A stretch of 64,000 bases of DNA. Source: Vibrio hepatarius. Lineage in GTDB: Bacteria > Pseudomonadota > Gammaproteobacteria > Enterobacterales > Vibrionaceae. Positions 1 through 64,000 of this stretch are shown here, piece by piece. Both the position numbers and the translations under genes were made by a program. The stretch covers positions 1-64,000 of the forward strand of contig NZ_JAATOO010000024.1 in assembly GCF_011806575.1 (NCBI RefSeq), in the 5' to 3' direction. Numbering within the stretch: position 1 is the first letter of the stretch; each line of letters starts with the position of its first letter. Under the pieces are notes generated by a model. It saw only the letters and a list, made by a program, of their open reading frames with translations. It made no database searches and had not been told where the DNA came from.

Positions 1-58
1 GTTCGTCTGGTGTGTTTGCCAGAGCCAGTGTCGGATACTTTGAAATATCAAGAGTCAT
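1..58 (-). CDS. dxs: 1-deoxy-D-xylulose-5-phosphate synthase, N-terminal fragment (dxs)
   Basis: Only the first 19 codons are inside the window, on the minus strand, starting at the ATG at 58-56. They read MTLDISKYPTLALANTPDE, which I recognise as the N-terminus of Vibrio Dxs, the thiamine-diphosphate enzyme that makes DXP from pyruvate and glyceraldehyde-3-phosphate at the head of the MEP isoprenoid pathway. It follows ispA by 20 bases, the usual xseB-ispA-dxs operon order. The identification rests on this short peptide plus synteny. Confidence 0.88.
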   Translation of the reverse strand, partial: MTLDISKYPTLALANTPDE

Positions 59-78
59 ATATTTGCGCGCTTATAGTG

Positions 79-963
79 TTAGTTCTTGCGCTCGATGACA
101 TATCGGGCGAACTCTTCGAGTAACTCTGTATTGTATGGGATAGCTTCCAATGCTTGAAGTGCTTCATGTAACAGAGTGTGAGCTTTGTTGACAGCGCCTT
201 CCAACCCTAAGAGAGCGGGATAGGTGCTTTTGTTTAATTCTTGGTCAGAACCTTGTGGTTTGCCCAGAGTTTCCGTATCACTGATGATATCAAGAATGTC
301 GTCTTGAACCTGAAACGCTAAGCCGATCGCATCGGCGTATTTGTCGAGTAAAGGTAGCACTTCAACGCCTTTTTCACCCGCAGCTAGCGCGCCAAGACGG
401 ATCGCACATTTCATCAATGCACCGGTTTTATGGCGGTGAATTTCTTCTAATTCTGCGAGAGAAATTGAACGATTTTCGGCAGAGAGATCGAGAGATTGCC
501 CCATGCACATTCCGCTAGCACCAGACGCTTGAGCCAAAGTGCTGACCATCTTAATGCGATTCGCTTCTGCTTCTGGCGCAAGTTTACCGTCAGCCAGAAT
601 CGTAAACGCTAAAGTTTGCAGTGCATCGCCAGTGAGAATCGCGGTGGCTTCATCAAACTTGATGTGACAAGTAGGCTGGCCGCGACGCAACTCGTCATCG
701 TCCATCGCCGGAAGATCATCGTGGATAAGGGAGTAGGCGTGAATACACTCAACTGCAGCGGCTGGAGCGTCAAGCGCTTCAACGTCGCACCCTAGCATTT
801 GTCCGGTAATGTAAACCAGAAACGGTCGTGCGCGCTTACCTCCTAGCAGCAAACCGTAACGCATTGCGTCGATCAAAGGTTGCTCTTGGTGAGGAAGTTG
901 GTTAAGCCATTCTTCTAACTGAACGTTGTTACGTTGTTGGAATGAGGTTAGAGCCTCTTGCAT
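79..963 (-). CDS. ispA: Farnesyl diphosphate synthase (geranyltranstransferase)
   Basis: This cytosolic prenyltransferase condenses IPP with DMAPP and then GPP to give farnesyl diphosphate, the precursor of quinones and of undecaprenyl carriers. The 294-residue protein has the normal family length. The first aspartate-rich motif is HDDLPAMDDD (residues 81-90) with RR at 93-94, and the second is DDILD (221-225); both bind Mg-diphosphate. GGKRARP (41-47) is the IPP-binding segment. The gene lies between xseB (20 bases upstream) and dxs (20 bases downstream) on the same strand, so the three are very likely co-transcribed. Confidence 0.97.
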   Translation of the reverse strand: MQEALTSFQQRNNVQLEEWLNQLPHQEQPLIDAMRYGLLLGGKRARPFLVYITGQMLGCDVEALDAPAAAVECIHAYSLIHDDLPAMDDDELRRGQPTCHIKFDEATAILTGDALQTLAFTILADGKLAPEAEANRIKMVSTLAQASGASGMCMGQSLDLSAENRSISLAELEEIHRHKTGALMKCAIRLGALAAGEKGVEVLPLLDKYADAIGLAFQVQDDILDIISDTETLGKPQGSDQELNKSTYPALLGLEGAVNKAHTLLHEALQALEAIPYNTELLEEFARYVIERKN

Positions 964-983
964 AGGTATATCTTCTAAATCAA

Positions 984-1226
984 TTATTCTGGCTGAGCAT
1001 CAAACTGACTAAGCGGCGCTTCGTCATCGTTATTTAGTAAAATACTGACGCGTTGTTCTGCATCATTCAGCTTACCTTGACCCGCACGAGCCAGTGCAAT
1101 GCCGCGCTCGAATTTCTTCAAAGCATCGTCCAGTGCAAGGTCACCATTTTCAAGGCTTTCTACGATTGTATCGAGCTCTTGGATGGTCGCCTCAAAGGTC
1201 ATATTTTCAGGTTTCTTGCTCGCCAT
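984..1226 (-). CDS. xseB: Exodeoxyribonuclease VII small subunit
   Basis: This 80-residue protein is the small subunit of exonuclease VII, which degrades single-stranded DNA with XseA (not in this window). The core FEATIQELDTIVESLENGDL and the following LDDALKKFERGIALAR are typical of the family, which is a short helical hairpin. The frame could be extended upstream to 1253, but I chose the ATG at 1226 because MASKKPENMTFE matches the usual start of Vibrio XseB. It is the first gene of the xseB-ispA-dxs operon. Its promoter must lie in the 1227-1475 gap shared with pomA. Confidence 0.95.
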   Translation of the reverse strand: MASKKPENMTFEATIQELDTIVESLENGDLALDDALKKFERGIALARAGQGKLNDAEQRVSILLNNDDEAPLSQFDAQPE

Positions 1227-1410
1227 AATATATCTGCGTTGATAAAGATGCACGAAAGTTACCTTAGCGGCTAATAATGGTCAAATTTAACCGAGTAAAT
1301 TTGTCAGAAAAATCGACTTCGAACTGTGATAACACGGATATTGGTCAACACTTAGTGACTTGCTGGTTTACTAGTTGGAACAAGTCTCTATATTAGGAGC
1401 TAGAAATTAC

Positions 1411-1436
1411 TAAAGATCTGAAAATGCAGCCGATAT
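1411..1436 (+). promoter_or_regulatory. Sigma-28 (FliA) promoter of pomAB
   Basis: TAAAG at 1411-1415 and GCCGATAT at 1429-1436 are separated by 13 bases. This matches the flagellar FliA consensus (TAAAG, about 13-15 bases, GCCGATAA). It lies 40 bases upstream of the pomA start and resembles the promoter-like elements before the flagellin genes at 37115, 38443 and 39825, so stator and filament genes should be co-expressed late. Confidence 0.8.
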
Positions 1437-1475
1437 AATTTGGTAGAAGCTCAGAGATAGCATGAGGAGTGCTTT

Positions 1476-2240
1476 GTGGATTTAGCAACGCTGATAGGAC
1501 TGATTGGCGGTTTGGCTTTCGTCATCATGGCAATGATACTTGGCGGAAGTATCATGATGTTCGTCGATGTCACGTCTATTCTAATCGTAGTTGGTGGTTC
1601 AACCTTCGTTGTGTTGATGAAGTTTACTATCGGACAGTTCTTCGGTGCCGCCAAAATCGCGGGTAAGGCCTTCATGTTTAAGGTGGACGAGCCAGAAGAC
1701 CTCATCGCTAAAGTTGTCGAAATGGCTGACGCTGCGCGTAAAGGTGGTTTCCTAGCTTTAGAAGAAATGGAGATCTCCAACAATTTCATGCAAAAGGGTA
1801 TCGACTTGCTGGTTGATGGTCATGACGCTGACGTCGTGCGTGCCGCGCTGCAAAAAGATATTTCCCTGACCGACGAGCGACACGAGTTTGGTACAAGCGT
1901 ATTCCGCGCGTTTGGTGACGTTGCTCCGGCGATGGGGATGATCGGTACGCTGGTTGGTCTGGTTGCTATGCTTTCAAACATGGATGACCCAAAAGCGATC
2001 GGTCCTGCGATGGCAGTTGCCCTTTTGACGACACTGTACGGTGCGATTTTATCCAACATGATTTTTTTCCCGATCGCGGACAAGCTGTCGCTACGTCGTG
2101 AACAGGAAAAACTCAACCGTCGCTTGATTATGGATGGCGTATTGGCTATCCAAGATGGGCAAAACCCACGCGTTATCGACAGCTACCTGAAAAACTACCT
2201 CAATGAAGGTAAGCGTAGTCTTGATGTAGATAACGAGTAA
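1476..2240 (+). CDS. pomA: Flagellar motor stator protein PomA
   Basis: PomA is the four-helix subunit of the Na+-driven polar-flagellar stator; with PomB it conducts sodium and pushes on FliG. The 254-residue protein keeps the cytoplasmic-loop charges known to matter for torque in V. alginolyticus PomA: Arg88, Lys89, Glu96, Glu97 and Glu99. Helices 3-4 contain the conserved FGDVAPAMGMIGTLVG segment, with Pro151. The start is a GTG at 1476 placed 6 bases after TGAGGAG (1463-1469), and MDLATLIG matches Vibrio PomA. pomB follows 9 bases after the stop. A sigma-28 promoter sits just upstream. Confidence 0.98.
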   Translation: MDLATLIGLIGGLAFVIMAMILGGSIMMFVDVTSILIVVGGSTFVVLMKFTIGQFFGAAKIAGKAFMFKVDEPEDLIAKVVEMADAARKGGFLALEEMEISNNFMQKGIDLLVDGHDADVVRAALQKDISLTDERHEFGTSVFRAFGDVAPAMGMIGTLVGLVAMLSNMDDPKAIGPAMAVALLTTLYGAILSNMIFFPIADKLSLRREQEKLNRRLIMDGVLAIQDGQNPRVIDSYLKNYLNEGKRSLDVDNE

Positions 2241-2249
2241 GGAACCGTT

Positions 2250-3200
2250 ATGGATGATGATAACGAATGCAAATGTCCACCACCGGGGCTGCCGCTCTGG
2301 ATGGGTACATTTGCCGATTTGATGTCACTGCTGATGTGTTTCTTCGTACTGCTGCTTTCGTTTTCGGAAATGGACGTACTGAAATTTAAACAGATTGCGG
2401 GTTCAATGAAATTCGCCTTCGGTGTGCAAAACCGACTCGAAGTTAAAGACATTCCGAAAGGCACTAGCATCATCGCGCAAGAGTTTCGACCGGGTCGACC
2501 TGAGCCGACGCCGATTGATGTCATCATGCAGCAGACGATCGATGTTACTCAGCAAACCCTCGAGTTCCATGAAGGTGAGTCTGACCGTGCTGGGGGTAAC
2601 CAGCGTGATACTGGCAAACTCACCGGTGGACAATCACCAGATACATCGACGCAAAACAACCAAAACTCTGAGTCTGACAGCCAACAGCAACAGTCTGAGA
2701 TGTCTGAAGAGATGGAAACGCTGATGGAAGCGATCATGAAAGCGTTAGCACGTGAGATTGAGCAAGGCGCGATCGAGGTGGAAAACCTCGGTCAGCAAAT
2801 TGATATTCGAATCCGTGAAAAGGGCGCTTTCCCTGAAGGGTCGGCTTTCTTGCAGCCTAAGTTCCGACCATTGGTGCGTCAGATTGCCGAATTGGTGAAA
2901 GACGTTCCGGGCGTGATTCGCGTATCTGGTCACACCGATAACCAGCGTCTCGACTCTGAACTGTATCGCTCAAATTGGGATCTTTCTGCTCAGCGCGCAG
3001 TTTCGGTAGCGCAGGAGATGGAAAAGGTCCGGGGCTTTAACCATGAGCGCTTGCGAGTGCGTGGTATGGCCGACACTGAGCCTCTAGGGCCAAATACGAC
3101 GGAAACTCAGCGAGCGCGCAACCGCCGCGTAGAGATCAGCATTATGCAGGGTGAGCCAATCTACAGTGACGAAGTGCCCGCACTACAAAATACCCCCTAA
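2250..3200 (+). CDS. pomB: Flagellar motor stator protein PomB
   Basis: PomB is the single-span stator subunit that carries the ion-binding aspartate and anchors the stator to peptidoglycan. The 316-residue protein has a short cytoplasmic N-terminus, then a transmembrane helix starting WMGTFADLMSLLMCFFVLLL. Asp23 in that helix corresponds to the Na+-binding Asp24 of V. alginolyticus PomB, the numbering shift being one residue at the extreme N-terminus. The C-terminal OmpA-like domain has the peptidoglycan-binding signature SGHTDNQ...NWDLSAQRA around residues 227-250. It is the second gene of the pomAB operon and is followed by a strong terminator. Confidence 0.98.
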   Translation: MDDDNECKCPPPGLPLWMGTFADLMSLLMCFFVLLLSFSEMDVLKFKQIAGSMKFAFGVQNRLEVKDIPKGTSIIAQEFRPGRPEPTPIDVIMQQTIDVTQQTLEFHEGESDRAGGNQRDTGKLTGGQSPDTSTQNNQNSESDSQQQQSEMSEEMETLMEAIMKALAREIEQGAIEVENLGQQIDIRIREKGAFPEGSAFLQPKFRPLVRQIAELVKDVPGVIRVSGHTDNQRLDSELYRSNWDLSAQRAVSVAQEMEKVRGFNHERLRVRGMADTEPLGPNTTETQRARNRRVEISIMQGEPIYSDEVPALQNTP

Positions 3201-3204
3201 ACTG

Positions 3205-3232
3205 AAAGACGAGCGTTAAGCTCGTCTTTTTT
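3205..3232 (+). terminator. Rho-independent terminator after pomB
   Basis: A perfect 10-bp stem, AAAGACGAGC (3205-3214) with GCTCGTCTTT (3220-3229), has a 5-base loop and continues into a T run. It closes the pomAB transcript 5 bases after the pomB stop. Confidence 0.92.
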
Positions 3233-3362
3233 ATGAGCTGCCTATCATGTATAATCTTGCGCCCTTAGCGGGGTAGCCTCTATTTTGCTCCCAGATGGAC
3301 AGAATTAAGATCGACTGCAACGCGAAACTGTTTTGCGAAACTTGTAACTTGTGAAGTGAATT

Positions 3363-4811
3363 ATGAAATTTATCGTTAAGCCCCATCCAGAAATCTTCGT
3401 AAAAAGTGAATCGGTACGTAAGCGCTTCACAAAGATTCTCGAGTGTAATATTCGCAACATCATTAAGGCTCGTACTGAGTCTGTCGCGGTGTTTAACCGT
3501 CGTGACCATATTGAAGTGACATCAGAATCTTCTCAGTACTACAAAGAAGTGGTTGAAGTTCTGACTCACACCCCGGGTATCCACCACGTACTTGAAGTTC
3601 AGCAATCAGAGTTTACTGATCTGCATAACATCTTCGAGCAAGTGTTAGAGTTGAACCGTGCCAACATCGAAGGCAAAACCTTTGTGGTACGTGCGAAGCG
3701 TCGCGGTAAGCACGACTTCACCTCTATCGAACTTGAACGCTACGTTGGTGGTGGCCTGAACCAAGCGGTTGAAAGCGCAAGTGTCAAACTGCACAACCCT
3801 GATGTGACGGTTAAAGTTGAAGTGGCTGGCGACAAGCTTAACCAAGTCATTGCTCGTCACAAAGGTCTGGGTGGCTTCCCTCTTGGTACACAAGAAGACG
3901 TGTTGAGCCTAATTTCTGGTGGTTTTGATTCAGGTGTATCAAGCTATCTGCACATCAAACGTGGCTCAAAAGTACACTACTGTTTCTTTAACCTAGGTGG
4001 TCCTGCACACGAGATCGGTGTTAAGCAGGTTTCTCACTATCTATGGAACAAATACGGTTCATCGGCAAAAGTGCGCTTCATCTCTGTAGACTTCGAACCT
4101 GTTGTGGCTGAAATCCTAGAGAAAGTGGATGACGGCCAAATGGGCGTGGTTCTTAAGCGTATGTTTATGCGCGCGGCGGGAATGATCGCCGAGAAATTTG
4201 GCATTCAAGCGCTTGTGACCGGTGAAGCTCTAGGTCAGGTGTCTAGCCAGACGCTTACCAACCTACGTCATATTGACGGTGTCACCGATTCACTGATTCT
4301 TCGCCCGTTGATTAACTGGGATAAAGAAGACATCATTAACCTGGCGCGCCAAATCGGTACCGAAGACTTTGCTAAGACCATGCCGGAATACTGTGGCGTG
4401 ATCTCTAAGAAGCCAACAGTAAAAGCAGTAAAAGCGAAGCTGGAAGCAGAAGAAGAGAAGTTTAACTTCGAGATTCTAGAGCAAGTCGTGCGTGACGCTC
4501 GCCAGATGGATATTCGTGATATCGCGAAAGAAACAGAGCAAGCGGCACCTGAAGTTGAGCAAGTTCAAGCGGTTGAAGAGCACGCGATCGTGCTGGATAT
4601 CCGTAGCCCAGAAGAGGAAGACGACAACCCGCTAGAAATTGAAGGCGTGGATGTGAAACACATTCCTTTCTACAAGCTAGGCACTCAGTTTGGTGACTTG
4701 GACCAAAACAAAACTTACCTGCTTTACTGTGACCGTGGTGTAATGAGCCGCCTACAGGCACTTTACCTGCAAGAGCAGGGCTTTAACAACGTTAAAGTGT
4801 ACCGTCCGTAA
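3363..4811 (+). CDS. thiI: tRNA 4-thiouridine synthase / sulfurtransferase ThiI
   Basis: ThiI makes 4-thiouridine at tRNA position 8 and delivers sulfur for the thiazole of thiamine. The 482-residue protein has an N-terminal ferredoxin-like plus THUMP region (about 1-165), the PP-loop ATPase motif [10 protein letters not shown] (185-194), and a C-terminal rhodanese domain (about 400-482). Both key cysteines are present: Cys344 in MPEYCGVIS and the persulfide-carrying Cys456 in YCDRGVMS. These are the same positions as in E. coli. It appears to be monocistronic, with terminators on both sides. Confidence 0.98.
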
Positions 4812-4831
4812 ACGGTAGAGCTGTTGAATCT

Positions 4832-4866
4832 AAAGCGCAAATTGACCATCAATTTGCGCTTTTTTA
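4832..4866 (+). terminator. Rho-independent terminator after thiI
   Basis: A 13-bp stem pairs AAAGCGCAAATTG (4832-4844) with CAATTTGCGCTTT (4850-4862), followed by a T run. It begins 20 bases after the thiI stop. Confidence 0.92.
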
Positions 4867-4950
4867 TTGCCTGTTATTCGGCGATGGGCAAAATTATTTC
4901 CAGCTGGACACTGTGATCTGAGAGCTTTCGAATCGTTCTGTTGCGTTAGT

Positions 4951-5196
4951 TTCTTCCTCGCCGCAAAATCAGAGCCTGCGAGTCTGATGTTGTTCCTTAC
5001 AACGTTAGCAAGTTTAGGGCTGGTGATTACTTCAGGTTGCGTAGTGAATAACATTTTTGACCGCGATATCGACCAAAAGATGACGCACAAAAAACGAGAA
5101 TGAGCTAAAGGTAATATCAATATCGCGTCTGTCTATGTTTTGGTAATGGGGATAAGTGGTGTGCTTGGCGTCGAGGTATTGCCCGCCATTATCTAA
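4951..5196 (+). pseudogene. Remnant of a cyoE-like haem O synthase (protohaem farnesyltransferase)
   Basis: One frame reads FFLAAKS at 4951 and then LGLVITSGCVVNNIFDRDID followed by QKMTHKK. This is the CyoE signature (family form: ASGCVFNNxxDRDIDxKMxRTKNR), which holds the Asp-rich prenyl-diphosphate-binding motif. A TGA at 5101-5103 interrupts it. The same frame continues with AKGNINIASVYVLVMGISG, matching the next CyoE segment, until a TAA at 5194-5196. The N-terminal part and the last two-thirds of a roughly 290-residue enzyme are missing. Vibrios normally carry an intact cyoE elsewhere, so this looks like a decayed duplicate or the end of a rearrangement. Confidence 0.78.
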
Positions 5197-5231
5197 AACC
5201 CACTCAAACAGCGCACCGAATCGGTTTATTG

Positions 5232-5294
5232 AACGTCACTCTTTGCTGCGGTGACTACTTGATAGTGTTTCAGCTAAGAAGGAGTGACGTTTTT
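5232..5294. repeat. 10-bp inverted repeat in the gap between the cyoE remnant and GcvB
   Basis: AACGTCACTC (5232-5241) and GAGTGACGTT (5282-5291) are perfect inverted copies 40 bases apart, the second running into TTT. It could be a weak plus-strand terminator with a large loop, or debris from the rearrangement that truncated the neighbouring gene. No coding potential is visible between the arms. Confidence 0.45.
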
Positions 5295-5315
5295 GTATCT
5301 GCGGAAAAAGGGCAT

Positions 5316-5515
5316 AAAAAAACACCGCCATTTAGGCGGTGCTAAAAAATTTGACAGACAGGTCAAAATAAATACAGGAAGTATGTTTCGTTCCATCTTG
5401 GTACGAAACGGTGGTAGAAATCCTACCTAACTCGAAATACGAGTTTGCAAACACAACATCGCAGCAAAGTGCCAATTGATTCCATAAGAATCAAGCCGTT
5501 CAGGCTCTTTACTGC
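5316..5515 (-). ncRNA. gcvB: GcvB small RNA
   Basis: Read on the minus strand, this roughly 200-nt segment has the landmarks of GcvB, the Hfq-dependent RNA that represses amino-acid and peptide transporter mRNAs. They are the GU-rich target-binding region GATGTTGTGTTTGCAA (complement of 5445-5460), the conserved ACTTCCTGTATTTA (complement of 5369-5382), CCTGTCTGTCAAA, and a terminator AGCACCGCC-TAAAT-GGCGGTG followed by seven U (5316-5342). A good sigma-70 promoter sits just upstream (5523-5551). It is divergent from gcvA, as in enterobacteria. The 5' end is estimated from the promoter to within a few bases. Internal hairpins include GGTAGG/CCTACC and GTTTCGT/ACGAAAC. Confidence 0.93.
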
Positions 5516-5522
5516 GGGGGGA

Positions 5523-5551
5523 AATATAGAATTTCTCTGGTCGTCAGGCAA
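5523..5551 (-). promoter_or_regulatory. GcvB promoter (sigma-70 type)
   Basis: On the minus strand the -35 hexamer TTGCCT (5551-5546) and -10 TATATT (5528-5523) are exactly 17 bases apart. Initiation should be near 5513-5517. The gcvA -10 (5561-5566) faces the other way only 10 bases from this -35, so a GcvA dimer bound here could control both. Confidence 0.8.
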
Positions 5552-5560
5552 TGGACATTT

Positions 5561-5566
5561 TATAAT
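5561..5566 (+). promoter_or_regulatory. Probable -10 element of gcvA
   Basis: TATAAT at 5561-5566 is a perfect -10 hexamer, 42 bases before the gcvA start. No good -35 lies 16-18 bases upstream, which is common for autoregulated LysR-type genes whose own protein binds the divergent region. Confidence 0.5.
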
Positions 5567-5608
5567 GTTTCAGATTAAAAAAACTAATCCCATATAAAGA
5601 AGGGTGCC

Positions 5609-6517
5609 ATGTCCAGAAGATTGCCTCCGTTAAACTCATTAAAGGTGTTTGAGGCCGCAGCGCGTCATTTGAGCTTTACTCGTGCAGCTGAAGAGTTGTT
5701 TGTCACTCAAGCAGCGGTGAGTCATCAGATTAAAGCGTTAGAAGAATTCCTCGGCTTAAAGCTTTTTCGCAGAAGAAATCGCTCTCTACTTCTTACCGAA
5801 GAAGGTCAGAGTTATTTCTTAGACATTAAAGATATTTTCACTTCACTAGCAGAAGCTACTGATAAAGTTCTTGAACGCAGTGAAAAAGGTGCATTAACTA
5901 TCAGTTTGCCGCCAAGTTTTGCTATTCAGTGGCTAGTGCCACGTTTGGCAGACTTTAACCAACAAGAGCCAGATATCGACGTTCGCATCAAAGCCGTGGA
6001 CATGGACGAGGGATCTTTGACGGACGATGTCGATGTGGCGATTTATTATGGGCGAGGCAATTGGCCGGGGCTTCGTGCCGATAAACTATATCAAGAATTC
6101 TTGATCCCACTTTGTTCACCATCGCTACTTTTAGGTAACAAACCATTAGAAACACTAAGTGATTTAAGCAAGCATACGTTGCTACACGATACATCTCGTA
6201 AAGATTGGAAACAATTTGCTAAGCAGAACGGTATTGAAGGGGTCAATGTGAACCATGGTCCTATTTTTAGTCACTCGACGATGGTTCTTCAAGCCGCAGC
6301 GCATGGACAAGGCGTCGCTCTGGGTAACAACGTATTGGCACAACCTGAGTTAGAAGCGGGGCGTTTGATCGCGCCATTCGATGAAGTGTTGGTCACCAAA
6401 AATGCGTTTTATGTAGTTTGCCATGAGAAGCAAGCTGACATGGGGCGTATCGCTACTTTCCGCGACTGGATGCTAGCGAAAGCACAAAGTGAGCAGGAGG
6501 ATTTGTTAGATGACTAA
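5609..6517 (+). CDS. gcvA: Glycine-cleavage regulator GcvA (LysR family)
   Basis: This 302-residue LysR-type regulator has a helix-turn-helix at about residues 20-60 (LSFTRAAEELFVTQAAVSHQ, then IKALEEFLGLKLFRRR) and a substrate-binding domain from about 90. MSRRLPPLNSLKVFEAAARH is the standard GcvA N-terminus. GcvA activates gcvTHP with glycine and activates the GcvB RNA. The identity is secured by the divergent gcvB gene directly upstream and by the downstream DUF423 and rlmM genes, the same neighbours as in E. coli. The ATG at 5609 follows AGAAGGG. Its last 8 bases overlap the next gene. Confidence 0.96.
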   Translation: MSRRLPPLNSLKVFEAAARHLSFTRAAEELFVTQAAVSHQIKALEEFLGLKLFRRRNRSLLLTEEGQSYFLDIKDIFTSLAEATDKVLERSEKGALTISLPPSFAIQWLVPRLADFNQQEPDIDVRIKAVDMDEGSLTDDVDVAIYYGRGNWPGLRADKLYQEFLIPLCSPSLLLGNKPLETLSDLSKHTLLHDTSRKDWKQFAKQNGIEGVNVNHGPIFSHSTMVLQAAAHGQGVALGNNVLAQPELEAGRLIAPFDEVLVTKNAFYVVCHEKQADMGRIATFRDWMLAKAQSEQEDLLDD

Positions 6518-7136
6518 TTACCTGAGGGATGGTGAGCAGGGCGCGCCGATTTTTATTTTTGCTCATGGTGCGGGCGCAGGAATGGACCATGATTTCATGT
6601 CTGCTGTCGCGCAAGGGTTAGCCAAGCAAGGAATTCAGGTGATACGCTTTAATTTTCCGTACATGGACAAACGCGCGGAAGATGGTAAGAGACGTCCGCC
6701 AGACAGAGCGCCAAAGCTGCTGGAAGCTTATCAACAAGTGATTGCTGAGTTCGCGCAACAGCGTAGCGTGGTGATCGGTGGCAAATCCATGGGGGGGCGA
6801 ATGGCCAGTCTACTGGCTGACGACGAAAATGTTGCCGCGGTCGCTTGTCTGGGGTATCCATTCCATCCGCCGGGCAAGCCAGAGAATTATAAAGGCGAGC
6901 ACTTGGCTTCTGTGGCAAAACCGCTGCTGATTATACAAGGTGAGCGAGATACCTTTGGCAAAAAGGAAGAGTTTAGCGACTTTGCTCTGTCATCAAGTGT
7001 ACAAGTTGAGTTTTTGCCAGACGGTGACCACAGCTTTAAGCCACGCAAAAAATCGGGTCATACTGAGCAGGGCAATATTGACTTGGCGGTACAATGTTTA
7101 GCGAAATTTATTTTTGAGGTATATGGTGAAAAGTAA
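6510..7136 (+). CDS. Alpha/beta hydrolase of the KANL3/Tex30-like family
   Basis: This is a small cytosolic alpha/beta-hydrolase of 208 residues. The nucleophile elbow is GGKSMGG with Ser93, and the likely triad partners are Asp147 (IIQGERDTFG) and His174 (DGDHSFKP). FAHGAGAGMDH (18-28) is the oxyanion-side HGxG-type turn. No signal peptide is present and the substrate is unknown. The ATG lies inside the gcvA stop region (8-base overlap), so translation is probably coupled. It sits between gcvA and the DUF423 gene, and its functional link to them is not evident from sequence. Confidence 0.8.
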   Translation: MTNYLRDGEQGAPIFIFAHGAGAGMDHDFMSAVAQGLAKQGIQVIRFNFPYMDKRAEDGKRRPPDRAPKLLEAYQQVIAEFAQQRSVVIGGKSMGGRMASLLADDENVAAVACLGYPFHPPGKPENYKGEHLASVAKPLLIIQGERDTFGKKEEFSDFALSSSVQVEFLPDGDHSFKPRKKSGHTEQGNIDLAVQCLAKFIFEVYGEK

Positions 7137-7524
7137 TCAACTGGTCGCGTTTGGCGGTGTGTTAGCAGGTATTGGTGTTGCACTGGGCGCTTTTGCCGCA
7201 CATGGGTTGAAGAAGGTGTTATCGCCATATTTGATTGAAGTGTTCAATACAGGTGTTCAGTATCAATTCATTCATGCACTGGCTATTTTGTTGTGCGGAG
7301 TATTAATTCGCTCTTCTTTGACCGAGAAATCACAAAAATATTTCGCCCTCGCTGCGATTTGCTTTATCATCGGCATCTTTTGTTTTAGCGGCAGTCTTTA
7401 CGCATTGGCATTAACGGGCATTAAATGGTTTGGCCCAATTACCCCGTTTGGTGGTGTAACTTTTATGCTAGGTTGGGGACTGTTCGTTTTCGCAGCGCTA
7501 CATAATAAAGAGGTGAATCAGTGA
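7123..7524 (+). CDS. DUF423 inner-membrane protein (YgdD-like)
   Basis: This 133-residue protein has four predicted membrane spans (about 6-27, 45-63, 73-95 and 103-125). The motif [12 protein letters not shown] near the N-terminus and FPGSLYxLxLTG-type segment (here [16 protein letters not shown]) are typical of DUF423/YgdD. Function is unknown. I placed the start at the ATG at 7123, which follows GAGG by a normal distance; an in-frame TTG at 7114 is possible. It overlaps the upstream hydrolase gene by 14 bases and ends sharing bases with the rlmM start. The gcvA-ygdD-rlmM order is conserved in enterobacteria. Confidence 0.9.
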
Positions 7525-8612
7525 AACAGGTAATGCTCTACTGCCGTTCAGGTTTTGAGAAAGAATGTGCAGGAGAAATTCAAGACCGCGCGACGCAACT
7601 TGAAGTGTTCGGTTTCCCTCGCCTGAAAAACAACACGGGCTATGTCCTATTTGAATGTTACCAAGACGGCGACGCTGAGAAGTTGGTAAAAGGACTCGAT
7701 TTTAAGTCATTGATTTTCGCTCGTCAGATGTTTGCTGTTGCGACTGAAATCCAAGAACTGCCGCGTGAAGACCGAATTTCGCCAATTCTTGACCAATTGA
7801 GCGACGTTGAAAGTATGCCTCGTTGCGGTGATATTCGTATCGAAACGCCAGATACCAACGAAGCGAAAGAACTGCTTAAGTTCTGCCGTAAGTTTACAGT
7901 GCCGATGCGCCAAGCATTGCGTGGTAAAGGCATTTTATTTCCAAAAGACAGCCCGAAAAAACCGGTATTGCACATCTGTTTTGTTGCGCCGGGACATTGC
8001 TTTGTCGGCTACTCGCTGCCGTCAAATAACTCGCAGTTCTTTATGGGCATTCCACGTCTGAAGTTCCCAGCAGATGCGCCGAGTCGTTCAACGCTGAAAC
8101 TGGAAGAAGCCTTCCACGTTTTCATCCCGCGTGACGAATGGGATGAGCGCCTAGCACCAGGTATGTGGGGTGTTGATTTAGGTGCGTGTCCAGGTGGCTG
8201 GACTTACCAATTGGTGAAACGCTCAATGTTTGTTCATGCGGTTGATAACGGCATGATGGCAGACAGCTTGATGGAAACTGGTCAGGTTAAGCACCACCAA
8301 GAAGACGGTTTTAAGTTTGAGCCTGCGCGTAAGAACGTGACTTGGCTTATTTGTGACATGGTGGAGAAACCATCTCGCGTCGCGCAACTGATGGGTGAGT
8401 GGATCATCAGCGGTTGGGCGAAAGAAGCCATTTTCAACTTAAAACTGCCGATGAAAGGTCGTTATGACGAAGTGCTGGAAGATATCGAAAACTTGAAGAT
8501 CTTCCTTAAAGAGCACGGTGTGAAGTACAGATTGCAAGCTAAGCACCTATACCATGACCGTGAAGAGATCACGGTACACATCCAGTGTTTGTCGAACATC
8601 TCCCCGCATTAA
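7521..8612 (+). CDS. rlmM: 23S rRNA 2'-O-ribose C2498 methyltransferase RlmM
   Basis: RlmM methylates the ribose of C2498 in 23S rRNA. The 363-residue protein has an N-terminal THUMP-like region and a Rossmann SAM-binding domain with DLGACPGGW at 219-227. Conserved residues of the RrmJ-like core follow in [11 protein letters not shown] and [13 protein letters not shown] (Asp and Lys of the K-D-K-E set). The start is a GTG at 7521 overlapping the TGA of the preceding gene by three bases, so expression is coupled. A bidirectional terminator follows. Confidence 0.97.
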
Positions 8613-8627
8613 TCGCCTGTCGATACG

Positions 8628-8658
8628 AAAAAAAGGCTCTGATATCAGAGCCTTTTTT
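8628..8658. terminator. Bidirectional terminator between rlmM and xni
   Basis: The palindrome GGCTCTGATATCAGAGCC (8635-8652) is flanked by A7 on the left and T6 on the right. It therefore works in both directions, for rlmM (plus) and the converging xni (minus). Confidence 0.92.
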
Positions 8659-8680
8659 AATGTGTCAACGTTGGCAACAT

Positions 8681-9460
8681 CTAATCTTCGTTGGGTCCGT
8701 TGTAACGTAAATCTTGAAGGTTAAAACCCAATTCGATATCGGTTTTTAGTGCAGATACTTGCTTTGACTTACGTGCAGCTTCAATGTGTTCATCGAGCTT
8801 TTTACGGTATTTAGCAGGCAGCTCTTCGCTGGCATACGCCTGTTCAATATCGCTGAACTGAGTGAGAATCTCTTTGGCCGCTTTTGGACCTATTCCAACG
8901 ACACCAGGTACTTGACTTGAACTCACCCCGGCTAAGCCCCAATAATCGGCTAACTGTTTGGGTTTGACGCCAAACTCTTTTTCGATAAACGGTTCGTCTA
9001 ACCATCGATGCTGAAAATAGTCGCGGATTTGCAGCGTCGGAGAAAGCAACTGACAATAACCTTTGTCAGTCGAGATAATCGTCACTTTCTCGTTATGCTC
9101 TGCCACTTTTACCGCTAAGGTCGCGACCAAATCATCCGCTTCATCACCTTCCGACAGCAGTGAATCAATGCCCAAATTCCACCATGCATCCTGAATCGAC
9201 TCCAGACCTTTCATTAGAGGTTCTGGCATGGGTTTTCGGTTTTGTTTGTATTCAGGAAGAATATCTGCGCGCCAACCACGGTCTTGCAGGTGGTGGTCAA
9301 ATACCGCGATGATATGTGTCGGTTGAGACTCTTTAATGATCTTGTTCAGTGTACGTGTTGTGGTAGTGATGGTTCTTGCTATATCGTTGGGATCGGGCTG
9401 AGCAGAATGCACGCGGCGAATAAGATTGAGAGCGTCGATAATAACAAGATGAATAGACAT
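8681..9460 (-). CDS. xni: Flap endonuclease Xni (ExoIX)
   Basis: This stand-alone relative of the DNA polymerase I 5'-nuclease domain has 259 residues. It opens with MSIHLVIIDALNLIRRVHS and contains AVFDHHLQDRGWRADILPEYK, EGDEADDLVATLA and the H3TH helix-hairpin-helix segment AGVSSSQVPGVVGIGPKAAKEIL. Xni proteins act on flap structures and lack some of the metal ligands of Pol I. An AT-rich hairpin that looks like a terminator for the upstream gene lies 7-36 bases before the start, so xni probably has its own promoter or depends on read-through. Confidence 0.93.
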   Translation of the reverse strand: MSIHLVIIDALNLIRRVHSAQPDPNDIARTITTTTRTLNKIIKESQPTHIIAVFDHHLQDRGWRADILPEYKQNRKPMPEPLMKGLESIQDAWWNLGIDSLLSEGDEADDLVATLAVKVAEHNEKVTIISTDKGYCQLLSPTLQIRDYFQHRWLDEPFIEKEFGVKPKQLADYWGLAGVSSSQVPGVVGIGPKAAKEILTQFSDIEQAYASEELPAKYRKKLDEHIEAARKSKQVSALKTDIELGFNLQDLRYNGPNED

Positions 9461-9466
9461 AGCAGT

Positions 9467-9496
9467 AAAAAAATAAGGGCAATTAAGCCCTTATTG
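9467..9496 (-). terminator. Minus-strand terminator upstream of xni
   Basis: On the minus strand AATAAGGGC, a 6-base loop and GCCCTTATT are followed by a run of seven T. It is oriented to end transcription arriving from the FadL-family gene, whose stop is 105 bases upstream. Confidence 0.75.
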
Positions 9497-9601
9497 TATC
9501 GGATGAGTTTTAGATTACCAGCGGCTAGTCACACCTCTGATTCGCAACTTAGCTCTGAATACGCTTCTGGCTAGGAAGCAATTTCAATACTGGTTATGAC
9601 T

Positions 9602-10723
9602 CTACGAATTCTTCCAGTTGTAACCCAAGCTCAAGAAGTAAAGTGCTGGATCATCAAACTGAGTATTTACAATTGTTTCTGAAGATGTTTCTGAAGACTC
9701 TATCAACACAGCTTCAAATGCGAGGCTAATTGAACTGGTTGGATCTATGGTATAATCAAAACCAGTGCCGATTCGATATGCGTTACCAGTAGGCACCGTT
9801 AAATCACCATTATGTTGACTTTCGTACATACTGGAATCAAACGCAAAACCAGCATTCCACACCATTTTGTCGTTCAATTTGTATTGAGTACCCAACGCGA
9901 CTTGGTAAGTATCTTTAGTCTCGACGTTCATTGTCGTTTGGTACTCACTCCAGTCCTGCCAGTTGATATTGCTCATTAATGCGAGCTTGTCAGTGAGCTC
10001 TTGATACACACTGAATATCACTTGTTGAGGTGCAATGGAATTTGAATTGTCGAACTCAAATTCCGTTTCACTTAAGTAAGATAACCCTAGGCGTGTCGTT
10101 GGGTCGAGTTGATATAAAACGCCAACACGTCCGTTAACTTGAACGTCTTCATCGGAGCCAGTTAGCGAATAATTGCCATTTTGCAAGCTCGCGTTGGCTT
10201 CAACTTTATACTTGGCATACTGAAGACCTAGTGCCGCACCGACCGACCATTGATCATTGATGCGATAAGAGGCAGAGGGCTGAATAGTGACTGCCTGAGT
10301 AATTGCACTAGGAACGTCAACTTGGGCAACGGGCTTATCGACTAAACCTTCATAACCAAGTCCGAGGCCATAGTTCCCGTAGAGACCGACACCTAGTGTC
10401 CATTTGTCATTCACTTGCTGGCTATAAAATGCTGACCCCATTGGCACATAACCGATCACATTACCAGCGTCACCAGAACGAGTATCTAGTTGAGCATCAC
10501 CATACAGGCTGATTAAGTTACCGGTGAAAGATTTTCCTGCCACATTAGCAAGCCCAGCTGGATTAGCCGCTAAAACGGAAGCATCTTGAGCACGTGCGGC
10601 CATACCAGCGGATGCTAAACCGATATCTGATGTAGTGGTTTCGTACAGGTATAACCCACCCGCTTGCGCAGCAGCACACGTCAGTAGAGAACTCGCTACG
10701 ACGATTTTTGAAAGATTTTTCAT
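9602..10723 (-). CDS. FadL/OmpP1/TodX-family outer-membrane transporter
   Basis: This 373-residue outer-membrane beta-barrel has a signal peptide (MKNLSKIVVASSLLTCAAAQA, cleavage near 21) and the family signature GLASAGMAARAQDASVLAANPAGLA (about 36-60). That segment forms the N-terminal hatch of FadL-type channels for long-chain fatty acids and other hydrophobic molecules. Alternating strand-like segments run to the end (LYFLSLGYNWKNS). The terminal residue is not the usual Phe. It lies 119 bases downstream of an RND pump gene on the same strand with no terminator between them, so it may be part of that operon. The substrate cannot be told from sequence. Confidence 0.85.
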   Translation of the reverse strand: MKNLSKIVVASSLLTCAAAQAGGLYLYETTTSDIGLASAGMAARAQDASVLAANPAGLANVAGKSFTGNLISLYGDAQLDTRSGDAGNVIGYVPMGSAFYSQQVNDKWTLGVGLYGNYGLGLGYEGLVDKPVAQVDVPSAITQAVTIQPSASYRINDQWSVGAALGLQYAKYKVEANASLQNGNYSLTGSDEDVQVNGRVGVLYQLDPTTRLGLSYLSETEFEFDNSNSIAPQQVIFSVYQELTDKLALMSNINWQDWSEYQTTMNVETKDTYQVALGTQYKLNDKMVWNAGFAFDSSMYESQHNGDLTVPTGNAYRIGTGFDYTIDPTSSISLAFEAVLIESSETSSETIVNTQFDDPALYFLSLGYNWKNS

Positions 10724-10842
10724 ACTAAAACCTATTGTTGTCTAGGGAACCCACGCTGCGACAGTGGTTGTATAGCTATGAAAGGCATTGGCCACACGTA
10801 CACAGCATGGGATATTTTGGAGTCGGTCTGTTGAAATCAGCG

Positions 10843-13800
10843 TTATTGCTCGCTCACTTCAGGTTCAGAGGGGTTCTTTCGCTTAAACTTCTCGCGCAGA
10901 GATTGCATCATTACGAAGAACACTGGCGTCAGTAGCGTGCCTACGAATGTAGAGAGAATCATGCCGCCGAACACCGCAAAACCCAGCGAATGGCGAGATT
11001 CCGCACCGGCGCCCGATGCAATAACCAGCGGGAATACACCCCAAATGAACGCAAACGCAGTCATCTGAACCGCTCGGAAACGGATACGAGCCGCTTCTTT
11101 GGCAGCATCTATGATGGATAAGCCTTTCTCTTCTCGCAGAACTTTGGCAAATTCCACGATAAGGATTGCCACTTTAGCGGACATACCAATCAAGATGACC
11201 ACACCGATCTGCACGTATAAGTCGAACGGTTGTCCCATCAGCAGTAGCGTGCTCATTGCGCCAAGAATCGCGACAGGAACCGCCATCATTACCGCAGCCG
11301 GAATGGTCCAACTTTCGTACTGAGCCACCAAGAACAAGTAGGTGAACAGCAAAGACAATGCAAACGCGATTGGCGCCATATTGCCTGCTTTCATCTCTTG
11401 GTAAGTCATGCCTGACCACTCATATGAGTAACCACTTGGCAAAGATTCCGCAGCCAGTTTTTCAATCGCTTTTACGACATCACCCGAGCTGTAACCTGGT
11501 GCTGGCGCACCGTTCACGGTTGCAGAGCTGAACATGTTGTAGTTTGACAAGGTATCTGGGCCGAAGATCGGTTCTACTTTGACTAAGGTCGCCAGTGACA
11601 CCATTTTTCCACTGTTTGAGCGAACATAGAGGTGGCTGATGTCGTCGATGTTGTCGCGATATTGCTCTTCCGCTTGCACTTTCACTTGGTACGAACGGCC
11701 AAACAAGTTGAAGTCAGAAATGTACGCACCACCCAATTGTGCTTGTAGGGTGCTGAAGATTTCGTTCAACGGTACGCCCATTGAAATCGCTTTATCGCGG
11801 TCAATATCGATGTAACGTTGCGGAATGTTCGCACGGAAAATCGAAAACGCACGCGCCACTTCAGGCAGTTGGTTGATTTGAGCAACAAAGTCGGCGGTTG
11901 TTTTTGCTAACTCTTGTGGAGATCGGCCCAAGTTGTCTTGCAGTACCAAATTGAAACCATCCACAGCCCCCATACCTTTGATCGCTGGCGTCGCGAAGAC
12001 GAATGAGGCAGCTTCTGGTGTTGAGTTAAGCATTTGGTTGACTTTGTTCATCAACACACGTTGGTGCAGCTCAGGGTCTTTACGTTTGCTCCAGTTATCC
12101 AGTTTGATGATCAACATGCCTGAGTTTGGAATCGCCGCCATATTGATAACCGAGAAGCCCGCGACTGAAACCACGTTCTCCACACCTTCCATCTGTTTTA
12201 GCTCATCAACGTACTTCTCCATTAATGGCGCGGTACGCTGCAACGCCGCTGCGTCTGGTAAGCGCATTTCGACCATGAACACGCCTTTATCTTCGTTTGG
12301 TACGAAAGAAGAAGGTACGGTCATGAACGCAAACGCGAGCACCGCGATAAGCGCGCCATACACCCCTATACTCAGTACAATGCGACGGCTCAAGAAGCCG
12401 ACTAAACCTTGGTATTTACGCGTGATCGCTTCAAAACCTCGGTTAAACGCACGCAAAGGCGCAATAGGTTGCGAGTGGGTTGATTTCAACATCAACGCAC
12501 AAAGGGCAGGGGTTAACGTCAAAGCGTTAATCGCTGAGATCAGTACCGATACACAGATGGTGACCGCGAACTGGTTAAACATTCGACCCGAAATACCCGG
12601 CAAGAGTGCAACTGGTACGAATACCGCCAACAAGATCAGCGTCGTTGCCAATACAGGCCCCGTCACTTCTTTCATTGCTTGGATCGTGGCTGGGATCGGC
12701 TCTAAGTGCTCTTCATCGATAACCCGCTCCACGTTCTCCACCACGATGATCGCATCGTCCACCACAATACCGATGGCGAGGATCAAACCAAACAGCGAGA
12801 TGGTGTTAATGGTCATACCCATAACGCCCATGATTGCGAACGTCGCAATGATGGAAACCGGTATCGCCAAGGTTGGAATGATGGTCGCACGCCAGTTTTG
12901 CAAGAAAACGTACACAACGAAGCTTACAAGAAGTACCGCAATCACCAGTGTCTCGTACACTTCATCAATCGATGTTTCTACGTATTCGGTCGAGTCATAC
13001 GCGATGTCGTAGACCAAATCGTCTGGGAACGATTTCTGGTACTCTTTCATGGCCTCTTTCACGCGTTCCATCACGTCAAGCGCGTTTGCTGTCGGCAACT
13101 GATACAAGGCTAAAACGGCAGCGGGTGCGTTATTCATACGACCATCAGCTTCATAACCTTGCGCACCAACTTCCACGCGAGCCACATCTTTCAAGCGAAT
13201 CAAAGAACCTTTCTTGCTCGCACGGATGATGATGTTCTCGAACTCATCAGCAGAAGCAAGTCGGCCTTTGGTTTGCAGAACGTATTGATATTGCTGGTCA
13301 CCCGGTGCTGGCATACCACCGATCTTACCCGCCGCCACCTGGATGTTTTGCGTTTTAATCGCGCCGACAACATCACTGGCAGAGAGCTTCAAGGTCGCCA
13401 ATTTATTAGGGTTCAACCAAATACGCATTGAGTAGTCTTTCTTACCGAGCAGCGTAATGTCACTCATACCTTCAATACGCTTTAGACGTTCAACAATGTT
13501 GAGATCCGCGTAGTTAGAGAGGTAGATGCTGTCGTAAGACTGTTTAGGAGAGCGCAGCGTGATAACGCCTAACATGTCGGAAGATTTCTTCTTAACCGTT
13601 ACGCCGATTTGGTTTACTTCTTGTGGAAGAGAGGACGTTGCCTGTGCAACCAAGTTGTTTACGCGAACCTGCGCCATATCGCCATCTGCGCCCACTCGGA
13701 AGTAGACGCGCAGTGTGTATGAACCATCGTTACCAATCACAGAAGACATATATATCATGTCTTCAACGCCGTTTACTTTGGCCTCTATCGGTTGTGCGAC

Positions 13801-13983
13801 CGTCTTTTTAACCACGTCCGCGTTGGCACCCGGATACATGGTGCTCACTGTAATTACCGTTGGAGAGATTTGAGGATACTCAGAAATTGGCAAGACTTTC
13901 AGGGCGATCATACCCATCAATGTCATCGCCAATGAGATCACCAAAGCAAACTTCGGCCGGTGAATGAAAAATTTACTTAACAT
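10843..13983 (-). CDS. RND (HAE1-type) multidrug efflux pump, inner-membrane transporter
   Basis: This 1046-residue, 12-helix proton antiporter is of AcrB type, with two large periplasmic loops (about 30-335 and 560-870). The proton-relay pair is Asp409-Asp410 in GIVVDDAIIVVENVER, and the partner lysine is in GMSAKVAILIVEFA of helix 10. Many Vibrios carry several such pumps (Vme/Vex), and I cannot say which this is. The adaptor gene ends 10 bases upstream. No TolC-type outer-membrane factor is encoded nearby, so a shared TolC is presumably used. Substrates are unknown. Confidence 0.95.
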   Translation of the reverse strand: MLSKFFIHRPKFALVISLAMTLMGMIALKVLPISEYPQISPTVITVSTMYPGANADVVKKTVAQPIEAKVNGVEDMIYMSSVIGNDGSYTLRVYFRVGADGDMAQVRVNNLVAQATSSLPQEVNQIGVTVKKKSSDMLGVITLRSPKQSYDSIYLSNYADLNIVERLKRIEGMSDITLLGKKDYSMRIWLNPNKLATLKLSASDVVGAIKTQNIQVAAGKIGGMPAPGDQQYQYVLQTKGRLASADEFENIIIRASKKGSLIRLKDVARVEVGAQGYEADGRMNNAPAAVLALYQLPTANALDVMERVKEAMKEYQKSFPDDLVYDIAYDSTEYVETSIDEVYETLVIAVLLVSFVVYVFLQNWRATIIPTLAIPVSIIATFAIMGVMGMTINTISLFGLILAIGIVVDDAIIVVENVERVIDEEHLEPIPATIQAMKEVTGPVLATTLILLAVFVPVALLPGISGRMFNQFAVTICVSVLISAINALTLTPALCALMLKSTHSQPIAPLRAFNRGFEAITRKYQGLVGFLSRRIVLSIGVYGALIAVLAFAFMTVPSSFVPNEDKGVFMVEMRLPDAAALQRTAPLMEKYVDELKQMEGVENVVSVAGFSVINMAAIPNSGMLIIKLDNWSKRKDPELHQRVLMNKVNQMLNSTPEAASFVFATPAIKGMGAVDGFNLVLQDNLGRSPQELAKTTADFVAQINQLPEVARAFSIFRANIPQRYIDIDRDKAISMGVPLNEIFSTLQAQLGGAYISDFNLFGRSYQVKVQAEEQYRDNIDDISHLYVRSNSGKMVSLATLVKVEPIFGPDTLSNYNMFSSATVNGAPAPGYSSGDVVKAIEKLAAESLPSGYSYEWSGMTYQEMKAGNMAPIAFALSLLFTYLFLVAQYESWTIPAAVMMAVPVAILGAMSTLLLMGQPFDLYVQIGVVILIGMSAKVAILIVEFAKVLREEKGLSIIDAAKEAARIRFRAVQMTAFAFIWGVFPLVIASGAGAESRHSLGFAVFGGMILSTFVGTLLTPVFFVMMQSLREKFKRKNPSEPEVSEQ

Positions 13984-13993
13984 AAGTACTCAC

Positions 13994-15136
13994 TCAGCTT
14001 TGTTCACTCTGTTGTTCAACGTCTTTCACCGTTGCACCCGGACGCACTTTTTGTAGACCATTCACGATGACTTTGTCGTTAGCCGCCAAGCCAGCCAGCA
14101 CTGCGCGTTCCACACCGTAAGTCTGACCTAGCTCAACGTTACGACGAGAGACAACGTGATCATCACCAACTACCATGACGTAGTCACCCGCTTGGTCTTG
14201 TTGAACCGCCGCTGATGGAATAAGCAAACCGTCGACCGTTTTGTTGCGCAGTTTGATGGTTAAGTTGCCGTATTCACCCGGCATAAGCGCGTATGTTGGG
14301 TTGCCGAATTGTGCTTCAGCACGGATTGAGCCGGTTTCTAAATCGATCTTGTTACCAACGGCATAAATTTCGCCACCAAATGGGTAAGTTGAACCGTCAG
14401 AGAGCGTCAAGGTTATGTCTAAGTCCAGTTTGTCATCGTTGCGATGAGCCACGTCGATCGCACTTCTTACGCGTCGATAGAGCTTTTCATCCACATCGAA
14501 GCCGAAGCGAATTGGGTCGATTTGAGTAATAGAAACCAGAGGAACGAGTTGGATTTTCGAGATGCGGTCGCCAACGCGGAAGTTACTGAAACCAACGCGG
14601 CCAGAGAAAGGAGCACGCACTGAGCTAAATTCAAGATCCAACCTTGATGAAACCAGTGTCGCTTTCGCCTCTTCTACCGAAGCAATCGCTGCGGCGTGTG
14701 CTGCAATGGCGTCATCGTATTGCTGCTCACTGATGCTTTTATCTTTAATAAGTTTCTTAACACGCTCTGCATCACGTGTGGTTTGAACGAGTTGCGCTTT
14801 TGCTTTTTGCAAAGACGCTTCTGCATATGCTAGCGCCGCTTTGTAAGGACGGTCGTCGATTTCAAACAGCAATTGGCCTTTTTCTACCATATCGCCATCT
14901 TTAAAATGAATCGCCGTTAATTCGCCACCGACCCGAGGCATTATATCAACGTCATTTACCGCTTCAGTTCGACCGATAAAAGTATGGTAAGGAGTGATTT
15001 TTGTTTCGGTTAAGGTAACGGTTTCAACAGAAGGAGCTTGGGCAGTTTTCGTTGCGATATCGCCAGTTTTACATCCCGATAGTAATGCAGAAGATATAGC
15101 AAAAGATACCAACACAAATTTATATTTGGCTTTCAT
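13994..15136 (-). CDS. RND efflux periplasmic adaptor (membrane fusion protein), lipoprotein
   Basis: This 380-residue adaptor links the RND pump to an outer-membrane channel. A lipobox LLSGC places the acylated cysteine at residue 22. Domains follow the usual order: lipoyl half-motifs around DGDMVEKGQLLFEIDDRPY, an alpha-helical hairpin (about 100-165, EASLQKAKAQLVQTTRDAER), then the barrel (RAPFSGRVGFSNFRVGDRIS) and the membrane-proximal domain to VRPGATVKDVEQQ. It precedes the pump gene by 10 bases. A 50-bp nested dyad lies in its upstream gap. Confidence 0.95.
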   Translation of the reverse strand: MKAKYKFVLVSFAISSALLSGCKTGDIATKTAQAPSVETVTLTETKITPYHTFIGRTEAVNDVDIMPRVGGELTAIHFKDGDMVEKGQLLFEIDDRPYKAALAYAEASLQKAKAQLVQTTRDAERVKKLIKDKSISEQQYDDAIAAHAAAIASVEEAKATLVSSRLDLEFSSVRAPFSGRVGFSNFRVGDRISKIQLVPLVSITQIDPIRFGFDVDEKLYRRVRSAIDVAHRNDDKLDLDITLTLSDGSTYPFGGEIYAVGNKIDLETGSIRAEAQFGNPTYALMPGEYGNLTIKLRNKTVDGLLIPSAAVQQDQAGDYVMVVGDDHVVSRRNVELGQTYGVERAVLAGLAANDKVIVNGLQKVRPGATVKDVEQQSEQS

Positions 15137-15154
15137 GATAAACCTACTTTATGT

Positions 15155-15204
15155 AGAAAGTGCCCTATCCTCAATATTTAAATATATGGATAAACACACT
15201 TTCT
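15155..15204. promoter_or_regulatory. Nested, exactly centred dyad upstream of the adaptor gene
   Basis: AGAAAGTG (15155-15162) and CACTTTCT (15197-15204) are perfect inverted arms. At exactly the same centre is the perfect palindrome ATATTTAAATAT (15174-15185), and TATCC/GGATA (15166-15170, 15188-15192) lie between, off-centre by one base. It occupies the 90-base gap between the outer-membrane barrel gene and the adaptor. It could be an operator for an unlinked regulator or an RNA element that lowers read-through into the pump genes. No T run follows, so it is not a standard terminator. Confidence 0.5.
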
Positions 15205-15226
15205 ATTCTGGAAACAAACGAGGGAG

Positions 15227-16015
15227 TTAGAATTGATAGTTAAATTCGATACGGTGATCACCATCACCAAAATTAACTTGTTCATTCCAGTTTGCAAAGT
15301 AACGAATATTTGCACGAGGATTAATTTGATAAGACAATGCAAATTCATGAGTTAAGATATTATCTTCACCAGCGTAATAAGTATCTTTATATTCGCTAGA
15401 GCCTGATAATGTATGCATATACATTGGATTATAGTTAATCCAGATTTTATCGGTTAATTCAATTTTTGAGTACATACCAACAACGGTGAAAGAACCTGGA
15501 ATTTCATAACCTTTATCATCACCACTAAAATCATTAGCAATAGTGACACCCGCACCAGCTAAAGGAAATAGTTGTAGCATCCCAAGCTTAGGTAGGGCTT
15601 GAATAAAGCTGTAAGATGCGTCTAATTTGTCGCTATCGACGTCGTAGTTTACATCCAATTGACGACCTAGACCTTTTGCGACTTCTACTTGGAAGTTACG
15701 TAGTCGGAAAGAGTCAATGCTGTCATCAACATTGGCATACATTGGTTCGTCATTGTCGCGGATGCCAAATAGCTCACCACCAATGCCTTTCATTTCGATG
15801 ATATTCATCGCCATCGTACCAGGCTGGCTAGATTGGTAAGTTTGACCGATTTTGATGTTTGCGCCTTTGTCCGTAATACCAAAGCCCGCTTGTGTGTAAA
15901 CAGCAAGCGGGTCAGACATATCTTGTAACGTTTCATTATTGCCAGTTTCTGCATAAGCCGAAGGCATTAGGTATAATATCGTAAATATCGATGAAATTAT
16001 TTTTGTAGTATTCAT
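15227..16015 (-). CDS. Uncharacterised outer-membrane beta-barrel protein
   Basis: This 262-residue protein has a signal peptide (MNTTKIISSIFTILYLMPSAYA, cleavage near 22). Alternating strand patterns run throughout, and a terminal aromatic-rich strand ends ...RIEFNYQF, with the C-terminal Phe expected of a BAM-assembled outer-membrane protein. I do not recognise a named family. Sequence such as NYDVDSDKLDASYSF and IWINYNPMYMHTLSG suggests paired strands of a porin-like or OmpL-like barrel. It is the first gene of a minus-strand group with the RND adaptor, pump and FadL-type porin, and has a long AT-rich upstream region. Confidence 0.75.
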   Translation of the reverse strand: MNTTKIISSIFTILYLMPSAYAETGNNETLQDMSDPLAVYTQAGFGITDKGANIKIGQTYQSSQPGTMAMNIIEMKGIGGELFGIRDNDEPMYANVDDSIDSFRLRNFQVEVAKGLGRQLDVNYDVDSDKLDASYSFIQALPKLGMLQLFPLAGAGVTIANDFSGDDKGYEIPGSFTVVGMYSKIELTDKIWINYNPMYMHTLSGSSEYKDTYYAGEDNILTHEFALSYQINPRANIRYFANWNEQVNFGDGDHRIEFNYQF

Positions 16016-16496
16016 ATAAATCTCAAGACTATCGTTAACTATTTCGAGTTATGTTAGTTGTTAGTGATTGTTATATGAATAACAATTATTTGGTGTTTTC
16101 AATATTTGTTAAGTAAAAAACTTATAGAAACAAATGGGAAATATCCTATATCGATTAATTAAAAATAAGAATTAGATCTATATATTTAACGATCCTTGTT
16201 ATTAAGTACTTTGTTTTTTGTTGTTCTTGTTTTAAATTGATACTAAATTTGAATTTTCTTCGTTATTTTTTATTGGGTTTTTTTATGTTTCGTTTCAAAG
16301 TAGACGTATTGCTCTAAATTAAGTTCAATAACCCCTCGTTATAATTTGGCTTCTAACCTAATCACATATGTTTTATTGATGTTGATTGAGAGAAAAGTCT
16401 AAATCAATATGATAAAAATAAGACTTTCTAGACATGATGGTAAAGTTACTAGCTATCAAACAATTATAATCAAAGTTGTTTTCTAGAATTTTAGAC
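16016..16496. other. Long AT-rich intergenic region
   Basis: About 480 bases without a credible gene on either strand, visibly richer in A and T than the flanks (runs such as TTATTTTTTATTG). It must hold the promoter of the outer-membrane barrel gene that starts at 16015. I could not single out a convincing -35/-10 pair or a recognisable operator. AT-rich upstream regions of this kind are typical H-NS and ToxR-type targets in Vibrio, but no specific site is visible. Confidence 0.6.
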
Positions 16497-16520
16497 TTCC
16501 CCCACATGAATGTGGGGGAA
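16497..16520. repeat. GC-rich hairpin downstream of ppnN
   Basis: TTCCCCCACAT (16497-16507) pairs perfectly with ATGTGGGGGAA (16510-16520). It lies 34 bases beyond the ppnN stop, on the 3' side of that minus-strand gene, in otherwise AT-rich DNA. No U tract follows on the minus strand. It may protect the 3' end of the ppnN mRNA rather than terminate it. Confidence 0.6.
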
Positions 16521-16554
16521 ATGGTCAGATGAATACATCGAACACTGTAGGTGG

Positions 16555-17919
16555 TTAGTCACCGGTCTTGATTCGATAACACGGCTCGTAAGCTGTGCCA
16601 CCAGGTAGCTTCATGCGGTCTTGTTCGACAAAGTCGCGCAGAAGCTTGTCCATTTTCTTCATTAGGCTCAGGTCGCCGTCTAAGGTAAATGGGCCATATT
16701 TTTCAATCTCATGGATGCCTTCGGCTTTGACGTTACCCGCCACAATGCCGGAAAATGCTTGGCGCAATGCTGCGGCTAAGTTTTCTGGGCGTTGGTTAAG
16801 GTGCAAGTCTAGGCTCGCCATGTTTTCGTGTGTTGGCTCAAACGGCAACTGGAACTCAGGTTCGATTTTCAATAACCAGTTGAAGCTATATGCGTCGCCT
16901 GTATCTTTACGGTGTTGACGTACGTCTTCCATACCGCGCTTCATGATTCTGGCGACGCGAGCCGGATCGTCAATTACTATTTCATAGTGTTGCTGCGCTG
17001 CTTCACCCAATGTATCACCAACAAATTGGTCTATTGAGCGGAAATATTCTTCACTTTCTTTTGGACCTGTGAGTACGATTGGCAGGGGTTGGTTGGCGTT
17101 TTCTGGGTGCATCATAATGCCCAAGATATACAGCAACTCTTCGGCTGTGCCTGCGCCGCCTGGGAAGATCACAATGCCATGCGCCATACGAACAAATGCT
17201 TCAAGACGTTTTTCGATATCTGGCATGATGATCAGTTCATTGACGATCGGGTTTGGTGGCTCAGCCGCGATAATTGACGGTTCAGTCAGGCCAAGGTAGC
17301 GTTGGTCATAGTAACGCTGTTTTGCGTGACCGATCGCTGCACCTTTCATTGGTCCTTCCATCGCACCCGGACCACAACCGGTACAGATGTTCAGCTCACG
17401 CAAGCCCAGTTCATGGCCAACTTCACGTGTGTATTGATATTCGGTTGGGTTGATCGAGTGCCCGCCCCAACAAACCACGAGGTTAGGTTCGATCCCTGGC
17501 GTTAGTGCGCCTGCGTTACGCAAAATACCAAACACCAAGTTGGTGATATGGCTGGCGTTGGTCAGGTTCAGACGCTGGTTGTCCGCCAAGTGCATATTGA
17601 CGTAAACAATGTCGCGTAGCACCGAGAACAAGTGCTCCTGAATACCTTTGATAATGTGCCCGTCAACAAAGGCGTGCTCTGGCGCGTTAGTCAGTTCAAG
17701 CTTGATCCCGCGCTCACGACGGACGACGTTTACATCAAAAGACTTATATTTGTCTAAAAGTTCTTTGGAGTTGTCTGTGTGACTACCAGAGTTCAGCACC
17801 GCAAGGGTACAGTTACGGTAGAGTTGGTACAGATCACTGGAGGCGGTTTTCTTAAGGCGCTCAACTTCAAGTTGAGAGAGAAGATCCATACTACCAGCCG
17901 GACTGATATGAGTGATCAT
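16555..17919 (-). CDS. ppnN: Nucleotide 5'-monophosphate nucleosidase PpnN
   Basis: PpnN (YgdH) hydrolyses purine and pyrimidine mononucleotides to base and ribose 5-phosphate and is controlled by (p)ppGpp in E. coli. The 454-residue protein has the LOG-like Rossmann core with [20 protein letters not shown] and the PGGxGTxxE signature in IIFPGG-type form (here [18 protein letters not shown]). The N- and C-terminal regions ([20 protein letters not shown]...; ...[15 protein letters not shown]) match the E. coli protein. The frame runs 11 codons further upstream, but the ATG at 17919 follows AGGAG and matches the family start. Confidence 0.95.
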
Positions 17920-18080
17920 AGTAATCTCCTTGACTAGAATCGAACTCTCCATGAGTTACTAGTTATGGTGGCCTAATCGTGATAACAACAGAACGACGAG
18001 GTAATAACTAGCTTAGCACGTTTTTTGTAACAAAAGTCTAACTGATTGATATTTATATGACATTGGTAGAACTGAGTGGG

Positions 18081-19634
18081 CTATTTCCACATCAGTTGGC
18101 TGGCGCCACGTGACTTTCCTTCTTTGAGCAGACGGTTGAGTCGTTCGAGTAGCTCTTCCGGGGTGTCGGACTCTTGGAACGAGGTGCTGGCTGCCGACAG
18201 TGTGATCGTCAGGTGTTGGTCGCGGAACTTAAATGGCAACTTAGATACCTGAGTCTGGATTTTCTGGATCAGCTGGAAGCAGTCGGTATCTGAGCGTTCT
18301 GGTAGAATCATGATGAACTCTTCGCCACCAAAGCGAGCGACAGTATCTTGGTCGTTGGTCGCACCTTTGATGGTACGAGCGATGATTTTTAGTGCCTTGT
18401 CACCAGCGGTGTAACCAAAGCTGTCGTTAATAGATTTGAACCCGTCGATATCAAGCAGTACTACACGTAGGTTGTGCTGGGTTCTTATCCAGCGGCGATA
18501 TTCAATCTCTAACTGGTCAGAAAAGGCGGTGCGGTTGTGAACTTTAGTCAGAGGGTCGAGTAAGATGCGTTGAGCCTGATCTTCTAGGCGGCGACGATAG
18601 TCTTGCGTCAGTTCAAACAACGCTTCCAGTTGGTTTTTGCCGTGATTCATACGTTCAATCAGCGCTTGTTCACGCTGTTCGGCGTGGCGTAGCCGCTCAG
18701 AAACGGAGATGAGCTGGTCGATAAGCGGATTGACTTCACTGCGTAGTGCTGACAATTCGGTCGCGTCTTTGACGGTCGAACTGGCCTTGGTGATCAACCC
18801 TGACAGTTCTTCATTCATTTCCTGACGTTGTTCAAAATAGCTTTGCGATTGGTGGGCATTTTGTGACGAGCTTTTCATCGAAGAGGCTAGGGAAGTATTT
18901 ACCTGTTCAAGAAACTGTTCTGACGTTTTACGCTCGTAGTGCGTGCCGTCAATAACTAATTTTAACGTTTGTAACGTTAGCTCAAGCAGCTCGTGAGTGT
19001 TCACACCGACCAAAAGTTTAGCGCGGATATCCGCGAGCTGGTCGCCAGATTCGCCTTCGAAATCGAGTTCGGTAATGAAATTTTGTAATTGGTCAGAAAG
19101 TCGTAGCAATAACTCTCTGTCTGAGGTGTTTGAAATTTGGTTGAGAAGTGTGTTTGGGTTAGCGGTAATGATTTTGACAGAACGTTCATAGAGACCAAGA
19201 AGCTTCATTGCTTGCTCCGTATTTGGTCGTTTAATCCCGTTGGAGTAGCTCAGTAGATCTCTGAGGTCTTGTTTGATTTTTGTCGGTAAGCCAGCAAGGC
19301 GAAGCAGTGTCTCTCCGCTGTGCTTAATCTGCGAATCTAAGTGTTCCGTCTGTTTTTCCATAGCCACGCCTTGTTGTTTGAGCAAGCGTTCGAGTACGGC
19401 CAATTTTGGAATGAGGGAGCTTACGTCTTGTTGTTGCTCAATGGCTTTTTTTAGCTCTCTTAAACCAGCCTGTAATCGTGGGTTCTCACTTTTATAGGCG
19501 TCAGTCATCGACGCAATAATACGTTTGAGTACCTTTTGCTCTCTAGTAAATTTGAACGACGCATCTCTTTGTGTCAACCGAAGTTGTTCCAATTGAGATT
19601 TTAATTCGTGAAGCTCTTGTTCTAGAACGCCCAT
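18081..19634 (-). CDS. Diguanylate cyclase (GGDEF) with long coiled-coil N-terminus
   Basis: The 517-residue protein makes cyclic di-GMP if active. Residues 1-370 are charged and helical with coiled-coil segments at both ends, and there is no signal peptide or membrane span, so it should be cytosolic. The C-terminal GGDEF domain begins near DPLTKVHNRTAF and has DIDGFKSINDSFGYTAGD and the active-site motif GGEEF at 436-440. The inhibitory-site position five residues before it reads NDQD (427-430), not RxxD, so product inhibition may be weak. No sensory domain is recognisable. It starts 112 bases downstream of the TPR gene on the same strand. Confidence 0.93.
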   Translation of the reverse strand: MGVLEQELHELKSQLEQLRLTQRDASFKFTREQKVLKRIIASMTDAYKSENPRLQAGLRELKKAIEQQQDVSSLIPKLAVLERLLKQQGVAMEKQTEHLDSQIKHSGETLLRLAGLPTKIKQDLRDLLSYSNGIKRPNTEQAMKLLGLYERSVKIITANPNTLLNQISNTSDRELLLRLSDQLQNFITELDFEGESGDQLADIRAKLLVGVNTHELLELTLQTLKLVIDGTHYERKTSEQFLEQVNTSLASSMKSSSQNAHQSQSYFEQRQEMNEELSGLITKASSTVKDATELSALRSEVNPLIDQLISVSERLRHAEQREQALIERMNHGKNQLEALFELTQDYRRRLEDQAQRILLDPLTKVHNRTAFSDQLEIEYRRWIRTQHNLRVVLLDIDGFKSINDSFGYTAGDKALKIIARTIKGATNDQDTVARFGGEEFIMILPERSDTDCFQLIQKIQTQVSKLPFKFRDQHLTITLSAASTSFQESDTPEELLERLNRLLKEGKSRGASQLMWK

Positions 19635-19746
19635 AGAAAACTAAACTTACAGACCAGCGGACAGTATCCACTCTTATTTATGAATCTATAGATAGTACCA
19701 AAATAATAAATCTCGTCACCGCTTAATATGCTCAATTGCTGAGGAT

Positions 19747-22017
19747 TTATTCATCTTTTAATAATTTTTTGATGCTCTCCTCATTCTTATAAGAAGAATG
19801 AACTTTGATTAGCCCTTGGTTAATTGAATGTTTACAAGCTTTTCGAATATTTCCTGTCGCCAAACTTGCCGCTGGTGCATTTTCAATCGCTTTCAGATAC
19901 ACCCACTGGCTGCAGTGTTCTTTCATGCTTAAGGTGCGGGCAGTGCTAGTTGACATCAGTAGGATATCAATCAATTCCTTATCATTGACCGCAGTATAAG
20001 CCCTTGGTAGGAAAGGGTAGTCTGCCATTCCCATTCTAATGATACGATTGATATTACGTTTTGGTTCAAATTCTGCGACCCATTGCTGAATTTTGTTAAA
20101 CACCAGTTCAGGATCGGTCTCTTGTTCGCTGTTGGGTTCGATATAGAGCAGGTTTGCGTCAGAAAAGTGATAGATACGTGCTGGGTGCTCAACACGTTTT
20201 CTTAAATATTCGCCAAACGCTCTTTCCAGTTTAAGCCCTTCTTCATAGCCGTGCTGTAAATACATATTACGTAGGAAAGGAACATCAATCATGGTAAAAC
20301 GAAGACGGTCGTTGAGTGGCTCATGAATTAGCTCGCCAACATGCCATTTTTCAAATTTATTGATGCTTTCTTCTAAAGAGACTGGAAGTTTGGCATTTAG
20401 CATCCGTAGGTTTTTTAATCCCGAACGGGAGTGGGTAAAAAGATCTTTATTTAATCGGTCGAGTTCTTCTCGTTGCACACTGATGATATGCCCGCGACGC
20501 AAAATAAAAATAAACAACAATGCACTGATGATAAATAAAGTGAAGGTGATCTTCTGGAATTTTAAATACTCGTTATGGGTTTTTTCCAGCTCTTTTTTCT
20601 GTCCAACTAAGTGTAGTGTTTGCTCGACGAATTCTTTTTGTTGGCGGAACGCGTCTTCACTGATCAGATCGAGCTTTTCTTGTTCAATCAGCGCCAGCGA
20701 GTTGTAGTGTTTTAAGTACTTAAGCGAATTCTGATAGTCACCGCTAAGTTCATAACCTAAATAAATCAGTTGATACGCCGACTTCTGTGCACTGACATCA
20801 TCGATTTGTTTTGCAATTTCTAAAGCTTGCTGGGCGTTGCTTAGCACGGCATCGGCATTTTGTTTATAGCTCGCCAGTCCAGCTTCTAGTAGTAAGGCAT
20901 GAGCTTTCAGTCGAGGAATATCCGCGTATTCAAGCAGAGTTTGTGCTCGGTCTAGATATTGCTCGGCGAGTGGGTAATTCACTAGTTGTAAGTAGGTTGC
21001 AGCTAGAGAGAGTCGGATATCAATCACGCTTTCCACGTTGCTTTGGATACGTTCATGGTCCATTGCGTTGAAGTAATGAACCAGAGCGAGATTGTATTTG
21101 CCTTGATCGTAATTGATGTCACCGATACGTTTCAGCGTGGGCGCCAGCAAAGGTGAATTTTCGTAGTTGTCATAAAAGTCAGCCGCTTGAGACAAGTGTT
21201 CGCCGGCTTTATCCAGTACACGACGTTCGTAAAATAGCTGACCTAAAGTGCGATTAACTTCCGCTAGCAAAATGCCTGAGTCGCTTTCGATCGCTTTCCA
21301 ATAACTCAGCAGTAACTCTGAAAGCGCAAGGTTATATTGCTTGTTGGCGAGGTAGTGCTTACCTAAAGTGGTGTGGAATTGAATCGAGGTATAATTCGAT
21401 TTTGATTCATCGGCGTGCGCTTTGGCAATTTGATACAAGCTTTCCGCCTTGCTCGATAGGCCATCAGCTGAGGCGATATCGGCTTTTAACATCGTCATCT
21501 TATACTGAAGTCCACGCGCTAATTGCTGAGGATTCTGAATTTGTTTAAAGCTCGCTTGCCAGTCATCCAATGCCGATAAGGCCGCTCGTGAGTCTTCAGA
21601 TAACAGCCAACGCATTCGGATGTCGAGCAACTGCAAATCCAGTTTTAAAAACGGCAGGTTATATTTGGTGGCTAGGCCTTTTGCTTCCGCGAGATGTTGC
21701 AGGGCAATATGCTGATTGCCCAAATTGAACTCGGCGCGCGCGAGTATTCTCAGAGCGTCAATAGAGCTGCCCGGCGAGCGAGTACGGCTATCGCTTTCAT
21801 CGCGTGATACCGAAGAAGGGCTCTGCTCGGTTTGATCGGATAGGGTACGCTGAGCCAAATAGTTGCTGGCGAGCTGCTTAGACTGCTTAGGCACAATATC
21901 AACCAGACTATTGGCTTCACTAAGCATAGTCGAAGAGTAGACCGTTGCCATCGCAACGTGAGTGGTCAGCAGCAGAACAAGTGCGCCTAGCCAGCGCGCC
22001 CAGCGTAATTTAGCCAT
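19747..22017 (-). CDS. TPR-repeat membrane protein with degenerate GGDEF-like domain
   Basis: This 756-residue protein has a signal sequence (1-24) and a periplasmic array of tetratricopeptide-like helical repeats (about 85-450, e.g. QFHTTLGKHYLANKQYNLALSE, and LKRIGDINYDQGKYNLALVH). A single membrane span follows at about 489-507, then a cytosolic domain (about 525-720). That domain has GGDEF-fold spacing: FTMIDVPFLRNMYLQHG stands where DIDxFKxxND is expected, and YHFSDANLLYI (616-626) where GGDEF is expected. The catalytic and metal-binding residues are gone. It could be a receptor or scaffold controlling the neighbouring cyclase. No named homologue is recognised. Confidence 0.8.
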   Translation of the reverse strand: MAKLRWARWLGALVLLLTTHVAMATVYSSTMLSEANSLVDIVPKQSKQLASNYLAQRTLSDQTEQSPSSVSRDESDSRTRSPGSSIDALRILARAEFNLGNQHIALQHLAEAKGLATKYNLPFLKLDLQLLDIRMRWLLSEDSRAALSALDDWQASFKQIQNPQQLARGLQYKMTMLKADIASADGLSSKAESLYQIAKAHADESKSNYTSIQFHTTLGKHYLANKQYNLALSELLLSYWKAIESDSGILLAEVNRTLGQLFYERRVLDKAGEHLSQAADFYDNYENSPLLAPTLKRIGDINYDQGKYNLALVHYFNAMDHERIQSNVESVIDIRLSLAATYLQLVNYPLAEQYLDRAQTLLEYADIPRLKAHALLLEAGLASYKQNADAVLSNAQQALEIAKQIDDVSAQKSAYQLIYLGYELSGDYQNSLKYLKHYNSLALIEQEKLDLISEDAFRQQKEFVEQTLHLVGQKKELEKTHNEYLKFQKITFTLFIISALLFIFILRRGHIISVQREELDRLNKDLFTHSRSGLKNLRMLNAKLPVSLEESINKFEKWHVGELIHEPLNDRLRFTMIDVPFLRNMYLQHGYEEGLKLERAFGEYLRKRVEHPARIYHFSDANLLYIEPNSEQETDPELVFNKIQQWVAEFEPKRNINRIIRMGMADYPFLPRAYTAVNDKELIDILLMSTSTARTLSMKEHCSQWVYLKAIENAPAASLATGNIRKACKHSINQGLIKVHSSYKNEESIKKLLKDE

Positions 22018-22031
22018 CCGATTCTTTTCCC

Positions 22032-22877
22032 TTATTGGCGAGCCATTCTTTGGTTATGGTTTGGCTGAGCTTGCTCAGTCGAGCGGTATGGGTTGATGTC
22101 CAAACCACCCCGTCGAGTATAACGTGCGTAAACCGTCAGCTTCTCTGGTTGGCAGTATTTCATGATGTCAGTAAAAATACGTTCAACACATTGCTCGTGG
22201 AACTCGTTGTGTTCACGGAACGACACGATGTAACGAAGTAACGCTTCACGGTCAATTTTCTGACCGCGATATTGAATTTCAACGCTGCCCCAGTCTGGCT
22301 GATTCGTGATCAGGCAGTTAGATTTCAGCAGGTGACTGTGCAAGCTTTCTTCGATGATTTGCTCTGAGGTCGCGCCTTGGAGTAAAGAGTCGTCAAAGTC
22401 GTAGCTTAGGATCTCGATGTCTTGGTCGTCGATACAATCGCCGTCCATCGTCACGATCAGGGAGTCTGTGTAGTCAACCACAGAACGCACTGTGACGCTA
22501 ACGTCTTCACCTGCGCAGGCAGAAAGGTCTTTTTTCAGTGTCGCTTCGACGTCATCCCAAGTGGCAAAACGAGTTTGGTTAAAGCTGTTGAGGTATAGCT
22601 TAAACGATTTTGATTCGATCAGGTTATCGCTGGTGGCGGGAATCGATACTTCACCGACAGCAACTTGTGGTAGGCCTTTTTCGTTCAGCCAAGATAGCTC
22701 GTAAAGAGTCCAAATATCGCAGCCTTTGAACGGCAACTGTTCGCCAAGTTCAAGGTCATTTCGGTTTAGGCTACGTGGCACTGGTTGCAGCAGAGTGGGA
22801 TCGTATTGATTCGCGTACTCGGTCTTTTGACCCAGAGTCAGACCCGCCAACTCTTTTGCATCAGAATATTTGCTCAT
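22032..22877 (-). CDS. queF: NADPH-dependent 7-cyano-7-deazaguanine reductase
   Basis: QueF reduces preQ0 to preQ1 in queuosine biosynthesis. The 281-residue protein is the long bi-domain (YqcD-type) form. The catalytic pair is Cys188 and Asp195 in [13 protein letters not shown], and the NADPH-binding-type motif is [14 protein letters not shown] (88-101). I placed the start at the ATG at 22877 ([10 protein letters not shown]), the usual Vibrio start; an upstream ATG at 22889 is possible. It is divergent from syd, an arrangement common in Vibrio. Confidence 0.96.
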
Positions 22878-23010
22878 ACTTAGGTTCATTTTCTATTAGA
22901 ATGTTGAGAATTTTACGAAATCCCGCGCCTAAAAGCGAATACAGATACCCATCTAAATAAGTGCTGCTGTGCTTTAACTCTGTGGTATCGCGATGAAATT
23001 GGAGATTCTA

Positions 23011-23556
23011 ATGGCTGATAATGCCTTGCAAGCGTTGCTCTCATTCAGTGAAAACTACCGCCAAGCTTACGTCGAAAAGCATGGACATTTACCTACCAGC
23101 GAAGAGTTAGTGGACTTGGTTTCCCCGTGTGTTGAGAAAAAACACGCCGATCACGTTGAGTGGCAAGCTTATCAGCGAGAACAAGCCGCCGATTTTACCA
23201 ATGTAGAAAATGGCATTGAGTTAACTCTGCATGATGACATTAAAACTTTCTATGGGTCGCAATACAGCGCGGATATGGAAGCGACTTGGAACGGCAATCA
23301 CCTATGTTTACTTCAAGTATGGAGCGATGACGATTTCGTCCGTCTGCAAGAAAACATCCTAGGGCATCTGGTGACTCAACGTCGGCTCAAGCTAAAGCCG
23401 ACGGTGTTTATTGCGGCAACCGACGCTGAGTTAGATGTGATTTCGATCTGCAACTTGACGGGTAACGTTGTGCTTGAGCGACTTGGTACAGATAAACGAG
23501 ACGTGTTGGCACAAGATGTGGCTGAGTTTCTAACCAATTTAACGCCAGCGGTATAG
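23011..23556 (+). CDS. syd: SecY-interacting protein Syd
   Basis: Syd is a small acidic cytosolic protein that binds SecY and monitors the SecYEG complex. The 181-residue protein shows the family pattern with SEDDFxRxQENxxGHLVTQxRLKLxPTxFIA, here [18 protein letters not shown] followed by [14 protein letters not shown], and ISICNLTG near the end. The ATG at 23011 was chosen over the upstream in-frame ATG at 22993 because it sits 7 bases after GGAGA and aligns with the known N-terminus. The next gene starts 2 bases after the stop. Confidence 0.94.
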
Positions 23557-23558
23557 CA

Positions 23559-24335
23559 ATGTACGTAGTAGAACTTCAATTTGAATGCTTTGATAACACC
23601 ACCGTATCTGCGGTCGACAAAGCGATCAATGGATTAATGGACGCACTGCGTTACAACGGTCAGGTACTCGGCCGTGAGTTTCCAATCGTTATGGGCGATG
23701 GTGAATTCTTTGTGCGCGCGGTTTGCCCTGAGCAAGAAAGCCTGCATCCGAAATATCACTCGGATTTCGTCAACGTGTGCATTGGCCGATTGGCTGAAGC
23801 ATGTCTGTTAGCGCCTAAAGTGCGCTTACTCGGGCGAGATTTAAATTCAGAGGCGGCTGCCGAAGAAGAGACACCAAGCTGGCAAGTGTTGTACACGACT
23901 TACGTACATACCTGTTCGCCTCTACGTAGTGGTGAGTCTTTGCTACCGATCCCACTTTATCGCAACGGTCCAACCCTCAACGGTGATCACAAAGCGGTGA
24001 TTAAGTGGCAAACCGAGTGGCAAGCGTGTGACGAGATCCAAATGGCGGGCGCATGTCGTGCTGAGCACGCGGCGCTGCACGAGATATGCGATGCGGATAG
24101 TGTGCTATTCCGTCGCGGATGGGATTTACGTGGTCGTATTGAGTACATGACTAAGATTCCAACTTACTACTACCAATATCGCGTGGGTGGGAAAAGCCTC
24201 GCTGATGAGCAGGCACGCAAGTGTCCTAAGTGTGGCAGCGAGTGGCTACTAGACGAGCCGCTGCATGACATTTTCCACTTTAAATGCGACGACTGTCGAA
24301 TCGTATCGAATATCTCTTGGGATCATATTAAGTGA
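23559..24335 (+). CDS. DUF2310 zinc-ribbon protein
   Basis: This 258-residue protein ends in a zinc ribbon with two CxxC knuckles, CPKCGSEW and CDDC (about residues 222-245), suggesting nucleic-acid binding or a structural metal site. The N-terminal 200 residues form the DUF2310 domain of unknown function (MYVVELQFECFDNT...). It is soluble, with no signal peptide or membrane span. It starts 2 bases after syd, so the two are almost certainly co-translated. Downstream is a terminator shared with the converging DUF2897 gene. Confidence 0.88.
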   Translation: MYVVELQFECFDNTTVSAVDKAINGLMDALRYNGQVLGREFPIVMGDGEFFVRAVCPEQESLHPKYHSDFVNVCIGRLAEACLLAPKVRLLGRDLNSEAAAEEETPSWQVLYTTYVHTCSPLRSGESLLPIPLYRNGPTLNGDHKAVIKWQTEWQACDEIQMAGACRAEHAALHEICDADSVLFRRGWDLRGRIEYMTKIPTYYYQYRVGGKSLADEQARKCPKCGSEWLLDEPLHDIFHFKCDDCRIVSNISWDHIK

Positions 24336-24350
24336 TTCGCTAAACGATAA

Positions 24351-24379
24351 AAGACCCGCAGTTATTGCGGGTCTTTTTT
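24351..24379. terminator. Terminator that overlaps the end of the DUF2897 gene
   Basis: AAGACCCGCA (24351-24360) pairs with TGCGGGTCTT (24366-24375), followed by a T run for the plus strand (after the DUF2310 gene). On the minus strand the second arm encodes the last codons of the DUF2897 protein, with the stop codon in the loop, and the hairpin is followed by TTTTATC. It serves both converging genes. Confidence 0.9.
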
Positions 24380-24544
24380 ATTCTCTTCGCTCTCATCTCG
24401 AACGTTAGTCGGGGGCATTTTCGGCTGTTTACTCTTGAGGTTAAATTTCATCTTCGCGGTGTACTTTAACGCCGCAATATTACCGATGATCACGCTCAAG
24501 ACGATAACAATGATAACCCAAGGGTTCGTTAACCATTCCATCAT
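24362..24544 (-). CDS. DUF2897 small membrane protein
   Basis: This 60-residue protein has one N-terminal membrane span (NPWVIIVIVLSVIIGNIAALKY, about 7-28) followed by a basic, then acidic, cytoplasmic tail. It fits the DUF2897 family of Vibrio and relatives; function unknown. The ATG at 24544 follows an AGGGGG Shine-Dalgarno; the next codon is also ATG, so the start could be 24541. It begins 6 bases after the M15 peptidase gene and forms an operon with it and dapE. Its 3' end forms part of the transcription terminator. Confidence 0.82.
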   Translation of the reverse strand: MMEWLTNPWVIIVIVLSVIIGNIAALKYTAKMKFNLKSKQPKMPPTNVRDESEENKKDPQ

Positions 24545-24550
24545 TCCCCC

Positions 24551-25231
24551 TTATTGAGAGATGTTTGTAATGAATTGATTGTATATGCTTTCGAGATTAT
24601 CGAGTACTACTTCTTTGCCAATTAAAGAACTAGCTTGGATCTCTTGTTGCAGTACGTGCAGAGTCAACTGAGCCAAACAACTCTGCGCTGTGGCGCGATG
24701 GCTGATATGCCAAGGTTCACAAGCCACGCCGCCCTTATCTTCCTGGTACGGGAAAAAGAAACCAAAGTCTGCGAGATGATGTTTTAACCAAGCATAAAAC
24801 GGCTGCTGATGACCAGTCAGATATTCCCAAGGTTCGAGTTGTAGGCTGACGCCTTGCGGCAAACTGTCACGGTCATAGAGGTCGAAGTCGGTTCCCCAAT
24901 GGTGACGACTCGCACCGGGTAGGGCAGACCAACGTAAAATCGCTATTACTTTCTCTCTCTCCGAGAGTGTAGCCACGTCCACTGGTTGGCTTTGACTGTC
25001 TAAGATAGCCGCTTCACCGGACATTTTACGATTCCAGATCAGCATTTGGCGTTCAAAGTCGCGAAAGCCGCTGGCGAGACATAAGTTAAAACCGGCTTGC
25101 GTCGCCGCAGCTTTCAGTTCCAACAAGTCTTGCGCGACCTGCGGGTGGACGAGAAACGATTTTTGTCCGACTAAAGTATCCACTAAGTGGGTGGATACTT
25201 TACCAGTTAGCTGCTCAGCACTCATGCTCAC
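24551..25231 (-). CDS. M15-family D,D- or L,D-carboxypeptidase-like metallopeptidase
   Basis: This 226-residue protein carries the zinc-binding signature of the M15B (VanY/LdcB-like) peptidases: [13 protein letters not shown] (His and Asp ligands) and EPWHISHR (third His). SGFRDFERQ is the conserved substrate-side segment. Such enzymes trim peptidoglycan stem peptides. No obvious signal peptide is present, so location is unclear. The start is either the GTG at 25231, overlapping the dapE stop, or the ATG at 25225. Linkage with dapE (diaminopimelate synthesis) makes a cell-wall role plausible. Confidence 0.85.
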
Positions 25232-26361
25232 GCGAGAAGATTCTCCAGTGTTCTCTGATACATCTGGGTTAGCTTTTCTAGATCATCAACTTTGACGCAC
25301 TCGTTTACCTTGTGGATTGTCGCGTTCACTGGACCAAGCTCGACCACTTGGCCGCCCATACGCGCGATAAATCGACCGTCGGAAGTACCACCTGTCGTCA
25401 ATAGTGCTGGTTTAGTTTGATTGACCGCATCCACCGCATCCACAACAGCATCCAGCAAATCACCAGTATCAGTCAGGAATGGGTCGCCGTTGAACGTCCA
25501 CTTAAGATCATAATCGAGGTCGTGTTTGTCCAAGGTTTCGGTAACGTGCTGCACGATGGCTTCGTTGTTCAGTTCGGTACTGAAACGTAGATTAAATTGC
25601 ACATTGAACTCACCAGGGATCACGTTTGACGCGCCTGTGCCCGCGTGTACGTTCGGGATTTGGAAACTGGTCGGTGGGAAGTAGTCGTTGCCTTGGTCCC
25701 ACTCGGTTGTCGCCAATTCGTGAATTGCCAGCAGAGATTGATGAACCGGGTTTTTCGCCAGGTGAGGGTAAGCAACGTGACCTTGCACGCCTTTCACCGT
25801 TAGGTCACCAGTGATTGAGCCACGACGACCGTTTTTCACTACGTCACCAACCACTTCAGTACTTGAGGGCTCGCCAACAATACACATGTCGATGTTTTCG
25901 CCACGCGCCATCAAGGTTTCGACTACTCGTACCGTACCATTGATGAACGGACCTTCTTCGTCCGAGGTGATCAAAAAGCCAATCGAGCCTTTATGGTCTG
26001 GGTTTTCAGCAATAAATTGCTCTACCGCGACCACCATACTCGCCAGTGAGCCTTTCATATCAGCGGCGCCGCGACCGTGTAGAAAACCGTCTTTGATTGT
26101 TGGTTCAAATGGAGGGGTATCCCACTGTTCTAGCTTACCAGCCGGAACCACGTCTGTGTGGCCAGCGAAAGCAAATAGTGGAGCCTCTTTACCACGGCGA
26201 GCCCAAAAGTTGGTGGTATCTTCAAATACCATCACTTCAATTTCAAAACCCAACGCTTTAAGACGTTCGATCATGACGTCTTGGCAACCTGCGTCTTCTG
26301 GGGTTACCGATTGGCGGCTAATTAAATCTTTTGCGAGAGCCAGAGTAGGGCTGTCAGTCAT
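25228..26361 (-). CDS. dapE: Succinyl-diaminopimelate desuccinylase
   Basis: DapE hydrolyses N-succinyl-L,L-diaminopimelate in the lysine/DAP pathway. The 377-residue protein is a di-zinc M20 hydrolase with the metal ligands and catalytic residues in place: His68 and Asp70 (FAGHTDVVP), Asp101 (GRGAADMKG), and Glu135-Glu136 (TSDEEGP). The late segment [14 protein letters not shown] holds residues that bind the succinyl group. It is preceded by the YffB-type gene 21 bases upstream, the arrangement also found in E. coli (yffB-dapE), and overlaps the next gene by up to 4 bases. Confidence 0.97.
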
Positions 26362-26382
26362 CCTTGAAATCCTTACGAAAAA

Positions 26383-26730
26383 TTATGAAAAAATAGCGGC
26401 GTATTGATCGGCTTTGAAACCTAAGTGGTAGTCGTTGCCTACCACGAGAATTGGGCGTTTGATCATCGCTGGCTGTTCAACCAATAACTCAATGGCGTTG
26501 GCTTCATTGAGGTTATCTTTTTGTTCTTGCGTCAATTGGCGGTAAGTGGTTCCGCGCTTGTTGAGTACGTTTTCCCAGCCTAGCTGTTGGCAAAAGCTTT
26601 CCACCATCGCCTTGTCGACGCCTTGTTTACGGTAATCATGAAACTGGTATTCCACGCCTTCTGCTTCTAGCCATTTCTTGGCTTTTTTGATTGTGTCGCA
26701 GTTAGGAATGCCATACATGGTAATTGTCAT
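26383..26730 (-). CDS. ArsC/Spx-family protein YffB
   Basis: This 115-residue protein has the thioredoxin-like ArsC fold and the N-terminal active site IPNCDTIKKA (single Cys11, so CxxT rather than CxxC). The cis-proline region lies near PAMIKRPILV. The YffB subfamily of ArsC-like proteins is thought to act as a glutathione-dependent thiol reductase, but its substrate is unknown. It is the promoter-proximal gene of a yffB-dapE-M15-DUF2897 operon. Confidence 0.9.
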   Translation of the reverse strand: MTITMYGIPNCDTIKKAKKWLEAEGVEYQFHDYRKQGVDKAMVESFCQQLGWENVLNKRGTTYRQLTQEQKDNLNEANAIELLVEQPAMIKRPILVVGNDYHLGFKADQYAAIFS

Positions 26731-26942
26731 AAATAACCCTTTGGAAAAGTGACTTAGTTTGTATTTTTACTATTGCAGCATCCTATCAGGAACCGTCGGG
26801 AGAGACAAAAGTGTGATGGAGATATTTCATAAGTCGAATAAAAGCCATAGCAATCAATAGCGATCGTAGAGTTATTGATCAAACGCAACACAATGTCGCG
26901 TAAAACAGAAATAATGACCTTAGAAATTTATAGGAGGTATCA

Positions 26943-27230
26943 ATGGAACTGAGTCCTGTTTTTGCAAGGCGACTGTATTTAGCACTACTCGTAGAGAGTT
27001 TAGAGCGACCAAACGTGCCAAAACTAATCGAGAAAACAGGTTGGCCACGCCGAACCATTCAAGATGTAATTAAGGCACTGCCGGGAATCGGCATTGAGTT
27101 GATGTTTGTTCAAGATGGGCGTCGCCATAACGACGGCTATTATCAACTGTCCGATTGGGGCCCATTCGATAGTCAATGGGTCTTAGATAGAGAATCTGCG
27201 ATTGCTGCAAGTCTGGGCTTTAAAGCTTAA
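26943..27230 (+). CDS. Small winged helix-turn-helix protein (HTH_43-like)
   Basis: This 95-residue protein has a predicted DNA-binding wing-helix fold: the recognition segment NVPKLIEKTGWPRRTIQDVIKAL (about 24-46) is followed by a beta-wing (GIELMFVQDGRRHNDGYYQL). It resembles the short HTH_43 proteins of Vibrio and Shewanella. An excellent AGGAGG precedes the ATG by about 5 bases. It stands alone between the divergent yffB operon and a convergent gene, and its target is unknown. Confidence 0.8.
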   Translation: MELSPVFARRLYLALLVESLERPNVPKLIEKTGWPRRTIQDVIKALPGIGIELMFVQDGRRHNDGYYQLSDWGPFDSQWVLDRESAIAASLGFKA

Positions 27231-27293
27231 ATAGATTTCTATGTCTCTGTGTATGGGCACTCACCGCCATACACCATTCATTAGATAACGTTA

Positions 27294-27323
27294 AAATCGC
27301 GCCATTGGTTGGCGCGATTTTTT
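27294..27323. terminator. Terminator between the winged-helix and DUF2956 genes
   Basis: AAATCGCGCCA (27294-27304) pairs with TGGCGCGATTT (27310-27320), continuing into T. The A-rich left flank lets it work weakly in the other direction for the converging gene that ends at 27331. Confidence 0.88.
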
Positions 27324-27330
27324 ATTTGTA

Positions 27331-27681
27331 TTAATGGAACTGTGTTAAGTAGACAACAAATCCCACCCAACTGACGACTAACAATACCCACGGAACAAGT
27401 GCCGAGTTAGTGGACTTGGAGCTGCTGATATCCCTTGTTTCTGCGCTTTCTTCCACATCAGCTTGTTGAGTTTGTTTCGCTCTCTGAACCTTCTTTTTAG
27501 CTTTGTCCGCCTGACGCGCTTTTTCTTTCTGCTGCTTTTTGTATAAAGCGATGCCTTTTTCGATACCTTGAGAGATCAGTTTCGTTTGTTCTTTCGTCTG
27601 ACCTGGCTTCTGAGTGGCCTTGGCAATTTTCATTGCTTCCTGCTGAGTTTCCTGAGACGGAACGACCTTTTTCTTCATCAT
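27331..27681 (-). CDS. DUF2956 family protein
   Basis: This 116-residue, very basic protein has a Lys/Gln-rich helical body (ATQKPGQTKEQTKLISQGIE, KKQQKEKARQADKAKKK) and a C-terminal membrane span (ALVPWVLLVVSWVGFVVYL, about 94-112), so it is probably tail-anchored in the inner membrane. This matches DUF2956 of Vibrio and relatives; function unknown. The start may be either of two consecutive ATG codons (27681 or 27678). Confidence 0.85.
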   Translation of the reverse strand: MMKKKVVPSQETQQEAMKIAKATQKPGQTKEQTKLISQGIEKGIALYKKQQKEKARQADKAKKKVQRAKQTQQADVEESAETRDISSSKSTNSALVPWVLLVVSWVGFVVYLTQFH

Positions 27682-27768
27682 GTGATAATTATTGTTGGAT
27701 CAAAGATATAGCTATCGTACCACGTTATACTGCTTTCTTAATTGAGAAATACCACAGAGGCTGACTCC

Positions 27769-28299
27769 ATGAATAAAGTTGTTATTGCTGGCGTTGTGTT
27801 GGCGATACCGGTATTTCTGTGGTTACGCGGTACGCCGCCGGAAGAGGTGGTGTTAGAAAGTCGCGCACTAAGCCACGACCAGCAGATGCTGGAGATTCAA
27901 ACCAAGCTCAAACAAGACCCGAACCAGGCTGAACTTTGGTTTCAACTCGGACACGGGTATGTGAACGAGCAAGACTTTAAATCCGCGTTGACCTGCTTTG
28001 ATTACGCACTGCGATTAAGTGATGAGCCTAGCGCGAACCAATTGGCCGCGAAAGCCACTGCACTCTACTATCTGAATAAGCAACAAATGACGGCAACGGT
28101 TACCGATCTTTTGCAGCAGGCGTTGGCGTTGGACAGCGCTAATCTCACGGCCTTGTCATTGATTGCCAACGACCATTTTGTCAGCTCTCGCTATCAGCAA
28201 GCGATTGACGTTTGGACGCAGATGCTCGACTCACAGCATAGAGATTTAGACCGGGTGTCAGTGATTCACTCGCTTAACCAAGCCAAGCAGTTGTTGTAA
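27769..28299 (+). CDS. TPR protein, NrfG/CcmI-like
   Basis: This 176-residue protein has an N-terminal membrane anchor (VVIAGVVLAIPVFLWL, about 4-19) and periplasmic TPR repeats (WFQLGHGYVNEQDFKSALTCFDYAL; LTALSLIANDHFVSSRYQQAI). NrfG and the TPR part of CcmI have this layout and bind the C-terminus of apocytochromes for haem attachment. It converges on nrfA, with the rest of the haem-attachment genes in the divergent operon, so a NrfG role is likely though not proven. The ATG at 27769 follows AGAGG; the frame also runs 9 codons upstream. Confidence 0.8.
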   Translation: MNKVVIAGVVLAIPVFLWLRGTPPEEVVLESRALSHDQQMLEIQTKLKQDPNQAELWFQLGHGYVNEQDFKSALTCFDYALRLSDEPSANQLAAKATALYYLNKQQMTATVTDLLQQALALDSANLTALSLIANDHFVSSRYQQAIDVWTQMLDSQHRDLDRVSVIHSLNQAKQLL

Positions 28300-28316
28300 T
28301 AACGATTCAAAGATAT

Positions 28317-28344
28317 AAAAAAGCCGGCGAGTTGCCGGCTTTTT
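28317..28344. terminator. Bidirectional terminator between the TPR gene and nrfA
   Basis: AAGCCGGC (28321-28328) pairs with GCCGGCTT (28334-28341) around GAGTT, flanked by A on the left and T on the right. It serves both converging genes. Confidence 0.9.
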
Positions 28345-28361
28345 GTTAACGAGATAGACCG

Positions 28362-29792
28362 CTATTGGTAATTGGCCTCACGTTTTTCCGCTGCTTTTTC
28401 CCATTCAGGAACTACTGTGTCTAAGAAGTGTTTCTTCTCAGTGTTCATTTGCTCCATATCCATGCCTAGCGCCTGCTGAGCTTTCTCTTTGGTTGAGATG
28501 TCAGGCAGCGCGACGGCTTCTGTCACACCTTTGGTCGCAAGTAGGCGAGCCAGTTTGGTACGTGCATCGGCGGCTCTGTCGACTGCGGTTCCCAGTACTT
28601 CTAGCGCCACTTCAGGTGCGTGCATATGTACGCCGTGAGAAGCAATAGCGTAGTCCCAGCGCCATTGTGCGTGACGGATGTCTTGTAGAATGTCAGACAT
28701 TTCTGCCTCGGTTGCACCTGCATCCCACGCTGCGCCCGCTTCAAAGTGAGCTGCGACGATCTGCTTCTCTGCGGTTAGCTTCATATTAAGTACTTGAGCT
28801 TTACGTGAAGAGACGATTTCGCGTAGTTGGTCTTTCGACTGAGTATGACAGTTGGCACAAGTGTCTTCGAAGCGGTCAAACGGATTGCCGACTTTGTGGT
28901 CGGTATACACGGTTCCGTCTTCTTTGGTCACTTTCGGCATATGACAGTCTACACACACCACTTTGTTTTTACCGTGGATACCTTCTCGCCATGTTTCGTA
29001 GCCTGGGTGTTGCGCTTTCAACATTGGCGCTTTCGAGACTTTGTGCGTCCAGTCTTTAAAGTTAAGCGCGTCGTAGTACTTCTCCATATCGTCTACACTG
29101 GTCCCCATATCCCAAGGGAATTTCACCCCTTTAGTTGGACCGGTGAAGTAGTACTCGACGTGACATTGACCACACACAGAGGCTTGTTGATCCAAGCGTG
29201 ATTGTTTGTCGAAAGGTTTGTCGATTGCTTGGAATGCGCGCTCAACATATGGCTTCGCCAGTGCAAGTGCGGGCTCTCCATTTTTGAATGCTTCGCTACG
29301 GGTATCATGACAGTCGGCACAACCGATTGGATTGACGATTTGGTCACCTAAGCGCGCCCATTTACCTTCGAAATAGCCATCTTCACCACGCTCTTCTATT
29401 ACGCGGCCAACATCGGGGCTTTTACAGCTCCAACATGCCATCGGCATTGGTCCCGAGTTTTCATCCGTTGGACCGCCGGTACGCAAAGTTTGTCGCACAT
29501 CATCGAGTGCATAAAAGTGGCCACGTGCCTTATTGTAGTCCTTCGCAAAACCATAACCCGCCCACATAATGACCATGTTTGGATCTTCGGCCAACGCATC
29601 TTCGATATGTTCGCTCTCAGATGTTGCTTTCCAAGACTGATACTGATCGGGGTGGTCTTGTTCGTACGCTTGGTTACGTGGGTCGATTAAGCCTTTTTCT
29701 TCAGACGCAGCTAAGCTGCCGGTGCTCATCACTGAGCTGACCAACAATATCATTGCCGCTGCGGATTTTGGTATCCAGTGCAATTGTTTCAC
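28362..29792 (-). CDS. nrfA: Periplasmic cytochrome c nitrite reductase (ammonia-forming)
   Basis: NrfA reduces nitrite to ammonium with six electrons in the periplasm. The 476-residue protein has a signal peptide (about 1-29) and five haem sites: the catalytic lysine-ligated CWSCK (120-124), then CADCH (158-162), CGQCH (207-211), CVDCH (280-284) and CANCH (312-316). The catalytic-site region [14 protein letters not shown] supplies other conserved residues. Transcription is divergent from nrfB across a 498-base control region with FNR-like and NarP-type sites. The CWSCK haem needs the dedicated lyase encoded by nrfE and nrfF downstream of nrfB. Confidence 0.98.
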
Positions 29793-29922
29793 AGTGCTAT
29801 CTCCATGATTCTGATTTTTATAAACAGCGTTGTGAACTGGCTATATCAAAATAAAGAATTGGAGAACTGCTTTAAATTCTAATTAATAGGTTAGAACAAA
29901 ATAAGGGGCTAAGAATTAATCA

Positions 29923-29936
29923 TTGTTTTAGATCAA
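29923..29936. promoter_or_regulatory. FNR-like site upstream of nrfA
   Basis: On the minus strand TTGATCTAAAACAA matches the FNR consensus TTGAT-N4-ATCAA with one mismatch (29936-29923). It ends 131 bases from the nrfA start. A weak -10-like TTATTT lies about 22 bases downstream of the box, which would put FNR near -41.5, as in the E. coli nrf promoter. The promoter assignment is inference. Confidence 0.6.
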
Positions 29937-29972
29937 GTTTAATATGTGACTCATGCCAAAATTAATTTCATA

Positions 29973-29988
29973 TACCCCTAAAGGGGTA
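29973..29988. promoter_or_regulatory. Perfect 7-2-7 NarP/NarL binding site
   Basis: TACCCCTAAAGGGGTA (29973-29988) fits the 7-2-7 consensus TACYYMT-N2-AKRRGTA at every position. Its centre is 51 bases upstream of the FNR-like box. It lies between nrfA and nrfB and can serve either gene. NarP in Vibrio responds to nitrate/nitrite through NarQ. Confidence 0.8.
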
Positions 29989-30012
29989 GTTATAACATCA
30001 AGGAGATGGATA

Positions 30013-30087
30013 ATGTTGTCTATTAATAATCAATTAGTTAATGGCAATGACCATGATAAAATAAAGGTGATAAAGATCGATATTTAG
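30013..30087 (+). CDS. Possible 24-residue small ORF in the nrf control region
   Basis: An ATG at 30013 lies 7 bases after a strong AAGGAG (30000-30005) and opens a 24-codon frame (MLSINNQLVNGNDHD..., basic/Ile-rich end) that stops with TAG at 30085-30087. It begins 25 bases after the NarP site and ends about 200 bases before nrfB. It may be a leader peptide, a small protein or a chance frame. No repeated codons of an attenuator type are seen. Confidence 0.3.
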   Translation: MLSINNQLVNGNDHDKIKVIKIDI

Positions 30088-30227
30088 ACAGATTTATCTA
30101 CCTCTTAAGAGTCAGAGGAGTAATATATTTATTGAAGCGTTGTGGCTTATTCAAAATAAGAATTGATCTCATTTGGCACTATTTAAACTGAGTGTCAGGG
30201 GGTATTAATTTTTACCGGAACATATTG

Positions 30228-30266
30228 TTTATTGAGATGAATATAGCGTTTATTTCGATGAATATA
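30228..30266 (+). repeat. 21-bp-phased direct repeat upstream of nrfB
   Basis: TTTATTGAGATGAATATA (30228-30245) recurs as TTTATTTCGATGAATATA (30249-30266), with 16 of 18 bases identical. The repeat period is 21 bases, two helical turns. The second copy ends 24 bases before the nrfB start, within the likely promoter/5'-leader, so it could be a tandem regulator site. Confidence 0.6.
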
Positions 30267-30290
30267 ACTCCGGAATAAGGAAAGGATAAT

Positions 30291-30878
30291 ATGGGCAATA
30301 TAAAGTTGGCCATAGTCATAATGCTGAAATCACTTCTTGCATTCTGCCTCTATGGTTATTCTCTTCATGCCGTTGCCGACACTTCAAGCTTGCAATCTGA
30401 AGGCCAAAACGCTCGCCATGAAGTCACTCTTATCCGTGACAAGGACTATAAATGTGTCCAATGTCATAAGGATGCCAAAGAAACGTTACAAGGCTCTCAT
30501 GGCGAAGATGCGCACAAGATCCTTGGCCGTGAAGTCAATTGTACTGAATGTCATAACAACATAGGTCCGGATCACCGTGAAGGTGCGCCTAAAGTCACTA
30601 AGTACTCAAGCGCGCAATCGCAGCAAGGTACGGACAAAGTGTTCTTAGACCCATCTGAGATACTCAAAGCGAACAGTCAGTGTACCGATTGTCACCAACC
30701 AAAATACTTGCGCGAAGACAACTGGACACACGACGTGCACGCAAAGAATCTGACTTGTTCTAACTGTCATGATGTTCACGCCAGTAAAACCAAAGTGCTG
30801 AGCTTAGACCGTAAGTCTCAGATAAAACTGTGCGTGGATTGCCACTCTGACTTTAATCAAAACAAAAAGGAGGAGTGA
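30291..30878 (+). CDS. nrfB: Pentahaem electron-transfer cytochrome NrfB
   Basis: NrfB is the periplasmic pentahaem cytochrome that passes electrons from NrfCD to NrfA. The 195-residue protein has a signal peptide (about 1-29) and five CxxCH motifs: CVQCH (55), CTECH (84), CTDCH (131), CSNCH (156) and CVDCH (181). Its start follows AAGGAAAGGA. It is the first gene of a tightly packed nrfBCDE-dsbE-nrfF operon (nrfC starts 2 bases after the stop). Confidence 0.96.
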   Translation: MGNIKLAIVIMLKSLLAFCLYGYSLHAVADTSSLQSEGQNARHEVTLIRDKDYKCVQCHKDAKETLQGSHGEDAHKILGREVNCTECHNNIGPDHREGAPKVTKYSSAQSQQGTDKVFLDPSEILKANSQCTDCHQPKYLREDNWTHDVHAKNLTCSNCHDVHASKTKVLSLDRKSQIKLCVDCHSDFNQNKKEE

Positions 30879-30879
30879 G

Positions 30880-31566
30880 ATGAGTTGTTCTAGACGAAAT
30901 TTCATCGCGAGCACTGGTGCGTTGATTTTTACCACAGGTGTCGCGGGTACAGCGGTTTTGAATAGCCGTAAGACGCTTGCTAATGTTGAGCAGGTGGGTG
31001 AAAAACGTTATGGCATGATCCACGATGAAACAGCGTGTATTGGCTGTACGGCTTGTACCGATGCGTGTCGTGAAGTGAATAATGTGCCGGAAGGCGTGTC
31101 GCGCTTAGAGATCATTCGTAGTGAGCCGCAAGGCGAGTTTCCTGATGTTGATTACCGTTTTACCCGTAAATCTTGCCAACATTGTGAAAATCCACCTTGT
31201 GTTTATGTTTGTCCTACAGGCGCTGCATACAAAGACGAAGAAACCGGCATTATCGACGTTCATCAAGAAAAATGTGTTGGCTGTGGTTATTGCTTAGCTG
31301 CGTGTCCTTACCAAGTACGTTTCTTTAACCCTGAAAATAAATCAGCGGATAAATGTAACTTCTGTCGAGACACTAATTTGGCACAGGGCAAACTGCCGGC
31401 GTGTGTTGAATCTTGTCCGACGAAAGCACTGACGTTTGGCGATCTCAATGATCCTGAGAGCGAAATCAATCGTGTGCTGAAGACGGAAGTGGTGTATCGC
31501 GACAAAGTCCACTTAGGCACCAAACCTAAGTTGTACAAAATTCCTCATCAGAAAGGGGAGGTGTAA
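30880..31566 (+). CDS. nrfC: Ferredoxin-type electron-transfer protein NrfC
   Basis: NrfC is a four-cluster [4Fe-4S] protein that sits between membrane NrfD and cytochrome NrfB. The 228-residue protein has a Tat signal (SRRNFIASTGALI at 4-16) and four cysteine clusters: CIGCTACTDAC, CQHCENPPCVYVC, CVGCGYCLAAC and the split CNFC...CVESC. This organisation is the DMSO-reductase-type iron-sulfur subunit. It begins 2 bases after nrfB and 3 bases before nrfD. Confidence 0.96.
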   Translation: MSCSRRNFIASTGALIFTTGVAGTAVLNSRKTLANVEQVGEKRYGMIHDETACIGCTACTDACREVNNVPEGVSRLEIIRSEPQGEFPDVDYRFTRKSCQHCENPPCVYVCPTGAAYKDEETGIIDVHQEKCVGCGYCLAACPYQVRFFNPENKSADKCNFCRDTNLAQGKLPACVESCPTKALTFGDLNDPESEINRVLKTEVVYRDKVHLGTKPKLYKIPHQKGEV

Positions 31567-31568
31567 TC

Positions 31569-32540
31569 ATGAACGGATTTGAAAGTGCATTCCACTTTGA
31601 CTCTCTGGTTTGGGATTGGATCATTGCTATCTACCTATTTTTAGCGGGTATGTCTGCTGGCGCAGTGATGATCGGTATCTACCTTAAACGCAAAGTGATT
31701 GAAGGTGACCCAGCCAACAACGGTATTTTAAAAGCCGTCGCTTGGTTAGCGCCTTTCGGTATCATCGTTGGCTTGTTGATTTTGGTGTTCCACTTAACCA
31801 AACCCCTCGAGTTTTGGAAGATCATGATTTACTACAACCCAACTTCTGTAATGTCGATGGGTGTGGTGTTGTTCCAAGTCTACATGGCGGTATTGTTTGT
31901 CTGGATTGGTGTGATTTTCCGTCACCAGATCATCAACTTCTGCGAAGGCAAACTGCCTGGGGGACTACTCAATTTTGTCGATACAATTTTGCTTAAAGCG
32001 AAAAACGTCAACAATCTACTTGAGTTGTTTTTAGGCTTTTTGGCGATTGTGCTCGCGGCGTACACAGGCTTCCTGTTGTCTGCGCTAAAAACCTATCCAA
32101 TGCTCAATAACCCGGTACTGCCGATCTTATTCTTGTTCTCGAGTTTATCATCTGGTGCTGCGGCGTGTTTGCTGTTTGGTATTTTAGTGTTCAAAGAGTC
32201 GGCGAGCAGTCCAAGTGTGTCTTGGGTCCACGGCTTCGAGCGTCCGGTTGTGTTGTTTGAGTTGTTTGTCTTGGTGACGTTTTTCACTGGGCTTATCTTC
32301 AGTGGGGGACAAAACGAAGCGGCGGCCTGGAACGCGATCGGTGGAGGTTTCTGGTCGAACTGGTTCTGGTTTGGCGTCGTGTTAGTCGGGATGTTATTGC
32401 CACTGACGCTCAATGCTATTTCACCAAAAGCAGTACGCCATAACGGTGGTTACATCTTTGTTGTGACCATGCTGAGCTTGTTTGGCGTATTGATGCTACG
32501 TACCTTTATCTTGTATGCCGGACAAATGACGGTCGTATAA
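31569..32540 (+). CDS. nrfD: Membrane quinol-oxidising subunit NrfD
   Basis: NrfD is an integral membrane protein that takes electrons from menaquinol and feeds NrfC. The 323-residue protein has about eight predicted spans, beginning WDWIIAIYLFLAGMSAGAVM. The early pattern AIYLFLAGMSAGA and the family's conserved glycine-rich helices identify the NrfD/PsrC family. It sits between nrfC and nrfE with 2-base gaps, so the three are co-translated. Confidence 0.95.
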   Translation: MNGFESAFHFDSLVWDWIIAIYLFLAGMSAGAVMIGIYLKRKVIEGDPANNGILKAVAWLAPFGIIVGLLILVFHLTKPLEFWKIMIYYNPTSVMSMGVVLFQVYMAVLFVWIGVIFRHQIINFCEGKLPGGLLNFVDTILLKAKNVNNLLELFLGFLAIVLAAYTGFLLSALKTYPMLNNPVLPILFLFSSLSSGAAACLLFGILVFKESASSPSVSWVHGFERPVVLFELFVLVTFFTGLIFSGGQNEAAAWNAIGGGFWSNWFWFGVVLVGMLLPLTLNAISPKAVRHNGGYIFVVTMLSLFGVLMLRTFILYAGQMTVV

Positions 32541-32542
32541 AG

Positions 32543-34450
32543 ATGTTAGGGGAGTCGGGACTATTCGCTTTGGTACTGATCGCGCTACTCAGTAGTTTGA
32601 GTTTCGCACATTATGGTTGGTGTCGTTTCCAAGCTAAGAGTTCTGGTGCTTCCCTTACTTTCATTTCTAGGCTGAACGCGGCATTAGCGACGTTCAGCCT
32701 TGCTGTATTAGCCAGTCTGTTTCTCAGTGACCAATTCCAGTTTGCTTACGTCGCCGCGCATTCTAACTCAGCGTTACCGCCGTTTTTTAAGTTTGCAGCG
32801 GTGTGGGGCGGCCATGAAGGGTCAATGCTATTTTGGGTGTTTACCCTTTGTTTGTGGTCTGGATTGATATCGCTTCATTCTTTACACCAGTCCCGTTACT
32901 TTCAGAATGTGTTGTGGGTGATGAGTGGTTTTGTCGCCGCTTTTGCTTGGTTTACTCTTTTGGCCTCCAATCCGTTTTCTTATGCGGAATTATTTGTCAG
33001 TGAAGGGCGAGACTTAAATCCGATGTTGCAAGATATTGGACTTATCTTTCACCCCCCTTTGCTCTATCTCGGCTATATCGGTTTTTCGACGGTTCTGGCA
33101 TTTGCCCTTGCAGCGCTGTTAGAGAACCAGTACAACCATCGCTGGGTAGAATATTGCCGAACTTGGGTGATCTCGGCGTGGATGTTACTCACGCTTGGGA
33201 TCTTGATAGGCTCTTGGTGGGCATACAACGAACTCGGTTGGGGCGGCTGGTGGTTCTGGGACCCAGTAGAAAATGCCTCATTGTTGCCTTGGCTGACGGG
33301 TAGCGCGCTGTTGCATTCAATGCTCGCTTCTGCGCGTCACCAACAACTGAAACTTTGGTCGTTGAGCCTCGCGTTAGTGACGTTTTGTTTAAGTATTCTC
33401 GGTACGTTTATTGTTCGCTCAGGCGTGTTGACATCGGTGCATGCGTTCGCCGTAGACCCGACCAAAGGTGTTGCGTTGTTGGCTATCTTGGCGGTGACCC
33501 TGCTGTGTTCATTCATTTTGCTGTTTAAACATGCCGACAGGATAAAAAGCGCTCGATTTAATGCTATTGCGAGTCGCGGTTACGCGGTTTTTCTCGCGAC
33601 TGGTTTGTTTTGTGTCGCCACTTTTACCGTGTTCCTTGGCACGTTTTACCCAATGGTTTATGAGCTACTCGGTTTAGGCGCGATTTCGGTCGGTGCGCCG
33701 TATTTCAATGCGTTGATGTTGCCTTTGACGATTGGCGCTCTGCTACTCATGGGGCTCGTACCTTACCTGAAGTGGTGTAAAGGTTCGCTGATTTCCTTGC
33801 GCAATTTGGTCTTGGTTTGGTTGATTTCGTTCGCTGTTGGTATCGGCTGTTATCTTGCGCAGGTGAAAGATTGGCAGCCTGTTGTCGCTTTAGTGTGGGG
33901 GTTAGCAGCTTGGGTCGTCAGCTCCCATTTGTACTTGCTGTGGCGTTACCGTCGTTTGAGTTTTATGGTGCTAGCCCATATCGGTATCGCGATGTTATGT
34001 GTTGGCGCAGTGATGAACGGTTACCACTCCTACGAGCTGAACAGGAAAATGGCGCCTGAAACCAGTATTGATATCGACAACTTCCGCGTGGAGTACCAAG
34101 AAACCCTCTGGTACGTCGGTCCAAACTATACCGCAGAACAAGCGAGTATCCGTTTTAGTTTCGAGCAAGGACAAGCGTTTGTCGTCAAACCAGAGCGACG
34201 GCATTACCAAGTCCGGGTGATGAACATGAGCGAGCCGGCGATTTATTCGACTTGGCATGGTGACTACTATGTCACACTTGGCTCAAAGATTGATAGCCAG
34301 TCCTACGCGGTAAAAATACAATACCGAGCCTATATCCTATGGGTTTGGTGCGGGGCTTTGTTGATCATCCTAGGGGCATTACTGCCACTACTGAAACAAG
34401 CCTCTATACTGACGACGAGAGCTACACATGGCGCTATTCAAGAATCGTAA
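32543..34450 (+). CDS. nrfE: Haem lyase NrfE (CcmF family)
   Basis: NrfE is the CcmF-like membrane subunit of the dedicated haem lyase that attaches haem to the CWSCK site of NrfA. The 635-residue protein has many spans and the tryptophan-rich haem-handling WWD motif GWGGWWFWDPVENASLLPWL, plus conserved histidines such as those in AAVWGGHEGSM and IFHPPLLYLGY. Its last 23 bases overlap the following thioredoxin gene. It works with the NrfF protein and probably the TPR gene at 27769. Confidence 0.95.
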   Translation: MLGESGLFALVLIALLSSLSFAHYGWCRFQAKSSGASLTFISRLNAALATFSLAVLASLFLSDQFQFAYVAAHSNSALPPFFKFAAVWGGHEGSMLFWVFTLCLWSGLISLHSLHQSRYFQNVLWVMSGFVAAFAWFTLLASNPFSYAELFVSEGRDLNPMLQDIGLIFHPPLLYLGYIGFSTVLAFALAALLENQYNHRWVEYCRTWVISAWMLLTLGILIGSWWAYNELGWGGWWFWDPVENASLLPWLTGSALLHSMLASARHQQLKLWSLSLALVTFCLSILGTFIVRSGVLTSVHAFAVDPTKGVALLAILAVTLLCSFILLFKHADRIKSARFNAIASRGYAVFLATGLFCVATFTVFLGTFYPMVYELLGLGAISVGAPYFNALMLPLTIGALLLMGLVPYLKWCKGSLISLRNLVLVWLISFAVGIGCYLAQVKDWQPVVALVWGLAAWVVSSHLYLLWRYRRLSFMVLAHIGIAMLCVGAVMNGYHSYELNRKMAPETSIDIDNFRVEYQETLWYVGPNYTAEQASIRFSFEQGQAFVVKPERRHYQVRVMNMSEPAIYSTWHGDYYVTLGSKIDSQSYAVKIQYRAYILWVWCGALLIILGALLPLLKQASILTTRATHGAIQES

Positions 34451-34967
34451 AGTCTTCATTTTCATTTTATTGGTCGTCGGTTTTGTCGGCTTGCTTATTG
34501 CTGGTCTGAAATCCGAGTCAAACGGCAATCGCAGCCAAACGGTGGTGCGTACTTTTCCCGTTGTTTCAACTACGCTACTGAACGGTCAGTCGATTGAGAG
34601 TGCGAGTTCACTGTTGGATGATGAATACCAATTAGTGAATGTTTGGGCGTCTTGGTGTGGGATCTGTAAATCGGAGCATTCATATCTGATGACGCTTGCA
34701 CAGAGTGGTGTGCCCATTATCGGCCTTAACTACCGTGACCAGCAATTGGCGGCGACTGGCTACTTGAAGGATGCGGGTAATCCTTACAATGAAACCATCT
34801 ACGACCCCAAAGGACAGCTGAGTATCGAGCTTGGTGTGGTGGGTACGCCCGAAACCTATTTAGTTAATGCCAGCGGTGAGGTCATTTATAAACACTATGG
34901 CAAGCTGACAGAAAAGGCATGGCAGAAGCGTTTTGCTCGCTACTTTGATAAGGGCATGACGCTATGA
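34428..34967 (+). CDS. Thiol:disulfide interchange protein (DsbE/CcmG-like) of the nrf operon
   Basis: This 179-residue membrane-anchored periplasmic thioredoxin has an N-terminal span (FIFILLVVGFVGLLIAGL) and the active site WASWCGICKSEH. CcmG/DsbE proteins reduce the cysteines of apocytochromes before haem attachment. Its location between nrfE and nrfF indicates a dedicated reductant for NrfA maturation, a role played in other species by separate ccm genes. The ATG overlaps nrfE by 23 bases, and its stop overlaps the nrfF start (ATGA). Confidence 0.92.
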   Translation: MALFKNRKVFIFILLVVGFVGLLIAGLKSESNGNRSQTVVRTFPVVSTTLLNGQSIESASSLLDDEYQLVNVWASWCGICKSEHSYLMTLAQSGVPIIGLNYRDQQLAATGYLKDAGNPYNETIYDPKGQLSIELGVVGTPETYLVNASGEVIYKHYGKLTEKAWQKRFARYFDKGMTL

Positions 34968-35407
34968 ATCGAGTTATCTGTTTACTGATGTTGGTGTTGC
35001 TCAGCCCGTTCAGTTTCGCTCAGTCGAGTCAAAGCGAGATATTTGCCGCACCAGATAGCGAGTTGGAAAGACAAGTTGAATTGTTCGAGTTTAAAACCCC
35101 TCAGTTACAGCAAAGTGCAATCGAGCTTGCAAAGTCATTACGCTGTCCTCAGTGTCAAAATCAAAACTTAGTTGAGTCAAATTCACCACTGGCGAAAGAC
35201 TTACGCTTGATCGTTTTTAACAAGATCAACAGCGGTGAGAGCGAGCAGCAAGTGATCGACTTTATGACCGCAAGATACGGTGAGTTTGTTCTCTACAAGC
35301 CGAGCTTTACCTGGAAAAACGCCTTGTTGTGGGGCTTACCCGGGTTATTGCTGGTGGCGTTTTTGTTTGTCTCTTTCAAATCGGTGGGTAAGACAGAGCG
35401 AGAATAA
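34964..35407 (+). CDS. nrfF: NrfF (CcmH-type haem-lyase subunit)
   Basis: NrfF is the CcmH-like thiol-oxidoreductase of the specialised nitrite-reductase haem lyase. The 147-residue protein has a signal peptide (about 1-19), the family motif LRCPQCQNQNLVESNSPLAK, and a C-terminal membrane span (ALLWGLPGLLLVAFLFV). It overlaps the upstream gene by 4 bases (ATGA) and is the last gene of the nrf operon. About 120 bases without features follow. Confidence 0.93.
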   Translation: MNRVICLLMLVLLSPFSFAQSSQSEIFAAPDSELERQVELFEFKTPQLQQSAIELAKSLRCPQCQNQNLVESNSPLAKDLRLIVFNKINSGESEQQVIDFMTARYGEFVLYKPSFTWKNALLWGLPGLLLVAFLFVSFKSVGKTERE

Positions 35408-35528
35408 TGCTGCTGTGCGACATTGCTCCGTCGTTGGTCGATAGTTCCTTTTCTAACAAAATACTACTCGTATTTTCTGTTCATTCAGTTACATTGAAAT
35501 ACATTGAAATTGATGGTTGTGGCAGTAA

Positions 35529-35987
35529 GTGCGGTATTCTCTCGAACAATATGACAAACATGGTTTCCTAAAAGCGCCCAAGTGGTTGTGGTTAGGATGG
35601 CTGTTCATGGCAAAAGCGTGGGTGGTGTTTGTTGTTGCAGGTGCGAGTCGAGAAAGCGGTAGCAAGATCCTGACTATCGTCTATCCTGATCACTCGATGC
35701 TCTACCTTGGTTTGGTCATGGGACTACCGAGTATCGCGTTGATGTGGCTGATCAGTTTACGTAGCCCTGAACGAAAGTGGGTTAACTGGATTGTCAGTTG
35801 GGGTAAACCGGTGACATTGTTAACCGTTGCCAGCCAGTTTAGCCAGAGTTTGTATCACGTTTATCTCGAGCATGGCGCATTCAGTTGGGTCAACGGGATG
35901 ACATTGGTGATACTACTTTGGTTTGGTATTTATGTTCTGCAAAGTCGAAGTGTGCGCGACAGTTTGAAAACTCCAGCGTTGGCTTGA
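35529..35987 (+). CDS. DUF2919 family membrane protein
   Basis: This 152-residue protein has about four predicted spans (about 20-38, 56-78, 92-108 and 118-136). It opens RYSLEQYDKHGFLKAPKWLWLGWLFMAKAW, which I recognise as DUF2919, a family of unknown function. The start is a GTG at 35529 with only a weak Shine-Dalgarno, so the true start is uncertain. It follows nrfF with no terminator visible between. Confidence 0.82.
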   Translation: MRYSLEQYDKHGFLKAPKWLWLGWLFMAKAWVVFVVAGASRESGSKILTIVYPDHSMLYLGLVMGLPSIALMWLISLRSPERKWVNWIVSWGKPVTLLTVASQFSQSLYHVYLEHGAFSWVNGMTLVILLWFGIYVLQSRSVRDSLKTPALA

Positions 35988-36067
35988 ACACCAGCTAGAT
36001 GACCACCATCAATATATTAAAATAAAAACTTAATACACTAAGCAACTAACTTAATAAAAACACGTCA

Positions 36068-36122
36068 AGTCTATATAAGTCAACGCTCTGCTAGAGCCAA
36101 AGAGCGGTCACTTATATAGACT
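36068..36122. promoter_or_regulatory. Nested, exactly centred dyad upstream of the DyP-peroxidase gene
   Basis: AGTCTATATAAGT (36068-36080) and ACTTATATAGACT (36110-36122) are perfect 13-bp inverted arms. CGCTCT (36084-36089) and AGAGCG (36101-36106) are inner arms sharing the same centre. The element starts 79 bases and ends 25 bases before the peroxidase ATG. It could be a strong RNA hairpin in the 5' leader or a double operator. Confidence 0.65.
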
Positions 36123-36146
36123 GGTATACAAAGTGAGGAACTAATA

Positions 36147-37049
36147 ATGTCTAACCCTCAAAGTGCAATCCTTCCTGAAGCGAGCCCTTTTGCTCAGTAC
36201 ACGCTTCTGAAAGTGACACAAAACCCTCAGCTTGTTCTGGAACAGCTGCAAGCTCTACCTGCTTTGGTAGCAGAGTTGAACAGCAACCAACCAGGTGCGA
36301 ATCTTGCGATTTCTATCGCATTTACTAAATCATTTTGGCAGCAGCTTGATGTTGCGATGCCAGAAGAGCTGATTGACTTCCCGGTACTGGGAGAAGGTGA
36401 CATTGTCGCGCCAAGTACAGAAGTTGACGTATTGCTTCATGTTCATTCAAACCGTCACGACCTGCATTTCTATCTACTGCGTAAGTTCATGTCGTCTGTG
36501 TCAGACAGCGTCAGCATTGTCGATGAGACAAACGGTTATCGCTATTTAGACGCGCGCGATATGACAGACTTTATCGACGGTACAGAAAACCCGAAAGACG
36601 GCCAACGTGCGGAAGTCGCGCTCATCCCTGATGGTGAGTTTGCGGGTGGTAGCTACGTGATGGTGCAACGTTTTGTTCACAACCTGCCTGCATGGAACCG
36701 TTTGAATGTTTCGGCGCAAGAGAAAGTCATTGGTCGTACTAAGCAAGACTCTATCGAGTTGGACGATGTACCCGCGGCATCACACGTCGGTCGTGTTGAT
36801 ATTAAGGAAGAAGGCAAAGGGCTCAAGATTGTTCGTCATAGCTTGCCATACGGCACAGTGTCGGGCGATCACGGTCTACTGTTTATCGCATACTGTCACA
36901 CGCTACATAACTTTAAAGCGATGTTAGAAAGCATGTATGGTGTAACCGATGGCAAAACCGATCAACTGCTGCGCTTTACCAGTGCCAAAACGGGTGCGTA
37001 CTTCTTTGCACCATCGGCTGAAATGCTGCAAAGCCTAAGTGTGAAGTAA
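36147..37049 (+). CDS. DyP-type haem peroxidase (YfeX-like)
   Basis: This 300-residue protein belongs to the dye-decolourising peroxidase family. It has the characteristic FIDGTENPKDG (residues 142-152, Asp144 being the distal acid) and the proximal haem ligand His213 in ASHVGRVD. GGSYVMVQRFVHNLPAW and LPYGTVSGDHGLLFIAY are other family hallmarks. No signal peptide or Tat motif is visible, so it is likely cytosolic, as for YfeX. The nested inverted repeat just upstream suggests specific regulation. A strong terminator follows. Confidence 0.92.
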   Translation: MSNPQSAILPEASPFAQYTLLKVTQNPQLVLEQLQALPALVAELNSNQPGANLAISIAFTKSFWQQLDVAMPEELIDFPVLGEGDIVAPSTEVDVLLHVHSNRHDLHFYLLRKFMSSVSDSVSIVDETNGYRYLDARDMTDFIDGTENPKDGQRAEVALIPDGEFAGGSYVMVQRFVHNLPAWNRLNVSAQEKVIGRTKQDSIELDDVPAASHVGRVDIKEEGKGLKIVRHSLPYGTVSGDHGLLFIAYCHTLHNFKAMLESMYGVTDGKTDQLLRFTSAKTGAYFFAPSAEMLQSLSVK

Positions 37050-37074
37050 CAATAGTCCCGCAGTTAAGTCTTGA

Positions 37075-37103
37075 AAAGCCGAGCTCACTAGCTCGGCTTT
37101 TTT
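37075..37103 (+). terminator. Rho-independent terminator after the DyP-type peroxidase
   Basis: AAAGCCGAGC (37075-37084) pairs with GCTCGGCTTT (37091-37100) with a 6-base loop, then continues into T. It separates the peroxidase gene from the flagellin cluster. Confidence 0.92.
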
Positions 37104-37114
37104 ACGTTTTTAAT

Positions 37115-37140
37115 TAAAGAAATACCGGGCAGGCCGATAC
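37115..37140 (+). promoter_or_regulatory. Sigma-28 promoter of flaF
   Basis: TAAAG (37115-37119), 13 bases, then GCCGATAC (37133-37140). It lies 34 bases upstream of the flaF ATG and just after the peroxidase terminator. The spacing equals that of the pomAB promoter. Confidence 0.78.
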
Positions 37141-37173
37141 ATAAAGTAACCCTGAGGAGGAAAGTGCGTAACT

Positions 37174-38307
37174 ATGGCCATTACTGTTAATACCAACGTC
37201 TCTGCAATGACAGCGCAACGTCACCTGACCAATGCGACGGATTTGTTGAACCAATCTCTGGAGCGCTTAGCTTCGGGGAGTCGTATTAATAGTGCTAAAG
37301 ATGACGCCGCAGGGTTACAAATCTCGAATCGCCTCGAGTCGCAAATGCGTGGTCTGGATGTCGCAGTAAGAAACGCTAACGACGGTATTTCGATTATGCA
37401 AACGGCAGAAGGGGCAATGCAGGAAACCACCAATCTTCTCCAACGTATGCGTGACTTGTCTTTGCAGTCTGCGAATGGTTCCAACAGCAAAGCAGAGCGA
37501 GATGCGTTACAAGAAGAAATGGCGGCTTTGAACGATGAATTGAATCGAATCGCCGAAACAACCTCTTTTGGTGGTCGAAAATTGCTCAATGGCTCGTTTT
37601 CGTCTTCCGCGTTTCAAATCGGTGCAGCATCGGGTGAAGCGGTACAAGTGTCGCTGAAAAACATGCGTTCAGACAGCCTAGCAATGGGCGGTTTTAGCTA
37701 TGTTGCCGCAGCAAAAGCGGACGACAGTTGGCAAGTTTCGCAAGGCAACCACATGCTCAACATGCAGTACACCGATAGCAATGGGGTAGAGCAAAATATT
37801 CAGATCAAAGCCAAAATTGGCGATGATATCGAAGAGCTCGCAACCTATATCAACGGCCAGACCGATAAAGTGTCGGCATCGGTCAATGAAGATGGGCAAC
37901 TGCAGATTTATATGGCAGGCAAGGAAACCGCTGGTTCGATTACTTTCAGTGGCAGCTTAGCGCAGCAATTGCAGATGAACTTGGCGGGTTATGAGGCGGT
38001 TGATAACCTCGACATTTCTAATGTCGGTGGTGCGCAACGAGCGGTTTCGGTGATTGATACTGCGTTGAAGTATGTTGATAGCCACCGCGCTGAGTTAGGG
38101 GCGATGCAAAATAGATTCAGTCACGCGATCAACAACCTTGATAACGTGCATGAAAACCTCGCTGCCTCTAACAGCAGAATCAAAGATACCGATTACGCTA
38201 AAGAAACGACGCAGATGGTTAAGCAGCAAATTCTGCAACAGGTCAGCACTTCTATCTTGGCGCAGGCCAAGCAACAACCTAATTTAGCACTGACGCTGCT
38301 AACTTAA
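37174..38307 (+). CDS. flaF: Polar flagellin, FlaF-like
   Basis: This 377-residue flagellin has the conserved N-terminal D0/D1 region ([18 protein letters not shown]..., [20 protein letters not shown]) and a C-terminal coiled-coil half. The central D2/D3 section differs most from its two neighbours. The last residues, LALTLLT, replace the LSLLG ending of FlaB and FlaA. It is first in the flaFBA tandem of Vibrio locus II. The ATG is 13 bases from the GAGGAGG Shine-Dalgarno, a longer than usual distance. Terminal divergence could limit filament incorporation. Confidence 0.88.
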
Positions 38308-38442
38308 TTGTCAAAAAAGATAATGTTATCGACATGCCCGTTTAAAGCTTTAGTGAATAAAATCCTTTTTTGGCACTTTTCTCCGCTTAATCACGTTTTT
38401 TCTCACAAACGGACTTTTTTCAAAAAAAACTTAAAAAAATCC

Positions 38443-38469
38443 TCAAGGTTTCGCAAATCGCGCCGTTAA
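38443..38469 (+). promoter_or_regulatory. Sigma-28 promoter of flaB
   Basis: TCAAG (38443-38447), 14 bases, then GCCGTTAA (38462-38469), 82 bases before the flaB start. The flaF-flaB gap (38308-38551) otherwise contains only AT-rich DNA; no clear flaF terminator is seen. Confidence 0.72.
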
Positions 38470-38551
38470 TAAAAGTAACTTTGAGAGAACTACTTGGTTT
38501 TCCGAGACGTCGGAAACCGGAAACATCGGAAAATCAATTGGAGAGATCACC

Positions 38552-39685
38552 ATGGCAGTAAATGTAAACACTAACGTATCAGCAATGACAGCTCAGCGTC
38601 ACCTAAACAACGCTAACAATGCACAACAAACGTCGATGGAACGCCTATCTTCTGGCTTCAAAATCAACAGTGCTAAAGATGACGCAGCGGGTCTACAAAT
38701 CTCTAACCGTTTGAACGTTCAAAGTCGCGGTCTTGATGTGGCTGTACGTAACGCGAACGACGGTATTTCTATCGCACAGACTGCTGAAGGTGCGATGAAC
38801 GAAACAACTAACATCCTACAACGTATGCGTGACCTATCGCTTCAATCTGCGAACGGTTCAAACTCTAAATCAGAGCGCGTAGCGATTCAGGAAGAAGTAA
38901 CCGCTCTTAACGACGAGCTTAACCGTATCGCAGAAACTACATCTTTTGGTGGTAACAAACTGCTAAACGGCACCTTCACTACTAAGTCTTTCCAAATCGG
39001 TGCAGACAACGGTGAAGCAGTTATGCTGACTCTGAACGACATGCGTTCAGACAACGTTGGCATGGGTGGCGCGAGCTACAAAGCGGCTAACGCGAAAGAT
39101 TCAGATTGGACAGTATCAGACACTGCAAACGACCTAACCATCTCTCTAACAGATACAGACGGCGTAGCGCAAACTATCGATATCACGGCTAAAGCAGGCG
39201 ATGATATTGAAGAACTAGCGACTTACATCAACGGTCAAACTGATATGGTTAAAGCGTCTGTTGATGAAGACGGTGCACTACAAATCTTCGCTGGTACAAA
39301 CAAAGTTGACGGTGAAGTAACGTTCTCAGGCGGTCTAGCTGGTGAACTAAGCATGGGTACTTCAAGCGCAGTAACTGTTGATACTATCGACGTAACTTCA
39401 GTAGGTGGCGCACAAGAATCTGTTGCTATCATCGACTCTGCTCTTAAGTATGTAGATAGCCACCGTGCTGAACTGGGTGCATTCCAAAACCGTTTCAACC
39501 ACGCTATCAACAACTTGGACAACATTAACGAAAACGTGAATGCGTCTAAGAGCCGAATCAAAGACACTGACTTTGCGAAAGAAACAACGGCACTGACTAA
39601 GTCTCAGATTCTTTCTCAAGCTTCAAGCTCTATTCTTGCTCAAGCGAAGCAAGCGCCAAATGCGGCACTAAGCCTACTTGGCTAA
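38552..39685 (+). CDS. flaB: Polar flagellin FlaB
   Basis: This 377-residue flagellin closely matches V. vulnificus/V. parahaemolyticus Fla[21 protein letters not shown], the shared D1 segment with [16 protein letters not shown], and the terminal [17 protein letters not shown]. It assembles into the polar filament after export by the flagellar type III system; there is no cleaved signal peptide. GAGAGATCACC lies just before the ATG as Shine-Dalgarno. A UUCG-loop terminator follows. Confidence 0.93.
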
Positions 39686-39702
39686 GCAAAATCGCGTTAA
39701 TA

Positions 39703-39730
39703 AAAAATCCAGCTTCGGCTGGATTTTTTT
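39703..39730 (+). terminator. Rho-independent terminator after flaB
   Basis: AAAAATCCAGC (39703-39713), TTCG tetraloop, GCTGGATTTTT (39718-39728), then T. The very stable UUCG loop and 11-bp stem make this a strong terminator. Confidence 0.95.
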
Positions 39731-39824
39731 ATGCCTGAAATCTGCCACATCCTATCTACTTGGGTGTATTTATCCGATATGGGTCACATTTCTTATCGTT
39801 ATACGAAAAAAATCATAATTTTGC

Positions 39825-39851
39825 TAAAGGTTATAGAAACACCGCCGTTAC
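39825..39851 (+). promoter_or_regulatory. Sigma-28 promoter of flaA
   Basis: TAAAG (39825-39829), 14 bases, then GCCGTTAC (39844-39851), 81 bases before the flaA start. Spacing and the GCCGTTA form match the flaB promoter, so the two are probably co-regulated by FliA. Confidence 0.75.
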
Positions 39852-39931
39852 AAGACTGAGAGAAATGAGATGTGCGAAAGCGAGGTGAGAGACGCGGACG
39901 CACATCGCCCTAATGCCTAAGGAGATCGAAT

Positions 39932-41065
39932 ATGGCAATTAACGTGAACACCAATGTGTCTGCGATGACTGCTCAGCGCCACCTTAATGGTGCGGCTGAA
40001 GGTATGCAGAAGTCGATGGAGCGTCTATCGTCTGGTTACAAAATCAACAGTGCTCGTGACGACGCTGCTGGCCTACAAATCTCAAACCGTTTAACGTCGC
40101 AAAGTCGTGGTCTCGACATGGCGGTGAAAAACGCAAATGATGGTATTTCTATCGCGCAGACAGCGGAAGGTGCGATGAACGAAACGACCAACATCCTTCA
40201 ACGTATGCGTGATTTGGCGCTGCAATCTTCAAACGGTTCAAACTCGCGTTCAGAGCGTGTGGCGATCCAGGAAGAAGTGACCGCGTTGAACGACGAACTT
40301 AACCGTATTGCAGAAACGACGTCGTTTGGTGGTAACAAGCTACTAAACGGCAACTTCGGTAGTAAATCATTCCAGATCGGCGCAAGTTCAGGTGAAGCTG
40401 TTCAGCTGACAATGAAAAACATGCGTTCGGATACGACCGATATGGGTGGTAAAGCGTACGTTGCGGCGAGCGGTCAAGCAGCAGATTGGACAGTGAGCGC
40501 AGGTTCTACTGACCTAACGCTGGACTATACTGATGTTCACGGTGAAGCGAAGTCACTGACGATCAACGCGAAAGAAGGCGATGATATCGAACAGTTGGCG
40601 ACTTACATCAACGGTCAGAACGACGACGTGAAAGCGTCTGTGGGTGAAGATGGTAAGCTACAACTTTTTGCCGCATCGAACAAAGTCGCAACTGACGTAA
40701 CGATTGGTGGTGCGTTAGGTACAGAAATCGGTTTCGGCGCAGCGGAAGATAGAACCGTTGCAGACATCGACGTATCGACGGTTTCGGGGTCACAAATGGC
40801 GGTATCTATCATTGATGGCGCTTTGAAAAACGTTGACAGTCAGCGTGCAGAATTAGGTGCATTCCAAAACCGTTTCGGCCATGCGATCAATAACTTGGAT
40901 AACATCAATGAGAACGTAAACGCGTCTCGTAGCCGTATTCAAGACACTGACTTCGCGAAAGAAACGACTGCGATGACCAAGTCTCAAATTTTGCAGCAAG
41001 CGAGTACTTCTATCCTAGCTCAAGCTAAGCAGTCTCCATCTGCCGCACTTAGCCTATTAGGTTAA
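39932..41065 (+). CDS. flaA: Polar flagellin FlaA
   Basis: This 377-residue flagellin has [39 protein letters not shown] and the ending [17 protein letters not shown]. It is third in the flaFBA tandem, with its own sigma-28 promoter. There is no clear terminator in the 71-base gap to flaG, only a weak bulged hairpin, so flaG may be transcribed partly by read-through. FlaA naming follows the order and N-terminal motif; the three flagellins are close enough that exact orthology needs comparison. Confidence 0.88.
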
Positions 41066-41136
41066 GCGGTAGTTTGATAGTAGCTTATTGTTAGCAGAGT
41101 TATGCTGCTGACTAACAAGGTGGAAGGGAGATTGTT

Positions 41137-41565
41137 ATGGAGATACCATCCTACACATCGAACATTCAGCCTTATGGCCTGGAAAGTGGCACTAAAATTG
41201 CTTCAAATAATGAAAATGCACAGCTCGATTCTATACTGAAGGAGCCGCAAGTAAGCGAAAGGATAAACGCTCAATCTGTGCAATCTGTTGAGAAGTTAGT
41301 CGAAGCGAGCAAAGAGCGCGAGAAGCTAAACAGAGAAACACGGGAAAGACTTGTTGAGCAGATGAATGATTTTATTTCATCCATCAATAAGGGGTTGTCG
41401 TTTCGGGTCGATGAAGCATCCGGCAGGGATGTGGTGACTATTTACGAAGCGGATACTGGTGATATCATTCGTCAGATTCCAGATGAAGAAGTACTAGAGA
41501 TAGTGCGCCGCCTAAGGGAACAGACAGCCAGATATTCATCGGGCTTACTGAACCAAACGGTGTAA
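41137..41565 (+). CDS. flaG: FlaG flagellar protein
   Basis: This 142-residue soluble helical protein has the FlaG-family C-terminal half: LNKGLSFRVDE-type segment (here INKGLSFRVDEASGRDVVTIYEADTGDIIRQIPDEEVLEIVRRLRE). FlaG affects filament length or cap assembly in several bacteria. It is followed 20 bases later by fliD. The usual Vibrio order flaG-fliD-flaI-fliS is kept. Confidence 0.92.
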   Translation: MEIPSYTSNIQPYGLESGTKIASNNENAQLDSILKEPQVSERINAQSVQSVEKLVEASKEREKLNRETRERLVEQMNDFISSINKGLSFRVDEASGRDVVTIYEADTGDIIRQIPDEEVLEIVRRLREQTARYSSGLLNQTV

Positions 41566-41585
41566 TCGTATTTTGAGGTGATTGA

Positions 41586-43610
41586 ATGAGTTTTGGCCCA
41601 ATAGGGATGAATACTGGCATGGATATCAATTCCATGGTCAGCAAAGTTGTCGATTCAGAGCGCGTGCCTAAACAGCAGCGTATCGATAACGAGCGGACCA
41701 AAATTGATTCTAGTATCAGTGCCTATGGGCGGCTCAGAGAGTCGCTGGATACAATGAAAAATCTCATGACGAACTTTCGTCAGGAGAAAGCATTCGCCGC
41801 TCGAAAAGTCGACACGACGGATGATACCGTTGTATCCGCGACTGCAACCACAGATGCCATTGCCGGTCGCTATTCTATCGATGTGTTGCAGCTTGCTCAG
41901 AGCCACAAGATTGCGTCAGACGTACTACCGGAAGACGCGAAATTTGGCCCGGGTAAGTTGCAAGTTTCACTCGGCAGCAAGAAATTCACTATCGATGTTG
42001 CCGCCAATTCAAAGCTGATTGATGTCGTTCGTGGCATTAACGGCACAAAATCTAACCCTGGTGTGCGTGCGTCTGTCATTAATGACACGGCAGGGCCTCG
42101 TTTGATCGTGGCGTCAACATTATCAGGCGAGCAAAACGACCTATCGATTACGACCGATGCCCAACCGGGTAACTTGCTTAAACAACTCGAATACAAAACG
42201 TTAGAGCAACGGGTGAAAGATCTCGAGAATGCTCGCGCAGCCGCGCAAGAATTGTTGGTTCCGCTGTCACCGCAAGAGCAAGAAATTGCCGATAAAATTG
42301 CCCAGCGCAATATCGAGGCGGCAAAACTTGTCGACCAAGAGATTGCCGACGCGAGTAAGCAAGCGGCAATTCAAGCTGATCCAAACGCAGCCAAAGAAGC
42401 GATCCCGGGTAACGAGTTGTCGGCCAATGCCGCAACTGCCGCAGCGCAGGCGGGGATCGACGCTAATAAGTATATTCGACCAGAAGACCGTATTCCGGGC
42501 TGGACAGAAACCGCATCCGGAACGCTGCTAGATTCTTACTGGGAACCCGAAGCGGAACTGGACGCGAAAGCGCTAGAAAAGTCTTCCGATGTCCCCGGTT
42601 GGACCAATACGGCTTCGGGCACGTTGACTGACTCCTATGTGACGCCAAAAGAAGCACAAGCTCGTATTGAAGCGGAACAAGCGCGTATTGAACAGCAAGT
42701 CGCACAAGAAAAAGCGGAACTTAGCCGGAAAGTGGCAGCGGGCGAGCTGAGCGCAGAAGAAGCAAAACAGCTTGAGCGCGCAAAACTGTCTAAGGAAGAA
42801 CGCGAGTACCTAGAGCGTTTAGACCAAGCAAAAGCCGACCTTGATGCAGCACAGCGCTCTTTTGACACCTACCGAGGAATGACGCAGGTGCAAGCAGCGC
42901 AAGATTCCAAAGTCGTACTGGATGGTGTGGCTCAGTTATCCAGCAATAACAATATTATCGAAGACGCGATTGATGGTGTCGATCTGACGCTAAAAGGGCG
43001 TACCGAAAAAGGTAAACCGCTGTCGGAAATCGATATCGAATATGACCGTCAGGGTGTCCGAGAAGACATAGAGCGATTTGTCGGGGCGTACAACCAGTTC
43101 TATCAACTCTCTCAAGAGCTAAGTGGCGTTGACCCAAGAACCGGAATGGCGGGGCCGCTATCCGGTGACAGCATTGTGCGTAGCGCAGATTCTCGTTTGA
43201 AATCGGTCTTCTCGACCGCGATTGAACCTGCGTCGGACGATCTCAAGAGGCTGACTGAGTTTGGTATCACCACGACTCGTCAGGGTAATCTTGAAATTAA
43301 CTACAACTTACTCGACCGCCAGCTCAATAATAACTTTGATAAGTTGGAAGCATTTTTTGGTGGTAACCAAGGTTTTGCCAAGAAAGTAGAGGATGCGATT
43401 CAAGGTCTGACTGGGGTAACTGGTGCGATTCGTACGCGCGAACGCAGCATGATGGATCGTACTTACAAGCTGCAAGACGATCAGGCGGCGCTGGATCGCA
43501 GAATGGACAATCTTGAGAAGCGTACGCACGCCAAATTCTCGGCGATGCAAGACGCGACGGGTAAGATGCAGTCTCAACTCGCGGGAATGATGAATGCACT
43601 TGGCCGATAG
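41586..43610 (+). CDS. fliD: Filament cap protein FliD (HAP2)
   Basis: FliD caps the growing filament and folds flagellin. At 674 residues it is about 200 longer than E. coli FliD (468), with the N-terminal D0/D1 region (MSFGPIGMNTGMDINSMVSKVVDSER) and C-terminal coiled coil (about 610-674) intact. The extra length lies roughly at residues 200-430. It includes a 15-residue motif PGWTxTASGTLxDSY present twice (304-318 and 337-351), followed by a long Glu/Ala/Lys-rich coil. This region is likely exposed and repetitive. flaI overlaps the end of the gene. Confidence 0.95.
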   Translation: MSFGPIGMNTGMDINSMVSKVVDSERVPKQQRIDNERTKIDSSISAYGRLRESLDTMKNLMTNFRQEKAFAARKVDTTDDTVVSATATTDAIAGRYSIDVLQLAQSHKIASDVLPEDAKFGPGKLQVSLGSKKFTIDVAANSKLIDVVRGINGTKSNPGVRASVINDTAGPRLIVASTLSGEQNDLSITTDAQPGNLLKQLEYKTLEQRVKDLENARAAAQELLVPLSPQEQEIADKIAQRNIEAAKLVDQEIADASKQAAIQADPNAAKEAIPGNELSANAATAAAQAGIDANKYIRPEDRIPGWTETASGTLLDSYWEPEAELDAKALEKSSDVPGWTNTASGTLTDSYVTPKEAQARIEAEQARIEQQVAQEKAELSRKVAAGELSAEEAKQLERAKLSKEEREYLERLDQAKADLDAAQRSFDTYRGMTQVQAAQDSKVVLDGVAQLSSNNNIIEDAIDGVDLTLKGRTEKGKPLSEIDIEYDRQGVREDIERFVGAYNQFYQLSQELSGVDPRTGMAGPLSGDSIVRSADSRLKSVFSTAIEPASDDLKRLTEFGITTTRQGNLEINYNLLDRQLNNNFDKLEAFFGGNQGFAKKVEDAIQGLTGVTGAIRTRERSMMDRTYKLQDDQAALDRRMDNLEKRTHAKFSAMQDATGKMQSQLAGMMNALGR

Positions 43611-43917
43611 TTTCGACAATCTTCTGGTAGAGTTTTGTGCTTTAAATCACAAAATGTTAGCGTGTCTGCATCAAGACGAGCCAGATGTTGAAGAAATTTC
43701 GCATTTGGTCGATATAAGAGAACAGTTATTGCATCAGCTTTTGAGTTTGATTGACCAAAACAAACAATTGGCAAACTCAGAGCGGTGGCAACAAGCCGTC
43801 GATGAGACCAAATCACTGGTCAAGTTAATGGAAGAGAAAACCAATCAGTTTGGTTTATCGTTACGTAAGTATCAGCACGGGAAACGTTCCGTACAGCAAT
43901 ACAAAAAATTTTTATAG
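43594..43917 (+). CDS. flaI: FlaI (FliT-like flagellar chaperone)
   Basis: This 107-residue, acidic, all-helical protein fits the FliT/FlaI chaperone position after fliD in the Vibrio operon; it is thought to bind FliD before export. It has no motifs beyond heptad-like leucines. The ATG at 43594 lies inside the end of fliD (17-base overlap), which supports translational coupling. Assignment rests on position and size. Confidence 0.85.
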   Translation: MHLADSFDNLLVEFCALNHKMLACLHQDEPDVEEISHLVDIREQLLHQLLSLIDQNKQLANSERWQQAVDETKSLVKLMEEKTNQFGLSLRKYQHGKRSVQQYKKFL

Positions 43918-43933
43918 TTTAAGAGGGTTGTTT

Positions 43934-44344
43934 ATGCGTGGTTCACTACAGGCTTACAAGAAGGTATCGGTTGATAGCCAGCTCAGTGCGGCCTCCCCGC
44001 ATAAAATTGTTCAAATGCTGATGGCAGGCGCGATCGAGCGTTTGATTCAAGCGAAAGCGGCGATGGAGCAAGGTAACATCCCAGCTAAAGGTGAGCGCCT
44101 AGGTAAAGCGCTGGATATCATCATCAGTTTACGTAGCTGTCTATCGATGGATGACGGTGGTGATATTGCGAAGAATCTTGATCAGCTTTACGAATTTATG
44201 ATTACGCAAGTGACGGAAGCAAACCATAAGAACGATCCTAAACTAATTGATGATGTAGTTGAGATTATTCGCGAGATTAAGTCTGCTTGGGATCAGATTC
44301 CGCAAGAGTTCCACAACCTAACTGCATCGGACGTTGGTATTTAA
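43934..44344 (+). CDS. fliS: Flagellin export chaperone FliS
   Basis: FliS holds flagellin C-termini unfolded until export. The 136-residue protein shows the FliS signature early, with YKKVSVDSQLSAASPHKIVQMLM. It is all-helical, and the later segment GLRSCLSMDDG-type pattern (SLRSCLSMDDGGDIAKNLDQLYEFM) is also conserved. I set the start at the ATG at 43934, 8 bases after AAGAGGG, rather than an upstream in-frame ATG that would overlap flaI. It is the last gene of the flaG-fliD-flaI-fliS group. Confidence 0.95.
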   Translation: MRGSLQAYKKVSVDSQLSAASPHKIVQMLMAGAIERLIQAKAAMEQGNIPAKGERLGKALDIIISLRSCLSMDDGGDIAKNLDQLYEFMITQVTEANHKNDPKLIDDVVEIIREIKSAWDQIPQEFHNLTASDVGI

Positions 44345-44461
44345 CGCCAATAATTAAGCATTTAGTTGTATACCAAGTCAAAATTTTGCCAATTGGTTTT
44401 GGGCTAACATCACACCAGCTCATTGCTTGGTTGCCTTATTTTTTATATCAAATAGAATAGA

Positions 44462-44490
44462 AGTCACTAACTAGCCTAGTGGCTTTTTTT
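44462..44490 (+). terminator. Terminator after fliS
   Basis: AGTCACTA (44462-44469) pairs with TAGTGGCT (44477-44484), one G-T pair, followed by a run of seven T. It separates fliS from flrA. Confidence 0.8.
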
Positions 44491-44603
44491 GTTGCTGAAA
44501 TTTATTCATAGTTCATCGTTGTTTCTTCTATCCTTGGTAGGAGTCACGTTAGAAGTGTAGACCAGCCACAACATTCAAAAAATAAAGGCAATTATTCTCA
44601 CCT

Positions 44604-46058
44604 ATGCAAGGTTTAGCGAAACTACTTGTGATTGAAGATGATGCGCAAGCGCGTACCAATCTCAGTAATATTTTAGAATTTGTTGGAGAGCAGTGCGAAG
44701 CGATCGGCTCTGACCAAGTCGAAGGGATCGATTGGTCAGCAATATGGTCAGGTTGTATTGTTGGTTCGTTGACCAGCAATAAGCTGCCAGAGCAGCTTTT
44801 CTACGCTAACCATATTCCTTTGCTGACTGCGGGCAAACACTCTTATCCAGTTGAAGAGCTACCACAATATGTGGGTGAGCTAGAATACCCTCTTAACTAC
44901 CCGCAACTAAGCGAAGCACTACGCCATTGTAAAGACTTCTTAGGTCGCAAAGGCATGAACGTCGTTTCGAGTGCGCGTAAGAATACGTTATTCAGAAGTC
45001 TTGTTGGCCAGAGTCAAGGTATCAAAGAAGTTCGACACCTGATTGAACAAGTGTCGAATACTGAAGCTAATGTACTAATTTTGGGTGAGTCTGGTACTGG
45101 TAAAGAAGTTGTAGCTCGTAACATTCACTATCATTCTTCTCGCCGAAGTGGTCCGTTTGTACCGATTAACTGCGGTGCAATCCCACCAGACTTGTTAGAG
45201 AGTGAACTATTCGGCCACGAAAAAGGCGCGTTTACTGGTGCGATCACATCACGTAAAGGCCGTTTTGAACTGGCTGAGGGCGGAACGCTTTTCTTAGACG
45301 AAATTGGCGATATGCCGATGCCGATGCAGGTAAAACTGCTGCGTGTGCTGCAAGAGCGTTGTTTCGAACGTGTGGGTGGAAACGCGACAATTCGTGCTGA
45401 TGTGCGTGTTATTGCGGCGACTCACCGCGATCTTGAAGTGATGATCGGTGAAAAGTCATTCCGCGAAGACCTGTATTACCGTCTCAATGTTTTTCCGATT
45501 GAAATGCCAGCACTGCGTGACCGCAAGCAAGACACGCCGTTGTTATTACAAGAGTTAATGACGCGCATGGAAGCAGAAGGGGCGCAACCTATCTGCTTTA
45601 CGCCTCGAGCGATTAACTCGCTCATGGAACATGATTGGCCGGGTAATGTTCGTGAGTTGGCGAACTTGGTCGAACGCATGATTATCCTTTATCCGAACAG
45701 TTTGGTGGATGTAAACCATTTACCGACCAAGTATCGTTACAGCGATATTCCGGAGTTCCAACCGGGTTACAACAGCGCTTTGACCATCGAAGAGCAAGAG
45801 CGCGACGTGTTTTACGATATCTTCTCTGATGACTTTAGCCTTGAGTCATCGGATATTTTCAATAATGAAGAAGATGCTCCACAGGATTTACCTCCAGAAG
45901 GCGTAAACCTTAAGGAAATGCTGGCGGATCTGGAAGTCAACATGATCAACCAGGCGCTGGAAGCTCAGGGTGGGGTAGTTGCACGAGCGGCTGACATGCT
46001 AGGCATGCGTCGTACCACGCTTGTTGAGAAGATGCGCAAGTATAATTTACAGCGCTAA
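44604..46058 (+). CDS. flrA: Flagellar master regulator FlrA (sigma-54 activator)
   Basis: FlrA switches on class II flagellar genes with sigma-54. The 484-residue protein has an N-terminal receiver-like FleQ domain (1-120) lacking the phosphoacceptor aspartate, and an AAA+ domain with Walker A GESGTGKE (161-168), GAFTGA (208-213) and LFLDEI (229-234). A Fis-type DNA-binding helix pair ends the protein ([21 protein letters not shown]). Arg131 and Arg172 are spaced like Arg135/Arg176 of V. cholerae FlrA, which bind cyclic di-GMP. The upstream gap has no clear sigma-54 site, as expected for the top of the cascade. Confidence 0.96.
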
Positions 46059-46115
46059 CCATAGCGTCAAAATTTCGGCCTTAACATAACCTGTTGAAAA
46101 ATATATAAAATAGCC

Positions 46116-46131
46116 TGGAATGCTTTTTGCA
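46116..46131 (+). promoter_or_regulatory. Sigma-54 promoter of flrBC
   Basis: TGGAATGCTTTTTGCA (46116-46131) has the GG (46117-46118) and GC (46129-46130) dinucleotides exactly 10 bases apart. It lies 38 bases before the flrB ATG. FlrA, encoded immediately upstream, is the expected activator. Confidence 0.85.
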
Positions 46132-46168
46132 CGACAGGCTATTGTTGTTTTTAAGGCAGAAATTCGTC

Positions 46169-47227
46169 ATGCAGCCCACGTCAATCTCAGAAAATCAGAC
46201 CCCGCTCGGGACCGTTGAAGAGCAAGTAGAGCGCTACAAACAGGTGCTTGATGTTATGCCTGCGGGCGTTATTTTGCTCGACACGCAGGGCATCGTTCGT
46301 GAAGCTAATCCTGAAGCGCAAAAATTGCTTGAAGTGTCGCTTGTTGGAGAACGCTGGTTTGAGGTCATCCAGCAGGCTTTTGCACCACGTGAAGACGATG
46401 GTCACGAAATTTCGCTGCGGAATGGGCGTAAAGTGCGTTTGGCAATTTCTGCGTCTGCAACGGGTCAGTTGATCTTAATTACCGACTTGACTGAAACACG
46501 CTTACTGCAATCTCGCATCAGTGACTTACAGCGTTTATCGTCTTTGGGTCGAATGGTTGCGTCACTGGCTCATCAAGTTCGCACCCCTTTGTCTAGCGCG
46601 ATGCTGTATGCATCGAACCTTGCCGCGCCAAACTTACAGCCCGCAACCAAAGAGCGCTTTCAAACTAAGTTGATGGACCGCCTGCATGACCTAGAGAAAC
46701 AGGTGAATGACATGTTGCTGTTTGCTAAAGGTGGAGACAATAAAGTGGTCAAGCCGTTCTCGATTGCAGATCTCGTCGCAGAATTTTCGCCTATGGTCGA
46801 AGCGGCGCTGAAAAACAACCAAATTGACTACTGCCTCGAAGTCGAGCAGGAAGAGGTCACTTTACTCGGCAACGCTAACGCTATCGCTTCTGCACTAAGT
46901 AACTTAGTGATGAACGCGATCCAAATCGCAGGCAAAGAATCACAAATTGATGTGTTCTTCCGACCGGTAAATAACGAATTAAAAATTTCGGTACAAGACA
47001 GTGGTCCCGGTGTACCGAAAGAGCTGCAAAGCAAAATCATGGAACCTTTCTTTACCACTCGTTCCCAAGGAACCGGACTCGGCCTTGCAGTGGTGCAAAT
47101 GGTATCTCGAGCCCACGACGGCAAGCTAGAGTTGATCTCTGAGCCCGGCGATGGTGCTTGTTTTACGATGTGTATCCCACTTGAACGCCACCTTAATAAT
47201 GAACAAGAACCAAAGACTGGAGAGTAA
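46169..47227 (+). CDS. flrB: Flagellar sensor kinase FlrB
   Basis: FlrB phosphorylates FlrC to switch on class III genes. The 352-residue cytosolic kinase has an N-terminal PAS domain (about 20-110), a HisKA domain with the phosphorylatable His135 in SLAHQVRTPLSS, and a C-terminal HATPase (VQDSGPGVPKELQSKIMEPFFTT, GTGLGLA). The frame is open 14 codons further, but an upstream start would lie within the sigma-54 promoter; the ATG at 46169 (MQPTSISENQ) is therefore correct. Confidence 0.95.
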   Translation: MQPTSISENQTPLGTVEEQVERYKQVLDVMPAGVILLDTQGIVREANPEAQKLLEVSLVGERWFEVIQQAFAPREDDGHEISLRNGRKVRLAISASATGQLILITDLTETRLLQSRISDLQRLSSLGRMVASLAHQVRTPLSSAMLYASNLAAPNLQPATKERFQTKLMDRLHDLEKQVNDMLLFAKGGDNKVVKPFSIADLVAEFSPMVEAALKNNQIDYCLEVEQEEVTLLGNANAIASALSNLVMNAIQIAGKESQIDVFFRPVNNELKISVQDSGPGVPKELQSKIMEPFFTTRSQGTGLGLAVVQMVSRAHDGKLELISEPGDGACFTMCIPLERHLNNEQEPKTGE

Positions 47228-47229
47228 CA

Positions 47230-48636
47230 ATGGCTCAAAGCAAAGTACTGATTGTTGAAGACGATGAAGGCTTGCGCGAAGCGTTAGTCGATACGCTGGC
47301 TCTTGCAGGCTACGAATGGCTGGAAGCCGACAGTGCTGAAGGTGCGCTGGTTAAGCTCAAGTCCAACGATGTCGACATTGTGGTCTCTGACGTTCAAATG
47401 GCGGGTATGGGTGGTCTGGCATTGCTACGCAACATCAAACAGCATTGGCCAAACTTGCCAGTATTGCTGATGACGGCTTATGCCAACATTGAAGATGCGG
47501 TCTCAGCAATGAAAGACGGCGCGATTGACTACATGGCGAAGCCATTTGCACCGGAAGTGCTGCTGAATATGGTCAGTCGGTATGCGCCTGTTAAATCGGA
47601 TGACAACGGTGATGCCGTCGTTGCGGATGAAAAAAGCATTAAGTTATTGGCGCTGGCAGACAAAGTAGCCAAAACCGATGCGGGCGTGATGATTCTTGGT
47701 CCTAGCGGTTCGGGTAAAGAAGTGATGTCTCGCTACATCCATAATGCGTCACTGCGTAAAGACGGGCCTTTTGTCGCGATCAACTGTGCGGCGATTCCAG
47801 ACAATATGCTAGAAGCCACCTTATTCGGCTACGAAAAAGGCGCATTTACCGGTGCAGTCCAAGCGTGTCCGGGTAAGTTTGAGCAAGCGCAAGGCGGCAC
47901 TATCTTACTGGATGAAATCAGTGAGATGGATTTAAACCTGCAAGCGAAATTGTTGCGCGTACTGCAAGAGCGTGAAGTGGAACGTCTTGGTAGTCGCAAG
48001 AGTATCAAGCTCGATGTTCGCGTACTCGCGACCAGTAACCGCGACCTCAAGCAGTACGTTCAAGAAGGCAACTTCCGTGAAGATTTATATTATCGTTTGA
48101 ACGTATTCCCAATTGCATGGCCAGCATTGTGTGACCGTCCGGGAGATATTGCGCCACTTGCGCAGCATTTGACTGAGCGCCACTGCCAAAAACTGGGTAT
48201 GCCGCTACCATCAATCACTGAGTGCGCCGTCAACAAACTGCTGGCTTATACTTGGCCGGGTAACGTACGTGAATTAGATAACGTTGTTCAACGCGCACTT
48301 ATCTTAAGTGAAAATGGCTCGATTAGCGCAGATCATATTCTGTTGGAAGGTTTAGATTGGCAAGACGCTTCCAGTCTGCAGCGCGTTGTTGAAACGGGTG
48401 GGATTGCTGCGCCGGAAGTGAAACCTGTCGCAGAACCTGAGCAGATCAAATTGGCTTCATCGGGTGCGGGTTTAGGCGGTGAGTTGCGAGATCAAGAATT
48501 CGCCATCATTCTCGAAACGCTGGTTGAATGTAATGGTCGCCGCAAGGACATGGCTGAAAAGCTCGGCATTAGTCCACGAACCTTACGCTACAAACTAGCT
48601 AAAATGCGTGATGCGGGGATTGATATTCCAAACTAA
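47230..48636 (+). CDS. flrC: Flagellar response regulator FlrC (sigma-54 activator)
   Basis: FlrC is the NtrC-type activator of class III flagellar operons. The 468-residue protein has a true receiver domain (phosphoacceptor Asp54, Lys104), an AAA+ domain with Walker A GPSGSGKE and KGAFTGAVQ (sigma-54 contact), and a C-terminal Fis-type helix-turn-helix (RKDMAEKLGISPRTLRYKLAKM). It starts 2 bases after flrB and is in the same operon. Its likely targets include the fliE operon just downstream. Confidence 0.96.
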   Translation: MAQSKVLIVEDDEGLREALVDTLALAGYEWLEADSAEGALVKLKSNDVDIVVSDVQMAGMGGLALLRNIKQHWPNLPVLLMTAYANIEDAVSAMKDGAIDYMAKPFAPEVLLNMVSRYAPVKSDDNGDAVVADEKSIKLLALADKVAKTDAGVMILGPSGSGKEVMSRYIHNASLRKDGPFVAINCAAIPDNMLEATLFGYEKGAFTGAVQACPGKFEQAQGGTILLDEISEMDLNLQAKLLRVLQEREVERLGSRKSIKLDVRVLATSNRDLKQYVQEGNFREDLYYRLNVFPIAWPALCDRPGDIAPLAQHLTERHCQKLGMPLPSITECAVNKLLAYTWPGNVRELDNVVQRALILSENGSISADHILLEGLDWQDASSLQRVVETGGIAAPEVKPVAEPEQIKLASSGAGLGGELRDQEFAIILETLVECNGRRKDMAEKLGISPRTLRYKLAKMRDAGIDIPN

Positions 48637-48663
48637 CGTGCTATTTTCGGTGCATAAGTATTA

Positions 48664-48679
48664 TGGCACGCAGTTTGCA
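48664..48679 (+). promoter_or_regulatory. Sigma-54 promoter of the fliE operon
   Basis: TGGCACGCAGTTTGCA (48664-48679) is a near-perfect -24/-12 element with GG and GC 10 bases apart. It lies 70 bases upstream of fliE and is the likely start point for the long fliE-flhB gene series. Confidence 0.9.
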
Positions 48680-48733
48680 GCGTCATTAATATAACAACGA
48701 TATCAGTCAAAGAGTTGACGGGCAGAGGTCTTG

Positions 48734-49045
48734 ATGAAAATTGATGGTTTCCAAAGCGAAATGCAAGCAATGATGTTTGAAGCAGGTAACACTAAGCTTA
48801 CCGCGACAGGTCAGAGCGTTGGCGCCGACTTTAGCGCGTTACTAAACAATGCTATCAACAACGTCAACGGTCTTTCTAAAACGTCTAGTGACCTGCAAAT
48901 GCGATTTGACCGAGGTGACCAAGATGTCTCTCTATCGGATGTGATGATCGCAAGAAATAAATCCAGTGTGGCTTTCGAAGCGACAATTCAAGTGCGTAAC
49001 AAGCTTGTTGAAGCGTACAAAGAACTGATGAATATGCCAGTTTAA
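48734..49045 (+). CDS. fliE: Flagellar hook-basal body protein FliE
   Basis: FliE joins the MS ring to the rod and is among the first substrates of flagellar export. The 103-residue helical protein has a typical C-terminal half (ISLSDVMIARNKSSVAFEAT-type segment, then QVRNKLVEAYKELMNMPV). I use the ATG at 48734, not an in-frame TTG one codon earlier. It leads the operon fliEFGHIJ and has a sigma-54 promoter 70 bases upstream. Confidence 0.95.
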   Translation: MKIDGFQSEMQAMMFEAGNTKLTATGQSVGADFSALLNNAINNVNGLSKTSSDLQMRFDRGDQDVSLSDVMIARNKSSVAFEATIQVRNKLVEAYKELMNMPV

Positions 49046-49061
49046 TCAATAGGTGTAGTCT

Positions 49062-50813
49062 GTGGCAGAGCAAAATCAATCAACAGATCTTACAATTGCT
49101 GACGCAGGTGCAGATGGGACTGCGCTGGCGACTACGGACGTGGATTCTGGCGTACAAAATCCTGATCTGGATGAAAAGAGCAGTTCTAAGTTTGACATGG
49201 CGGTAGGCGAGTTCGACCTCGTTCGTCAGATTGTCTTAGTACTTTCCATTTCTATCTGTGTTGCCTTAATCGTGATGCTGTTTTTCTGGGTCAAAGAGCC
49301 AGAAATGCGCCCACTTGGCGCTTACGAGACCGAAGAACTGATCCCAGTTCTTGACTACCTTGACCAGCAAAAACTCGACTACAAACTGGAAGGCAATACC
49401 ATTCTTGTGCCTTCTAGCGAATACAACAATCTTAAATTGGATATGGTGCGCGCGGGCTTGAATCAAGAGAAGCAAGCTGGCGACGATATTCTTCTACAAG
49501 ATATGGGCTTTGGTGTATCGCAGCGCCTTGAGCAAGAGCGTTTAAAACTCAGTCGTGAACGTCAACTGTCTAAAGCTATCGAAGCGATGAAACAAGTGCG
49601 TAAAGCGCGTGTTTTGTTGGCGCTACCAAAACAAAGTGTGTTTGTTCGCCATAATCAGGAAGCGTCGGCTTCAGTGTTCTTGACGCTCAATACCGGCGCA
49701 AACTTAAAACAAGAAGAAGTTGATTCTATCGTTGATATGGTTGCGAGTGCCGTACCGGGTATGAAGCCAAACCGTATTACCGTCACCGACCAGCATGGTC
49801 GACTACTCAGCTCGGGCAGTGAGGATGCGGCTTCTTCGGCGCGTCGTAAAGAACACGAGCTGGAACGTAAGCAAGAGCAAGCGTTACGTGACAAGATTGA
49901 TTCCGTGCTGATCCCGATTCTCGGTTTTGGCAACTACACCGCGCAGGTTGATATTGAACTCGACTTCAGCGCTGTCGAACAAACTCGTAAGAGCTTTGAT
50001 CCGAATACACCGTCGACCCGTAGTGAATACACGCTTGAAGACTACAACAACGGAAGTGTTATTGCCGGTGTTCCGGGCGCGTTGAGCAACCAACCACCTG
50101 CGGATGCGTCGATTCCTCAAGACGTGGCACAAATGAAAGATGGCACTAATGTTGGCCAAGGCTCGGTACATAAAGAAGCAACACGTAACTTTGAGTTAGA
50201 TACCACGATCAGTCACGAACGTCGTCAAACAGGTGTGGTGAATCGCCAAACGGTGGCAGTCGCAATCAAGAATCGTGCAATTGTGAATCCAGATACGGGT
50301 GAGACAACTTATCAACCGTTATCAGATGCTGATCTGGCTTCTATCCGCCAAGTATTGATTGGTGCGGTCGGTTTCAACCAGAACCGCGGCGACTTACTTA
50401 ACGTGTTAAGCATGCAGTTTGCTGAGCCTGAAATACAAGTCATCGAAGATGCGCCAATTTGGGAACACCCGAACTTCAACGACTGGGTTCGCTGGTTTGC
50501 AAGTGCGCTGGTAATTATCGTTGTGGTGCTTGTGCTTGTTCGCCCTGCGATGAAGAAACTGCTTAACCCAGCAGCGGAAGAAGATGACGATCAACTTTAC
50601 GGTCCTGACGGTCTGCCGATTGGCGCAGACGGTGAGACCAGCCTAATTGGCAGTGATTTAGACGGTGGCGAGCTGTTTGAGTTTGGTTCAAGTATCGACT
50701 TACCAAACCTACACAAAGATGAAGATGTATTGAAAGCAGTTCGTGCACTGGTGGCGAATGAACCTGAGCTTGCTGCTCAAGTAGTGAAGAATTGGATGCG
50801 AGACGATGGCTAA
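49062..50813 (+). CDS. fliF: MS-ring protein FliF
   Basis: FliF oligomerises to make the MS ring that houses the export gate. The 583-residue protein has two membrane spans (about 54-75 and about 472-490) and large periplasmic ring-building motifs between. The C-terminal cytoplasmic tail (last ~40 residues, ELFEFGSSIDLPNLHKDEDV...) binds FliG. The start is a GTG at 49062 preceded by AGGTG. The end overlaps fliG by 8 bases. Confidence 0.96.
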   Translation: MAEQNQSTDLTIADAGADGTALATTDVDSGVQNPDLDEKSSSKFDMAVGEFDLVRQIVLVLSISICVALIVMLFFWVKEPEMRPLGAYETEELIPVLDYLDQQKLDYKLEGNTILVPSSEYNNLKLDMVRAGLNQEKQAGDDILLQDMGFGVSQRLEQERLKLSRERQLSKAIEAMKQVRKARVLLALPKQSVFVRHNQEASASVFLTLNTGANLKQEEVDSIVDMVASAVPGMKPNRITVTDQHGRLLSSGSEDAASSARRKEHELERKQEQALRDKIDSVLIPILGFGNYTAQVDIELDFSAVEQTRKSFDPNTPSTRSEYTLEDYNNGSVIAGVPGALSNQPPADASIPQDVAQMKDGTNVGQGSVHKEATRNFELDTTISHERRQTGVVNRQTVAVAIKNRAIVNPDTGETTYQPLSDADLASIRQVLIGAVGFNQNRGDLLNVLSMQFAEPEIQVIEDAPIWEHPNFNDWVRWFASALVIIVVVLVLVRPAMKKLLNPAAEEDDDQLYGPDGLPIGADGETSLIGSDLDGGELFEFGSSIDLPNLHKDEDVLKAVRALVANEPELAAQVVKNWMRDDG

Positions 50814-51867
50814 CGATATAGTTCCTCAAGAGCAGGGTGGTGACATTGTAGAAGGCACCAACACTGTCGACATTTCGACGATTTCAGGTGAAGAGCGCGC
50901 GGCAATTCTATTGTTGAGCCTCAACGAGGCTGATGCTGCGGGCATCATTCGTCACTTAGAACCAAAACAAGTTCAGCGTGTAGGTAGTGCGATGGCTCGC
51001 GCGACGGACTTAAGCCAAGACAAAGTGGGCGCAGTACACCGTGCATTTTTGGAAGATATTCAGAAATACACCAACATTGGTATGGGCAGCGAAGACTTTA
51101 TGCGTAACGCCTTGGTTGCCGCGCTTGGTGAAGACAAGGCGAATAACCTTGTTGACCAAATCCTACTTGGAACCGGCTCAAAAGGTCTGGATTCACTGAA
51201 ATGGATGGACCCGCGCCAAGTGGCGAGCATTATTCTCAACGAACACCCACAAATTCAAACTATCGTCTTGTCTTATCTTGAACCGGACCAGTCTGCCGAG
51301 ATCCTGTCTCAGTTCTCTGAACGTGACCGTCTCGACTTGATGATGCGTATCGCCAACCTTGAAGAAGTTCAACCGTCTGCACTAGCAGAGCTGAACGAAA
51401 TCATGGAGAAACAGTTCGCAGGCCAAGCAGGTGCACAAGCAGCCAAGATTGGCGGCCTGAAGGCAGCGGCAGAGATTATGAACTACATGGACAACAACGT
51501 CGAAGGCATCTTGATGGACCAAATCCGCGATCAAGACGAAGACATGGCGACGCAAATCCAAGACCTTATGTTCGTGTTCGAAAACCTTGTCGAAGTCGAC
51601 GACCAAGGTATTCAGAAATTGCTGCGTGACGTACCACAAGACGTACTTCAACGTGCACTGAAAGGCGCTGATGATTCACTGCGCGACAAGATCTTCAAGA
51701 ACATGTCTAAGCGTGCCGCTGAGATGATGCGCGATGACCTTGAAGCGATGCCACCGATCAAAGTATCGGATGTGGAAGCTGCACAGAAAGAAATTCTGGC
51801 AATCGCGCGCCGTATGGCCGACTCTGGCGAAATTATGCTGGGTGGCGGCGCAGACGAATTCTTGTAA
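50806..51867 (+). CDS. fliG: Motor switch protein FliG
   Basis: FliG is the rotor part that contacts the PomA loop to produce torque and that changes rotation sense. The 353-residue protein has the usual three domains joined by helices: FliF-binding N-domain, FliM-binding middle domain with LNEHPQIQTIVLSYL, and the C-domain carrying the charged torque helix near DDSLRDKIFKNMSKRAAEMM. It overlaps fliF by 8 bases (ATG inside the fliF end). Confidence 0.97.
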   Translation: MANDIVPQEQGGDIVEGTNTVDISTISGEERAAILLLSLNEADAAGIIRHLEPKQVQRVGSAMARATDLSQDKVGAVHRAFLEDIQKYTNIGMGSEDFMRNALVAALGEDKANNLVDQILLGTGSKGLDSLKWMDPRQVASIILNEHPQIQTIVLSYLEPDQSAEILSQFSERDRLDLMMRIANLEEVQPSALAELNEIMEKQFAGQAGAQAAKIGGLKAAAEIMNYMDNNVEGILMDQIRDQDEDMATQIQDLMFVFENLVEVDDQGIQKLLRDVPQDVLQRALKGADDSLRDKIFKNMSKRAAEMMRDDLEAMPPIKVSDVEAAQKEILAIARRMADSGEIMLGGGADEFL

Positions 51868-51890
51868 TGACCACTCTCAAGTAGGTATCT

Positions 51891-52691
51891 ATGTCTGGGG
51901 AAAGAAAACGCGGGTTCTTGCGTTTAGATGACGACGAAGTCGTTCAAAAAGCCGAACGTTGGGGCATGCCTGACTACACGCCTGAGCAACATGCTAAGGC
52001 GAAAGAAACGGCGATGAACTACGACCCTAGCTGGATGCCTGACTTTTCAGAAACCGTTGAAGAAGCTCCGGTTGAGTTGACCGAAGAAGAAATCGAACTG
52101 ATTAAGCAGCAAGCCTATCAAGACGGTCTTCATCAGGGACAAGAAGCTGGCTTCAAACAAGGTTACGAAAAGGGTAAAGAACAGGGCTTAGCTGACGGTC
52201 ATCAAGAAGGTCTTGAAGCGGGTAAGCTGGAAGGCGTGGCATCTGGCCAAGAATTTATCCAACAGCAAGTACAAACTTTTGTCGGCTTGGCAAACCAATT
52301 TGCCCAGCCGCTTGAATTGATGAACGCACAGGTAGAAAGACAGCTTGTCGACATGGTGCTGACGCTCGTTAAAGAAGTGGTGCATGTCGAAGTTCAAACC
52401 AACCCCCAAGTTATCCTAGATACGATTAAACAGTCGGTAGAGTCTCTGCCGATTTCTGGTCACGCGATTACCCTTAAACTTCATCCCGACGACGTGGAAA
52501 TCATTCGTTCTTCCTATGGTGAGGACGATATTGAGTTTCGTAACTGGACGCTGATGAGCGAACCAGCACTTAACCGTGGCGACGTGCAAATCGAAGCGGG
52601 TGAGTCGAGCGTCAATTATCGAATGGAAGATCGTATTCGCAATGTGATTCAAAGTTTCTGTGGAGTTAACCGTCACCAAGGTGGTGAATAG
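51891..52691 (+). CDS. fliH: Export ATPase regulator FliH
   Basis: FliH dimers bind FliI and hold it at the export apparatus. The 266-residue protein has a flexible N-terminus, a GxxxG-rich helix ([21 protein letters not shown], then [21 protein letters not shown], about 78-122), and a V-ATPase-subunit-E-like C-terminal domain. The glycine-repeat helix is the hallmark of the family. It shares one base with the fliI start. Confidence 0.94.
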
Positions 52692-54013
52692 TGTTAGCGC
52701 TCGCAGACCGTCTTTCTCAATACAAAACCAGCGGTTTAACCTGCCGACCTGTCGCGTCTGGCAAGTTGGTGCGTGTGGTTGGGTTAACGCTGGAAGCGAC
52801 TGGCTGCCGAGCGCCTATCGGTAGCCTGTGCAAAGTTGAAACCATGCACGGAGAAATGGAAGCCGAAGTGGTGGGGTTCTCCGGAGAAAACTTATTCTTG
52901 ATGCCGAGTGAGCAAATCACAGGTGTGTTACCTGGGGCAAAAGTGACGCCGATGACCACTGAAACGGGTCTGTCCGTCGGTATGGAGCTACTGGGACGAG
53001 TGATCGATGGTGTCGGTAATCCGCTTGATGGGTTGGGTCCTATCTATACTGAAAAACGCGCCTCATTTAATGCAGAACCAATCAACCCACTGGCACGTAA
53101 GCCGATCTCTGAGCCGCTGGACGTTGGCATTAAAGCCATCAACGGATTATTGACGGTCGGTAAAGGTCAACGTATCGGCCTATTTGCGGGTTCTGGTGTC
53201 GGTAAATCGGTCACGCTTGGCATGATGACCCGAGGAACAACCGCACAAGTGGTGGTCGTGGGGCTGATCGGTGAGCGTGGACGAGAAGTTAAAGAATTTA
53301 TCGAAGAAATCCTCGGTGTTGATGGGCGCCAACGTTCGGTTGTCGTCGCAGCGCCTGCGGACTCTTCCCCTTTGATGCGCCTTAAAGGCTGTCAAACTGC
53401 GCTGACTATCGCGGAATATTTCCGAGACCAAGGCTTAGATGTTTTATTGCTGATGGACTCTTTGACTCGTTTTGCTCAGGCGCAGCGTGAGATCGCGCTT
53501 TCGGTCGGTGAGCCGCCAGCAACCAAAGGCTATCCACCATCGGTGTTTGCTAAATTGCCTGCATTGGTTGAACGTGCGGGGAACGGAGGCCCAGAGCAAG
53601 GCTCGATCACTGCTTTCTTTACCGTTTTAACCGAAGGCGATGACCTTCAGGACCCAATTGCCGATGCATCGCGTGCGATCCTTGATGGTCACGTGGTACT
53701 TTCTCGTGAAATGGCGGATGCGGGGCATTATCCGGCGATCGATGTTGAGAAATCCGTCAGTCGTGTCATGCCTCAAATTACCAGCGAAGAACACATTTTG
53801 ATGTCGAAAGCGGTGCGACAAGTGCTTTCCGTTTGTCGTAAAAATCAAGACCTTGTTTCTATCGGTGCTTACAAGCCGGGAACCGACCCTGCGATAGACA
53901 GCGCGTTTACTCTAAAACCTCAGCTAGATACCTACCTACAGCAGTCGATGAAAGAGAGCGTGCCGTACGACATGTGCGTTAACATGCTGCGTAACCTGTT
54001 ACAAGGGGGCTAA
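52691..54013 (+). CDS. fliI: Flagellum-specific ATPase FliI
   Basis: FliI hydrolyses ATP to unfold and deliver substrates to the flagellar export gate. The 440-residue protein resembles F1-beta: Walker [12 protein letters not shown] (about 162-172), Walker [19 protein letters not shown], and the export ATPase core around [20 protein letters not shown]. The start is a GTG at 52691 that shares one base with the fliH stop. fliJ follows 6 bases later. Confidence 0.97.
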
Positions 54014-54019
54014 TCGGGG

Positions 54020-54463
54020 ATGGATAACGCGTTAGAGTTTCTTTTAGAGCAGAGCAGAGAGCGAGAAAACCAAGCCGTGCTGGCGCTCAACCAAGCGCGC
54101 TCTGAACTCGAAGGTTACTACCAGCAGTTGCAGCAGATTGAAAAGTATCGTCTCGACTATTGTCACCAATTGGTTGACCGTGGTCAGCAAGGGCTAACCG
54201 CAAGTCAATACAGCCATTTAAACCGATTCCTCACGACGCTAGATGAAACGTTAGCGAAGCAAAAGCAGGCAGAAGCGCACTTCAAAGACCAAGTTGAGCA
54301 TTGCGAGCAGAACTGGTTAGAGAGCCGGAAACAACGCCGTTCGTACGAATGGTTGATCGAAAAGAAGCAGACCGAGCGAACTAAGCTAGAGAATGCCCGC
54401 GAGCAAAAACAAATGGATGAGTTTGCTACGTTGCAGTTTTCGCGTCGACTAAGCAATCAATAA
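54020..54463 (+). CDS. fliJ: Flagellar export chaperone FliJ
   Basis: FliJ is a 147-residue antiparallel coiled-coil protein that links FliI to FlhA. The sequence is nearly all charged and helical, with heptad patterns (about 5-70 and 75-135). No other motif is visible. Position right after fliI and size identify it. The operon segment ends here with a 109-base gap before fliK. Confidence 0.92.
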   Translation: MDNALEFLLEQSRERENQAVLALNQARSELEGYYQQLQQIEKYRLDYCHQLVDRGQQGLTASQYSHLNRFLTTLDETLAKQKQAEAHFKDQVEHCEQNWLESRKQRRSYEWLIEKKQTERTKLENAREQKQMDEFATLQFSRRLSNQ

Positions 54464-54572
54464 ACAGCTAATCTCAGTTATTTGGCGTATTTTTTGCTAG
54501 GTCAGGGGTTAACTTGGCAATCATTGCCGCTGCAATTGTGCTTTACCCTTAGCCTGCTTAGGTGATTTGAGT

Positions 54573-56477
54573 ATGAATATAAACCTATCCACCGTAACGG
54601 AAACCCCCAAAGCGACAAAAGCCGCCTCTGAGGTCGTGCCCGAAGGCGAAGAGGTGGTAGCCACCGAAGGTTTTTTCGCAAAACTGGCGTCTTTGCTGAC
54701 AGGCGGGGAAACTAAAGGTGAAGCGGCTGAGGGCAAACAACCAAATACGGTTCCTGATATTGCTCCTGAGTTGCTGGCGAGTGATGAGGCTCCTGTTGAC
54801 GGCGAAGTGGTCACTGAGGGCGCAGAGGCTAGCAAGGTAAAAGCCAGCGACACCCAGCCACTTGAAAGCTCGAATACCGAAGATGAATCGACGGACACGT
54901 TACTGAGCAAAAAAGTGGTTTCAGACGCTGACGAATCAACGAACAGTAAGCCGCAGGCCGAAGCAACAGACAAGCCTGCAGTTGCAAAAAGTGAATCGCC
55001 ATTGACTAACGGCGACGCGCAAAAAATCGTCGCCGACAACCAAGAAGTGTTAAAGCGCCTTAACGATTCGAACAATGCGTTGAAAGTAGACAACGGCAAG
55101 CCTTTGCCACAAGCAGAGGTCATTGATGTGAGTGAAATTGCTGACACGAGTGAGATTGCTGACACGAGTGAAGTTGCTGACGCAGACGAAGTCGCGATCT
55201 CAGCAAATCCGGGAACGGTTAAACCATTAAAACGCGGTGAAGAAACGTCTGAAGTTGCCGTGGAAGAGATTGAGACGACAGAAGCTAAACAAGTCGTTGT
55301 GGTGCCGGATGCGGCGAAGAAATTTATCCAGCCTGATGAAGCGGCGGAATCACCACGTGCCGCGACCGAGATGGAGGTGTCAGAGCAGGTCGAGCAAGTG
55401 GCAGACAGCAAGTTGGTGCAGCCGACGGTTGGCAAAACTCAGACAGTTGAACAGCCAAAAGTCGCCACAACAAAATCCGTTGAGACAGTACCATTAAACG
55501 ACACTATTTCTTCTGATGATACTGAGGTTAAAGCTACGGCTGAAACAGAACAAGCGCCAGAAACGGCACAAGCGCCAGAAACCGTGATCCCGTGGGCTGC
55601 GAGTAAAGAGCCAGTTGCAACGGATACAGTAGGTCCAAAAGTGGCTGAAGCACCGAAAGTGCAGCATGGCGCGGTTGCTCAATCGGTTCAGAGTGCATTG
55701 ATGCAGCAGACCCCACAACACGCTCATGCGCAAACGCAAGCATTGAATGTCGCAGCGGCTGATGTTGCAGAAGTGAGTGCCAATCAATTGCAGCAAGTGG
55801 CGGCAGCGGCAAATTCTGCAGCAAGCCCAGTTGCTTCTGAGCAAGTGATGCTTAAAGCCGCGATGGGAGCAAAAGCGGCCGCTAGTCTTCTAAATGCGTC
55901 GTCAAATTCAAACTCTACTGGTGAGCCAGCGGCGGCAGGTGAATCGTCGTTTGCCAATCAACTGGCTCACGCGGCTGGAACACAGCAAACCGTTACTGGT
56001 CAACCAAGAGTGGATCAAGCTCAAGCGAGTGCACAATTACCTCTGCAACTAAACCGTGAGATGGCAAGTGACCAAATGGCAGAGCGAGTGCAAATGATGA
56101 TGTCGAAAAACTTAAAGAACATCGATATTCGTCTAGACCCGCCAGAGCTCGGTCGAATGCAGATTCGTATGAATATGAATGGCGATGGTGCGACCGTGCA
56201 CTTTACCGTTGCCAACCAACAAGCGAGAGATGCACTCGAACATAGTATGCCTCGATTACGTGAGATGTTGGCCCAGCAAGGGGTACAATTGGGTGATACC
56301 TCAGTGCAGCAACAATCGAGCGGACAGCAGCAAAATCGCTACGCAGCCAATGAGCAATCGCATTCTGGTCAAGGAAACAGCGGTACGTCTGGCTTAGGTG
56401 AAGAAAACCTTGAAGCAGACATCAATCTTGATTTGAATGTCACAACAAAGCGTGATGGAATTAGTTATTACGCTTAA
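54573..56477 (+). CDS. fliK: Flagellar hook-length control protein FliK
   Basis: FliK measures hook length and triggers the FlhB export switch. The 634-residue protein has a long low-complexity N-terminal ruler region (acidic, Ala/Glu/Val-rich) containing exact 6-residue repeats, then the folded C-terminal switch domain with LDPPELGRMQIRMNMNGDGATVHFTV (about 520-545). I start at the ATG at 54573; an in-frame TTG lies two codons earlier. Repeats are at 55131-55184 and 55551-55586. Confidence 0.93.
   Translation: MNINLSTVTETPKATKAASEVVPEGEEVVATEGFFAKLASLLTGGETKGEAAEGKQPNTVPDIAPELLASDEAPVDGEVVTEGAEASKVKASDTQPLESSNTEDESTDTLLSKKVVSDADESTNSKPQAEATDKPAVAKSESPLTNGDAQKIVADNQEVLKRLNDSNNALKVDNGKPLPQAEVIDVSEIADTSEIADTSEVADADEVAISANPGTVKPLKRGEETSEVAVEEIETTEAKQVVVVPDAAKKFIQPDEAAESPRAATEMEVSEQVEQVADSKLVQPTVGKTQTVEQPKVATTKSVETVPLNDTISSDDTEVKATAETEQAPETAQAPETVIPWAASKEPVATDTVGPKVAEAPKVQHGAVAQSVQSALMQQTPQHAHAQTQALNVAAADVAEVSANQLQQVAAAANSAASPVASEQVMLKAAMGAKAAASLLNASSNSNSTGEPAAAGESSFANQLAHAAGTQQTVTGQPRVDQAQASAQLPLQLNREMASDQMAERVQMMMSKNLKNIDIRLDPPELGRMQIRMNMNGDGATVHFTVANQQARDALEHSMPRLREMLAQQGVQLGDTSVQQQSSGQQQNRYAANEQSHSGQGNSGTSGLGEENLEADINLDLNVTTKRDGISYYA
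55131..55184 (+). repeat. Three 18-bp tandem repeats inside fliK
   Basis: AGTGAAATTGCTGACACG occurs three times in a row (55131-55148, 55149-55166, 55167-55184) with few changes. They encode SEIADT, SEIADT and SEVADA in the ruler part of FliK. This is a site where copy-number slippage could change ruler length in 6-residue steps. Confidence 0.85.
55551..55586 (+). repeat. Two 18-bp tandem repeats inside fliK
   Basis: CAAGCGCCAGAAAC occurs at 55551 and again at 55569, an 18-base period encoding QAPETA then QAPETV. It is separate from the 55131 array but has the same 6-residue period. Confidence 0.75.
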
Positions 56478-56513
56478 ACTGTGAAAATACCCACATAAAG
56501 AGAATGTTAAGTT

Positions 56514-57011
56514 ATGGCAATCGAAGAAGTAGAAACGGAAGCGCCGAAAGGAAAAAGCAAGTTAATCATCATTATTGTGGCAGCAGTCGTTCTTCTACTT
56601 GGTGGCGGTGGCGCAGCATTTTTCCTATTGGGATCTGATGACGGCGCATCAGGTGATAACGCGGCACAGCAAGAGCTGGTAACGCCTGCTGAACCTGTTG
56701 CTTACGTGAATATCGCGCAACCATTCATCTTTAACATCACCGGCGATAAACGCGACCGTCTCGTGCAGATTAAAGTACAGTTAATGGTGCGTGGTACTGA
56801 GAATGAAAACTTGGCACGCTATCACTCGCCATTAGTTGAAAGTACGTTATTGAGCACGTTTGCTTCAGCAACGGTTGAACAGCTCCGCAGTGCCAATGGT
56901 CGAATTGAGCTGCGTGATAAGGCGACGGACGATATCAAAGCCAGCCTGACCCGAGCTGTAGGACAGCCCGTTATCGAGCGTGTTCTATTTACCGACTTTG
57001 TCATCCAATAG
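56514..57011 (+). CDS. fliL: Flagellar basal-body-associated protein FliL
   Basis: FliL is a single-span protein that surrounds and stabilises the stator; in Vibrio it supports polar motility under load. The 165-residue protein has an N-terminal span (LIIIIVAAVVLLLGGGGAAFFLL, about 17-40) and a periplasmic domain ending FTDFVIQ. It is preceded by fliK and followed 7 bases later by fliM. Confidence 0.95.
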   Translation: MAIEEVETEAPKGKSKLIIIIVAAVVLLLGGGGAAFFLLGSDDGASGDNAAQQELVTPAEPVAYVNIAQPFIFNITGDKRDRLVQIKVQLMVRGTENENLARYHSPLVESTLLSTFASATVEQLRSANGRIELRDKATDDIKASLTRAVGQPVIERVLFTDFVIQ

Positions 57012-57018
57012 GTGAATC

Positions 57019-58068
57019 GTGACTGATCTATTAAGCCAAGATGAAATCGATGCGTTGCTCCATGGCGTAGATGATGTCGATGAAATCGAAGACGAAATTG
57101 AAACGGAAGGTAATTCCGCTGTAGATTTCGACTTCTCATCGCAAGACCGCATTGTTCGTGGTCGCATGCCAACGCTGGAGTTGATCAACGAACGTTTTGC
57201 GCGTCACTTGCGTATCAGCTTGTTTAACATGCTACGCAAAACCGCAGAAGTATCAGTCAATGGCGTACAGATGATGAAGTTTGGTGAATACCAGAATACC
57301 CTGTACGTCCCAACCAGTCTTAACATGGTGCGTTTCAGACCGTTAAAAGGTACGGCACTGATCACCATGGAAGCGCGTCTGGTGTTCATCTTAGTTGAAA
57401 ACTTCTTTGGCGGCGATGGCCGTTTCCATGCGCGTATTGAAGGTCGTGAGTTTACCCCAACCGAGCGACGCATTGTGCAGCTACTGCTGAAGATCGTCTT
57501 TGAAGATTACAAAGAAGCTTGGTCGCCAGTAATGGGCGTTGAATTCGAGTACCTCGACTCGGAAGTGAACCCAAGTATGGCGAACATTGTCAGCCCAACC
57601 GAAGTGATCGTGGTGAGTTCATTCCATATCGAAGTCGACGGTGGCGGTGGTGATTTCCACGTTGTGATGCCGTACTCGATGGTAGAGCCGATCCGTGAGC
57701 TACTCGATGCGGGTGTACAGTCGGACAAGATGGAAACCGACGTTCGCTGGAGCACTGCTCTGCGCGAAGAGATCATGGACGTGCCAGTGAATTGTCGTGT
57801 TGATTTGCTCGAACAAGATATCTCTTTGCGTGACTTAATGGAGCTAAGACCAGGCGACATTATCCCAGTAAATATGCCTGAACACGCCGTGATGTTTGTG
57901 GAAGACTTACCGACGTTCCGAGTGAAAATGGGACGTTCTGGTGACCATATAGCGGTTCAGGTCTCAGAGAAAATTAGACGACCAGATGTGGTCAAAACCG
58001 ACATCGCCTTCCTAGGCAAAGACGTTATTTCAGAACTTGAAGATGACGAAGGCGATCTCGACGATTAA
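57019..58068 (+). CDS. fliM: Motor switch protein FliM
   Basis: FliM forms the wall of the C ring and binds phosphorylated CheY. The 349-residue protein begins with the CheY-binding peptide LLSQDEIDALLHG (4-16). The central FliG-contact domain includes the GGXG-type loop (here DGGGGDFHVVMPYSM). The C-terminal region is FliN-like. The start is a GTG at 57019. It precedes fliN by 21 bases. Confidence 0.97.
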   Translation: MTDLLSQDEIDALLHGVDDVDEIEDEIETEGNSAVDFDFSSQDRIVRGRMPTLELINERFARHLRISLFNMLRKTAEVSVNGVQMMKFGEYQNTLYVPTSLNMVRFRPLKGTALITMEARLVFILVENFFGGDGRFHARIEGREFTPTERRIVQLLLKIVFEDYKEAWSPVMGVEFEYLDSEVNPSMANIVSPTEVIVVSSFHIEVDGGGGDFHVVMPYSMVEPIRELLDAGVQSDKMETDVRWSTALREEIMDVPVNCRVDLLEQDISLRDLMELRPGDIIPVNMPEHAVMFVEDLPTFRVKMGRSGDHIAVQVSEKIRRPDVVKTDIAFLGKDVISELEDDEGDLDD

Positions 58069-58089
58069 TCAGAATTGTAGGTATTAAAT

Positions 58090-58500
58090 ATGGCAACAAG
58101 TGATGACCAAAAACTCGCTGACGAATGGGCAGCTGCGTTAGGGGAAGATCCGAATGCGCCAGATGTCGACGTCGATGAAGTAATGTCTGCTCAGCTTGAT
58201 GAGCTAAAAGACACCTCTTCACCAATTTCTGACGACGAGCGCCGTAAGCTCGACACGATTCTGGACATTCCAGTGACCATCTCAATGGAAGTCGGTCGTT
58301 CGCAAATCAGTATTCGTAACTTACTGCAATTGAACCAAGGTTCGGTCGTTGAGCTAGAGCGCCTCGCGGGGGAATCTCTAGACGTATTGGTTAACGGTAC
58401 GCTCATTGCGCACGGCGAAGTAGTTGTGGTGAACGATAAGTTCGGTATCCGTCTCACTGACGTTATTAGCCAGACAGAACGTATTAAAAAGCTAAGGTAG
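58090..58500 (+). CDS. fliN: Motor switch protein FliN
   Basis: FliN makes the bottom of the C ring and docks FliH. The 136-residue protein has an acidic N-terminal linker (1-55) and the SpoA domain (60-136) with ILDIPVTISMEVGRSQISIR and SVVELERLAGESLDVLVNGT. It is followed by fliO 3 bases downstream. Confidence 0.96.
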   Translation: MATSDDQKLADEWAAALGEDPNAPDVDVDEVMSAQLDELKDTSSPISDDERRKLDTILDIPVTISMEVGRSQISIRNLLQLNQGSVVELERLAGESLDVLVNGTLIAHGEVVVVNDKFGIRLTDVISQTERIKKLR

Positions 58501-58503
58501 AGT

Positions 58504-58920
58504 ATGGCTCATCAAGTAAATGGGTACTTACTCTGCGCACTGACGCTGTTCTCAACTTCTGCATTGGCAGCGACTCCGACTAGCCAACTTGACTGGGCGA
58601 CCACTTTTGGGTCGCTTTTGTTCGTTATTGCGTTCATTTTGTTTTTGGCCTGGGTGCTAAAACGCATGAAGATCCCATCGTTCGGTAACCAACAAGGTTT
58701 AAGTGTGGTTCGCCAAATCGCGGTCGGCAGTAAAGAGCGCATCATGATTGTTCAAGCAGGAGAAGAACAGTTTTTGGTTGGCGTCACCGCGCACTCAATC
58801 CAACTGATATCCAAACTGGATAAACCTTTGTCTCAGGAGGAGCTGAACCAGTCGACATTAGCGTCCAGCCCATTTGCTAATCAATTGACTCAGCTATTGA
58901 AAAAGAATGATAAGAACTAG
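58504..58920 (+). CDS. fliO: Flagellar export-gate assembly protein FliO
   Basis: FliO helps assemble FliP into the export gate and is not essential in all species. The 138-residue protein has an N-terminal signal-like segment, one membrane span ([19 protein letters not shown], about 36-54) and a cytosolic domain with [22 protein letters not shown]. The end overlaps fliP by 14 bases. Confidence 0.92.
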
Positions 58921-59782
58921 CCGATTTTCAGCTCTTTTACTCACATTTGCTCTTGCGCTTCTTTCTACGTTCACTTTTGCGCAAGAAGAGATAGAGACGC
59001 CTATTCCAGCCAATACCGCGCCAGCCGAATCGGTCACCGTGTCTGCGATGGATAGAGCCGAAGCCAACGCTCGCACCATTTCTACCGGGATGGTCACCGG
59101 TGGTGGAGGCGGTATTCCGGCGCTGACCATGACCACTAACCCGGATGGCAGTGAAGACTACTCAGTAAACCTGCAGATTTTGGCGCTGATGACCATGCTG
59201 GGCTTTTTGCCGGCGATGGTTATTCTGATGACTTCGTTCACTCGTATCGTGGTGGTGATGTCGATTTTGCGTCAGGCGATGGGTTTGCAACAAACGCCGT
59301 CAAACCAAGTCATTATTGGTATTGCGATCTTTTTGACCTTCTTCATCATGTCGCCAGTGCTGAATAAGATTAACGATCAGGCGATCCAGCCTTACATCAA
59401 CGAACAAATTTCGGCGAGGCAGGCATTTGACCTTGCTCAAATTCCGATGAAAGACTTTATGCTCAAGCAGACGCGAGTAAAAGACCTCGAAACCTTCGTG
59501 AATATCTCAGGTTCAACCGCCACTGCGCCGGAAGAGGTTTCTATGGCGGTGTTGATTCCTGCGTTTATTACCTCGGAGCTAAAAACCGCGTTCCAGATTG
59601 GTTTTATGCTGTTCTTACCGTTTTTGATTATCGACTTGGTGGTGGCGTCGGTTCTGATGGCGATGGGTATGATGATGCTATCACCAATGATCGTATCGTT
59701 GCCGTTTAAGCTAATGTTGTTTGTGCTCGTCGACGGTTGGAACTTAATTCTCTCCACCTTAGCCGGCAGTTTTGCCTTGTAG
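58907..59782 (+). CDS. fliP: Flagellar export-gate protein FliP
   Basis: FliP makes the core of the export gate with FliQ and FliR. The 291-residue protein has a cleavable signal peptide (about 1-21, ending TFTFA), then conserved helices including [18 protein letters not shown]-type segment and [21 protein letters not shown]. Between the signal and the first helix is an unusually glycine/threonine-rich linker (about 25-80). fliQ follows 12 bases later. Confidence 0.96.
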
Positions 59783-59794
59783 CGGGAGGAAGCT

Positions 59795-60064
59795 ATGACT
59801 CCTGAAATGTTTGTCGAGCTGTTTAGAGACGCGCTGTGGATGGTGCTGATCATGGTGTGTGCCATTATCATTCCCAGCCTGCTTATTGGTTTGGTGGTAG
59901 CAATCTTCCAAGCCGCAACGTCGATCAACGAACAAACCTTGAGTTTTTTGCCGCGTTTGATCGTTACGCTGCTGGCGTTGATGCTGTTCGCCCATTGGAT
60001 GACGCAAATCCTGATGGAGTTTTTCTTCTCCATGGTTGAGCGTTTGCCACAAGTGCTCTATTAG
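59795..60064 (+). CDS. fliQ: Flagellar export-gate protein FliQ
   Basis: This 89-residue protein consists of two membrane helices (about 14-40 and 52-74) joined by a short loop. MTPEMFVELFRDALWMVLIM and FQAATSINEQTLSFLPRL identify FliQ. It packs around FliP and FliR in the export gate. fliR follows 3 bases after the stop. Confidence 0.95.
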   Translation: MTPEMFVELFRDALWMVLIMVCAIIIPSLLIGLVVAIFQAATSINEQTLSFLPRLIVTLLALMLFAHWMTQILMEFFFSMVERLPQVLY

Positions 60065-60067
60065 CCT

Positions 60068-60850
60068 ATGGAATACCCGGCTAGCCTCATACTTGACTGG
60101 ATCGCCAATTACTTTTGGCCGTATACCCGCATTGCTGCGATGTTGATGGTGATGTCGGTGACTGGTGCGCGCTTTGTTTCCACTCGGGTTCGACTCTATT
60201 TAGGTCTAGCAATTACGTTTGCCGTGATGCCAGCGATCCCTGCGGTTCCAGACAATATCCAGCTGCTTTCGTTCGCAGGATTTATGACGCTGCTCGAGCA
60301 GGTCATCATCGGCGTCGCAATGGGTACCGTTACCCAATTTATGATCCAGACGTTTGTAATTCTCGGTCAGATCTTAGGTATGCAGTCGAGCTTGGGTTTT
60401 GCTTCGATGGTTGACCCGGCAAACGGACAAAACACGCCATTGCTTGGTCAGCTGTTTATGTTTCTCGCCACCATGTTCTTTTTGGCTACCGACGGTCATT
60501 TGAAAATGATCATGCTGGTGGTGATGAGTTTTAAATCGCTGCCAATCGGTACAGGTTCGCTGACTAACGTCGACTTTCGTGAATTGGCTATGTGGTTGGG
60601 AACCATGTTTAAAGTAGCGCTGAGTATGTCATTGTCCGGCATTATCGCGCTGCTGACGATTAACCTTTCCTTTGGTGTGATGACGCGTGCAGCGCCTCAG
60701 CTCAACATCTTTTCCCTTGGTTTTGCGTTTGCCTTGATCGTGGGTTTGTTGCTGTGTTGGTACATTCTCGGCGGCTTGTTTAATCACTATGAACTATTCT
60801 GGCTACAGGGTGAGGCGCAGATTTGCAGTCTTATCCGCTTGAACTGTTAA
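60068..60850 (+). CDS. fliR: Flagellar export-gate protein FliR
   Basis: FliR is the single copy in the FliP5-Q4-R1 gate. The 260-residue protein has about six spans, with a conserved early segment FWPYTRIAAMLMVMSVTGAR and GMQSSLGFASMVDP. flhB starts 14 bases downstream after a good Shine-Dalgarno. Confidence 0.95.
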   Translation: MEYPASLILDWIANYFWPYTRIAAMLMVMSVTGARFVSTRVRLYLGLAITFAVMPAIPAVPDNIQLLSFAGFMTLLEQVIIGVAMGTVTQFMIQTFVILGQILGMQSSLGFASMVDPANGQNTPLLGQLFMFLATMFFLATDGHLKMIMLVVMSFKSLPIGTGSLTNVDFRELAMWLGTMFKVALSMSLSGIIALLTINLSFGVMTRAAPQLNIFSLGFAFALIVGLLLCWYILGGLFNHYELFWLQGEAQICSLIRLNC

Positions 60851-60864
60851 GTTAGGAGACTGAA

Positions 60865-61995
60865 TTGGCAGAATCAGATGGTCAAGAACGCACCGAAGAC
60901 GCCACGCCCAAGCGCTTGCAACAGGCTCGTGAAAAAGGGCAGGTTGCAAGGTCAAAAGAGTTAGCGTCGGTATCGGTATTAGTGGTTGGTTCTATCGCCT
61001 TAATGTGGTTTGGCGAGAGCCTTGCACGTGCCTTGTACACCATTATGGGCCGTTTGTTCAGTCTATCGCGCGAAGAGATATTTGACCTGCCAAAGCTAAT
61101 GGATATCGCGTTAGGTTCACTCTCCAGTTTAATTGCTCCGTTGATTCTGATCCTCGTTACCTTGTTTGTCGCTGCGGTTGCTGGCGCGGCTGGGGTAGGA
61201 GGGATCAGCTTTTCTGCCGAAGCGGCGATGCCGAAACTGTCGAAAATGAATCCGCTCAGTGGCCTGAAACGTATGCTCGGAATGCAAAGTTGGGTTGAGC
61301 TGATTAAGTCGATTCTTAAAGTGGCACTTGTTTCTGGCATGGCATTTTATCTGATTAACGCTGCCAAGCAGGACTTGTTTCAGCTTAGCTTGGATGTGTT
61401 TCCGCAAAATATCTTCCACGCCTTAGATATCCTGCTTAATTTCGTCTTGTTGATCAGTTGTTCACTGCTGATCGTCGTCGCAATCGATATCCCATTTCAG
61501 ATTTGGCAACATGCTAATCAACTTAAAATGACCAAGCAAGAGGTCAAGGATGAGTACAAGGAAACAGAAGGTAAGCCGGAGGTAAAAGGTCGGATTCGTA
61601 TGTTGCAGCGTGAAGCGGCGCAGCGCCGAATGATGGCGGAAGTGCCTCAAGCGGACGTGATTGTCACCAACCCGGAGCACTTTTCAGTCGCACTCCGCTA
61701 CAAACAGAATTCAGACCGCGCACCTATTGTGGTCGCCAAAGGGACTGACCATATGGCGCTCAAGATCCGTGAAATCGCCCGCGAACATGATATTTATGTG
61801 ATTCCAGCGCCGCCGCTCGCACGTGCGCTTTATCACTCAACGGAACTTGAACAGGAGATTCCAGACGGCCTGTTTACTGCGGTAGCGCAAGTGCTGGCTT
61901 ACGTCTTCCAACTTAAACAGTACCGCAAACGGGGAGGGCAGAGACCAAACCTCAAAACGTCCGAACTACCGATCCCGCCAGATTTACGTAAGTGA
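60865..61995 (+). CDS. flhB: Flagellar export switch protein FlhB
   Basis: FlhB cleaves itself and switches export from hook to filament proteins, responding to FliK. The 376-residue protein has four N-terminal spans (to about 210) and a cytosolic domain with the autocleavage loop VTNPEHFSVALRY. The motif is NPEH (269-272) rather than the more common NPTH. The start is a TTG at 60865, 6 bases after TTAGGAG. flhA is not adjacent, as in V. cholerae, where it lies in another cluster. The 20-base gap to smrB holds no terminator. Confidence 0.96.
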   Translation: MAESDGQERTEDATPKRLQQAREKGQVARSKELASVSVLVVGSIALMWFGESLARALYTIMGRLFSLSREEIFDLPKLMDIALGSLSSLIAPLILILVTLFVAAVAGAAGVGGISFSAEAAMPKLSKMNPLSGLKRMLGMQSWVELIKSILKVALVSGMAFYLINAAKQDLFQLSLDVFPQNIFHALDILLNFVLLISCSLLIVVAIDIPFQIWQHANQLKMTKQEVKDEYKETEGKPEVKGRIRMLQREAAQRRMMAEVPQADVIVTNPEHFSVALRYKQNSDRAPIVVAKGTDHMALKIREIAREHDIYVIPAPPLARALYHSTELEQEIPDGLFTAVAQVLAYVFQLKQYRKRGGQRPNLKTSELPIPPDLRK

Positions 61996-62015
61996 CGGGA
62001 GCGACAGGCTTGCAG

Positions 62016-62546
62016 TTACTTCTCGGGAATAGACAACAATACGAGCAGCGCACCATCACCGCCAAATTCTAACGGAGCTTGGTGGAAAGCCATCACATCT
62101 GGATGCTGAGCAAGCCACAGTGGTGCTTTCTGCTTGAGGATATGTTTACCGATGCCGTGTTGAACGCAGGCACACGCGATTTCGTTCTTAATACAGTACG
62201 CAATCATCGCACCTAGCTCACGTTTGGCCTCTAACTGAGTCATGCCGTGCATATCAAGAAACACATCCGGTACATACACGCCGCGCCTTAGACGTTTGAC
62301 CTCATATTGGGAAACATCATCACGCGCATAGCGGGTCGGGCCATCTTCACTCAGTAAAGGTACAAACTCATCTGAGAAGTAAAATTCGCTGTCGCTTGCT
62401 TCTCTCGCATCTCGCTTGATTTCTTTTTGCTTAGTGTTTCTTTTTGGTTGCTGGACTATGGTATCCTGTCGCAACTTTTTTACGCCTTGTACTGCATCCC
62501 TGAAAAGGGCGAATTCGTCATCGATATCGGTGTCTTTTTTGCTCAT
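62016..62546 (-). CDS. smrB: Ribosome-rescue endonuclease SmrB
   Basis: SmrB cleaves mRNA at collided ribosomes. The 176-residue protein has the Smr domain with DLHG-type motif (here LDMHGMTQLEAKRELGAMI) and the conserved HGIGKHILKQKAPLWLAQHP. The start at 62546 (MSKKDTDIDDEF) matches the family; an 8-codon upstream extension is open but unlikely. It converges with flhB and is divergent from prmB. Confidence 0.94.
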   Translation of the reverse strand: MSKKDTDIDDEFALFRDAVQGVKKLRQDTIVQQPKRNTKQKEIKRDAREASDSEFYFSDEFVPLLSEDGPTRYARDDVSQYEVKRLRRGVYVPDVFLDMHGMTQLEAKRELGAMIAYCIKNEIACACVQHGIGKHILKQKAPLWLAQHPDVMAFHQAPLEFGGDGALLVLLSIPEK

Positions 62547-62609
62547 CGGGTTTATAAATACGTATATCAAATGTTATTGGCAGTATTGTAGCGCTTTTCG
62601 GAGGCAATT

Positions 62610-63542
62610 TTGGATAAGATTTTTGTAGAAGAAGCGGTATCAGAACTTCACACGCTTCAAGATATGATTCGTTGGACAGTGAGCCGTTTCAACGCCGCGA
62701 ACCTATTTTATGGTCACGGTACTGATAACGCATGGGATGAAGCGGTGCAACTCATCTTGCCTACGCTGTACCTGCCAATCGATGTGCCTCCGCATGTAAT
62801 GAATTCACGCTTAACCACCAGTGAGCGCATGCGCATTGTTGAACGTGTGGTAAAACGCATCAATGAACGTACTCCGACCGCCTACCTGACCAACAAAGCG
62901 TGGTTCTGTGGTCTTGAGTTTTTTGTTGATGAACGTGTACTTGTGCCACGCTCTCCAATCGGTGAACTTATCCAAGCTGAATTCCAACCTTGGTTGGTTG
63001 AAGAGCCAGTACGCATTATGGATCTATGTACGGGCAGTGGTTGTATCGCGATTGCGTGTGCGTATGCCTTCCCTGACGCTGAAGTCGATGCGATTGATAT
63101 CTCAACCGACGCGCTGCAAGTGGCCGAGCAAAACGTTCAAGACCACGGTATGGAACAGCAGGTGTTCCCAATTCGCTCTGACCTGTTCCGCGATTTACCA
63201 AAAGAGAAATACAACCTGATCGTATCTAATCCACCATACGTGGACCAAGAAGATATGAACAGCCTGCCAGACGAGTTTACTCACGAGCCAGAGCTAGGTT
63301 TAGCGGCAGGTACCGATGGTCTGAAACTGGTTCGCCGCATTTTAGCCAACGCGCCGGACTACCTGACCGACAGCGGTATTCTTATCTGTGAAGTTGGCAA
63401 CTCGATGGTTCACATGATGGAGCAGTATCCGCAGATTCCATTTACGTGGATTGAGTTCGAAAACGGCGGCCACGGTGTATTTATGCTAACTCGTGAGCAA
63501 ATGCTTGAACACGCAGAAGAATTCTCGCTCTACAAAGACTAA
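62610..63542 (+). CDS. prmB: 50S ribosomal protein L3 glutamine methyltransferase
   Basis: PrmB methylates glutamine in ribosomal protein L3. The 310-residue protein has a class I SAM fold with [12 protein letters not shown] and the glutamine-methylating motif SNPPYVDQ. The start is a TTG at 62610 just after GGAGG. It has the order smrB-prmB-aroC that is conserved in Vibrio and E. coli. A terminator follows. Confidence 0.96.
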
Positions 63543-63572
63543 TAAAGTCTCGTAAAGCACAATGAACAACCA

Positions 63573-63601
63573 CGCTAAGTCGCAAGGCTTAGCGTTTTTT
63601 T
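63573..63601 (+). terminator. Rho-independent terminator after prmB
   Basis: CGCTAAG (63573-63579) pairs with CTTAGCG (63588-63594) and is followed by a run of seven T. It separates prmB from aroC, which therefore needs its own promoter in 63602-63729. Confidence 0.88.
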
Positions 63602-63729
63602 ATTCTTAAAGGAAAGCAAAATAGTTCCACTTTAGGGGTTTACATCAAACCGTAATAAAGACACTATGAATTTACGAACAATTGACGTGTAAAGCTCAAT
63701 TTACGGAGCAAATAAAATTTGAGGAAGTA

Positions 63730-64000
63730 ATGGCAGGAAACAGTATCGGACAACATTTCCGAGTCACCACATTCGGGGAGAGTCACGGTATCGCACTAGG
63801 ATGTATCGTCGACGGATGCCCTCCAGGCTTGGAAATTACAGAAGCAGATATTCAAATCGATTTGGACCGTCGTCGTCCGGGCACTTCTCGCTATACCACT
63901 CAGCGTCGTGAACCTGATGAAGTTAAGATTCTCTCTGGCGTGTTTGAAGGTAAAACCACGGGTACTTCAATCGGTCTGCTGATCGAGAATACAGACCAGC
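63730..64000 (+). CDS. aroC: Chorismate synthase, N-terminal part (aroC)
   Basis: The first 90 codons are present, running off the window end. They read [20 protein letters not shown] and go on to the FMN-binding region ([18 protein letters not shown]) and [19 protein letters not shown], all chorismate synthase hallmarks. The enzyme makes chorismate from EPSP in the shikimate pathway. The ATG at 63730 follows GAGGAAG. Confidence 0.97.

Follow-up and report, generated by a model that had tools for sequence, protein, structure and literature searches.

A conserved pair of short repeats at the centre of the extra domain of the Vibrio polar flagellar cap protein FliD, with a possible role in contacting the sheath

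The window analyzed here is a 64,000-nucleotide stretch of Vibrio hepatarius DNA (RefSeq assembly GCF_011806575.1, contig NZ_JAATOO010000024.1, positions 1 to 64,000 of the forward strand), in which fliD lies within the polar flagellar cluster, in the order flagellins, flaG, fliD, a 107-aa ORF, and later regulators (Table 1). Upstream of flaG and fliD, at 37174–41065, are three consecutive flagellin genes, each encoding 377 aa. The 107-aa ORF had no NCBIfam match at 1e-5; it is possibly flaI, encoding a possible chaperone, a name taken from the gene order flaG-fliD-flaI-fliS given for V. fischeri in PMC3948606.

Table 1. Coordinates in the window of the genes, domain, block, and repeat copies discussed in the text.
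Feature	Positions	Strand	Basis or remark
flaG, upstream of fliD in the same cluster	41137..41565	+	NCBIfam NF006465 (PRK08868), 174 bits vs cut-off 154
fliD, polar flagellar filament cap protein, 674 aa	41586..43610	+	NCBIfam NF006435 (PRK08724); Pfam FliD_N and FliD_C
Extra helical domain D4, ~residues 205–429, inserted between D2–D3 strands	42198..42872	+	AlphaFold2 model and structural match of D2–D3
Conserved 59-residue block with both repeats, residues 299–357	42480..42656	+	Conservation in 81 proteins
Repeat copy 1, residues 304–318	42495..42539	+	19-residue unit, 42492–42548
Repeat copy 2, residues 337–351	42594..42638	+	19-residue unit, 42591–42647
107-aa ORF, 17-nt overlap with the end of fliD	43594..43917	+	ORF list; flaI inferred by gene order

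The FliD of the window is an ordinary polar FliD of its genus: the model for Vibrio FliD, NF006435 (PRK08724), matched it over its full length (residues 1–673; 1171.3 bits, cut-off 580) with no family-level difference, and that model carries no description of the repeat. The Pfam domains FliD_N (PF02465, 1.4e-23) and FliD_C (PF07195, 2.6e-60) were also found. These two Pfam models cover only residues 10–178 and 438–663, which confirms the extra segment of about 200 residues proposed in the initial annotation, made from the sequence alone. A second FliD in the same genome, presumably lateral and hence unsheathed, is 447 aa long and lacks the extra domain (D4); the D4 of the window thus fits the polar, sheathed system and not the lateral one.

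Within the extra segment, the initial annotation had described a duplicated 15-residue motif. Its coordinates proved exact: the two copies are identical at 13 of 15 residues with a period of 33, and at the 13 identical residues only two codons, those of Trp and one Thr, are common to both. The similarity extends over 19 residues (14/19 identical) and then drops to 1 of 14. Chance similarity was rejected: when FliD was shuffled 60 times, no ungapped 15-residue self-match exceeded 8, against 13 observed. Independent codon draws would be expected to share about 4.7 of 13 codons, and the low codon sharing between the copies is by itself unremarkable.

The position of the repeats in the protein was examined with predicted models. 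AlphaFold2 modeling of the whole protein with 25 rows was poor (pLDDT 66.9, pTM 0.39), and no conclusions were drawn from it; a model of residues 76–500 with 74 rows had a mean pLDDT of 76.3 and a pTM of 0.64. The D2–D3 part of the latter (model range 28..388) matched E. coli FliD (PDB 5h5w_A) with Z 14.3 and rmsd 3.0 over 134 residues. P. aeruginosa FliD (5fhy) has the same D2–D3 fold (Z 14.2), whereas neither of these proteins has D4 or the repeat. Between the aligned D2–D3 parts lies D4 (about 220 residues, model residues ~130–354), which is all-helical by DSSP of the predicted model. The model sets both repeats in this inserted helical domain, in agreement with the location first proposed for them, and each copy is predicted to form a turn followed by a short helix (236–242 and 269–275, model numbering). 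Mean pLDDT values in the block were 56–78, versus 82–87 in the two long D4 helices upstream (residues 206–265). The rows returned by Foldseek and VIA-align were filled by relatives of D2–D3, so that the D4 fold was barely probed; the only row shown that spanned D4 alone, ClyA (Z 5.4, rmsd 9.1), was not counted.

Both copies were present at a spacing of 33 in all 30 genus loci read, that of the window included. These loci came from 37 genus genomes. Of the seven remaining genomes, two (G003 and G016) carry a diverged form of both copies, spaced by 35 in G003; G014 and G015 gave no FliD match, and the FliD of G026 is short and lacks the block. In the last two, G010 (L040) and G019 (L033), the polar fliD is split into several frames with internal stops and the motif was left unread; the G010 assembly has 95% completeness and 5% contamination, and sequencing error is a possible cause of its broken gene. 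A scan of relatives was also performed, seeded by peptides outside D4, from which the best 80 of 123 loci were kept. All but one of these are titled Vibrio, the remaining one being a Vibrionales bacterium, and the set overlaps in species with the 30 loci. A strict two-copy pattern was found in 74 of these best 80 of 123 loci; the other six have both copies with one or two residues changed, and a looser pattern of two copies 33 apart was found in 80 of 80. Absence of the motif from close relatives, which the initial annotation named as a sign of chance similarity, was therefore not what these two sets of loci revealed.

Comparison of the copies across the best 80 of 123 loci demonstrated the following: Mean identity was 0.934 among first copies and 0.900 among second copies, but only 0.79 between copy 1 and copy 2 within a genome. 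Copy-specific residues (Glu and Leu in copy 1, Asn and Thr in copy 2) are kept across the loci; at the fifth place, Glu was found in copy 1 in 70/80 and Asn in copy 2 in 73/80. Codon sharing at identical residues, with Trp left out, was 0.36 within a genome versus 0.33 between genomes. The two serines of each copy used TCN codons in 320/320 cases, as expected if these serines were never replaced. Because copy 1 is nearer to the copy 1 of other species than to its own copy 2, the duplication predates the sampled Vibrio, and because codon sharing within a genome is about that between genomes, synonymous sites are saturated, with no sign of gene conversion. The proposal of an old functional duplication, under strong selection on the protein with free synonymous change and not due to recent slippage, was thus borne out. 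That the repeats reflect chance similarity, or are a product of recent slippage or gene conversion, is a reading to which we give practically no credence in view of the shuffles, the retained position-specific residues, and the equal codon sharing.

Conservation along FliD peaks at the repeats. When scored by the frequency of its own residue in 30 proteins, the 15-residue window beginning at 304 ranked 1 of 659, and when scored by the majority residue in 81 proteins it ranked 7 of 660; the corresponding ranks of the window at 337 (copy 2) were 43/659 and 18/660. Mean majority-residue frequency in the 81 proteins was 0.878 in the block (residues 299–357), 0.502 in D4 before it, and 0.633 in D4 after it; the conservation of the block resembles that of residues 1–75. 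The stretch between the copies is also partly conserved. In the 81 FliDs, 191 of 192 tryptophans lie inside the 59-residue block, at positions 306 (81 proteins), 339 (81), and 319 (29), with one elsewhere, at 297; the window's own FliD has no tryptophan outside the block. The aromatic place can vary: L041–L043 have Phe in place of Trp in copy 1 and Tyr in copy 2, and L028 has Ala at this place in copy 2. D4 is acidic, with a mean net charge of −20, and its length ranges from 99 residues (L047) to 254 (L032), yet a copy persists. We conclude that D4 in the FliD of polar, sheathed flagella has its conserved centre in the repeat pair, which has stayed nearly constant within a domain that otherwise evolves fast.

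The distribution of the block was examined in the family. A 60-residue block query (E 0.001) matched 173 of 296 Vibrionaceae genomes, all in one of the 13 genera (g1), whereas FliD itself was matched in all 13 genera (145/150 genomes). This 60-aa query missed genera with one copy, and single copies emerged when their FliDs were read. In the genus g35 (14 genomes, frames of 650–660 aa), all five proteins read combine a long D4 with a single altered copy, and g33 and g28 (one protein read in each) have a short D4 with one copy, so that the three sister genera had a single copy in 7/7 proteins read. Six FliDs of 452–461 aa (two from g27 and one each from g29, g30, g32, and g34) carry neither a copy nor enough sequence to hold D4; two further g32 FliDs lie outside this count. 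Photobacterium flagella are not known to be sheathed. A literature search for the sheath state of Photobacterium, Salinivibrio, Grimontia, and Enterovibrio yielded no usable statement. Our guess is that g35 is Aliivibrio; V. fischeri flagella are sheathed (PMC3948606). In G073, G093, G072, G180, and G156 (Photobacterium-like and other family genomes) a second, distant FliD was seen in frames of 534–554 aa.

The block was absent from 20 genus genomes, of which 15 gave no FliD match, three had only a distant FliD (444–447 aa), and two had a short polar FliD. The last two, L146 (G242) and L147 (G026), are from genomes of about 1 Mb that look like those of reduced symbionts, and their polar-type FliDs of 463–470 aa have lost D4. 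One Vibrio FliD, L039 (G280), has only one copy. A tree of 33 FliD rows, rooted by midpoint only, nests L039 among two-copy species and also places L146 and L147 within Vibrio, although the branch of L147 is long; this nesting points to loss, of copy 2 in L039 and of D4 in the two reduced FliDs. The single copies resemble copy 1, with Glu at the fifth place. With the short FliDs taken as ancestral, the most parsimonious order of events would be a one-copy D4 first and then doubling in the Vibrio line. As judged from these sequences, the presence of the block follows the polar FliD.

Motif searches covered Vibrionaceae, a class-wide sample, phages, plasmids, PDB, and PHROGs. In the class sample, 55 of 369 genomes gave a match at E up to 1; the genome of the window scored 5.5e-38 and the next best match, 6.7e-4 in a 75-aa frame, was judged to be chance, leaving no convincing match outside the window's own genome in the 369. 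No match to the D4 protein was found in 50,697 phage records, and none to the 60-aa block in 72,556 plasmid records. The best E values were 0.074 for the block in PHROGs and 0.26, to unrelated proteins, in a PDB sequence profile search, and no Pfam family matched D4 or the block near its cut-off.

D4 itself is already known. In Qin et al. (April 2026; PMC13106801), D4 is an extra cap domain of sheathed flagella, which lies at the apex of the cap, under a sheath that cryo-tomograms of V. alginolyticus show to be closed; the FliD of the window shares this extra predicted helical domain atop D2–D3. Deletion of D4 in V. cholerae left swimming intact and gave empty sheath extensions, the sheath effect being seen in 3/13 mutant versus 0/15 wild-type cells (one-sided Fisher 0.087, computed here from those counts). 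The position of the cap tip by the sheath and the empty-sheath phenotype are published there for V. alginolyticus and V. cholerae only. Helicobacter FliD, with D4–D5, is also an enlarged cap protein of a sheathed flagellum, and its extra domains are treated separately (PMC13106801). According to the same paper, how D4 contributes at the molecular level has yet to be clarified, and no mention was found there of the repeat pair, of how conserved it is, of the tryptophans, or of the genera with one copy or none. In the open-access literature searched, no description of the motif was found and its peptide words were absent. Thus, the doubled motif inside the known D4 appears to be undescribed.

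We propose, with a probability of roughly 45%, that the repeat pair is a docking element of D4 that couples the cap to the tip of the sheath. One copy would correspond to one docking element, made of an aromatic Pro-Gly-Trp turn and then a short Ser/Thr-Gly-Thr-Leu helix, so that a five-subunit cap would show ten such elements to the sheath tip, where the candidate partner may be the inner leaflet, a lipoprotein, or another sheath protein. Such docking would keep the growth of filament and sheath together. We infer that the contact would come from the repeats themselves, with a gain in avidity from having two of them in every subunit. Docking is supported by the conservation, age, and aromatic content of the repeats, by their restriction to FliDs with D4, by their absence from the second FliD, and by the published position and deletion phenotype of D4 (PMC13106801). 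In addition, the presumed Aliivibrio, with sheathed V. fischeri as a guide, keeps D4 with one copy, and the lower model confidence in the block than in the preceding helices is as expected for a binding segment. Counting against docking, one copy suffices in g28, g33, g35, and G280, and Trp is not strictly required. No such repeat is known from other sheathed bacteria (Helicobacter, Pseudoalteromonas), and the class-wide sample of 369 genomes gave no convincing match beyond the window's own genome, which also counts against docking. D4 is dispensable for motility, and few cells lie behind the sheath effect (PMC13106801). The negative charge of D4 disfavours direct contact with the anionic inner leaflet.

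The main rival to docking is a structural role, in which the repeats would organize the D4 fold or the contacts between neighbouring FliD subunits and their conservation would reflect packing, with no ligand. This is possible, though less likely than docking: the Gly, Pro, Trp, and Leu positions are of a kind often seen in packing, each copy has a short helix within an all-helical predicted domain, and the stretch between the copies is partly conserved too. However, a domain built round a single tight core would not be expected to be as poorly conserved as the remainder of D4 is, the model is least confident around the block, and a copy persists despite the wide range of D4 lengths. Export and external adhesion fit less well than either docking or a structural role. 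FliD in other bacteria is a secreted substrate with a chaperone, and the 3' end of fliD is overlapped by the small 107-aa ORF, which would suit a site for a FlaI/FliT-like FliD chaperone or for folding flagellin; nevertheless, such a role in export or assembly is improbable, because the same family includes FliDs that have no D4 and strains without D4 swim (PMC13106801), so that export and capping work.

The initial annotation had suggested that the segment faces outward and could bind a surface or ligand; its interpretation as a whole was partly right, but this part was not supported. The FliD of unsheathed flagella can be an adhesin, as for Pseudomonas aeruginosa and mucin. Because the extra residues are the published D4, which lies under the closed sheath in the V. 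alginolyticus tomograms (PMC13106801), and because the polar filament in most or all Vibrio is enclosed by a membrane sheath (PMC7175336), they would not face outward in a sheathed flagellum; a ligand inside the sheath, in the inner leaflet or a sheath-tip protein, is compatible with these data, and an external surface is unlikely. In addition, among the families searched neither D4 nor the block drew a lectin or adhesin match, and the motif hardly varies among the best 80 of 123 loci although their species differ in host and habitat, which is unusual for a host-facing adhesin. An adhesin binding a surface or host ligand is therefore very improbable.

It is unlikely, though worth stating, that the repeat pair is the long-sought filament–sheath contact, with a ring of ten elements gripping a dedicated partner at the sheath tip so that growth pulls the sheath. 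On this view, D4 would have come with a single copy in an ancestor shared by Vibrio and its sister genera, and the doubling would have followed in Vibrio. On the question of how the Vibrio sheath grows in step with the filament, the present results narrow the search from about 220 residues to two short elements in a 59-residue block. The block is a direct handle for tryptophan fluorescence, peptide pull-down, and precise removals, and as a sequence mark it tells apart, within a single family, the FliDs that have D4 and those that do not.
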